Origin: Aquificaceae bacterium
GTDB taxonomy: Bacteria > Aquificota > Aquificia > Aquificales > Aquificaceae
NCBI GenBank assembly: GCA_027014155.1
Contig: JALWEG010000032.1
Coordinates: 1-37,064 of the forward strand
Direction: 5' to 3'
Length of the DNA stretch: 37,064 bases
This document shows, piece after piece, positions 1 to 37,064 of the stretch (the first letter of the stretch is position 1; every line of letters begins with the position of its first letter). Made by a program: the position numbers and the translations under genes. The notes beneath the pieces were generated by a model. It was not told where the DNA came from and searched no databases. It saw only the letters and a program-made list of their open reading frames with translations.

Positions 1-568
1 CGAGAATGGGAATCGCCAGTTTGAAGCCGAAGGAAAAGCTCTTGTAAAAGAGCTTAAAGAACTCTTCGGGGTTTAGAGAGTAAAGCTCAAATCCGCCTAA
101 AGGGAAGGTCCCGAAGCTGTTTATCAATCCCACCACCACCACCTCGGCACCACCGAGGGCGAGAAACAGGGTGGCGGCGAGCATGGTGGCAAAGCCGGCT
201 ATAACCGTAGTCTGGGGCTGCTGAGGTAGAAACATCACCAAGAAACCGAGGCCCATATTTACCGCCATTATCTCCCCCGCTATGAAGACGGCATCAAAGA
301 GGAGCCTGAGCAGAAAACCGGCGGTAAAGCCGAAGAGGAACTCCTTGAGAGCCAAGAGAGCCAGCTGATAAGAGGAATTAACGCTCACAGGCTCTATTCC
401 CGACAGAAAGAACACTATCATACCTAAGGCAAAGCCTAACGCAAATCTAACATTAAGGGGTATGAACTCAGACCTGAAGCCGAATACGGGAACCAGAAAG
501 ACGAAGGATATGACTCTGACGTAAACCAGCATCAGGGTGATTAGGGTTTGAACGTCTAAGGAAATCAT
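1..568 (-). CDS. fliR: Flagellar biosynthesis protein FliR, C-terminus cut by window edge
   Basis: FliR is an inner-membrane part of the flagellar type III export gate, working with FliP and FliQ. Reading the minus strand from ATG at 568 gives 189 open codons to the window edge without a stop. The product starts MISLDVQTLITLMLVYVRV and continues as long hydrophobic segments typical of FliR, including FLPQQPQTTVIAGFATML and a conserved-looking FKLAIPIL stretch at the end. The family is usually about 255 residues, so roughly the last quarter lies outside. Its ATG overlaps the fliQ stop by 4 bp (ATGA), so it is translationally coupled to fliQ, the usual fliQ-fliR order. Confidence 0.93.
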   Translation of the reverse strand, partial: MISLDVQTLITLMLVYVRVISFVFLVPVFGFRSEFIPLNVRFALGFALGMIVFFLSGIEPVSVNSSYQLALLALKEFLFGFTAGFLLRLLFDAVFIAGEIMAVNMGLGFLVMFLPQQPQTTVIAGFATMLAATLFLALGGAEVVVVGLINSFGTFPLGGFELYSLNPEEFFKLFYKSFSFGFKLAIPIL

Positions 569-834
569 TTTATCCAGATGGGTATATTCACGAATATCTC
601 CTTGGTGAAGTCAAGAATCTTTGTTAGCATCCAACCTCCCAGCAGGAATATGGTTATGAGAGCCGCCACTATCTTGGGTATGTAGGCAAGTGTCATCTCT
701 TGTATCTGGGTGGCGGCCTGAAGGACGCTAACTATCAGTCCCACCACGAAGGTGGCCACGAGCACCGGCATGGCCAGCAGGGTGGTCATTTCCAGAGCCT
801 TCTGGCCTATGGATACCACGGTATCCGGAGACAT
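565..834 (-). CDS. fliQ: Flagellar biosynthesis protein FliQ
   Basis: FliQ is the small two-helix subunit of the flagellar export gate in the inner membrane. The 89-residue length is typical. Two hydrophobic helices are visible (about residues 16-40 and 52-75), and the start MSPDTVVSIGQKALEMT and AATQIQEMTLAYIPK segment are characteristic of the family. It follows the glycosyltransferase gene by 6 bp and overlaps fliR by 4 bp. There is no Shine-Dalgarno before the ATG. Instead a TAAAAT hexamer ends 8 nt upstream (843-848, minus strand), so an internal promoter giving a nearly leaderless mRNA is possible, although no -35 element was found. Confidence 0.95.
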   Translation of the reverse strand: MSPDTVVSIGQKALEMTTLLAMPVLVATFVVGLIVSVLQAATQIQEMTLAYIPKIVAALITIFLLGGWMLTKILDFTKEIFVNIPIWIK

Positions 835-840
835 AATGTT

Positions 841-1791
841 TTATTTTACACCCGTGCGGTGGATAAGGCTCTCTAAGGCGTCGGCTACCTCCTGAGGCTC
901 TATCTCAAGGCATCTGTAATCTCCATGCCTGCAGCTCCCCTTGCCGTGAATGTCGCAGGGTTGGCACGGCAGGTTTTTGAGGATTATCCTGCCTTCCTCG
1001 GGGTAAAGGGAGAAGCCCAAAGTGGGGTGGGTCCCTCCGTAAATCTGCACGGCCGGCGTTCCAACGGCTCTTGCACAGTGGAGCAGACCCGAATCGTTGC
1101 CCACAAAGGCCTTTGCCAGCTTGAGCGTTGCCAAAACGTCGGTAAGGCTCAGCCTTCCGCAGAGGTTCAGCCCAGGCAGGGAAGAGGCCATCCTGCCATC
1201 TTCCTCGTTTCCCACGTAAACCACATCGTAGCCCCTTTCCATCAAAAGCCGAGCCAGCTCTCCGAAGTAGGGATACCTCTTCTTCCTGTATCTGGCGCCC
1301 ACACCCAAGGCTACGAAGTTCCCCTTTCCAAGTTCCTTTTCCAAACGTCCGAGCCTCTCCCGGGAAACCTCTATCTTGGGTTTAGGGTCCCAGGCCGGTA
1401 CTCCGGCCTTACTCAATACCTTCAGGTACGCCTCGGTTATGTAAAAGCGCCTTCTGAGGCTATTGAAGTGCACCGCAAGGCGTCTTCTCAAGGAGTCCTT
1501 ATCATAGGTAATCCATCTGCCACGGATTTTAAATCTCAGCCTCAGGGTCTTTAAGTTTTTGTGTATGTCTAAAATTAGCTCAAAAGACAGACCTTTGAGC
1601 TTATCGGGAAGGGGAGCTCCCCTCTTGAGTTCTATCACCGAGACGCGCGTATCGTCGGCAAATAGGCTTCCGTAAGGCTCATAGGTGAGGAGATACACTT
1701 CGTAGCCGGCACGCCTGAGGGGTTCAAACAGAACGGAAGATAGAGCCACATCGCCCAGAGAGGAAAGACGAACAACGAGAGCCCTTCTCAT
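841..1791 (-). CDS. Glycosyltransferase family 9 (ADP-heptose:LPS heptosyltransferase-like)
   Basis: GT-B-fold enzyme of family GT9, expected to transfer ADP-heptose onto the LPS core at the cytoplasmic face of the inner membrane. The N-terminus RRALVVRLSSLGDVALSS is the standard GT9 acceptor-domain start. The C-terminal half carries the nucleotide-sugar motif FVGNDSGLLHCARAVGTP (about residues 229-246) and the usual Cys-rich tail (PCQPC followed by two more Cys). The length of 316 residues is normal. The ATG overlaps the moaD stop by 4 bp. The acceptor sugar (WaaC-, WaaF- or WaaQ-like) cannot be told from the sequence alone. Confidence 0.88.
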   Translation of the reverse strand: MRRALVVRLSSLGDVALSSVLFEPLRRAGYEVYLLTYEPYGSLFADDTRVSVIELKRGAPLPDKLKGLSFELILDIHKNLKTLRLRFKIRGRWITYDKDSLRRRLAVHFNSLRRRFYITEAYLKVLSKAGVPAWDPKPKIEVSRERLGRLEKELGKGNFVALGVGARYRKKRYPYFGELARLLMERGYDVVYVGNEEDGRMASSLPGLNLCGRLSLTDVLATLKLAKAFVGNDSGLLHCARAVGTPAVQIYGGTHPTLGFSLYPEEGRIILKNLPCQPCDIHGKGSCRHGDYRCLEIEPQEVADALESLIHRTGVK

Positions 1792-2021
1792 CCACCGCTT
1801 ACCGGGGGAATGAGAGCGACCCTCTCATCACCCTCAAGCATATATTCGTCCTTGACGTATTCCTCGTTGACGGCGAATCTGGTGTTTGCGATTAGCTCCT
1901 TAGCCTCGGGATACTTGGAGACCAAAAGCTCCTTAAGCTCTCCCACCGTGCCCTTGAACTCTATCTCCTCCGTCTCTTTACCCAATCTTTCTCTGATTAC
2001 CGAAAAGTAAAGTATCCTCAT
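1788..2021 (-). CDS. moaD: MoaD/ThiS-type sulfur carrier (molybdopterin synthase small subunit)
   Basis: Ubiquitin-fold sulfur carrier. Its C-terminal Gly is adenylated and thiocarboxylated to deliver sulfur to precursor Z through MoaE. The product of about 77 residues ends in PPVSGG, the hallmark Gly-Gly tail, and starts RILYFSVIRERLG, typical of MoaD. I chose the ATG at 2021. A TTG six bases earlier would overlap the gltX stop (TTGA). No moaE or other moa gene lies nearby, and the gene is wedged between gltX and an LPS glycosyltransferase. A ThiS-like role is less likely because the hydrophobic FAVNEEYVKDEYMLEGDERV core fits MoaD better. Confidence 0.88.
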   Translation of the reverse strand: MRILYFSVIRERLGKETEEIEFKGTVGELKELLVSKYPEAKELIANTRFAVNEEYVKDEYMLEGDERVALIPPVSGG

Positions 2022-2023
2022 AC

Positions 2024-3442
2024 TCAAGAGACCCTGTCCAGCACCCTTTTTATTCTAAACTCTATGCTCTCCTGAGGAAGCAGCGCTATGAGTATGTCTA
2101 TACCCACGCCTTCAAGAGCACCGGTTAAAGCTATCCTCAAGGTGTGCCAAACCTCCTTGGGTTTAACCTTCAGCTCTTTCTGGATTGTCCTGGCCAGCCT
2201 CTTAACCTCCTCCACGGAAGAGGGTTTACTCTCTTTTAGCTTCTCAAGGAAGAGATTGAGCACCTCTAAGCTACGCATATCCTCCAGCAATCCCATAAGC
2301 TCCTGGGGAATCTCAAACTCGTCAACGAAGAAGGGTCTGAGCCTATCCACAGCCTCCGAGAAGGTATCAAAGGAGTCGCGGGTGTGCTCCAGCACCCTTT
2401 TGAGATACTCGGTATCGCCAACATCGTAGCCTGCATCTTTCAAGAAAGGCAGTACTCTACTTGCCACCTCCTCAAGAGGCAGTACTTCTCTGATATACAC
2501 ACCGCTCATCCATCTTAGCTTGTCCCTATTAAAGACCGCCGGGGAAGAGTTAACGTCTTTGAGTTCAAATAGCTCTATAAGCTCTTCCTTGGAAAATATC
2601 TCTCTATCCGGGTCGTCGGGGGCAGACCACCCCAGGAGGCAGAGATAGTTGAAGAGAGCCTCCGAAACGTAGCCCTCTTCCCTGTAGGCCTTTACGGATA
2701 CGCCCCCGTGTCTTTTGGAGAGCTTGCTCCTGTCCTCGCCCAGTATGACCGGCAGGTGAGCAAACTTGGGCACTTCAAAACCCAAGGCCTCGTAAATGAG
2801 TATCTGCTTGGGTGTATTGGGTATGTGGTCTTCACCCCTTACCACGTGGCTTATCTCCATGAGAGCGTCGTCAATCACCACCACGAAGTTGTAGGTGGGC
2901 GAGCCGTCGCTCCTGACTATAACAAAGTCTCCAAAGTCGTCAACGTTTATGGATATGTATCCCTTTACCAAGTCCTCAAATACCACGTTCCGTCCGTCGG
3001 GAACCTTGAACCTTACGGTGTAGCTCTTTCCCCCTTCCATCATCTTGCGAGCTTCTTGGGGACTCAGTGCTCTGCACCTTCCGGAATACCTGTAAGCCAC
3101 ACCCCTTTTCTGAGCCTCCTCTCGCTCCCGCTGAAGCTCCTCCTGCGTGCAGAAGCAGGGATAGGCGTGCCCTTCCTGCAGGAGCTTCTCAACGTAGCTG
3201 CGGTATATCTCAAACCTGTCCGACTGGCGATAGAACTCGTCCCACTCTATACCGAGCCACCTGAGGTCCTTGAGTATCTCTTCTTCGTATTCCAGCCTTG
3301 AACGCTCCCTGTCCGTGTCCTCAACTCTGAGGATGAACTTGCCCCCGTGGTGTCTCGCAAATAGGTAGCTGAATATGGCCGTTCGGGCATTCCCGAGGTG
3401 GAGAAAGCCCGTAGGGCTTGGAGCAAAGCGGGTTCTGACCAT
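2024..3442 (-). CDS. gltX: Glutamyl-tRNA synthetase
   Basis: Class I aminoacyl-tRNA synthetase that charges tRNA-Glu, and in some lineages also tRNA-Gln for later amidation. The HIGH-like motif SPTGFLHLGNA is near residues 9-19 and the KMSKS-like motif DRSKLSKRHG near residue 240. A zinc-site Cys pattern is visible (CFCTQEE with a later C). The length of 472 residues is typical. The ATG at 3442 has no Shine-Dalgarno. A TAAAAT box at 3450-3455 (minus strand) ends 7 nt before it, so the transcript is probably leaderless. It heads the run gltX-moaD-GT9-fliQ-fliR. Confidence 0.96.
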   Translation of the reverse strand: MVRTRFAPSPTGFLHLGNARTAIFSYLFARHHGGKFILRVEDTDRERSRLEYEEEILKDLRWLGIEWDEFYRQSDRFEIYRSYVEKLLQEGHAYPCFCTQEELQREREEAQKRGVAYRYSGRCRALSPQEARKMMEGGKSYTVRFKVPDGRNVVFEDLVKGYISINVDDFGDFVIVRSDGSPTYNFVVVIDDALMEISHVVRGEDHIPNTPKQILIYEALGFEVPKFAHLPVILGEDRSKLSKRHGGVSVKAYREEGYVSEALFNYLCLLGWSAPDDPDREIFSKEELIELFELKDVNSSPAVFNRDKLRWMSGVYIREVLPLEEVASRVLPFLKDAGYDVGDTEYLKRVLEHTRDSFDTFSEAVDRLRPFFVDEFEIPQELMGLLEDMRSLEVLNLFLEKLKESKPSSVEEVKRLARTIQKELKVKPKEVWHTLRIALTGALEGVGIDILIALLPQESIEFRIKRVLDRVS

Positions 3443-3449
3443 TAGCTTA

Positions 3450-3455
3450 ATTTTA
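3450..3455 (-). promoter_or_regulatory. -10 box of gltX, placed for a leaderless start
   Basis: On the minus strand TAAAAT is followed by seven bases and then the gltX ATG. Transcription would start at or just before the ATG. No convincing -35 hexamer is seen at 16-18 bp. The assignment rests on the match and spacing only. Confidence 0.4.
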
Positions 3456-3467
3456 CCAAACTACAGG

Positions 3468-3496
3468 TTGACAATCCGGAATACGGAGATTATAAT
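3468..3496 (+). promoter_or_regulatory. Perfect sigma-70-type promoter (TTGACA-N17-TATAAT)
   Basis: TTGACA at 3468-3473 and TATAAT at 3491-3496 are separated by exactly 17 bp, giving a predicted start near 3501-3503 on the plus strand. This is the only perfect -35/-10 pair with optimal spacing that I found in the window. It points at a hairpin-rich segment and not directly at purD, whose ATG is about 145 nt further on and has its own TATAAT. Confidence 0.7.
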
Positions 3497-3500
3497 TTTT

Positions 3501-3600
3501 ATTAGATAAGGATAACTTGAAAAACGGTGGGAGTGAAAAACTCCCTCCCCCTCCCTCCCCAAGATTGTTTGCCCTGCCGCCCGGCAGGGCCTTTCTAATT
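3501..3600 (+). ncRNA. Candidate small structured RNA (or purD leader)
   Basis: The segment begins at the predicted start of the consensus promoter. Its 5' end (ATTAGATAAGG, 3501-3511) can pair with CCTTTCTAAT (3590-3599) as a 10-bp closing stem with one bulged T. Inside are a hairpin GGGAG/CTCCC (3529-3533/3541-3545) with two more outer pairs, a C-rich single-stranded run (3546-3560), and a strong 8-bp hairpin GCCCTGCC/GGCAGGGC (3571-3590) that could end transcription, although its T tract is poor. One base (3590) is shared by two helices. I see no match to SRP RNA, 6S RNA, tmRNA or a known riboswitch core. It may instead be a 5' leader of purD. Confidence 0.5.
3571..3590 (+). terminator. 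GC-rich hairpin, weak terminator of the candidate RNA
   Basis: Eight-base-pair stem GCCCTGCC/GGCAGGGC with a GCCC loop, followed by CTTTCTAATT. The T run is interrupted, so if it is a terminator it is a leaky one. It lies in a divergent intergenic region, so it is not the 3' end of either flanking gene. Confidence 0.45.
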
Positions 3601-3604
3601 CTAA

Positions 3605-5978
<2,374 letters not shown>

Positions 5979-5985
5979 TTTGGTT

Positions 5986-5994
5986 TATATTTTA
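5986..5994. promoter_or_regulatory. Overlapping divergent -10 boxes for the permease and methyltransferase genes
   Basis: In the 20-bp spacer, TATATT (plus, 5986-5991) ends 7 nt before the methyltransferase GTG, and TAAAAT (minus, 5994-5989) ends 10 nt before the permease GTG. The two boxes overlap, so the promoters would compete and both mRNAs would have almost no leader. This is inferred from position and sequence. Confidence 0.4.
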
Positions 5995-5998
5995 ACCT

Positions 5999-6637
5999 GT
6001 GGTCTTCAACGAGCTGGTAAAGGAATACGACTCCTGGTATGAAAAGCCCTTTGGAAGGTCTGCCTACGAGCTTGAGCTTGACTGCATAAGGAAGCTTACC
6101 CGGATTCCCAAGCGTTCCCTTGAGGTGGGCGTGGGGACGGGCAGGTTCGCCTCCGCCTTAGGTATAAGGTTCGGACTTGACCCGGCCATTGAGATGCTGA
6201 AGCTGGCAAAAGAACGCGGTGTCAAGGTGGTGGCCGGTGTAGGAGAGGATATGCCCTTCAAAGGAGAGAGCTTTGAGCTGGTGGTCTCGGTGGTGAGCAT
6301 ATGCTTTGTAAGTGAACCGCAGCGGGTTGTGGGTGAAGTGGGCAGGATTTTAGTCCCCGGGGGGAGATTCCTTATTGGTAGCGTTCTGGCCGACAGTCCC
6401 TGGGCTGACTTCTACAGGGAGAAGGCAAGGCGCGGGCATCCCATATACAAGTTCGCCCGCTTCCACTCCTACGGAGAGCTGAAGGAAATGCTTCTCAGGG
6501 AAGGCTTTGAGCTGAGAGCCGTAGCCTCAACCCTGATGGAAGCTCCGCAGGACAAAAAGCCCGTAAGGGACAAGAGGGTAGAGAAAGGCTTTATTAAAGA
6601 AGCAGGCTTCACATGTTTGCTGGCGGAAAAGATATAA
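5999..6637 (+). CDS. Class I SAM-dependent methyltransferase
   Basis: Rossmann-fold methyltransferase of the Methyltransf_11/UbiE-like group (212 residues). Motif I is LEVGVGTGRFA (about residues 40-50), the acidic motif II appears as GLDPAIEML, and motif IV/post-I as MPFKGESFELVVS. It resembles small methyltransferases that act on quinone precursors or unknown small molecules, and the substrate cannot be assigned. The start is GTG at 5999 with no Shine-Dalgarno. The next gene begins in or just after its 3' end, so it heads the run methyltransferase-PilZ-lolC/E-hemD-lpxC. Confidence 0.82.
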   Translation: MVFNELVKEYDSWYEKPFGRSAYELELDCIRKLTRIPKRSLEVGVGTGRFASALGIRFGLDPAIEMLKLAKERGVKVVAGVGEDMPFKGESFELVVSVVSICFVSEPQRVVGEVGRILVPGGRFLIGSVLADSPWADFYREKARRGHPIYKFARFHSYGELKEMLLREGFELRAVASTLMEAPQDKKPVRDKRVEKGFIKEAGFTCLLAEKI

Positions 6638-6654
6638 TACTGAAGGGGAAGATA

Positions 6655-7353
6655 ATGGGGAACAAACCTCTAAGGCACATCTTTAAGATAGGCGGAAGAT
6701 ACGAGGTCATAACCAAGTATAAGGAGATTCCCATAAAGGCGGTGATGCCCTTGAAGTGGATAGAGGAGGGGGACAGATTTCTGGGCTTTGATTGGAGCAA
6801 GGTGAACGTAAAGAGAGCTTACTCCACCCTTGATAACGTCTACGTGAAGCTTGGTCAGGACAGCTACGCCCAGACCTCGGTGTTCAGCAACTTAGGTAAA
6901 GAGCTGGTGCTGGTGTTTGAGAGTATAGTCCCTCCGCCGGAGTTTATCAGGAGAAAGACCCTCAGAGTGGAACCGGACCCCAGTCAGCCGGTATACGCGA
7001 ACGTCTGTGTGGACGACACCTGCTCCATAAGGTCAGAGGTAAAGGACATAAGCGAGACCGGCGTAGGTCTTACCATAAGCAGGGGTAGAAGTGGAGAGTT
7101 CTATAACAAACTCAGGGAGATACTTTCTAACCCCGAGTCAAGTATGCGGATTCCATTTTCCATAACCGTTGAGCTGCCCGACGGAGAGAAGGTCAGGGGA
7201 CACGGAGACTTAAGAAACGTTATAGGCTTGGGTGAAGAGGTTTACATAAAGCTTGGGTTTAAGGTGGACTACAGTAGAGAAGACCTGGAGAAGTTGAGAA
7301 GATACATACTTCACAGACAGCAGGAGATAATTCAGTCCCTCAAGATGGTCTGA
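6655..7353 (+). CDS. PilZ domain protein (putative c-di-GMP receptor)
   Basis: The C-terminal half carries both PilZ signatures: an RxxxR-type element (IRRKTLRVEP, about residue 105-114) and D/NxSxxG as DISETGVGL about 40 residues later. These bind c-di-GMP in the family. The tail, with EDLEKLRRYILHRQQEIIQ, also resembles many PilZ proteins. The N-terminal half resembles the YcgR-N type flagellar-brake domain in position but not clearly in sequence. I chose ATG 6655, which has a GAAGGGGA ribosome site and does not overlap the upstream gene. An in-frame ATG at 6613 would add 14 residues and overlap it by 25 bp. A link to flagella fits fliQR in the same genome. Confidence 0.8.
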   Translation: MGNKPLRHIFKIGGRYEVITKYKEIPIKAVMPLKWIEEGDRFLGFDWSKVNVKRAYSTLDNVYVKLGQDSYAQTSVFSNLGKELVLVFESIVPPPEFIRRKTLRVEPDPSQPVYANVCVDDTCSIRSEVKDISETGVGLTISRGRSGEFYNKLREILSNPESSMRIPFSITVELPDGEKVRGHGDLRNVIGLGEEVYIKLGFKVDYSREDLEKLRRYILHRQQEIIQSLKMV

Positions 7354-7354
7354 C

Positions 7355-8542
7355 ATGAAACCTATCCTGCGGATAGCCCTCAGGTACCTCTTCTCAAGCA
7401 GAGGCAGCACTCTGCTCATAACCCTCATAGCCTTCCTGGGCGTATTCATGAGCGTCAGCGCGATACTGCTGACCATGGGAGTGTTCGCCGGCTTTCAGGA
7501 CGCTCTCAAGGAGAAGATACTCTCGGGTTCCCCCCACGTGATACTGATGCCCTCAGACGAAGGAGAGGTCCCCAACATGGTAAAAAGCCTCAGGGGCATG
7601 CCGGAAGTTAGGTCGGCCGTAAGCTCCGAAGCCTACAACGCGATACTGGTAAAAGATGAAGACCTCATGTCCCTCAGCGTAAAGCTGGTTGATTTCTCGG
7701 ACAGGGAAGTTAAGGACTTCATAGATAAGTTCATCATAGACTCGGTTCAAGGCAAAGGAATAATAATCGGGGAGGGAATATCCTCCACGCTGGACATATC
7801 GGCGGGGGACAAGGTGTTGCTCGTATCCCCACTCGGGACGAGGACACCTGTGGGATTTATCCCCAAGACGAAAGAGGTTAAGGTGGTGGGTGTGTTCTAC
7901 ACGGGCTCCTACGACAAGGATTACGTCTTAGCTTACATGGACAAGGAAGAGGGTAGAAAGTTTTTCAGAGGTATGATGAGGTTTACCCTCATAGAGGTAT
8001 ATCTTAAGGATCCTTACAAGGCTCAGGAGTTCAAAGATAAGATTTTCAATACATTTGGCAGTAAATCCATCATTCGCTCCTGGATTGAGCTTAACCGTCC
8101 CCTCTTTAACGCTCTTGAGCTTGAGAAATTGGGTCTTTTCTTCGTCCTCATGCTGATGGTGTCCATAGCCTCCTTTAACATAACGAGCCTGTTGTTCGTA
8201 AAGGTGAGGGAAAAGATGAGGGATATAGCCATAATGAAGGCGTACGGCGTTAAGAGCTCTCAGATTGCTCTGATATTCCTTATGGTGGGTACGGTCATAG
8301 GCATAGTGGGAGCCTGCGTGGGAGTAGCTTTTTCCTACATCGGCGGACACTTCATAACCGAATACAGACTTATCAGCGTCCCGGAGGACATATACATGAT
8401 GAGCTACGTGCCCGTCCACATCAGAGTTTCGGATACGCTGCTTACCTTCGTGGGAACGTTGATACTCTCCTTCCTTTCCAGCCTGCTTCCAGCCCTCAAG
8501 GCATCAAGGGAGAACATAATATCCATACTGAGAAATGAGTAA
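7355..8542 (+). CDS. LolC/LolE-type ABC transporter permease
   Basis: Permease of the lipoprotein-releasing (LolCDE) or MacB/FtsX family, 395 residues. It has the classic layout: one N-terminal membrane helix (about 20-42), a large periplasmic domain, then three C-terminal helices (about 265-290, 310-340, 360-385). The FtsX-like signature VREKMRDIAIMKAYGV is present. In LolCDE it extracts lipoproteins from the inner membrane for LolA. No ATPase (lolD) is adjacent, so the partner must be encoded elsewhere. Its start follows the PilZ stop by one base and its end overlaps hemD by 8 bp. Confidence 0.85.
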   Translation: MKPILRIALRYLFSSRGSTLLITLIAFLGVFMSVSAILLTMGVFAGFQDALKEKILSGSPHVILMPSDEGEVPNMVKSLRGMPEVRSAVSSEAYNAILVKDEDLMSLSVKLVDFSDREVKDFIDKFIIDSVQGKGIIIGEGISSTLDISAGDKVLLVSPLGTRTPVGFIPKTKEVKVVGVFYTGSYDKDYVLAYMDKEEGRKFFRGMMRFTLIEVYLKDPYKAQEFKDKIFNTFGSKSIIRSWIELNRPLFNALELEKLGLFFVLMLMVSIASFNITSLLFVKVREKMRDIAIMKAYGVKSSQIALIFLMVGTVIGIVGACVGVAFSYIGGHFITEYRLISVPEDIYMMSYVPVHIRVSDTLLTFVGTLILSFLSSLLPALKASRENIISILRNE

Positions 8543-9254
8543 GCTCAAGGTAATCCTAACGCGCTCAAAAGAAGACATAGAGAGGGATAAAAGGTTTTTT
8601 GAGAGAGAAGGTCTCTCAGTTGTAGCACTGCCTCTCATAAGAACCGTGCCCGTGGAGTTCTGCCTCCAGACCGCAGAGACCGATTACGTGGTATTTCAAA
8701 GCGCAAAGGCGGTCAAGTATTTCCTAAATAGAGCCTCCATTCCCGAAGGTGCAAAGGTAGTTGCCGTAGGCGAGAAAACCGCTTCAGCCCTTGAGAGGGA
8801 AGGCTACAGAGCGGATATCCTGCCCTCGGACAGCTCGGCCAAGGGCCTTGTGGAGCTTTTCAAGGGCTTGTCCAAGGGCAAGGTCCTGATTCCCCGCTCC
8901 GCCGTGGGCAGAACTGAGCTTATAGAGTTTCTCAAAGGAGAAGGCTTTGATGTGCTGCCGATAAGCGTATATACCACAGAAGGTGTCGTATACCCGAAGG
9001 TGGAGTTCATAAGCAGGCTGAGCGAGGGGGACTTTATAGTATTTGCAAGTCCTTCCGCCGTAAATGGCTTTTTTGCCAACCTGCAAAAGGCAAAGGGAGA
9101 GAATCTTCTGGATAGGTTAATCGTATGTTCCATTGGTAAAACTACCAAAAGCTCCCTTGAGGCTAAGGGGGTTAAGGTCAGTCTCGTACCACCAAAGCCC
9201 AGTATGGAGGCGGTTGCCACCACCCTTAAGAGGTTTTGGCTTGAAAATTGCTAA
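8535..9254 (+). CDS. hemD: Uroporphyrinogen-III synthase
   Basis: Cyclises hydroxymethylbilane to uroporphyrinogen III on the heme, siroheme and cobalamin route. At 239 residues it has the normal size. The two-domain HemD pattern is visible: an N-terminal ILTRSKED start, a conserved FQSAKAVKYFL segment, VAVGEKTASALEREGY, then FVFASPSAVNGFF and ICSIGKTTKSSLEAKGV in the second half. It overlaps the 3' end of the Lol-type permease gene by 8 bp, implying coupled translation. HemD diverges strongly between species, so the call rests on the full set of short motifs. Confidence 0.9.
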   Translation: MSKLKVILTRSKEDIERDKRFFEREGLSVVALPLIRTVPVEFCLQTAETDYVVFQSAKAVKYFLNRASIPEGAKVVAVGEKTASALEREGYRADILPSDSSAKGLVELFKGLSKGKVLIPRSAVGRTELIEFLKGEGFDVLPISVYTTEGVVYPKVEFISRLSEGDFIVFASPSAVNGFFANLQKAKGENLLDRLIVCSIGKTTKSSLEAKGVKVSLVPPKPSMEAVATTLKRFWLENC

Positions 9255-9263
9255 ATAAAGGCT

Positions 9264-10094
9264 ATGCTTCAGAAAACTCTAAGGGAAGAGATAATCTTTA
9301 GCGGCATAGGGATACATACCGGCCTGTGGTCTCGGATAGTGCTTCACCCCGAACCCGCAGGTACGGGAATCAGGTTTCTGCGCAAAGGCACCTACATAGA
9401 TGCCCATGTAGACAACGTCGTAAGCACTAACCACGCTACCGACCTGGCCAAGGAAGGAGTCAGAGTCAAAACCGTAGAGCACATACTCGCAGTACTGCAC
9501 CTTTTGGGTGTGGACAACCTGACCGTTGAGTTGGTGGAGGGCGTTGAAATCCCCATCATGGACGGAGGTGGCGGCGTATTTTACGACACGCTAAAAGAGG
9601 CGGTGGAGGATTTGGGCACAGAGGCGGAAGTATTCAAAATCCCAGCAAGCCTTAGGGTGGAGGAAGGAAGCTCCTTCATCTGGGCCGAGCCATCGGACAG
9701 GTTGGAGATAGAGTATATGGGCACCTTTAAAAACTTCTTGGGGGAGCGCCACTTTAGGTTCACCGGCGAGCCGGAGGAGATAGTTTACGCAAGAACCTTT
9801 TGCTACTACGATGAGATACCTCTGATAAAGGGCGCGGGTCTGGGTAAAGGCGGGAACTTAGACAACACCCTCGTGCTGCTGGATAAAGGAGTTCTGAACG
9901 AAGGCGGAATGTTTTACGAGGACGAACCGGTAAGACACAAGGTCTTAGACATAATGGGAGACCTTTACCTCTTGGGAAAACCTATAGTTGGCAAGATTAT
10001 CTCCCGCAGGGGAGGACACTATCTCAACGTTAAGCTTATAAAGATGCTTAAAGAGCTTGCCACAGAGGGTAAATTGTCACATTCTCTCGTATAA
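9264..10094 (+). CDS. lpxC: UDP-3-O-acyl-N-acetylglucosamine deacetylase
   Basis: Zinc-dependent deacetylase, the committed step of lipid A synthesis in the cytoplasm. It starts LQKTLREEIIFSGIGIHTG. The zinc and catalytic motifs are the early histidine in KTVEHILAVLHLLGVDN (about residues 69-85), MDGGGGVFYD, and the late HKVLDIMGDLYLLG (about residue 227-240), which supplies His and Asp zinc ligands. The length of 276 residues matches the compact thermophile form. It is the last gene of the plus-strand run and ends facing a strong hairpin shared with the convergent porin gene. Confidence 0.96.
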   Translation: MLQKTLREEIIFSGIGIHTGLWSRIVLHPEPAGTGIRFLRKGTYIDAHVDNVVSTNHATDLAKEGVRVKTVEHILAVLHLLGVDNLTVELVEGVEIPIMDGGGGVFYDTLKEAVEDLGTEAEVFKIPASLRVEEGSSFIWAEPSDRLEIEYMGTFKNFLGERHFRFTGEPEEIVYARTFCYYDEIPLIKGAGLGKGGNLDNTLVLLDKGVLNEGGMFYEDEPVRHKVLDIMGDLYLLGKPIVGKIISRRGGHYLNVKLIKMLKELATEGKLSHSLV

Positions 10095-10154
10095 GTGTGA
10101 GTCTATCGCCTTTGCAGCTCAGGCTCCAGATTTGATTTATAAATATAAATAAAA

Positions 10155-10176
10155 AACCCCGCCTTTCGGCGGGGTT
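10155..10176 (-). terminator. Rho-independent terminator of the porin gene
   Basis: A GC-rich stem CCCCGCC/GGCGGGG (10157-10163/10168-10174), extended by two A-T pairs, with a four-base loop. Read on the minus strand it is followed by a T-rich stretch (TTTTTTATTT), so it is a strong terminator for the porin. On the plus strand the T run is short, so it ends lpxC only weakly. Confidence 0.85.
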
Positions 10177-10200
10177 GGGTTCTCTTGAGTTCCCCCTGTC

Positions 10201-11307
10201 TTAGAAATTGTAGAAGAGAGACAGGGTTACATCGGTGTAGTCGTCGCCATTCTTGTGGTCAACCTGGTCAATGGCCAGGCCTATCTTGTTGGTGGGACCC
10301 TTTATGAAGAATACGGCGGCCACACCTATGTTGGTGGTGTCGTTGTTCGCGGCCGTCCTGTCGTCGGCCTTAGACCACTTGGCTACCAACGCGGGCTTTC
10401 CAAACAGAACGGGCTGGTTGAATATAACACCGACCTCCGCGAGATAACCTCTCCTGTCGTCGTCCTTGGCTCCCTTGAAGTCCTTATGGTCAACAAAGCC
10501 TAAGGATACGTGAGGGGTTATACCACCCATGTTCTGCTCCCAGAGAAGGTCAAGACCGAAGGACTTTCCGGTAGCACCGCCGCTTACCTTCTGGGTAGCG
10601 TACGCCAGACCAATCGTAAGGACGTCTTTCTTTCCAACGTAGGTGTCCTTCAGGACGTAGCCCTTTTCGGGCTTGAAGCCGAGCATCGTGGGAGTGAACT
10701 GAAGCCTTAGTGCAAAGGCAGGCTTGAGCTGTCCAGCTCCGCTCTGCTCGTCGCTAACATCAAATATACCGGCATAGTACTTGAGCATTCCGCCGGCAAC
10801 ATTACCCCAGAAGGTCAGACCTGCGGAACGTGAACCTGACCTGAAAGGAGCACCTTCGTTGGTGGGATTGGTGAAAACTTTGGTTGCATGGTGGTAGGCT
10901 GTGCCCGTGGGGAACAGAACAGCCCATCCTGAGTTTATACCGGAGTGTCTCTCAAAGGGAAGCTTGTAGGAACCTCCGAAGATTATCAGCTCGTCTGCCA
11001 ACTTGATGCTCAGGAAGGAGTCAATTATCTCCGGTTTACCGGGGTCTCCGAAGAACTCGGCCTGCCAACCGAAACCTATCATTTTATTGATCTTTCCCTT
11101 TCCGTAGACCCTTGCGAACCTGTGGATAAACTGGGTATCAGACTTGTCGTTTCCACCTCTATCCCCCAGAAACTTTGCGTCAATTACACCTCTCACGCCC
11201 AAGCTAATCCAAGAGTTCTCGTCCACCTTAATCTTCACAGCATTTGCTGCGTCGGTTGCAAATACTGCACCCAGTAAAGCTGCCGCTGCCAAATAGCCTT
11301 TCTTCAT
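10201..11307 (-). CDS. Outer-membrane porin, beta-barrel
   Basis: Secreted beta-barrel protein of 368 residues. It has a clear signal peptide (KKGYLAAAALLGAVFATDAANA, cut before VKIKVDE), alternating hydrophobic/polar strands, and a C-terminal aromatic residue (LSLFYNF), the recognition signal for outer-membrane assembly. I chose ATG 11307 because a strong GGAGGG site precedes it. An in-frame upstream start would overlap the kinase gene and put charged residues before the signal peptide. It has its own promoter inside the 3' end of the kinase gene and its own strong terminator, so it is probably an abundant major porin. The solute is unknown. Confidence 0.85.
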   Translation of the reverse strand: MKKGYLAAAALLGAVFATDAANAVKIKVDENSWISLGVRGVIDAKFLGDRGGNDKSDTQFIHRFARVYGKGKINKMIGFGWQAEFFGDPGKPEIIDSFLSIKLADELIIFGGSYKLPFERHSGINSGWAVLFPTGTAYHHATKVFTNPTNEGAPFRSGSRSAGLTFWGNVAGGMLKYYAGIFDVSDEQSGAGQLKPAFALRLQFTPTMLGFKPEKGYVLKDTYVGKKDVLTIGLAYATQKVSGGATGKSFGLDLLWEQNMGGITPHVSLGFVDHKDFKGAKDDDRRGYLAEVGVIFNQPVLFGKPALVAKWSKADDRTAANNDTTNIGVAAVFFIKGPTNKIGLAIDQVDHKNGDDYTDVTLSLFYNF

Positions 11308-11333
11308 CCTAAAACCCTCCTCTAAAAGTAGTT

Positions 11334-11879
11334 TTACCAAAGTCCATTATAAATATTTTCAAAAGCCTTTGTCAAGTTTTTAATAACTTCCTCCCTTGGC
11401 AAATCGGTGTTATTCACCTTAACAAACCTAACCTCCTCGGGAGGTTCAAACACCTCCTTCTGCTTCAAATATATCCCAAAGTCCGCATCGGACACATCCT
11501 CCCTATCCTTTAACCTCCTCCTTACGACCTCCTCGTCGGCGTAAACCCATACGAAGAGGGTGTCCGGGAAGGCCTCCTTAACGAGCTTCCTTTGCCACCT
11601 TTTTAAGAAGGTGGCATCAAGGACCACCTTTCCCCCTCTCTCAACTACCTCCTTAGCTCTACTTACCATAAGATTGTAAACCTTTTCCGTCATGCTTTCG
11701 GTGTATATTCCACCACCAAACTCCGCCTTAGCCTCCTCGTTGGCAGGAATGCCGGCAAGCTCCTTCCTTATCACATCACTCCTGAGCCACTCATAACCCC
11801 ACTCCTCGTGCAGTATCCGGGCTACGTAGGACTTACCGCTCCCGGACAGGCCAAAGACCACTATAACCCGCGGCTTCAT
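11334..11879 (-). CDS. P-loop kinase-like ATPase (AAA_33 type)
   Basis: A 181-residue P-loop protein. Walker A is FGLSGSGKSY (about residues 9-18), followed by a lid-rich region and a VVLDATFLKRWQRK segment, as in AAA_33 small kinases (gluconate kinase-like, or the C-terminal domain of some aminoglycoside phosphotransferase fusions). The substrate is unknown. The ATG overlaps the upstream DUF309 gene by 4 bp. The last 45 bp or so of the coding region also hold the porin promoter, so sequence there is under double constraint. Confidence 0.75.
   Translation of the reverse strand: MKPRVIVVFGLSGSGKSYVARILHEEWGYEWLRSDVIRKELAGIPANEEAKAEFGGGIYTESMTEKVYNLMVSRAKEVVERGGKVVLDATFLKRWQRKLVKEAFPDTLFVWVYADEEVVRRRLKDREDVSDADFGIYLKQKEVFEPPEEVRFVKVNNTDLPREEVIKNLTKAFENIYNGLW
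11346..11375 (-). promoter_or_regulatory. Near-consensus porin promoter inside the kinase gene
   Basis: On the minus strand TTGACA (11375-11370) and TATAAT (11351-11346) are spaced by 18 bp. The start would be near 11339, giving a leader of about 32 nt with the GGAGGG site of the porin. Both hexamers lie in the last codons of the kinase gene. Confidence 0.7.
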
Positions 11880-12877
11880 AATTCCTTAAGCCTCAATTTA
11901 AGGAAAGGTTCCCCCGGTTCAACTTCAACGGGAGTGTTTGAGCCTTTAAACATTTCTATCTGCTTCAGAGCCACCTTTAAAACCCTTCGGGCGGACTCAT
12001 CTCTTTCCTTCTGAATGTGGTCGTAAGCTATGGCCAGCCTTATAATACCCTGCAGGTATTCCCGTGCAGATAGGTTGTCTTTAAATAGCTTCCATAACTC
12101 TTCCAGAACCTCGTGGGCGCGATAGAACTTACGCCTATTCCAGAGGCTAACCGCTCTGATTGCCAATTCAACCTCCACCTTTATGCCAAGCTTCCGTAGT
12201 AAAACCTCCTCTTTCGGTGGAAAGCCGTCAAGGGTAGTTAGAATGCCTATCTCCATATCCCTCAGCAGGTAAGGGTTTTCAAGAAAATCCTCTTCACTCA
12301 GGTCGGCCTTAATGCTCCTGAGCAGGTTCATGTAGGCTCCGACGGAAACGACGTTAAAACGGCCTACCAGGTAATCGCACATACCTATGAAGGTTTGAGG
12401 AAATAAGGTGTGAGCCAGCCTCGCACAGAAGCGTAGGGAAACCCTCTTGCTTTTTAAAGAAAAAACCCCACTGAGCTCAGACAGAACACCTCTTAGCTCC
12501 TTCAAATCCGCCAGAGCTAAGTTGGGCAAGGTTAATTTAGACAGCTCCTCTACAATCTCCTCTTTGGAGTGCAGATAATCAAGAAGAATGTGAAAGTAGC
12601 TCCCTTTTCCCTTCTCCCTTTCAAGCAGTTTTAGAAGTTGCGCCTGTTCAAATACCAGCATGGGTATAAAGGCTCTGAGGGCACGGTTATCGGGTTCTTT
12701 CCTCAAAAGGTGGTTGAGGAACCTTTTGTAAACCTGACGGAGTCCCTCGTCGTGAATCCAGAGGTCAAGCTTCCCTTTAACCGACAGAAGAGATTCCGAA
12801 CTTTCGGGATTCTCGTAGGGTAGATACGCTCCCTTTAGACCTAAAACGTCGGGGAGCGTTAAACGAACCGAGGACAT
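11876..12877 (-). CDS. DUF309 domain protein with a long N-terminal extension
   Basis: The last 110 residues or so carry the DUF309 signature: FYRAHEVLEELWKLFKD (AHEVLEELW), then YLQGIIRLAIAYDHIQK (lqGiiqlAvAyhH), and a helical tail. DUF309 proteins are small all-helical proteins of unknown biochemical role. The first 220 residues (helical, no recognised domain, with FCARLAHTLFPQTFIGMCDYL) are unusual, since many DUF309 proteins are only 130-180 residues. It sits 18 bp after atpD and overlaps the kinase gene by 4 bp. No Shine-Dalgarno is evident at ATG 12877. Confidence 0.72.
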   Translation of the reverse strand: MSSVRLTLPDVLGLKGAYLPYENPESSESLLSVKGKLDLWIHDEGLRQVYKRFLNHLLRKEPDNRALRAFIPMLVFEQAQLLKLLEREKGKGSYFHILLDYLHSKEEIVEELSKLTLPNLALADLKELRGVLSELSGVFSLKSKRVSLRFCARLAHTLFPQTFIGMCDYLVGRFNVVSVGAYMNLLRSIKADLSEEDFLENPYLLRDMEIGILTTLDGFPPKEEVLLRKLGIKVEVELAIRAVSLWNRRKFYRAHEVLEELWKLFKDNLSAREYLQGIIRLAIAYDHIQKERDESARRVLKVALKQIEMFKGSNTPVEVEPGEPFLKLRLKEL

Positions 12878-12895
12878 AAAGGTAAAGGGGAGCCT

Positions 12896-14326
<1,431 letters not shown>

Positions 14327-14434
14327 CTAATAAAACCTCCACACGTTATTTCTTTCAGGACATTAACGCAAGTATTTTATCGCAAAACGTCTCCCAACTT
14401 AGGTATTATATTTCCACACAGCGAGGAGTCCAAA

Positions 14435-15088
14435 GTGAAGCTTTTAGCACCCTCAATACTGGCGGGAGATTGGTGGAACATAGGAGTGCAGATAGAGGCC
14501 ACCGTAAGGGGTGGGGCGGACGTTATCCACTTTGATGTGATGGACGGACACTTCGTTCCCAACATAACGGTCGGTTCGGAGATGCTTGCCTGCATCAGTA
14601 AGAGGGTGAACCTGCCCATAGACGCCCACCTGATGATAGAGAGTCCGGACAGATACATACCTCGCTTCATAGAGGCGGGAGCCAACTGGGTAAGCGTCCA
14701 TATAGAGAACACCCCCCACATACACAGAACCCTATCCCTCATAAAGGAGATGAAGGCCAAGGCGGGGGTGGTCATAAATCCGGGCACACCTTTAACGAGC
14801 TTAGAGGAGGTATTACATTACGCGGACTACGTCCTGCTCATGTCCGTAAACCCGGGCTTCAGCGGGCAGAGCTTCATAGAGCGTTCGCTGGACAGGCTTA
14901 GGGATTTAAAGGAGCTTAGAGACGAACTGAATCCAGATTGCCTGATAGAGATAGACGGTGGCATAAAGGAGGGAAACATCAAGGAGGTGGCTCAAGCGGG
15001 AGCGGACGTTATAGTGGTGGGCTCGGGAATATTCGCCGCAGAGGATATAGAGGCTCAAACGGCGAAGCTCAAAGCGCTGATAAGCTAA
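14435..15088 (+). CDS. rpe: Ribulose-phosphate 3-epimerase
   Basis: TIM-barrel enzyme that interconverts ribulose 5-phosphate and xylulose 5-phosphate. The motifs LLAPSILAGD, VIHFDVMDGHFVPN, DAHLMIESPD, MSVNPGFSGQSF and IEIDGGIKEGNI, with the GSGIF phosphate-binding loop, are complete. It has 217 residues, the normal size. The start codon is GTG with a GAGGAG ribosome site 6 bases upstream. It diverges from atpD, and its stop overlaps the convergent lptD stop by 4 bp. Confidence 0.96.
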   Translation: MKLLAPSILAGDWWNIGVQIEATVRGGADVIHFDVMDGHFVPNITVGSEMLACISKRVNLPIDAHLMIESPDRYIPRFIEAGANWVSVHIENTPHIHRTLSLIKEMKAKAGVVINPGTPLTSLEEVLHYADYVLLMSVNPGFSGQSFIERSLDRLRDLKELRDELNPDCLIEIDGGIKEGNIKEVAQAGADVIVVGSGIFAAEDIEAQTAKLKALIS

Positions 15089-17073
15089 TTCCTGCTTATA
15101 GGGAATACGAGGCTCTTTAGGTCAAAGATGCTTATTCCCAAGTAAAGCTCGTTCACGTAATCCTCCCTAAGGCCGTAGTAGGTGCTTCTGAGTATCAGAG
15201 AGAGGCTCCAGCAGGATCCTCTGTAGCCTGCGTAAACCTCTCTGTAAAGGAGTTTTTTTTCCTTCATGTCGTAATTGAGCCTCAGGCCGGAGAAGAAGTT
15301 GTCTCCCTTCCACCTGCCATCAAAGCTGAGCTGCTCGCTGAGCTTTTCCTTCTTGCTGTTGCGCGTGCTAACAAAGCCCAGATTGAGGTAGTACTTATCG
15401 GCCGAGTAGCGCAGATAGCCCGTGCTTTTGGCCAGTATGGCCAAGTTGGGGTCGTAGGTCAGGTCTTGGTAGTAGGAGAATCCCTCAAAGAGATTAACGG
15501 AGGCTACCAGCCTTACGGGGAGCCAATTCTTGTCCACTATCTCGTTGTCCGTAGGGAACCGGTAAGAGGCCAGATAGTTGTATCCCGCAGACATAAATAG
15601 GCTGGCGATAACCCGCCCCCTTCTGAGCAGGGTGCCCCTGTATCTGAAGCTTAGGTCGTTTCTCTTGTTTACCACGTCCAGCCTATCAAAGCGCGGGTTA
15701 TTAAACTTCCCCGGTTGGAAGGCGTAAACCATCTCTAAGGTGTTGCTAATAAAGTAATCACCCAGCTTAAAGCTTTTAAAGGTATAAGTTCTGTTCTCAA
15801 ACAAAAGGGCGTTCACCGCCTTATCGTAATCGTCTCCGCTGAGCCTGTAGAAGTTGTTTATGCTCCTGAGCGAGAAGTAGAAGGAGAAGGGACGGAATCT
15901 AAAGGGCAAACTGATTTCTGGGTCTAACTTAAACCTCTGACCCTTAAGGGCACTGTCCTCGTTGAACTTGGTGTATTCGGCCGACAGGCTGAAGTAGAAC
16001 CATTTAATCTTTTTCTTTTTTAGGTAAAATCCCAGCTGGGGCGCTACGAAGGAGTAGCGGTTAACCTGCGAAGTGAGGTCCTGATACCTGCGCAAGTTTA
16101 AAGAAGCAAGGTAAAGCTCGTTCTCCATTGTGTAGGAGAGGTAAGAGGTAAGGTAAGGCAGCGTTCTCCTGCTCTGGGAGAAGTATACGTCCTCTAAGAA
16201 AAAGGGGTCTGAGACGGTATCCACTCCCACCTTTAGCTTTCCCTTCTTGAACTTCAGAGCGAACCTGTATCTGTTTTCTCTGAAGGAAGAGCTGTCCCTA
16301 CCCTTCCACCATATACCCGGACTGGAAGGTTCCTTATAGAGGGACAGAGATGTATGCAGGCTGTCTTTATCCGAATAGGCCTGCCTGTATTCAAGCTCGG
16401 CACCCTTAGCCTGTTTGTCCCTGAAATCCAAGGTTAGCGTGAGGTCTTTATCTCTATCTATAACCCAGTAAATAGGCTGTCTGTAAATCAAGCCGTTGTA
16501 GGTGTTACTACCTATCATGGGCAACAGGAGGCCGCTTCTCCTCTCGCCTACAGGAAACAGCGCCACGGGTAGATAGACAAAGGGTACGTTGAAGAACCTG
16601 AGGGAGTTGCCGATTGAGTATAGGTACTTCCGGCCCAAGCTCGCCTTAGAGATGCATACCTTCAGTTCCTTCTTGCTTGGCGGGCACGTAGTTATCTGTG
16701 CCTTCTGTAGCAGATACTTATCCTTAGCCTTCTGTTCCACACGCTCCGCGGAGACGTAAAACTTCTCAAGCTTTCCGTCAACGTTCAGAAAGTATGCCCT
16801 GTCTTCTTTGAGGTTCACGTATCCAAAACTACCTTTTACCGAGAGAGAGCCGTCCCTCCTGGTTATCTTCACCTTTCCATGGGCAAAGACCTCTTCTTTT
16901 TGGGGTATGTACCTTACCCTGTCAGCCTCTATCACGTACTCGTGATGAAAAACCTTCACCCTACCCTCAGCGATAACCTCACCTCTGCGAGAGGTTAGGC
17001 TGTCGGAAAGTATTTCCAAGGGAAAGGCGGGAAGTGCTAATAGGACCGCGAGAATCAGGAGGTATGGAGCCAC
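15085..17073 (-). CDS. lptD: LPS-assembly protein LptD
   Basis: Outer-membrane translocon that, with LptE, inserts LPS at the cell surface. The product has a signal peptide (APYLLILAVLLALPAFP), a periplasmic OstA/beta-jellyroll N-domain (about residues 20-140, GEVIAEGRVKVFHHEYVIEAD), and a long beta-barrel. The conserved turn FVYLPVALFPVGERRSGLLLP (about 165-185) is typical. At 662 residues it is shorter than the E. coli protein but usual for thermophiles. Four Cys could form the family disulfides. The start is GTG, overlapping the HAD gene by 19 bp. Confidence 0.9.
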   Translation of the reverse strand: MAPYLLILAVLLALPAFPLEILSDSLTSRRGEVIAEGRVKVFHHEYVIEADRVRYIPQKEEVFAHGKVKITRRDGSLSVKGSFGYVNLKEDRAYFLNVDGKLEKFYVSAERVEQKAKDKYLLQKAQITTCPPSKKELKVCISKASLGRKYLYSIGNSLRFFNVPFVYLPVALFPVGERRSGLLLPMIGSNTYNGLIYRQPIYWVIDRDKDLTLTLDFRDKQAKGAELEYRQAYSDKDSLHTSLSLYKEPSSPGIWWKGRDSSSFRENRYRFALKFKKGKLKVGVDTVSDPFFLEDVYFSQSRRTLPYLTSYLSYTMENELYLASLNLRRYQDLTSQVNRYSFVAPQLGFYLKKKKIKWFYFSLSAEYTKFNEDSALKGQRFKLDPEISLPFRFRPFSFYFSLRSINNFYRLSGDDYDKAVNALLFENRTYTFKSFKLGDYFISNTLEMVYAFQPGKFNNPRFDRLDVVNKRNDLSFRYRGTLLRRGRVIASLFMSAGYNYLASYRFPTDNEIVDKNWLPVRLVASVNLFEGFSYYQDLTYDPNLAILAKSTGYLRYSADKYYLNLGFVSTRNSKKEKLSEQLSFDGRWKGDNFFSGLRLNYDMKEKKLLYREVYAGYRGSCWSLSLILRSTYYGLREDYVNELYLGISIFDLKSLVFPISRN

Positions 17074-17852
17074 CTTCTTATCTCTTCGGCCAGCTCGGAA
17101 AGGCTCCCGAACACGTAATCGGGCTTAAAGCCGGCTCTCTCTATCTCTTGCGCTCCATACTTTCCGGTGGTCATGAAGATACTTCTCAAGCCTATCTCCC
17201 GAGTTCCCTTGAGGTCCGTGTATATGTCGTCGCTGACCAGGAACACCCTTTCGGAGGGCAGGTCCTTTAGAGCTTCCTCTATAAACCTCTTTGAGGGCTT
17301 TCCGAGGTTAGGTATCTCGCCTTCGTAGTTGGTAGCGTAAGCTATATAGTGCGCCGTAGAACCCGAACCGGGAAAGTAAAGTCCGTCCGAATCCTTTACC
17401 ACTCTGCTGAGGTTGACCGGAACGATTTTTGCTTTCCTTAGGAAAACGGCGGAGGTAGCGGTCTTTATCTTGAAAAAGTCTATCTCCTTATCCTGTCCGA
17501 TAACGACGGCCTCAACCGAGTGGTCGTACAGGATTTCAAACCCCTCCTGGGCAAGGTAGTCAGTAAGCTCCCGCGTCCCTATGACGAATACCTTTTTAAC
17601 CTCCAGAGCCCTAAGGTATTCCGGAAGTATCACTAAGGGGGTTATTATGTCCCCCTCTTCAAGATTAAAGCCCCTTTCCCGGAGAATTCTGAGTATCTCC
17701 TCGGGCGGCCGGGTTGAGTTGTTGGAAACTATCCTAAAGGGCACCCCCTTCTCTTTTAGAAACTCAATAAAGGGGGGAGCGTCCTCAAACGGCTCAAACT
17801 CCTTGTTCTTGGTTAGAACCCCGTCCATATCCAGAAGCAGAGTGAACTCCAT
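17055..17852 (-). CDS. HAD-IIA family phosphatase (NagD-like)
   Basis: Haloacid-dehalogenase-fold hydrolase of subfamily IIA. Motif 1 is LLDMDGVLTKNKE (residues 5-17; the nucleophile and acid Asp are in DMDG), motif 2 is IVSNNSTRPPEE (Ser/Thr, about 38-49), and the C-terminal motif 4 region is VFLVSDDIYTDLKGTREIGL, where GDDxxTD is expected and S replaces the G. The length of 265 residues fits NagD, 4-nitrophenylphosphatase or phosphoglycolate phosphatase relatives. The substrate cannot be named. It sits between moxR and lptD with short or overlapping junctions. Confidence 0.85.
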   Translation of the reverse strand: MEFTLLLDMDGVLTKNKEFEPFEDAPPFIEFLKEKGVPFRIVSNNSTRPPEEILRILRERGFNLEEGDIITPLVILPEYLRALEVKKVFVIGTRELTDYLAQEGFEILYDHSVEAVVIGQDKEIDFFKIKTATSAVFLRKAKIVPVNLSRVVKDSDGLYFPGSGSTAHYIAYATNYEGEIPNLGKPSKRFIEEALKDLPSERVFLVSDDIYTDLKGTREIGLRSIFMTTGKYGAQEIERAGFKPDYVFGSLSELAEEIRRWLHTS

Positions 17853-17863
17853 AACTCTGTATT

Positions 17864-18769
17864 TTACCTTGGGACGGGCACCTCTTGGAGAACTTCCCGA
17901 ATTATAGCCTCTGCGTCCGCCTCCTCCCTCAGTATGACCCTGTGGGCAAGGGTGTACGGCGCAACGTCTATCACGTCCTCGGGAACCACAAAGTCCCTCT
18001 CCCTCATAAAGGCTAAAGCCTTAGCGGCGTTTACGGTGTGGATAAGCCCCCTCGTGGAGGCCCCGAGTATTATGTCCCTATGGTTCCTCGTCCTGTTTCC
18101 CAACTCCACCACAAACTCGGCCACCTGCGGAGAAACAAACACCTTACTCACCTCTTTGCGGACCTCTTTGAGTTCCTCCGGTTTGGCCAAGGTTCTGAGT
18201 TGTGATACCTGCTCTAAGGGATTCCTTCCCATCAGTATGTCCCTCTCCACCTCCGGGTCTGGATAGCCCAAGGATAGACGCATTGTAAATCTGTCCCTCT
18301 GGGATTCGGGAAGCGGAAAGGTTCCGTACTGCTCCACGGGATTCTGGGTCGCTATCACGAAGAAGGGTTCAGGCAGCAGATAGGTTATGCCGTCCACGCT
18401 CACCTTACCTTCGGCCATGGCCTCCAGCAGGGCGCTCTGGGTCTTGGGCGTAGCCCTGTTTATCTCGTCCGCCAGCACCACGTTGCTGAATATGGGCCCA
18501 CCCTTGAAGGTGAACTCACCCCTCTTGGGGTCGTAAACGGAAACGCCGGTTATGTCCGAAGGCATAAGGTCGCTGGTGAACTGAAGCCTCGCAAAGGAGA
18601 GGCCAAGAACCTTGGAGAGAGCGAGCGCCAGCGTAGTCTTACCGACGCCGGGTATGTCCTCCAGCAAGAGGTGTCCCCCCGAAAGGAAGCAGACGAGGGA
18701 GTAATCTATGACCCTCTCTTTACCAAAAACTACCTTGGAGACTTCTCCTATTATTCCTTTTATGTCCAT
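17864..18769 (-). CDS. MoxR-type AAA+ ATPase
   Basis: AAA_3 family ATPase, 301 residues from ATG 18769 (an in-frame extension to 18934 runs across the divergent promoter and is implausible). Walker A is LLEDIPGVGKTTLA (about residues 35-48), Walker B with sensor is VLADEINRATPKTQSALLEAM, and sensor 1 is FVIATQNPVEQYGTFPLPESQ. MoxR proteins act as chaperones for metalloenzyme or complex maturation, usually next to DUF58 and VWA genes. None of those partners follows here, which is unusual. No Shine-Dalgarno precedes the ATG. A TATAAT ends 16 nt upstream. Confidence 0.9.
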   Translation of the reverse strand: MDIKGIIGEVSKVVFGKERVIDYSLVCFLSGGHLLLEDIPGVGKTTLALALSKVLGLSFARLQFTSDLMPSDITGVSVYDPKRGEFTFKGGPIFSNVVLADEINRATPKTQSALLEAMAEGKVSVDGITYLLPEPFFVIATQNPVEQYGTFPLPESQRDRFTMRLSLGYPDPEVERDILMGRNPLEQVSQLRTLAKPEELKEVRKEVSKVFVSPQVAEFVVELGNRTRNHRDIILGASTRGLIHTVNAAKALAFMRERDFVVPEDVIDVAPYTLAHRVILREEADAEAIIREVLQEVPVPR

Positions 18770-18782
18770 AGGCGCCGTTAGA

Positions 18783-18796
18783 AATATTATAATATT
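18783..18796. promoter_or_regulatory. Perfect 14-bp palindrome serving as divergent -10 region
   Basis: AATATTATAATATT reads the same on both strands and offers TATAAT in each direction. On the minus strand the box ends 16 nt before moxR. On the plus strand it gives a 36-nt leader with GGAGG before the cytochrome c gene. A regulator-binding site of the same symmetry cannot be excluded. The -35 elements are not convincing. Confidence 0.45.
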
Positions 18797-18835
18797 CGTA
18801 TTGTCCTTAAATAACGTTGACAGGAGGTAAGAAGT

Positions 18836-19123
18836 ATGAAGAAGTTGTTGCTGGGACTCTTCGTAGGTGCGGTAGGCATAGCGATGGCAGACCCCAAAGC
18901 TCTCGCTCAGCAGAAGGGTTGCTTCGCCTGCCACGACGTAAGCGTTAAAAAGGTAGGTCCCTCTTTTAAAGATGTAGCCGCTAAGGGTAAGAAGGTAGAG
19001 GACTTGGTTGCCAGCATCAAGAAGGGTAGCTCCGGTAAGTGGGGTCCCATACCCATGCCCCCTCAGAGCGTAAGCGACGACGAGGCCAAGAAGCTGGCCG
19101 AGTGGATTAACTCCCTCAAGTAA
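18836..19123 (+). CDS. Periplasmic class I cytochrome c (c551/c552 type)
   Basis: A 95-residue precursor. The signal peptide KKLLLGLFVGAVGIAMA is cut before DPKALAQQKG. The heme motif is CFACH (residues 29-33) and the distal Met ligand is M74 in PIPMPPQ. The overall pattern (QQKGCFACHD, KVGPSFKDVA, GSSGKWGPIPMPPQ, EAKKLAEWI) closely resembles the Hydrogenobacter thermophilus cytochrome c552 as I remember it. It would carry electrons between periplasmic donors or the bc1 complex and terminal oxidase. A strong CAGGAGGT site precedes the ATG, consistent with high expression. Confidence 0.94.
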   Translation: MKKLLLGLFVGAVGIAMADPKALAQQKGCFACHDVSVKKVGPSFKDVAAKGKKVEDLVASIKKGSSGKWGPIPMPPQSVSDDEAKKLAEWINSLK

Positions 19124-19135
19124 AAACCCATCTAA

Positions 19136-19154
19136 AGCCCCCTCTTTGGGGGCT
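19136..19154 (+). terminator. Hairpin between cytochrome c and asd, weak terminator or attenuator
   Basis: Stem AGCCCCC/GGGGGCT with a TCTTT loop, ending 16 nt before the asd ATG. No T tract follows, so it could protect the 3' end of the abundant cytochrome mRNA or reduce read-through into asd rather than stop transcription fully. Confidence 0.5.
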
Positions 19155-19170
19155 CACCTTCAAAAAAATC

Positions 19171-20193
19171 ATGGGATACAGGGTAGCCGTAGTCGGTATC
19201 ACCGGAGAGGTGGGAAGAACCTTCTTAAAGGTTCTTGAGGAGAGAGACTTTCCCGTTGATGAGCTTATACCCTTAGCGAGCGAGCGCTCGGAGGGCAAGA
19301 GGATAACCTTTAAAGGAAAGGAATACGAAGTCAAAGCCTTAAATAAACAACCCAATTTTAAAGGAATTGATATAGCCCTATTTTCGGCAGGAGGTTCTGT
19401 CAGCAGAGAATACGCGCCTAAGTTCGCACAGGACGGAGCCGTGGTGGTTGACAACTCCTCGGCCTGGAGAATGGAACCCGACGTACCCCTGATAGTTCCC
19501 GAGGTGAACCCGGAAGATGTACACATGGTCAAGAACCGCAGGATTATAGCCAATCCCAACTGCTCCACCATACAGATGGTAGTGGCGCTAAAGCCCATAT
19601 ACGACGAGGCGGGGATAAAGAGGGTTGTGGTGGCCACCTACCAATCGGTCTCCGGAGCGGGAGCCAAGGCCATAAGGGAGCTGGAAGAGCAAACCAAGGC
19701 CTGGTGCGAAGGCAGAGAGATTCCAGAGCCTAAACACATAGCCAAGAGGATAGCCTTTAACGTAGTTCCCCACATAGACGTCTTTAAGGAGAACGATTAC
19801 ACCAAAGAAGAGCTTAAGATGCTCAACGAGACGAGAAAGATACTCCACGACGAAAGCATAAGGGTTTCCGCAACCGCCGTTAGGGTTCCCGTCTTTTACT
19901 CCCACTCGGAGGCGGTTCACATGGAGACCGAAAGGGAGATTTCACCCGAAAGGGCGAGGGAGGTTCTCTCTAAGGCTCCCGGTGTAGTGGTGGTGGACAA
20001 TCCTGCCGAAGACGAATATCCCCTCTCCACTGATGCGGCGGGCAGGGATGAGGTGTTTGTAGGTAGGATAAGGAAGGACCTCGTATTTGAACCGGGATTG
20101 GCCATGTGGGTGGTGGCAGACAATATAAGGAAGGGTGCGGCAACCAACACCGTTCAGATAGCAGAGCTTCTTATAAAAGAGGGTTTGTGTTAA
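19171..20193 (+). CDS. asd: Aspartate-semialdehyde dehydrogenase
   Basis: Makes aspartate semialdehyde for Lys, Thr, Met and diaminopimelate synthesis. It has an NADP-binding start GYRVAVVGITGEVGRTFL, the catalytic Cys in NPNCSTIQ (C131), and the later QSVSGAGAKAI segment. The length of 340 residues is typical. ATG 19171 is the family-typical start but has no Shine-Dalgarno; the preceding bases are CTTCAAAAAAATC. No -10 box is placed for a leaderless start either, so its expression probably depends on read-through from the cytochrome gene. Confidence 0.96.
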   Translation: MGYRVAVVGITGEVGRTFLKVLEERDFPVDELIPLASERSEGKRITFKGKEYEVKALNKQPNFKGIDIALFSAGGSVSREYAPKFAQDGAVVVDNSSAWRMEPDVPLIVPEVNPEDVHMVKNRRIIANPNCSTIQMVVALKPIYDEAGIKRVVVATYQSVSGAGAKAIRELEEQTKAWCEGREIPEPKHIAKRIAFNVVPHIDVFKENDYTKEELKMLNETRKILHDESIRVSATAVRVPVFYSHSEAVHMETEREISPERAREVLSKAPGVVVVDNPAEDEYPLSTDAAGRDEVFVGRIRKDLVFEPGLAMWVVADNIRKGAATNTVQIAELLIKEGLC

Positions 20194-20226
20194 AATAAGG
20201 TTCCTTAAATCGGAGGTATCGGGAAG

Positions 20227-20499
20227 ATGGCAAACACCAAACAGGCTAAGAAGAGGGTAAGAAGGGACGCCAAGAGAAGGCTAAGAAACAGGTATCACCT
20301 ATCAAGAATGAGAACCTACATAAGGAACTTCAGGAAGATGCTGCAGGCGGGACAGCTCCAAGAGGCCAAGGAATACTACCCCAAGGTGGTGAGCATAATA
20401 CAGCACACCGCCTCTAAGGGAGTTATCCATAAGAACGAGGCCGCCCGCAGGGTCTCAAGGATAACCCAACTTCTTAACAAGGCCCTTAAGGAGTCTTAG
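20227..20499 (+). CDS. rpsT: Ribosomal protein S20
   Basis: Small basic 16S rRNA-binding protein of 90 residues. The start ANTKQAKKRVRRDAKRRLRNR is the standard S20 helix, and HKNEAARRVSRITQLLNKAL is the conserved C-terminal helix. A GGAGGT ribosome site lies 9 bases upstream of ATG. The last 45 bp overlap the 3' end of murJ on the other strand, and no terminator hairpin separates the two convergent genes. Confidence 0.97.
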   Translation: MANTKQAKKRVRRDAKRRLRNRYHLSRMRTYIRNFRKMLQAGQLQEAKEYYPKVVSIIQHTASKGVIHKNEAARRVSRITQLLNKALKES

Positions 20500-21951
20500 G
20501 GTAAGCTCTTCCTTCAGCAGAGCACAGCTCAGAAAATAGATAAACGCTCCCGTAAATATAAGGAAGGGAGTTTTAAGGTATATCCCCGCGTCCAACGAGT
20601 CTTTTAAGAGCATAAGAGCTACCACCATTCCGCCGCAGGACAGAAGCGCCTTCCAAAGGGTGGGCAAAAAGGGCAAAGGCCTCAGGCTCGTCTCCTTTAG
20701 GTTCAAGAGCAGATAGCTCAAACCCAACAGGGAAGAGAGAAAGGTTCCCCCGGGAAGCCCCACCATACCCAATCCCAAGGGGAAGGCAAGGAGAAAGGCA
20801 AAGAGGCCTTCGGAGATAACGCTAAGCAAACTCCCCTTCATGGGAGTAAGGGTATCCCCCTTAGAAAAGAACTGGGAAGAGAGAACCTTGTAGAGGGAGA
20901 AAAAGGGCAGCGAGAGACTATAGACGGCCAAGAGCCCTGCAGCCGAGAGGGTATCCCGATAGGAAAAGCTCCCCCTCTGATACACGAAGGCGATAACCTC
21001 CTCCGATAGAACTATGAGGCCGGCTGCGGCGGGCAGCGTCAAAAGAATTATCACCTTAATGGAAAGCTCCAAGCTCCTCTCCTCTTCCTCCTTGCGGGAG
21101 AGCAAGGCGAGCAGGACGTTGGCCACGCTGGTAGAAATAAGACTCAAGGGTAGCAGAAATATACGGTTGGCGTAGTAGAGGTAGGATATGACACCCTTAC
21201 CCAGAAAGGAAGCTAAGAAGGTGTCTATGAAAAAGGAGAGCTGACCTATACCGAAGGAGCCCACCGAAGGTGCGAGCCTCTTCAAGAACTCCTTTATCTC
21301 CCTATCAAAGCTCAGGCGCAGACCGAGCCTTATACCCTTCTTAAAGAGGAAGGGTAGATTTACGGCCACCTGAAGGACTCCGCCCAGGAGTACTCCCAAA
21401 ATCAGAGAGCGAAAGCCCAAGCTCTGACCCGCCAATAGAAGTGTCAGGGTGAAGGTCAGGTTAAAGACCGCCTGAGCCACCGCGGGGACAAAAAAGCTCT
21501 TGTGGGCATTTAGCACGCCCATGAAGAAGGCGCTCAGGCTGACGAACACCACGTAGGAGAAGATGAACTTGGCCATATATACCGCCAATTGATGTGTTGT
21601 GGAATCTTTCACACCCGGAGCTATGAGGCTTATAACCCAATCCGCCGACAAGGTTCCTACGATGGCGATACTCACCACCGCCAGCATGTAAAGGGAGAAG
21701 ACCTTACCGAGGAACTCCTTGCCTCTACCCTCCCTTAGAGCTTTGGAGTACATGGGAACGAAGGCGGGGTTGAAACCACCCTCTCCGAATATCCTGCGGA
21801 AGGTGTTGGGAAGCCTGAAGGCTATAAAGAAGGCGTCGGATACGTGGGAAGCTCCAAAGATGTAGGCAACGCTCATATCCCTGACGAACCCCAGAACCCT
21901 GCTCAGGAGAATACCGAAGAAGAAACGGACGGAGTGCTTAAGGACCTCCAT
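20455..21951 (-). CDS. murJ: Lipid II flippase MurJ
   Basis: MOP-superfamily flippase that moves lipid II to the periplasm for peptidoglycan synthesis. It has 498 residues with about 13-14 hydrophobic helices. The N-terminal segment FFFGILLSRVLGFVRDMSVAY and the conserved IFGEGGFNPAFVPMYS loop (about residues 53-69) are diagnostic. Its GTGGAGGT ribosome site lies inside the end of the DUF167 gene, which it overlaps by 14 bp. Its last 45 bp overlap rpsT convergently. Confidence 0.95.
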   Translation of the reverse strand: MEVLKHSVRFFFGILLSRVLGFVRDMSVAYIFGASHVSDAFFIAFRLPNTFRRIFGEGGFNPAFVPMYSKALREGRGKEFLGKVFSLYMLAVVSIAIVGTLSADWVISLIAPGVKDSTTHQLAVYMAKFIFSYVVFVSLSAFFMGVLNAHKSFFVPAVAQAVFNLTFTLTLLLAGQSLGFRSLILGVLLGGVLQVAVNLPFLFKKGIRLGLRLSFDREIKEFLKRLAPSVGSFGIGQLSFFIDTFLASFLGKGVISYLYYANRIFLLPLSLISTSVANVLLALLSRKEEEERSLELSIKVIILLTLPAAAGLIVLSEEVIAFVYQRGSFSYRDTLSAAGLLAVYSLSLPFFSLYKVLSSQFFSKGDTLTPMKGSLLSVISEGLFAFLLAFPLGLGMVGLPGGTFLSSLLGLSYLLLNLKETSLRPLPFLPTLWKALLSCGGMVVALMLLKDSLDAGIYLKTPFLIFTGAFIYFLSCALLKEELTLRLLKGLVKKLGYP

Positions 21952-22165
21952 CTACCTCTACCAGCTTACTCCTCGCGGTGTGCCCCTTGAGTATCTTCAA
22001 CTTGCTTTTGGATACGTTCAGATGCTCGGCCAAAAGCTCCAAGAGCCTCTCGTTGGCCTTCCCCTTTTCCGGTGGAGCGTTTACCCTAACCTCGTAGAGG
22101 TTATCTCCCAGAGGGATTACGGCTTCCTTTTTGGCGTTTGGCTTTACCTTTACCTTGAGCAGCAT
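21938..22165 (-). CDS. DUF167 (YggU) family protein
   Basis: Small alpha/beta protein of 75 residues with unknown function. The DUF167 hallmarks are present: VKVKPNAKKEAV at the start, VRVNAPPEKGKANERLLELLAE (about residues 27-48), and LKILKGHTARSKLVEVDG at the end. It starts directly after the upstream stop (TAAATG) and overlaps murJ. Proteins of this family are often encoded near YggT and cell-division genes; here the partner is murJ, also a cell-envelope gene. Confidence 0.92.
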   Translation of the reverse strand: MLLKVKVKPNAKKEAVIPLGDNLYEVRVNAPPEKGKANERLLELLAEHLNVSKSKLKILKGHTARSKLVEVDGGP

Positions 22166-22375
22166 TTACTCCTGGGGAATCTCCTTCTCCGATTTGTAGA
22201 GTATGGTATACACCACCGTAAAGCCGTCTATCCCGTGCTCCCTGGCATGGGTAATCTTCACATCTACGACCTCTCCCCCCTCCTCGTAGATGGCCTCTAT
22301 AACCTCGTTCAGCTTCTCGGTAATCTGGGCCGTGGTTCCCTCTATGTCAACCACGAGGCTCTTTAACCTGACCAT
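22166..22375 (-). CDS. Small conserved-looking protein of unknown function
   Basis: A 69-residue acidic protein that I do not recognise with confidence. It has a beta-alpha-beta-beta pattern: VRLKSLVVDIEG, a helix TAQITEKLNEVIEAIYEEG, then EVVDVKITHAREHG and DGFTVVYTILYKSEKE. This layout recalls small Cse60-like or dodecin-like proteins, but no diagnostic residue supports that. It is tightly packed between the ABC exporter (23 bp) and DUF167 (directly adjacent), so it is very probably a real, co-transcribed gene. No Shine-Dalgarno is seen before ATG 22375. Confidence 0.7.
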   Translation of the reverse strand: MVRLKSLVVDIEGTTAQITEKLNEVIEAIYEEGGEVVDVKITHAREHGIDGFTVVYTILYKSEKEIPQE

Positions 22376-22398
22376 AGGGGATTATGATAACCGAACGG

Positions 22399-24087
22399 CT
22401 AACGAAATATTGAGTAAAACTCTCCCTTTCTCTCGTAAAGCTCCTGTGGTGTACCCTCTTCAATTATCTTACCGTCGCCCATTACCACAACTTTATCGCA
22501 ACCTTTGATGTTGGAAAGCCTGTGGGCCACCACTATCATGGTTTTATCCTTGAAGAACTCAAAGAGATTTCTCAATACCCTCTCCTCGGTCTTCATATCA
22601 AGGGCAGAGGTGGCCTCGTCAAGTATAACTATGTCCGGGTTCCTGAGAAAGATTCTCGCCAAAGCCAACCTCTGCCTCTCCCCTCCGGACAGGTTCACAC
22701 CCCTCTCACCTATCTCGGTATCCAAACCCTGAGGGAGTCTGTCCACGAAGTCGCAAGAGGCAAGTTCAAGGGCAGCCCTTAACTCCTCCTCGCCGGCGTC
22801 GGGCTTTGCCACGAGGAGATTGTTCCTGAGCGAGTCCCTAAACAGAATTACCTCCTGAGAGGAGAAGCCTATCTTGGCCCTCAGGGAGTCCACGTCAAAC
22901 TCCCTCAGCTCCACGCCGTCCACCAACAGATTGCCCTCGTAATCTATCAGTCTTGGGATAACCCTTATGAGAGTGCTCTTGCCCGAGCCTGTCCTGCCCA
23001 CTATACCCATCTTGATTCCTTTGGGAAGAGAGAGGTTTATCCCTTTGAGAACCTCCTTACCGCTCAGGTAAACTCTCAAGTCCCTGATTTCTATGCCTTC
23101 CTTTAAGCCCTTAAACTCTGTGCCTCCCCGTTTCTCCTGAGGAATACCCATCAGGTAGCGGATTCTGTCCACGACCGGGAGAGAGCCCTTTAAATTCATG
23201 AGAGCTTTCTGGGTCTCCATTATGGGCATCTGCACCATAAAGAGGGCGGTAAGGTAGGATATAAAGTCCCCGGTGCTCATATCCCCCCTGACTATCCTAA
23301 AGCCCCCGTATAATAGAACGAGAGCGACTACCGAATAGCCGAACATGTAGTTTATAACCGAGTTGGTGGTCATATAAAGAACCGACTTCATGGAAAACCT
23401 GAAGAGTTTCTCGTTAAAACGGGAGAAGCTTTCCAAAAATCTGCCCTCGGCGGAGAAGAGCTTTATACTCTCCATACCGTAAACGCTCTGGGATATAACC
23501 TGCGTCAGCTCCGCCGTCTTTTCCTGAACCAGCCTCACATACTTGCCCTTCTTTCTACCGAAGAACTTGACCAGATATCCCATAAGGGGTAGAAGAAAGA
23601 AGAGAATCAGGGTCAGGGTTAAATCTCTGTAAACCAGAACTCCCAAGAGCGCCAAAGCCACCAAAGGTTCCCTTAGCAGCTTGGGCGTGTAATCGCTCAG
23701 AACTTGCCTCAAAGAGGCGGTATCGTTAACAATCCTGCTTATCAGCTCTCCAGATTTGTGGCTCAGGATAAAGTCCATGGGAGAGAAGAGAAGACGATTG
23801 TATATATCCCACCTTATCCTCTTTACCACCTTTTCGGCCACGAGGTTGGTGAAGTAAGTGGACATAAAAAAACCTACCTGCATAAGAGAGGCCGAGGCGA
23901 GCAGCAGCAGCGTTATCTTTATTAGCTCCTGCTGGTTTTTGAGGATAAATACCTCGTCCACTATCCTCTTGACCAGTAGAGTTATGCCCGTGGCACCGGC
24001 AGATTGGAAAAGTGAACCTAAAAGAGATAGAAGGAGTATAGGAAAGAAAGGCCTTAGGTGATTTAAGAGCCAGAGCAGGTTGTTCAA
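22399..24087 (-). CDS. MsbA-like ABC exporter (fused permease-ATPase)
   Basis: Type IV ABC half-exporter of 562 residues. Six membrane helices occupy about residues 10-300. The nucleotide-binding domain has Walker A GIVGRTGSGKSTLIR (about 360-375), Q-loop FSSQEVILFR, signature LSGGERQR, Walker B IVILDEATSALD and the switch VAHRLSN. It resembles lipid A flippase MsbA or related lipid and peptide exporters; the nearby envelope genes fit lipid transport. The apparent start is TTG 24087, with no Shine-Dalgarno and only 8 nt from a strong hairpin, so the true start could be slightly different. Confidence 0.88.
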   Translation of the reverse strand: MNNLLWLLNHLRPFFPILLLSLLGSLFQSAGATGITLLVKRIVDEVFILKNQQELIKITLLLLASASLMQVGFFMSTYFTNLVAEKVVKRIRWDIYNRLLFSPMDFILSHKSGELISRIVNDTASLRQVLSDYTPKLLREPLVALALLGVLVYRDLTLTLILFFLLPLMGYLVKFFGRKKGKYVRLVQEKTAELTQVISQSVYGMESIKLFSAEGRFLESFSRFNEKLFRFSMKSVLYMTTNSVINYMFGYSVVALVLLYGGFRIVRGDMSTGDFISYLTALFMVQMPIMETQKALMNLKGSLPVVDRIRYLMGIPQEKRGGTEFKGLKEGIEIRDLRVYLSGKEVLKGINLSLPKGIKMGIVGRTGSGKSTLIRVIPRLIDYEGNLLVDGVELREFDVDSLRAKIGFSSQEVILFRDSLRNNLLVAKPDAGEEELRAALELASCDFVDRLPQGLDTEIGERGVNLSGGERQRLALARIFLRNPDIVILDEATSALDMKTEERVLRNLFEFFKDKTMIVVAHRLSNIKGCDKVVVMGDGKIIEEGTPQELYERKGEFYSIFR

Positions 24088-24095
24088 GTTATGGG

Positions 24096-24114
24096 ACGGG
24101 GGCTGCGCCCCCGT
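24096..24114 (-). terminator. Hairpin downstream of lbpA
   Basis: An 8-bp stem ACGGGGGC/GCCCCCGT with a three-base loop, 15 nt after the lbpA stop. There is no T tract after it on the minus strand. It may be an mRNA 3' stabiliser or a partial terminator separating the sHdr operon from the ABC exporter gene. Confidence 0.55.
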
Positions 24115-24128
24115 GGTTTAAAGGTCTC

Positions 24129-24566
24129 TTAGCCGCAGCTTATACCCTTCTCGGAAGCCACCTTTTGGAGTATCTCGGCAGCCTTTGCGGCGTCTAAAAG
24201 CTCAACGTCCCCGGTGGGCTTGAGCTTGGCTATCCACCCTTCGCCGTAAGGGTCGTCGTTGGCCAGAGCTGGGTTGCTCCTGAGAGCTTCGTTGACCTCA
24301 ACTATCTCCCCTTCAAAGGGTGCGGGAACGGGTCCAACCCACTTTCCGCTCTCTATGGTGGCAACGCTCTTGCGCTTCTTGACTACCTTCCCCACCTTCT
24401 TGGGCGTGTAGGCAACGAGCCTTCCCGCCATGGCCGCGGCAACGGAAGTAAGCCCCACCGTGTAGGTTCCATCGCCGTTATCCTTGGCCCACGTAAAGGC
24501 GTTGGCCTCGGGGTCAACATCGTAAAGCAGGTCGTCCGGTATCTGACAGCCGTTTACCTCTGCCAT
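24129..24566 (-). CDS. lbpA: Lipoate-binding protein of the sHdr pathway (GcvH-like LbpA)
   Basis: A GcvH-fold carrier of 145 residues whose lipoylated lysine is expected at K75 in IESGKWVGPVPAP. The SGKWVGPV-type context is what distinguishes LbpA from the glycine-cleavage GcvH, which has an ESVKAASE-like sequence. In sHdr organisms LbpA is essential for sulfur oxidation to sulfite and is the presumed acceptor for the complex. No glycine-cleavage genes are near; it is the last gene of the sHdr run. GGGAGGT precedes the ATG. No lipoate-ligase or lipoyl-synthase genes are seen in the window. Confidence 0.92.
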   Translation of the reverse strand: MAEVNGCQIPDDLLYDVDPEANAFTWAKDNGDGTYTVGLTSVAAAMAGRLVAYTPKKVGKVVKKRKSVATIESGKWVGPVPAPFEGEIVEVNEALRSNPALANDDPYGEGWIAKLKPTGDVELLDAAKAAEILQKVASEKGISCG

Positions 24567-24597
24567 ATCTTACCTCCCATCTGTTGGTTTTTAAGTA

Positions 24598-25002
24598 TTA
24601 AAATGTTAACACTTTATCGGCTTCCAGTGCACGGATAGCGAACTCGCTGGCAGGCACCACTCCGTCAAGCTCCGGTATGAACTCGTCTTCCGTAAGCCCC
24701 ATAGAGTCAACGGCCTGCTTGCAGGAGAAGAACTTAACACCCGCCAACTTGGCGTCCCTCATGAAATCGTAAACGCTCTTTAGCTTCTCTCCGTTCTGGG
24801 ACAGGCAGTTTCCTCCAGAGGGAAAGAGCTTTTCCGCCACGCCCTTCCTTATGAGGTTGGTTCCGTCCATGTTAAAGAATATCTCCACCTCTGCATCGTT
24901 GGAGGCCATAAGTGCGGATATGTAAAAGGGCGCAGCACACCTCCAAGGGGTCTTGGGTCCGCTCGTCATAAGAATTATTACCTTCTTCTCCTCTTCCAGC
25001 AC
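24598..25002 (-). CDS. DsrE-family protein between shdrB2 and lbpA
   Basis: DsrE/TusD-fold protein of 134 residues, probably a sulfur-transfer or redox partner. It starts VIILMTSGPKTPWRCAAPFY and has Cys at 22, 66 and 94, the last in VKFFSCKQAVDSMGL, where DsrE-like proteins carry their reactive Cys. It differs clearly from the two DsrE proteins upstream of shdrC1. The start is GTG with a GAGGAG site 8 bases upstream. Its position between shdrB2 and lbpA suggests it works at the exit side of the complex; this is inference. Confidence 0.82.
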   Translation of the reverse strand: MLEEEKKVIILMTSGPKTPWRCAAPFYISALMASNDAEVEIFFNMDGTNLIRKGVAEKLFPSGGNCLSQNGEKLKSVYDFMRDAKLAGVKFFSCKQAVDSMGLTEDEFIPELDGVVPASEFAIRALEADKVLTF

Positions 25003-25020
25003 GGCAACAACTCCTCAAAA

Positions 25021-25047
25021 GGGGTTTGAAGGGAGAGGAGAAACCCC
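25021..25047 (-). terminator. Intercistronic hairpin between shdrB2 and dsrE
   Basis: A 7-bp stem GGGGTTT/AAACCCC with a 13-base purine-rich loop. On the minus strand it is followed by TTTTG, a short T run. It may reduce read-through from the shdr genes into dsrE-lbpA, or protect the upstream mRNA. An alternative pairing inside the loop region is possible. Confidence 0.45.
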
Positions 25048-25061
25048 TCCCGACAGTCCGT

Positions 25062-26060
25062 TTATATAAGCCCGAGTCTCTTAAGGACGGGAATGGGGTC
25101 GGACAGGTTGTCTTTCAGTTTCACATCGTTGGCGCCGTATCCGAAGGCTATACCCAAGAGCTGGGTAAAGTAAACCGCGGGAACGTCAACGTCGGGAACG
25201 CCCTTCATCATGAGCCTGTGCCTGTACATCTCAAGGGATGCGTGGCAGAGGGGACACTCGGTAGCTATAACGTCGGCGCCGTTCCTCTTCGCGGTCTGGA
25301 GGAGCATCATCACGAACTTCTCGGATACCTGCTCGTCGGAAAGGGAGTGGGGTCCTCCGCAGCACTGGGTATGCATGGGTTCGTACTCCACGTTGGTGGC
25401 TCCTGCAGCTTCCAAGAGAGCGTTCATGTAGTAAGGATGCTCGTCGTCGTCGGCGGTCTCTCTTCTGCGGGGTCTTGCCTGCTCTTCCTCCTCGGGAGCG
25501 TTGTGGGAGTAGGTCCTTGAGTAGAAGTGAGGTCTGGTGTACAGGCAGCCGTAGTAGTTGGCCACCTTAAGGCCCGTAAGGGGCTTCCTCGTTCTCCTCT
25601 TTACCTCTTCGGGACCCGCCTCGTGGTAGAACCACTCAAGCAGGTGGTAGGTGGTGGGAACTTCGGTAAGGGGGTCAACTCCGCCCTCCTTGAGCAGTTC
25701 GTTAACCCTGTCGTAAACGCTCTTGTCGGTGGTGAGGAAGTACTCGGCTCTCTGTAGGGAGAAGGAGCATCCGTTGCAGGGAGCAACTATGGCGTTATGT
25801 CCCTGTCTTCTGGCGAGGGACATGTTCCTCGCGTTCAGGAGCATAGTTCCCCAGAAGGAGACGTTCTTGGTCTCCATAGCTCCGCAGCAGTTGTAGTCCT
25901 CAATGTAATCCAGCTCAAGGCCAAGCTCCTTGGCCACTATCTTGGTAGATACATCGTAAGCCCTTGCCGCACCCTCAAGGGAGCAGCCGGGATAGTAAGC
26001 TATCCTCTTACCTATGCCTCCCATAGGAGACTTTTTCGTCTGTTCAGCTACCTGTGCCAT
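25062..26060 (-). CDS. shdrB2: sHdrB2, heterodisulfide-reductase-like subunit B
   Basis: CCG-domain subunit of the sulfur-oxidising heterodisulfide-reductase-like complex, 332 residues. Both cysteine-rich motifs are complete: C26, C58-C59-G, C95-x2-C98 and C172, C233-C234-G, C269-x2-C272, each suited to hold a non-cubane [4Fe-4S] cluster. Between C172 and the second CCG there is a charged insertion (about residues 184-207, rich in Glu, Arg and Asp) not usual in methanogen HdrB as I remember it. The AGGAGG ribosome site is strong. It follows shdrC2 closely, the standard C2-B2 order. Confidence 0.94.
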   Translation of the reverse strand: MAQVAEQTKKSPMGGIGKRIAYYPGCSLEGAARAYDVSTKIVAKELGLELDYIEDYNCCGAMETKNVSFWGTMLLNARNMSLARRQGHNAIVAPCNGCSFSLQRAEYFLTTDKSVYDRVNELLKEGGVDPLTEVPTTYHLLEWFYHEAGPEEVKRRTRKPLTGLKVANYYGCLYTRPHFYSRTYSHNAPEEEEQARPRRRETADDDEHPYYMNALLEAAGATNVEYEPMHTQCCGGPHSLSDEQVSEKFVMMLLQTAKRNGADVIATECPLCHASLEMYRHRLMMKGVPDVDVPAVYFTQLLGIAFGYGANDVKLKDNLSDPIPVLKRLGLI

Positions 26061-26082
26061 GGCGTAAACCTCCTCTTATCAA

Positions 26083-26847
26083 TTAATGGACGAAAGAAAC
26101 ACCCTCTTCGTCCATGACCTTCCTGAGAACCTGCTTAAACCTGTTCCAGTTCTTGGTCTTGGGGTGGAAGAGCATGTGCTTGGCGTTCAGTATCAGGAAG
26201 TCTATGTTCATGCTCTTGATGGGCTTTATCGCCAACTGCTTGAGCCACTCGGGAGTTCCGCCGAGGAAGGGTATGGGTTTTTTCAGAACCGGGTCCTTGA
26301 ACACCTCGTAGCCCTGTTTCTCTATCCAGCCGAAGAGAAGCTCACCGTCCTCAATCCTGCCATGCTCAAACACGGCCTCAAGGAAAAAGGTATCAAACTT
26401 CTTAGAGGGATACTCCTCTATGAGTCCCTTCTTGCTCATAACCTTAAGGATTGCCTTGAGGGTTTCCTCCACGAGAACGCCCTTGGGACACCTGTGGGTG
26501 CATTTGTGGCAGGACACGCACCTCCATATCACGTCCGCCCTCTTCTGAAGCTCGTCTATAAGTCCCAGCCTTGCGAGGTATATGAAGTGTCTGGGGTTGT
26601 ACCTTTCGTCCCAGTAGTTGTGAACGGGACAGGAAGCGGTGCAGTATGAGCACTGATAGCACTGGAGTATGGTTTTGCCTTCGGGCTGCTTGAGAACCTC
26701 GTCCAAGAAGTCAAGGTCGTAGTCCTCTATAACCCTCGGAAGTATGACGAGGTTCCAGTCCCCGGATACGTCTATACCATCTATAACAAGCCTCTCTTTA
26801 CGTAGAACCCTTTCCGGTTCCACAAGGCTCCGCTCGTGTATAGCCAT
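26083..26847 (-). CDS. shdrC2: sHdrC2, iron-sulfur subunit
   Basis: Electron-transfer subunit with two classical [4Fe-4S] sites, both CX2CX2CX3CP: C63, C66, C69, C73 and C110, C113, C116, C120. The length of 254 residues and the pairing with shdrB2 fit sHdrC2, which relays electrons between the flavin subunit and the CCG clusters. A GAAGGAGGT site precedes ATG 26847. The C-terminal 130 residues have no cysteine and may dock the partner subunits. Confidence 0.93.
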   Translation of the reverse strand: MAIHERSLVEPERVLRKERLVIDGIDVSGDWNLVILPRVIEDYDLDFLDEVLKQPEGKTILQCYQCSYCTASCPVHNYWDERYNPRHFIYLARLGLIDELQKRADVIWRCVSCHKCTHRCPKGVLVEETLKAILKVMSKKGLIEEYPSKKFDTFFLEAVFEHGRIEDGELLFGWIEKQGYEVFKDPVLKKPIPFLGGTPEWLKQLAIKPIKSMNIDFLILNAKHMLFHPKTKNWNRFKQVLRKVMDEEGVSFVH

Positions 26848-26862
26848 CTCTACCTACCTCCT

Positions 26863-27657
26863 TCAGGTGTACTCTATGGGAGCGTGAACCCCCAAGAGCC
26901 TTTTGGCCATCACCCCTGCAGGGGGGAAGAAGCCCTTTGCGCTGTGCATGGTTGACAGGGTCATGTAATCCACGTAGGTGGCATATATCATGGCAAGGAA
27001 TATATCCACGAAGAGATACCCCTTAACCTTTATACCGAACTCGGCCAGCTTTTCCGCTATCTGAGTATAAACCTGCTTAAACTGCTCGTAGGTCTCTCCG
27101 TACATGCGCCTTCCTTTACCTCCGGTAGGGGGTTCTTCCTTGAGAAAGACTATGGCGCCCGTTTCGGACTCCGGGTCCCATATCCAAGTAGTCCAGAGGA
27201 TATACTCTTCGGGATAGACGAAGTGTAGCAGCTCCGCCGCTATATCCCTCGCCGAGCGCTTATCTATACCCCTTATCTGTTTAACGAACTCTCCGACCTT
27301 CTCTTCCCAGCTTCTTGGCTCCCTCTTCTTCTTGAAAAAGCCACCCTTCTCGTCTCCATACAGCAGGTCGCTGATTGCCTTCTTGAGCCTGTCAACTCCC
27401 GTCTGTTCAACTATCTCCTTCTTCTTTCTTCTGGCGGCAAATATTCTGTCTAAAAGCTCCTCCAGCTCCTCTTTTTCAAGGGAAGGCAAGCGCTCCTTGG
27501 CAAGGGCCTTCTGAAAGAGCATAGACTTTTCCAAGAGCTGGTTGTAAAACTCCTGTGCGAACTCCTCACCCTCGCCAAGGACTTTTATGAGGTAATCCCT
27601 AACGAGCGCGTCGTCCAAAGACGCGGCCTTAAAACCTTCCCTTTTCTCTTCACCCAT
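26863..27657 (-). CDS. sHdr cluster protein of unknown function (hyp between shdrA and shdrC2)
   Basis: A 264-residue protein conserved at this place in sHdr clusters and often labelled only hyp. It is mostly helical, strongly charged (KKKREPRSWEEKVGEF), and contains no cysteine at all, so it cannot hold an iron-sulfur cluster or carry sulfur on Cys. Trp-rich WTTWIWDPESETGAIVF and a Gly/Lys-rich loop EEPPTGGKGRRMYGETY (about residues 165-190) stand out. It starts directly after the shdrA stop. A structural or assembly role is the simplest guess; I do not assign a function. Confidence 0.85.
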   Translation of the reverse strand: MGEEKREGFKAASLDDALVRDYLIKVLGEGEEFAQEFYNQLLEKSMLFQKALAKERLPSLEKEELEELLDRIFAARRKKKEIVEQTGVDRLKKAISDLLYGDEKGGFFKKKREPRSWEEKVGEFVKQIRGIDKRSARDIAAELLHFVYPEEYILWTTWIWDPESETGAIVFLKEEPPTGGKGRRMYGETYEQFKQVYTQIAEKLAEFGIKVKGYLFVDIFLAMIYATYVDYMTLSTMHSAKGFFPPAGVMAKRLLGVHAPIEYT

Positions 27658-27659
27658 GA

Positions 27660-28718
27660 TTAAGCTGTCACCTTAGCTCCTATAAACGCCGCAGCCTCCG
27701 CACCAGCAGCCTCACCTTCGGCTATGGAAGACTCTATGTCTATGGGTCCCTTACATGCTCCGGCTATGAACACTCCCGCCTTGTTGGAAGTTATGTTGGA
27801 AGCCGCATCTTCGGCGGGCAAGAGGAATAGGCTATCGGGGTCCTGTGCGAGACCCAGCATCTTGGCTATCTTCTTGGTTCCTTCGGAAGGCTCCATTCCC
27901 AGAACCAGCACTACCAGGTCCATGGGCACCTCGGAAGGTCTCTGGACTATGGTGTCTTCGTGCTTAATCCTGAGTCTTCCGTCGGCAGGGTTATAGGTTA
28001 TCTCGGCTATCCTACCCCTTACGTACCTAACACCGTGCTTTTCCTGAGGCTCCCAGTAGAAGGGATACTCCCAGGTTCCGTAAGTCCTCACGTCCATGTA
28101 GTAGCAGAACACGTTAACCTCGGGATAGTGCTGCCTTATCTCGCTTCCTTGAAGTCCGGAAAGCGCACATCCGTATCTGCAGCAGTGAACGTTGGTAACA
28201 CCGAGCTGTCTGTCCCTTGAACCCACGCAGAACACGAATGCGACCCTCTTGGGCAGCTCTCCGTTGGAGGGTCTGTAGAGCTTGCCCTCTCTGGAGAACA
28301 TCTGTTCAAGCTCAAGGTTGGTTATGACATCCGGGTAGATTCCGTATCCCAGCTCACCCTTCCTCTTGGGGTCAAAGTGCTGGAATCCGGTCGCCACCAC
28401 TATGGCAGCCGCCTCTACGGTCTCACCGTTGGAGAGCTTTACCTTAAAGTTGGGAGCTTCGCCCTCAACGGCTTCCACCTCGGTTCCCAACTTAACGTCA
28501 ACGTTGGGATTGTTCTGCACCTCGCTGACGAAGGGACCTATCACCTGGTCGGGCTTCATCTTTCTGGGTATCAAAGTATGATAATCCTCAATGACAGGCC
28601 TTCCCCCAAGCTTATCTTCCTTTTCTACAAGGACGGTAGGAATGCCCAAGCTGCCCAAAGCCTTAGCTGCACCCAGTCCTGCCGGTCCTCCTCCTATCAC
28701 GAGAACGCTTTTAGCCAT
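27660..28718 (-). CDS. shdrA: sHdrA, FAD-binding subunit
   Basis: Flavoprotein core of the sHdr complex, 352 residues, the short form lacking the extra ferredoxin and C-terminal domains of methanogen HdrA. FAD-binding motif GGGPAGLGAAKALG starts at residue 9; the second dinucleotide motif is ATGFQHFD and the late one GVFIAGACKGPIDIESSIAEG. Cys-rich HCCRYGCALSG (about residues 186-196) resembles the HdrA cluster segment. It lies between shdrB1 and hyp. A strong hairpin and a fresh CAGGAGGT ribosome site precede its ATG, suggesting some independent control. Confidence 0.94.
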   Translation of the reverse strand: MAKSVLVIGGGPAGLGAAKALGSLGIPTVLVEKEDKLGGRPVIEDYHTLIPRKMKPDQVIGPFVSEVQNNPNVDVKLGTEVEAVEGEAPNFKVKLSNGETVEAAAIVVATGFQHFDPKRKGELGYGIYPDVITNLELEQMFSREGKLYRPSNGELPKRVAFVFCVGSRDRQLGVTNVHCCRYGCALSGLQGSEIRQHYPEVNVFCYYMDVRTYGTWEYPFYWEPQEKHGVRYVRGRIAEITYNPADGRLRIKHEDTIVQRPSEVPMDLVVLVLGMEPSEGTKKIAKMLGLAQDPDSLFLLPAEDAASNITSNKAGVFIAGACKGPIDIESSIAEGEAAGAEAAAFIGAKVTA

Positions 28719-28751
28719 TTCCTAACCTCCTGTTTGAGATGTATTTATTAA

Positions 28752-28772
28752 AGGGGGCGCAGTGCGCCCCCT
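28752..28772 (-). terminator. Terminator-like hairpin between shdrB1 and shdrA
   Basis: A 9-bp, nearly all-GC stem AGGGGGCGC/GCGCCCCCT with a three-base loop. On the minus strand it is followed by TTAATAAATAC, a broken T run. Such a strong hairpin inside an operon suggests partial termination or mRNA processing to set the B1 to A ratio. Confidence 0.55.
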
Positions 28773-28782
28773 CCATCATGAT

Positions 28783-30120
28783 TTAGGACTTGAACAGAGG
28801 CATGTCGGCCGTTGCAGACCTCCTCCTCTTGAACCCGTCAGAAGTCCTGCTGTAAGGCTCGTAAAGGTCGTACTCCTTGAAGAACTCCATCAGCTCGTCG
28901 TATTTGCCTTCCTTCTCAAGGGCGGCTATGTGCTTGACCGTGTCCTCCCACTCTTTCCTGAGCTCCTTCCAGTTGGTTATACCCATCTTCTCAAGGAGAG
29001 GCTCGTAGTTGGAGCAGTTCCAGTAGAGCTGGACTACCTTGAAGGGGTGAGCACCGCATGCGAGAGCGGAGAACATAACGTCGGACATAACCGCCACTGG
29101 GTTATACATGCCGTGGGCCTTTCCTATCCACTGGTTCTTCTCAAAGGTGGTGGTACAACCCGTGTCGTGGGTCACTATCAGGTCTGCCTTGACCTCTTCG
29201 GCTATAACCTTGAGCTTCCTCTGGAGAGCGAAAGACCTGGTAAACTCCCTCTCGGTCAGTATGTGCCTAAAACCGAATCCGCAGCAGTCGTACCAAGTGG
29301 AGTAGTCAACCACCTGAGCACCGAGGTTCTTGACCACAGCGGTGGAAGCCGCAGGCCTCTGACCTCCGTATACCTCGGGGTCGTAGGGGTAATCGTCCGC
29401 CATCATCTTCCAGACGTGGCAGGCATTGTGTATGGCCACCCTTACGTTGGAAACGTCTATGCCCTTAGCCTTTCCTTCCTTCTCGTAAAGCTCCTTTATC
29501 TTATGCCTGTTGGCGTGAACCCACTCGGAGTAGTGGACGACCTCCTGAGGTATAACTATCCTGCCGTCCTCGGTAAGCCTGCCCAGCTTCTTGAGTATGG
29601 GTTTGACGGCATCCCTGAGCTCCTTGTTGAATATGAGCTGCTCTCTGGTCTCTTTATAAGAACCGAAGGAGGTTCCGCAGTGTATAAGAGGGTAGTAGCC
29701 CGTCTTCCAGGCCTGGTGCATGTTCCTGAGCCAAACTGCGGAGAGAGCTACGGGGTTAGAGGTTCCCGAACCGTGATAGTTCCAAGCGGTACAAGAGGTC
29801 TGGTGGGGTTCGTTGAGGTAGTCGTAGCCGAACTTGTTCATAAACCAGAAGATAGACGCAGGATATCCGGGTATGTTTCCGCACTGACCGCAGGACTTGT
29901 GGTGCCAGAGCTTGGCGGTGGGTATGGTCTTGATTCTTCCGGTTCTCGTGTATACCTGAACGGGTTTATTCTCCTCGGTAATCCTATAGACGAGAATCTC
30001 CCCCTTCTCTTCAAGCTCGTGCATCTCCTCAAAGAGATGGTCGTAGTGGGAATGCTTGTTAAGTATGGGGAAAGGTGCCGGGTCGGCATATTTCAAATAA
30101 GGACTCTTTCCATGTCCCAT
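28783..30120 (-). CDS. shdrB1: sHdrB1, divergent CCG-domain subunit
   Basis: Large HdrB-like subunit of 445 residues. The C-terminal motif is C234, then C269-C270-G, then C312 in GCTTTFEKN, where the final Cys of the usual CxxC is replaced by Thr. The N-terminal half has cysteines at 77, 80, 110 and 148 but no CCG. It therefore differs from sHdrB2 and methanogen HdrB and may hold an altered cluster or an active site for protein-bound sulfur. The tail of about 80 residues is charged. An AAGGAGGT site precedes ATG 30120. It is co-transcribed with shdrC1. Confidence 0.92.
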   Translation of the reverse strand: MGHGKSPYLKYADPAPFPILNKHSHYDHLFEEMHELEEKGEILVYRITEENKPVQVYTRTGRIKTIPTAKLWHHKSCGQCGNIPGYPASIFWFMNKFGYDYLNEPHQTSCTAWNYHGSGTSNPVALSAVWLRNMHQAWKTGYYPLIHCGTSFGSYKETREQLIFNKELRDAVKPILKKLGRLTEDGRIVIPQEVVHYSEWVHANRHKIKELYEKEGKAKGIDVSNVRVAIHNACHVWKMMADDYPYDPEVYGGQRPAASTAVVKNLGAQVVDYSTWYDCCGFGFRHILTEREFTRSFALQRKLKVIAEEVKADLIVTHDTGCTTTFEKNQWIGKAHGMYNPVAVMSDVMFSALACGAHPFKVVQLYWNCSNYEPLLEKMGITNWKELRKEWEDTVKHIAALEKEGKYDELMEFFKEYDLYEPYSRTSDGFKRRRSATADMPLFKS

Positions 30121-30142
30121 GGTAACACCTCCTTATGGTTTT

Positions 30143-30156
30143 GGGGCATCAACCCC
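30143..30156 (-). other. Small intercistronic hairpin between shdrC1 and shdrB1
   Basis: GGGG/CCCC stem of 4 bp with a six-base loop, 14 nt after the shdrB1 start side and just downstream of shdrC1. Too small and without a T run to act as a terminator; possibly an RNA processing or stability element. Confidence 0.3.
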
Positions 30157-30166
30157 CCTAATTGAC

Positions 30167-30907
30167 TTACTCCTCTTCCTCTTCCTCCATAAGCTCTTCC
30201 CAACGCTCTTCGTTCTCCTCCACTATGTCCATTATTACGTTGTAGAGGTTGGGGTCAAGCTTCTCAAGCATCTCAAAGATGCCCGTTTCTCTCCAGATGT
30301 GATACATCTCTACGGCCGTCTCAAGGGAAACTTCCCAAGCGGTCTTCACCGCTTTACCGACGTCAAAGGGCACGGCCATTCTCTTAGCCCTGACGTTTTC
30401 CATGTTATCAAGCATCTTGGGGCCCCAGTCGGGGAAGAAGTCCGGCTGCAGCATGTCCGCCGAGAGCTGGTTTCCGGTGGACATAACTTTCAGGAGAACC
30501 CTGCCGTAAGGCTTGAGCAGGTCTTTGGTAGCCTCAAAGGCGTTTCTGACGGCAACCTCCCTCATGATTATCACGAGTCCGCCGGGGTTGTTCACAAAGG
30601 GACACCTTATCCAGCAGGTAAAGCACTGGGAACAGGCCCATATATACTCGTGCATCATGTCGTAGAGAACCTCTATGTCCTCCTCAAGGAACCTCTGAAC
30701 TATCTCTCTGGGGGAGTAGTCAAAGAATCTATTGGAGGGACAAGATGCCGTGCATACACCGCAGTTGAGGCAACCGAAGAGGAACTCCTCGTATCTGAAG
30801 TCGGACTTGACCTCTTCTATTACCCTGACCTTTTCCTCCCAAGGAACGCTTTTGGTCTTCTCGGATATAGGTATATTGTATCCGTAAGGATGCCCTTCCA
30901 TCGCCAA
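30167..30907 (-). CDS. shdrC1: sHdrC1, iron-sulfur subunit
   Basis: Electron-transfer subunit with two [4Fe-4S] sites of CX2CX2CX3CP type at C46, C49, C52, C56 and C92, C95, C98, C102. It has 246 residues and ends in an acidic run (EELMEEEEEE). It opens the shdrC1-B1-A-hyp-C2-B2 gene order. A strong AAAGGAGGT site precedes ATG 30907. The 166-nt spacer upstream, with an AT-rich promoter-like region, separates it from the DsrE and TusA genes. Confidence 0.94.
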   Translation of the reverse strand: MAMEGHPYGYNIPISEKTKSVPWEEKVRVIEEVKSDFRYEEFLFGCLNCGVCTASCPSNRFFDYSPREIVQRFLEEDIEVLYDMMHEYIWACSQCFTCWIRCPFVNNPGGLVIIMREVAVRNAFEATKDLLKPYGRVLLKVMSTGNQLSADMLQPDFFPDWGPKMLDNMENVRAKRMAVPFDVGKAVKTAWEVSLETAVEMYHIWRETGIFEMLEKLDPNLYNVIMDIVEENEERWEELMEEEEEE

Positions 30908-30975
30908 ACCTCCTTTTTGGAAAAGTTTACCATTTATAACTTACTCCTAAATCTTGAAAGGGACATAAAAATTTT

Positions 30976-30995
30976 GTTATAGCAATATAAAAATA
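30976..30995. promoter_or_regulatory. AT-rich promoter and possible operator upstream of shdrC1
   Basis: On the minus strand TATAAC (overlapping this site) has TTATAA 17 bp upstream, an acceptable promoter about 70 nt from the shdrC1 start. The core TTATAGCAATA is nearly palindromic, and a similar site (TTATCGCTATAT) lies upstream of tusA at 32356-32375, with 13 of 20 positions equal. This may mark a shared regulator of the two sHdr transcripts. Confidence 0.4.
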
Positions 30996-31073
30996 TGCTT
31001 ATAATCATATTCCGATAATGCCCGTAATAGGTGGTTAAAAGAGGAAGAGAAAAGGGGGGGAACATGACAGAAC

Positions 31074-31499
31074 TTACAGGGAAATTACCGCATACTCCCC
31101 GCTCATGAGCTTGTCCAAGAAGGCTGCTCCCCCGATTATTCCGTCGCAGAGTTCCGTGTTAACGTCCTCTTTGGTGTACTGGTCGGTCAAGTCAAGGGAG
31201 GGAACGCACAGGTAAATCTTAACACCCGCTTCCTTAGCCATAACTATGAAGTCGTGTACCGTTTGGTCAACTCCGGGTCTGACCTTCACCTTCTTGGCGT
31301 TATCCTTCATAAGCAAGAATCCGGCCTCCGAGGTTATCACCATCTCAACCTCGTAGTCCATGGTGGTTGCCGCAGTGGCAAGGAAGAAGGGTGCACCCGC
31401 TTGGGGATTTATCAACTCCCCGGTGGTGGGTTCAGCCCTCTCAAAGAAGGGAACCGTGAGGATGTAGAATATGAGCTTTTCATACTCCTCCGCTGCCAT
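31074..31499 (-). CDS. DsrE-family protein, second paralog
   Basis: A 141-residue DsrE-fold protein with Cys98 in VKIYLCVPSLDLTD and Cys118 in NTELCDGIIGGAAFLDKL. The GIIGGAAFLDKLM end and the C-terminal AVISL strand match the DsrE3 group next to sHdr clusters. It follows dsrE3A by 13 bp with its own ribosome site (AAAGGAGG-like) and precedes the 166-nt spacer before shdrC1. It is likely a sulfur carrier or a partner that forms a complex with the DsrE3A product; which one it transfers to is unknown. Confidence 0.85.
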   Translation of the reverse strand: MAAEEYEKLIFYILTVPFFERAEPTTGELINPQAGAPFFLATAATTMDYEVEMVITSEAGFLLMKDNAKKVKVRPGVDQTVHDFIVMAKEAGVKIYLCVPSLDLTDQYTKEDVNTELCDGIIGGAAFLDKLMSGEYAVISL

Positions 31500-31512
31500 C
31501 TTTTGACCTCCT

Positions 31513-32061
31513 TTAGACGAAGATTATCATTGGTTTATCGGCCTCAAGCACGTAGTTGATAAAGGTTGCGGCCCCGCCCGGAGGCTCAAGCCCGTCTATA
31601 AATTCCTCGTACTCGTATCCGAAGAGTTCCATGGTCATCTGACAGGGTATAAGCTTGACGTCCGCGTCTTTACAGAGTTCAAGAAGCTCCTCTATGCTCG
31701 CAACCCCGTGGTCCTTGAACATCTTCTTCATCATAGCGGTCATGAAGTCGGTCATTCCGGGTATCACGCCCATAAGTTGGGGAGGACCGGGGAATATAGC
31801 CTCCATCAAACCGGCCAGCTGACCCACACCGGGAGTCTTCTTCACAGAGGGAGGAAAGACCATGGGCATCGCCGGGTTTGCAACCGGAGCTATCTTCAGG
31901 TGCTTCATCTTCTCCTTGTGGATTATGTTCAGTCCATAAAAGGTGAAGAATATCGCCGTCTCCACCCCGAGGGAAGCCGCGGTTGACGCCAATATAAGGG
32001 GCGGGTACGCCCAGTCCAAGGTTCCCTTTGTGGCTATGATAGCCAATCTCTCGGTAGCCAT
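31513..32061 (-). CDS. dsrE3A: DsrE3A-type sulfurtransferase
   Basis: DsrE3A accepts sulfane sulfur, typically from TusA or rhodanese, and passes it toward sHdr. The start TERLAIIATKGTLDWAYPPL is the family hallmark, and the reactive Cys is expected at C140 in KLIPCQMTMELFGY, with C130 also present. The 182-residue length includes a central hydrophobic, Pro- and Met-rich segment (about 60-110), which suggests membrane association or oligomer contacts. It lies 17 bp downstream of tusA, the common tusA-dsrE pair. Confidence 0.92.
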   Translation of the reverse strand: MATERLAIIATKGTLDWAYPPLILASTAASLGVETAIFFTFYGLNIIHKEKMKHLKIAPVANPAMPMVFPPSVKKTPGVGQLAGLMEAIFPGPPQLMGVIPGMTDFMTAMMKKMFKDHGVASIEELLELCKDADVKLIPCQMTMELFGYEYEEFIDGLEPPGGAATFINYVLEADKPMIIFV

Positions 32062-32078
32062 TTTTTCTCCCCTCCTGT

Positions 32079-32315
32079 TTAGGCCTTCTTTATGTAGAAG
32101 ATGTACTTTCCGCCCTCTTCAACGGTCTCTACCAACTCATGACCCGTTCTGTTGCAGAAGGCGGGAATGTCTGCCTTGGAACCGGGGTCGGTGGATATGA
32201 CCTCAAGTATCTGCCCGGAGCTTAACCCCTCAAGGGCCTTCTTGGTCTTCAGCACGGGCAAGGGGCAGTTAAGTCCGGAAGTATCAAGGGTTTTATCCGC
32301 CGTAATGCTTGCCAT
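32079..32315 (-). CDS. tusA: TusA sulfur carrier
   Basis: A 78-residue SirA/TusA-fold protein that carries sulfane sulfur as a persulfide on Cys17 of the NCPLPVLKTKKAL motif (CPxP). A second Cys is at 54. It heads the tusA-dsrE3A-dsrE run that feeds the sHdr complex. I chose ATG 32315, which has AAAGGAGGT seven bases upstream. A possible GTG three codons earlier lies inside that ribosome site and is unlikely to be used. Confidence 0.95.
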   Translation of the reverse strand: MASITADKTLDTSGLNCPLPVLKTKKALEGLSSGQILEVISTDPGSKADIPAFCNRTGHELVETVEEGGKYIFYIKKA

Positions 32316-32355
32316 GATAGACACCTCCTTTTTAGTTTCTTATATTCCAAATTAG

Positions 32356-32375
32356 ATTATCGCTATATTTTTATA
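32356..32375. promoter_or_regulatory. AT-rich candidate operator/promoter upstream of tusA
   Basis: The plus-strand 20-mer begins ATTATCGCTATAT and resembles the site in front of shdrC1. On the minus strand it places GATAAT about 45 nt upstream of the tusA start. The -35 element is not clear. The tusA and hydrolase genes diverge from this 167-bp spacer. Confidence 0.35.
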
Positions 32376-32482
32376 GGCGGACTATTACTTTTTTTTAATA
32401 CCCGGATAAATTATTATTATAAAAGCTTTAAAGGCTTGAACATAAGTTATCTAACTATAAGAAAAAGGCAGGAGGTCGGGGT

Positions 32483-33367
32483 ATGAGAAAGTTTCTGTGG
32501 TTAATATTCACTATCGTATCCGTTGGTTTTTCCGACGCCTTTATAGAAAACATGTTCAAAAAGCTTGAGGAAAAGGGTGCAGGCGCCTGGTGGTGGGACG
32601 ACAAATGGTGGAATGAAGGGTACATAGAGCCTCCGAGGAATTACAAGGTCAGTGTCAAGTGGACAACGGTGAAGAACGGCGATGTGGAGATTCCCGTGAT
32701 GGTCGCGAGACCGACGGATAAAGGCAAGTTTCCGGGAGTTTTGTTCCTACATGGGAGAAGAGGTCTGGACGAGCTGTTTCAACTTCACGTCAAAAGGCTT
32801 GCCGCAAGGGGCTTTGTAGTTGTCGCGCCAGACCTTTATACCGGAAGGTTCATACCCCGATTTCCCATAGAGCACGACCCCGTGGTAGAGGACGATGCGG
32901 AGAAGGCGTTGGACTACCTGCTTTCAAGGAAGGATTTATCCGCTAAGAAGGTGTGTGTTTACGGACTCACCAGGGGTGGGTACTACTCCCTCAGGCTGCT
33001 GGTGGCGAAGAGGAGACAGGTGAAGGATATAGCCTGCTTCGTGGGATATTATCCCCACATGCAGAACCCCAACGCACCGGAACCTATGCAGGTTTACAGG
33101 TACGCACCCGAAGTGGAAAAGTTAAAGATTCCCGTAAGGATATTCGTGGGCAAGGAAGAGCAGTACCAGAGACTCAGACCCGCTCTCATGGCAGTGGACT
33201 ATCTGCAAAGTAAAGGGATAGACGCAAAGATAATCCTGTACCCCGGTGTAGGACGAGGTTTTGATTTCAGAAACGGCAACACCAGAACCTTCGCCGATGA
33301 CCTTGCCGCCAAGGACGCAATCCAGAGGGCTGCCAAGTTTATAAGGAGGGTTTTAGGGGCAGAGTAG
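32483..33367 (+). CDS. Secreted dienelactone-hydrolase-like protein with altered catalytic residues
   Basis: Alpha/beta-hydrolase fold, dienelactone hydrolase family, 294 residues with a signal peptide (RKFLWLIFTIVSVGFSDA). The mature start is Trp-rich (GAGAWWWDDKWWNEGY). The oxyanion-type FLHGRRGLD and VVAPDLYTGR are kept. The nucleophile elbow, normally GxCxG or GxSxG, reads YGLTRGG, so Thr replaces Cys/Ser. The catalytic His site reads PGVGRGFDFRN, with Arg where GAxHGF is expected, and the acid site reads GKEEQY. It is probably a binding or scaffold protein. GGAGGT precedes the ATG. Its 3' end overlaps mnmH convergently by 29 bp. Confidence 0.8.
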   Translation: MRKFLWLIFTIVSVGFSDAFIENMFKKLEEKGAGAWWWDDKWWNEGYIEPPRNYKVSVKWTTVKNGDVEIPVMVARPTDKGKFPGVLFLHGRRGLDELFQLHVKRLAARGFVVVAPDLYTGRFIPRFPIEHDPVVEDDAEKALDYLLSRKDLSAKKVCVYGLTRGGYYSLRLLVAKRRQVKDIACFVGYYPHMQNPNAPEPMQVYRYAPEVEKLKIPVRIFVGKEEQYQRLRPALMAVDYLQSKGIDAKIILYPGVGRGFDFRNGNTRTFADDLAAKDAIQRAAKFIRRVLGAE

Positions 33368-34397
33368 CCTTAGAAAGCTTACGGTGCAGTTCTTCTAAAC
33401 GGCTGAAGGCTGTCTCCTCATCTTCAGCATCTACGATATACTCCGCCTTGCCTTGCAGTTTATACTTCTTATCGTAATACTCCTCTATCAGAAGCCTGAC
33501 GGTTTCCCTTTCCTTCCCTTCCTCTATAAGCTCCTTCAAGAGCCTGAACCTTTCATTCCCCAGATACTTCTTTATCTTTACCAAAGAGCTTATGCACTCT
33601 TGCCTCCAACCCTCTCTGGCGGTATATTCTCGGAGTATCAGCTCCACCCTCTTATCTAAGCTTGCGGTAATCTCAACCAAAACCCCTTCAAGTTTTCTTT
33701 TCCAGAAGGCTTCCGGTATGTGGACGTTGCCTATCCACTTGCTCTCGTCCTCAATAAAGACCACCTCTCCCTCGTATTTTCTTAGACTTTCGTAAAGGAG
33801 GGAGTCAAACATCTTCTGGGAAACCTTGTCCCTTATCCCTACGCTACCGAAGACAGAACCTCTGTCCTTTGCCAGCTCCTCTAAATCTATGACCGGATAC
33901 CCTCCGCTCCTTAGCTTTCTCAGAAGTCTCGTTTTTCCCACACCGGTTCTACCGGTGAGGACTATAAAGCTAACGCTCTCAAGGAGCCTTTCCATATCCT
34001 TCAGGATAAACTGCCTGTAGGCTCTGTATCCTCCTTCCAGTCTGAGGAGTTCCAAACCCATGTTTGCCATAGCCTCACACATTCCCCTGCTGCGCATTCC
34101 CCCGCGCCAGCAGTAAACGACCACGTTTTTGTATCTGCCTTTAAGCTCTTTAAATTTTTTGTAAAACTCCTCCAACCTCTTGGAAGCCAGTTCGTAGCCC
34201 AAACGCTTTGCCTCGTCCTCCCCTTTATTTCTGTAAACGAAGCCTATGAGCTTTTTCTCTTCGTCTTGAAAGAGGGGAACGTTCACCGCACCGGGGATGT
34301 GAAACTCCTCGTACTCGTGGGGACTCCTCACGTCCACAAACACGGTGTCCTCTAAAGCCAAAGCCTCTTTAACTCCAATGTCTCTGTATCTCACCAC
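33339..34397 (-). CDS. mnmH: tRNA 2-selenouridine synthase (SelU)
   Basis: Replaces sulfur by selenium in 2-thiouridine at the wobble position of some tRNAs, through a geranyl intermediate. It has an N-terminal rhodanese domain (VFVDVRSPHEYEEFHIPGAVNVP; active Cys in VVYCWRGGMRS) and a C-terminal P-loop (LTGRTGVGKTRLL). I chose GTG 34397 (GTG 34394 is equally possible), giving about 352 residues. The open frame runs further upstream but only across the 3' end of the fetB-like gene. The start has no Shine-Dalgarno, and a TATACT box ends 7 nt before it. Confidence 0.92.
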   Translation of the reverse strand: MVRYRDIGVKEALALEDTVFVDVRSPHEYEEFHIPGAVNVPLFQDEEKKLIGFVYRNKGEDEAKRLGYELASKRLEEFYKKFKELKGRYKNVVVYCWRGGMRSRGMCEAMANMGLELLRLEGGYRAYRQFILKDMERLLESVSFIVLTGRTGVGKTRLLRKLRSGGYPVIDLEELAKDRGSVFGSVGIRDKVSQKMFDSLLYESLRKYEGEVVFIEDESKWIGNVHIPEAFWKRKLEGVLVEITASLDKRVELILREYTAREGWRQECISSLVKIKKYLGNERFRLLKELIEEGKERETVRLLIEEYYDKKYKLQGKAEYIVDAEDEETAFSRLEELHRKLSKATLPLKPSL

Positions 34398-34404
34398 TTG
34401 AAAG

Positions 34405-34432
34405 AGTATAATCAAAAAGCCACGGAACTCAA
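34405..34432 (-). promoter_or_regulatory. Promoter of mnmH placed for a leaderless mRNA
   Basis: On the minus strand TTGAGT (34432-34427) and TATACT (34410-34405) are separated by 16 bp. The TATACT ends 7 nt before the mnmH GTG, so the expected start point is the start codon itself. The -35 hexamer lies in the end of the upstream permease gene. Confidence 0.5.
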
Positions 34433-35149
34433 GACCTGCCTGTAGCCCATACGCATGCACATTATCCCGCCCAAGAGGGCAACGAAGAGTATGGCAAAGA
34501 GCATTATCATCTGAAACAGAACCGCCTCCAAAGGCTCGGCGCCGGCAATGAGCATTCCCACCGCAACACCCGGTATATGAACAATGCCTGCGGACTTGAG
34601 AAAGTTAAGCTTTGGTATCATGGCCGCCCGTACGCTGTCCCTGATTGCGTCCGCCATCGCTTCCCGCAAAGTCGCTCCCAGAGCCACCTTAGCCTCTATC
34701 TCCTCCCTCCTGTTTCTGACCTCCGCAGAGAACCTGTCCATGGCTATGGTTATGGCGTTCAGGGAGTTGCCTATAACGAGTCCTCCGAAGGGGATAACCT
34801 GATTGGGAACCGCCTGAAGCGTTCCGCTAAGTATCAGGATAAGTACCGATAGAAGGCTTGAGAAGGTTATGGATAGCAAACTTATGAAGAATATTCCCCT
34901 TATATTTCTTAACCTTTCGGTAGCTACTACGGAAGCGAAAAGGGACATAAATAGGAGAGCCGCGAACATCTGATAAAGCTCGGTAAGGTTAAAGAGGTAC
35001 TTAAGCAGGAAGGCCAGGAGCATGAGCTGGAAAAAGACCCTGATGGAAGAGAGAAAAATCTCACGCTCGTATCTAAGCCCTTCTGCGTAGGAAAGCAATA
35101 AAGAGAAGCTTACAAGCAAGAGGGAGAGTAGGAAGGTTTTCTCAGCCAC
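34412..35149 (-). CDS. FetB/YbbM-type ABC permease (UPF0014)
   Basis: Polytopic membrane protein of 245 residues with about seven helices. The family signature is the conserved loop GLVIGNSLNAITIAMDR (about residues 124-140), the region VALGATLREAMADAIRDSVRAAMIP, and MSxGIVxIPGxMxGMI-like AGIVHIPGVAVGMLIAG. In E. coli FetB works with ATPase FetA to export iron. No ATPase gene is adjacent. The start is GTG 35149 without Shine-Dalgarno, and a TATAAT ends 10 nt before it. It diverges from thrC by 38 bp. Confidence 0.88.
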   Translation of the reverse strand: MAEKTFLLSLLLVSFSLLLSYAEGLRYEREIFLSSIRVFFQLMLLAFLLKYLFNLTELYQMFAALLFMSLFASVVATERLRNIRGIFFISLLSITFSSLLSVLILILSGTLQAVPNQVIPFGGLVIGNSLNAITIAMDRFSAEVRNRREEIEAKVALGATLREAMADAIRDSVRAAMIPKLNFLKSAGIVHIPGVAVGMLIAGAEPLEAVLFQMIMLFAILFVALLGGIMCMRMGYRQVLSSVAF

Positions 35150-35159
35150 AGCCTTAGTA

Positions 35160-35173
35160 ATTATAGATATAAT
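35160..35173. promoter_or_regulatory. Divergent -10 boxes for the fetB-like gene and thrC
   Basis: Minus-strand TATAAT (35165-35160) ends 10 nt before the fetB-like GTG. Plus-strand TATAAT (35168-35173) ends 14 nt before the thrC ATG. Neither gene has a Shine-Dalgarno in the remaining bases. The -35 elements are not clear. Confidence 0.45.
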
Positions 35174-35187
35174 CTTTTAGAGACATT

Positions 35188-36246
35188 ATGGGCTGCTGGC
35201 AGGGAATCATAAATCAATACTCCGAGTTTCTTCCCGTATCTGACAAAACGCCCGTAATAACGCTGCTGGAAGGGAACACACCCCTGATAAAGGCGCAAAA
35301 CCTCGCAAGGGAGATAGGCTTTAAGGGAGAGATTTACCTAAAGTACGAGGGACTCAACCCTACGGGTTCCTTTAAGGACAGGGGAATGACCGTTGCCATA
35401 TCCAAAGCCAAGGAGAAGGGCAAAGAGGCGGTGATTTGCGCCTCTACGGGAAACACCTCGGCTTCCGCGGCGGCTTACGCGGCAAGAGCGGGAATGAGAG
35501 CCTACGTCCTGCTTCCCAAAGGTGCTGTTGCCCTTGGAAAGCTCTCCCAAGCCATGATATACGGAGCCAAGGTCTTGGCGGTAAAGGGAACCTTTGACGA
35601 TGCCCTGCACATAGTCAGGAAGATAGGAGAAAGCTATCCGGTGGAGATAGTCAACTCGGTGAACCCTTACAGACTTGAGGGACAGAAGACGGGAGCCTAC
35701 GAGGTATGCGATGCCCTTGAAGATGCACCAGACTACCATTTCATACCCGTAGGGAACGCGGGCAATATAACCGCCTACTGGAGAGGATACAAAGACTACT
35801 ACAGGAAGGGGAAGGTGAAGAAACTCCCCAAGATGATGGGCTGGCAGGCGGAAGGTGCCGCTCCCATAGTTAAGGGCTTTCCCATAAAGAACCCCCAAAC
35901 GGTGGCAACGGCCATAAAGATAGGAAATCCTTACAGCTGGAAGAACGCCCTCAAAGCTGCGCAGGAGTCGGGAGGCAGCATAGGTGCCGTCAGCGACGAC
36001 GAGATACTTTTCGCCTACAAGCTGGTAGCCTCCTGTGAGGGGGTGTTCTGTGAGCCTGCCTCCGCCGCAAGCGTTGCCGGCCTCGTGAAGTTAACGAGGG
36101 AGGGATTCTTTAAGGGTGGCGAAAGGGTCGTATGCACACTAACCGGCAACGGACTGAAAGACCCCGACACTGCCATAAGGGTCTGCGAAGAGCCCACCGA
36201 CGTTCCTCCTGTTCTTGAGAAAGTGGTTAAAGAGCTGGGGTTTTAG
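35188..36246 (+). CDS. thrC: Threonine synthase
   Basis: PLP enzyme that converts O-phosphohomoserine to threonine. The PLP lysine is K63 in PTGSFKDRGM, the substrate-binding ASTGNTSASAAAYAARAG follows, and the Gly-rich phosphate site VGNAGNITAYW (about residue 188-198) is present. The length of 352 residues fits the short class of the enzyme. ATG 35188 is preceded by AGACATT without Shine-Dalgarno, with a -10 box 14 nt away. The gene ends at the border of the structured RNA region; no ordinary terminator follows. Confidence 0.96.
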   Translation: MGCWQGIINQYSEFLPVSDKTPVITLLEGNTPLIKAQNLAREIGFKGEIYLKYEGLNPTGSFKDRGMTVAISKAKEKGKEAVICASTGNTSASAAAYAARAGMRAYVLLPKGAVALGKLSQAMIYGAKVLAVKGTFDDALHIVRKIGESYPVEIVNSVNPYRLEGQKTGAYEVCDALEDAPDYHFIPVGNAGNITAYWRGYKDYYRKGKVKKLPKMMGWQAEGAAPIVKGFPIKNPQTVATAIKIGNPYSWKNALKAAQESGGSIGAVSDDEILFAYKLVASCEGVFCEPASAASVAGLVKLTREGFFKGGERVVCTLTGNGLKDPDTAIRVCEEPTDVPPVLEKVVKELGF

Positions 36247-36261
36247 CGAGATAATTAGTAC

Positions 36262-36660
36262 AGGAGGAGTCTTTTGTGGCTAAATGGGGGTAAGCCACCG
36301 ACTACTTTATCTAAAAAACACTCCAAGACTCCTTCCGTAAGGGAGGAGATACGGAGTGTCGCTCGTAAGGGCGTTAAAATATAAGTTGACCGGAAAACAT
36401 TTGTGGAGTAAATTAGCAAATAGTTAAATACCCCACCGCTCCCGAAAGGGAGACCAAAAGCTTTAAGGAGGGGTAGAAGAAGAACTAAGAAACGGAAAGT
36501 AGCTCCACTACCTATCTTCGGGTAGGTAGGCAGGAGTAGAGGCGGAGTGAACCCGCCTGTTGTGGTAAGGGACGCTACGAGTGTCCAAACCCACACGAAG
36601 CTCCGTCCGTGAGGGCGGAGAGGTTCACTAACAAGGTCATACTTAAGCGTTGCTATCTTA
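36262..36660 (+). repeat. First copy of the structured RNA unit
   Basis: Ordered landmarks: CTAAATGG (36280), a double-hairpin module (36318-36375), GAAGAACTAA (36479-36488) and GGTTCACT (36622-36629). The module has a 7-bp outer stem ACACUCC/GGAGUGU, an 8-bp inner stem with GUAA loop, then a 5-bp hairpin with GUAA loop. Copy limits are approximate. Confidence 0.5.
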
Positions 36661-37064
36661 GGCCTAAATGGATATATATGGCAAGAGAAGAGCAAGGAGT
36701 TATAAAAGAAGAGATTCAGGAAGACGGGAGGATACGCAAATGGGTGTATATTGAAGAAGAAGATAGGTATTTAACTAAACCTACGCTCTAAGTCCTCTTC
36801 CGTAAGGGAGGGTTGTGCAGTGCGTCGCCCGCAAGGGCGTTCTGGGGTTGCACGTAGTGGGGTGAAGAACTAAAATAATTTATGCAGGTGGAGAGCTAAA
36901 GGGGTGTGATGCCAGCCTCCACCTGAGTGGTAAAAGGTTTGTAGTAGATTAGAAACAAAAGGATTTAGGGTTCACTCACCTGACGGGTGGTAGGGTCGGA
37001 GCGACCCGAACTAACGCCTGTGGAGAGAGCTCTGGCGGGATACTCTCAGAGGAGGGTGTTAGCC
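36661..37064 (+). repeat. Second copy of the structured RNA unit, cut by window edge
   Basis: The same landmarks recur: CTAAATGG (36663), the double-hairpin module (36783-36841), GAAGAACTAA (36864-36873) and GGTTCACT (36969-36976). The 14 bases at 36798-36811 equal 36333-36346, and 36824-36841 equals 36358-36375 except for two T/C changes. Spacing between landmarks differs from copy 1, and a short ORF lies before the module. Confidence 0.5.
36679..36792 (+). CDS. Doubtful 37-codon ORF inside the structured RNA region
   Basis: ATG 36679 to TAA 36792 encodes a charged peptide starting AREEQGVIKEEIQEDG and ending in EEEDRYLTKPTL. Composition (Glu/Lys/Ile rich) looks like protein of this genome, but there is no Shine-Dalgarno, and its last codons form part of the second RNA module. 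The frame stays open upstream to 36609 through an RNA hairpin. It may be a real small protein belonging to the RNA element, a remnant of a larger gene, or chance. Confidence 0.25.

Follow-up and report, generated by a model that had tools for sequence, protein, structure and literature searches.

TnpB-less IS200/IS605-type elements carrying a predicted omegaRNA scaffold and a promoter-like sequence in place of tnpB in Aquificaceae

Introduction

The last 818 nucleotides (36247-37064) of a 37,064-nucleotide stretch of Aquificaceae DNA, here called the window, are rich in hairpins, and the locus raises the question of what these hairpins belong to. TnpB guide RNAs are normally cut out of the tnpB mRNA. 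Guide RNA loci that lie apart from the nuclease gene are known as the trans-encoded omegaRNAs of IscB, and IStrons combine an IS605-type element with a structured RNA. A first-pass annotation, made by reading the letters, had proposed something else for this locus, namely a possible free-standing giant RNA class akin to OLE, GOLLD and ROOL, present as two tandem copies. The hairpins and GNRA loops that it quoted are present: the hairpin at 36330-36347 reads TCCTTCC-GTAA-GGGAGGA and that at 36795-36812 reads CTCTTCC-GTAA-GGGAGGG, with T36330-A36347 changed to C36795-G36812 and C36331-G36346 to T36796-G36811, and in a second hairpin a T-G pair is replaced by C-G and the loop GTAA by GCAA.

Results

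Two dispersed repeat families at the end of the window

We compared 36247-37064 with its own genome (1.86 Mb in 67 contigs, the window being contig C32) by BLASTN and obtained 52 matches, which fell into two separate dispersed repeats (query positions 60-382 and 524-818). The two families lie side by side, A at 36306-36628 and B from 36770 to past the contig end, and neither includes 36247-36305 or 36629-36769. A and B resemble each other only in a 72-bp stretch at the left end (about 75%) and in the final 32 bp; the supposed tandem copies are thus two different repeat families, as the BLASTN search and the alignment agree. Four motifs had been described as recurring in the same order in both copies, and only the LE hairpins among them are homologous. 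In the remaining pairings, 36280/36663 lies outside both elements, 36479/36864 matches the linker of A to the -10 region of B, and 36622/36969 matches the right end of A to the interior of B. As the annotation had stated, the structure runs off the right edge, with B crossing the contig end.

Standalone copies were present at no fewer than 12 sites for A and at least 8 sites for B in this genome (sites counted as left ends whose match extends past position 80), with flanks that differ between copies in both families. Most of these copies are intergenic. Many contigs of the genome terminate within A or B copies, and the window itself stops at a contig end because the repeat breaks the assembly; the two repeats account for the position of the assembly breaks. 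The ends of A coincide exactly among 6 complete copies and many partial ones, and nearly all A and B copies of this genome finish at GGTTCAC, with single exceptions of GGCTCAC and AGTTCAC. All A copies start with TTTATCT except L026, which has GTTAT, and B copies start with TTTAACT apart from a shifted copy (L039). Complete copies of B elsewhere are 386 bp long. The features of the two elements are as follows.

36306-36628, + strand: element A, TnpB-less, IS200/IS605-type, 323 bp including the left target pentamer (common exact ends; LE and RE in the tnpB-bearing copy L040)
36306-36310, + strand: left target pentamer TTTAT, the would-be TAM (same in A copies of five genera; one copy GTTAT)
36318-36373, + strand: LE hairpins of A, 36318-36359 (with the inner GTAA hairpin) and 36360-36373 (from the sequence; common to the LE of L040)
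36386-36414, + strand: predicted A promoter, TTGACC - 17 nt - TAAATT (sigma70 scan; -35 identity between genomes 0.85 versus spacer 0.68)
36429-36475, + strand: predicted 5' stem-loop of the A RNA (not in tnpB-bearing copies)
36491-36620, + strand: predicted A omegaRNA scaffold, including the RE hairpin 36601-36620 (homologous to the tnpB 3' end and RE of tnpB-bearing copies)
36547-36552, + strand: loop GTGAAC of A, complementary to the terminal GTTCAC (36623-36628), a putative pseudoknot beside the guide (both segments invariant in 19 sequences)
36623-36628, + strand: right end GTTCAC of A (same in aligned A copies)
36629-36648, + strand: flank that would serve as guide (by analogy with ISDra2, PMC8612924; flanks vary between copies)
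36770-37064, + strand: element B, the second TnpB-less element, first 295 of about 386 bp, truncated by the contig end, with TTTAA at 36770-36774 (repeat search, alignment)
36848-36876, + strand: predicted B promoter, TTGCAC - 17 nt - TAAAAT (between-genome identity -35 0.95, spacer 0.69, -10 0.92)
36888-36922, + strand: predicted 5' stem-loop of the B RNA, GTGGAG...CTCCAC (alignment; U-A to C-G change in L201)
36972-37064, + strand: predicted first part of the B omegaRNA scaffold (matches the tnpB 3' end of tnpB-bearing B copies)

Two further observations concern the surroundings of B copies. A short open frame at 36678-36791 of the window (MAREEQGVIKEEIQEDGRIRKWVYIEEEDRY...) continues across the TTTAA target into B's left end and could represent the beginning of a gene that B has interrupted, and another B copy (L017) directly adjoins, upstream of position 2001, the 3' end of a putative tRNA gene.

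tnpB-bearing relatives

A 1.5-kb relative of A (L040, contig C65) encodes a 473-aa TnpB (OrfB_IS605, E 5e-18; Cas12f1-like_TNB, E 6e-13) and has in common with A the left 80 bp and the right 100-140 bp. B-type tnpB-bearing relatives were found as pieces at contig ends of the window's genome and in 17 other genomes of the phylum (E <= 1e-80). A full element in G062 (L204) comprises the B left end, a Y1 transposase (PF01797, E 5e-45), TnpB and the B right end, and in G052 (L180) a Y1 transposase (E 1e-46) precedes an A-type tnpB between A-type ends. No TnpA with ends matching A or B was found in the window's own genome; its two Y1 matches were rejected as the cognate transposase, both coming from another IS with other ends.

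Both ends of A and B have subterminal hairpins; the ends are fixed, no target duplication accompanies them, and the Y1 TnpA elements L204 and L180 share them. Their scaffold is homologous to the tnpB 3' end and RE, stops at the right end and has a conserved secondary structure. tnpB is absent in cis from both, and the 5' block described below leaves no room for it. Judged by these sequence features, A and B are TnpB-less, non-autonomous IS200/IS605-type elements carrying a predicted omegaRNA scaffold, because copies with tnpB (and, in other genera, with tnpA and tnpB) share their ends and the 3' RNA scaffold. The free-standing giant RNA of the annotation gives way to the omegaRNA part of such transposons, which has no Rfam match. 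Part of the hairpin content, the LE and RE hairpins, is expected to be the DNA target of the single-strand transposase.

A promoter-like sequence and 5' stem-loop in place of tnpB

The unusual part of these elements, missed in the earlier reading, is a conserved promoter-like sequence with a predicted 5' stem-loop that replaces tnpB. The order is the same in A and B: a sigma70-like promoter (with a 17-nt spacer in most copies), about 11-15 nt, the 5' stem-loop, a variable linker and the scaffold. The block was found in standalone A copies of 5 genera and in standalone B copies of several Aquificaceae genomes and of family f5, and in none of the tnpB-bearing copies examined. Within positions 82-302 of A the latter align only from about position 188 onward, and with B they align only at positions 1-72 and 203-386. 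The interiors of A and B are not tnpB sequence, and the elements are therefore not fresh deletions. Because the A and B blocks show no evident sequence similarity, this arrangement seems to have evolved on two separate occasions.

Across A copies the promoter reads TTGAC(A/C)-17-TAAATT, and in aligned copies it is the best sigma70 match of the whole element; six related A copies of G052 have the -35 box and a weaker or displaced -10 box. The B promoter TTGCA-N-17-TAAAAT is present in nearly all aligned copies, and in some B copies of other genera another site scores equally as a sigma70 promoter. Between-genome identity in B was 0.95 for the -35 box, 0.69 for the spacer, 0.92 for the -10 box, 0.66 for the leader, 0.89 for the 5' stem, 0.65 for the linker and 0.87-0.89 for the scaffold, with a variable hairpin at 0.33. 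The corresponding values in A were 0.85, 0.68, 0.75, 0.66, 0.76 and 0.52 from the -35 box to the linker and 0.91 for the scaffold, a pattern of conserved and drifting segments that is weaker than in B. It looks like that of a promoter followed by a structured RNA.

RNA folding and covariation

For the inferred A transcript (36421-36628) the predicted folding energy is -86 kcal/mol, compared with a mean of -60.7 for shuffled sequences (z = -5.6; 0 of 200 shuffles as good), and a complete B copy folds less strongly (z = -2.9; 2 of 200 as good). In the A alignment 98% of cells were paired and two-sided changes numbered 35, against 10 in shuffles; in B these figures were 97.5% and 21 against 7. 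None of 500 shuffles reached the covariation score of either family (scores uncorrected for relatedness), which supports the earlier claim of selection on RNA structure. The covariation falls mostly in the scaffold, and the 5' stem-loop contributes one two-sided pair in A and one in B, the latter being the U-A to C-G change of L201, identified by eye. GAACT in B is complementary to the terminal GGTTC (helix 7) and is invariant, as are GTGAAC and GTTCAC in A; pairing of the terminal bases with the internal loop would create a pseudoknot right before the guide.

The proposed check against Rfam covariance models returned no family at the gathering threshold, for the window or for L013, L201, L128 and L122. 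Relaxing the threshold to E <= 5 on 35500-37064 gave only chance matches and no group I core.

The interior of the B 5' stem is nearly invariant (AGCUANANGGGUGURAUGCCAGC; L013 2114-2147 and homologs), beyond what pairing needs, and is possibly a protein-binding motif.

Distribution in other genomes

The annotation had also called for a search in other genomes, and this placed the A block in four further genera and B in several genomes as well as family f5. Positions 82-302 of A recur in G005, G025, G030 and G052 between other LE and RE hairpins, a different palindrome replacing the LE hairpins; TTTAT and TTCAC are unchanged. With a covariance model built on the A block, 22 clear copies were recovered, exactly in these four genomes and the window's own, one genome per genus. 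A pattern scan for the A 5' domain across the genome contigs matched only Aquificota and one Coprothermobacterota sequence, and the latter, unsupported by the covariance model, was rejected. The A 5'-domain model also gave a weak match (30.7 bits) at L189 1501-1585 in G073, which belongs to a different family within the order; this may reflect distant kinship or chance. L041, a shortened derivative of A, lacks the promoter and 5' stem block.

Standalone B was recovered whole at 72-81% identity in other genera (G016, G017, G021, G025, G061 and G062). A diverged standalone B occurs in another family (G120). This copy (L201 49-410) lies antisense within a tape-measure-like gene. When its flanks are joined at TTTAA, the open frame ...KKLYDF continues into IKSINLFEAGKRILETLT and is similar to phage tape-measure proteins on both sides of the join (E 5e-4). 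The joined flanks restore the tape-measure frame, and B was therefore inserted beside TTTAA without duplication; lying antisense, its guide would match the uninterrupted gene. Candidate gene-restoring junctions at copies in the window's genome were rejected, their joined-flank frames looking antisense or entering genes that start downstream, which leaves L201 as the sole good case.

Matching TnpB in carrier genomes

Carrier genomes were enriched in the matching TnpB. A-type TnpB was present in 3 of 5 genomes with standalone A (9 of 64 genomes overall; P = 0.017, uncorrected for phylogeny), and B-type TnpB in 6 of 8 genomes with standalone B (18 of 136 overall; P = 6e-5, likewise uncorrected), one of the six being a broken gene. 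A matching intact TnpB was not found in the drafts G005 and G025 (for A) or G017 and G120 (for B). G025 (L145-L149), a draft 99% complete, holds at least 5 standalone A copies, no A-type TnpB at E <= 1e-60 and one broken B-type TnpB gene.

Most of the length of B-type TnpB can be aligned with ISDra2 TnpB structures (E 4e-55), and the canonical D-E-D and the zinc ribbon are retained. In A-type TnpB (L040 1994-3412, minus strand; L172-L175) Gly replaces the usual RuvC-II Glu (IYIGDA, not I-x-x-E-D/N) and the zinc ribbon is degenerate; the frame is conserved across genera at 69-79%. A-type TnpB may be catalytically altered.

Discussion

We think that A and B are probably self-transcribed, free-standing omegaRNA genes, which would behave as satellites that move via TnpA and use TnpB in trans. 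The observations behind this are the ends, the loss of tnpB, the scaffold homology, the conserved promoter-like boxes and 5' stem, the covariation and one precise insertion at TTTAA; from them we infer transcription, the use of TnpB in trans, the targeting of empty sites and the role of the 5' stem. RNA polymerase would start just downstream of the -10 box, and the RNA would comprise the 5' stem-loop, the scaffold, the RE hairpin and then host flank, of which the first 16-20 nt would be the guide. TnpB from a tnpB-bearing relative elsewhere in the cell would bind the scaffold, and the RNA would take it to the corresponding empty site (guide sequence next to TTTAT or TTTAA), thereby restoring excised copies, and TnpA would mobilise the element in trans. 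ISDra2 TnpB binds right-end RNA whose last approximately 16 nt derive from the flank, and cuts that sequence beside the transposon target motif (PMC8612924); by analogy, every copy of A or B would direct TnpB to the empty counterpart of its own insertion site. The 5' stem would probably protect the 5' end or substitute for TnpB-dependent 5' processing. TnpB can release its RNA from the mRNA only if its RuvC domain is intact (PMC10278001), and with an A-type TnpB that lacks the usual RuvC-II Glu, a promoter of the element's own would remove the need for processing. Several results weigh against the proposal: the four draft carriers in which no matching intact TnpB was found, the Gly of A-type TnpB, which makes cutting by this partner uncertain, the failure to find a TnpA with matching ends in the window's own genome, the six G052 copies with a weaker or displaced -10 box, and the concentration of covariation in the scaffold.

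A broader version of this proposal seems to us evenly balanced between right and wrong: mobile, self-promoted guide-RNA genes would have originated at least twice (A and B) from Aquificota TnpB transposons, as protein-free satellites that borrow the parent's transposase for movement and its TnpB, in trans, for homing, while a dedicated 5' RNA domain takes the place of TnpB-dependent processing.

The strongest alternative, in our judgement unlikely, is that A and B are plain deletion derivatives of the PATE or MITE type, in which only the ends matter and the scaffold and interior are passive remnants. Such elements are known, since in Halanaerobium the LE, the last 58 nt of tnpB and the RE are kept (PMC7290912); L041 is a block-less derivative of A, and the best matches to the A 5' stem stay within one bacterial family. 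The interior of A and B is not tnpB, however, and recurs across genera with promoter, stem and scaffold conserved while spacer and linker drift, and the scaffold covaries in copies that are unable to encode TnpB.

Less probable again, though worth naming, is that the RNAs have another role, as a regulator of TnpB or TnpA (decoy or inhibitor) or as a host sRNA, acting through the 5' stem. The almost invariant interior of the B 5' stem, the possible catalytic alteration of A-type TnpB and the carrier genomes without a matching TnpB fit this reading, and part of a TnpB mRNA can inhibit cutting (PMC10278001). Against it, the elements keep a full scaffold and a precise junction to varying flank, which would be superfluous for a decoy, and the copies are dispersed and still mobile-looking.

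An IStron, a self-splicing intron joined to an IS whose RNA excises from interrupted genes, would account for a highly structured RNA across a mobile element, an IStron-like layout, and for the B copy within the tape-measure gene of L201. We regard it as very improbable: no group I or II intron was matched in the window, L013, L201, L128 or L122, the copies of the window's genome are mostly intergenic, and the RNA strand in L201 is antisense to the gene and hence unable to splice that mRNA. A tandemly duplicated giant ornate RNA, to which the hairpin density and compensatory changes had pointed, has next to no chance of being correct given the transposon ends, the dispersal and the homology to the tnpB 3' end and RE.

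Taken as self-transcribed omegaRNA genes, A and B resemble several known systems in part. In ISDra2-type TnpB transposons the omegaRNA or reRNA likewise consists of the tnpB 3' end and RE, stops at the right end, takes its guide from the flank and has its target motif at the left end (PMC8612924), whereas the RNA of A and B sits on tnpB-less elements with their own promoter-like sequence and 5' stem-loop. The Halanaerobium PATE and IS605 MITE-like elements are also non-coding, keep LE and RE (the Halanaerobium one also the tnpB tail), and were presumably moved in trans (PMC7290912), but the PATE is a plain deletion present as a single copy, whereas A and B occur in several genera and contain a conserved block that is not tnpB sequence. 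RAGATH-18, formerly an orphan structured RNA class, is now recognised as the guide RNA of IS607 TnpB, and 64% of its RNAs adjoin tnpB while the remainder do not (PMC11061315); A and B differ in being IS605-type and in having no Rfam match. The trans-encoded omegaRNAs of IscB differ in their partner, which for A and B would be TnpB, and the IStrons differ in that no intron core was found in A or B. The openly accessible literature yielded no account of TnpB-less elements that possess a dedicated promoter and 5' domain, nor of any TnpB-less elements in Aquificota, and we consider the novelty provisional. If the proposal is true, a self-promoted, self-moving guide RNA would be a satellite of an RNA-guided nuclease and a stage on the way to guides encoded in trans, as in CRISPR, and it would become testable whether TnpB maintains elements that do not encode it.

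Finally, the same A RNA core is found between two unrelated sets of LE and RE hairpins in different genera (L126-L129 and L145-L157 versus L009-L014), as if the RNA module had moved onto another set of transposon ends.
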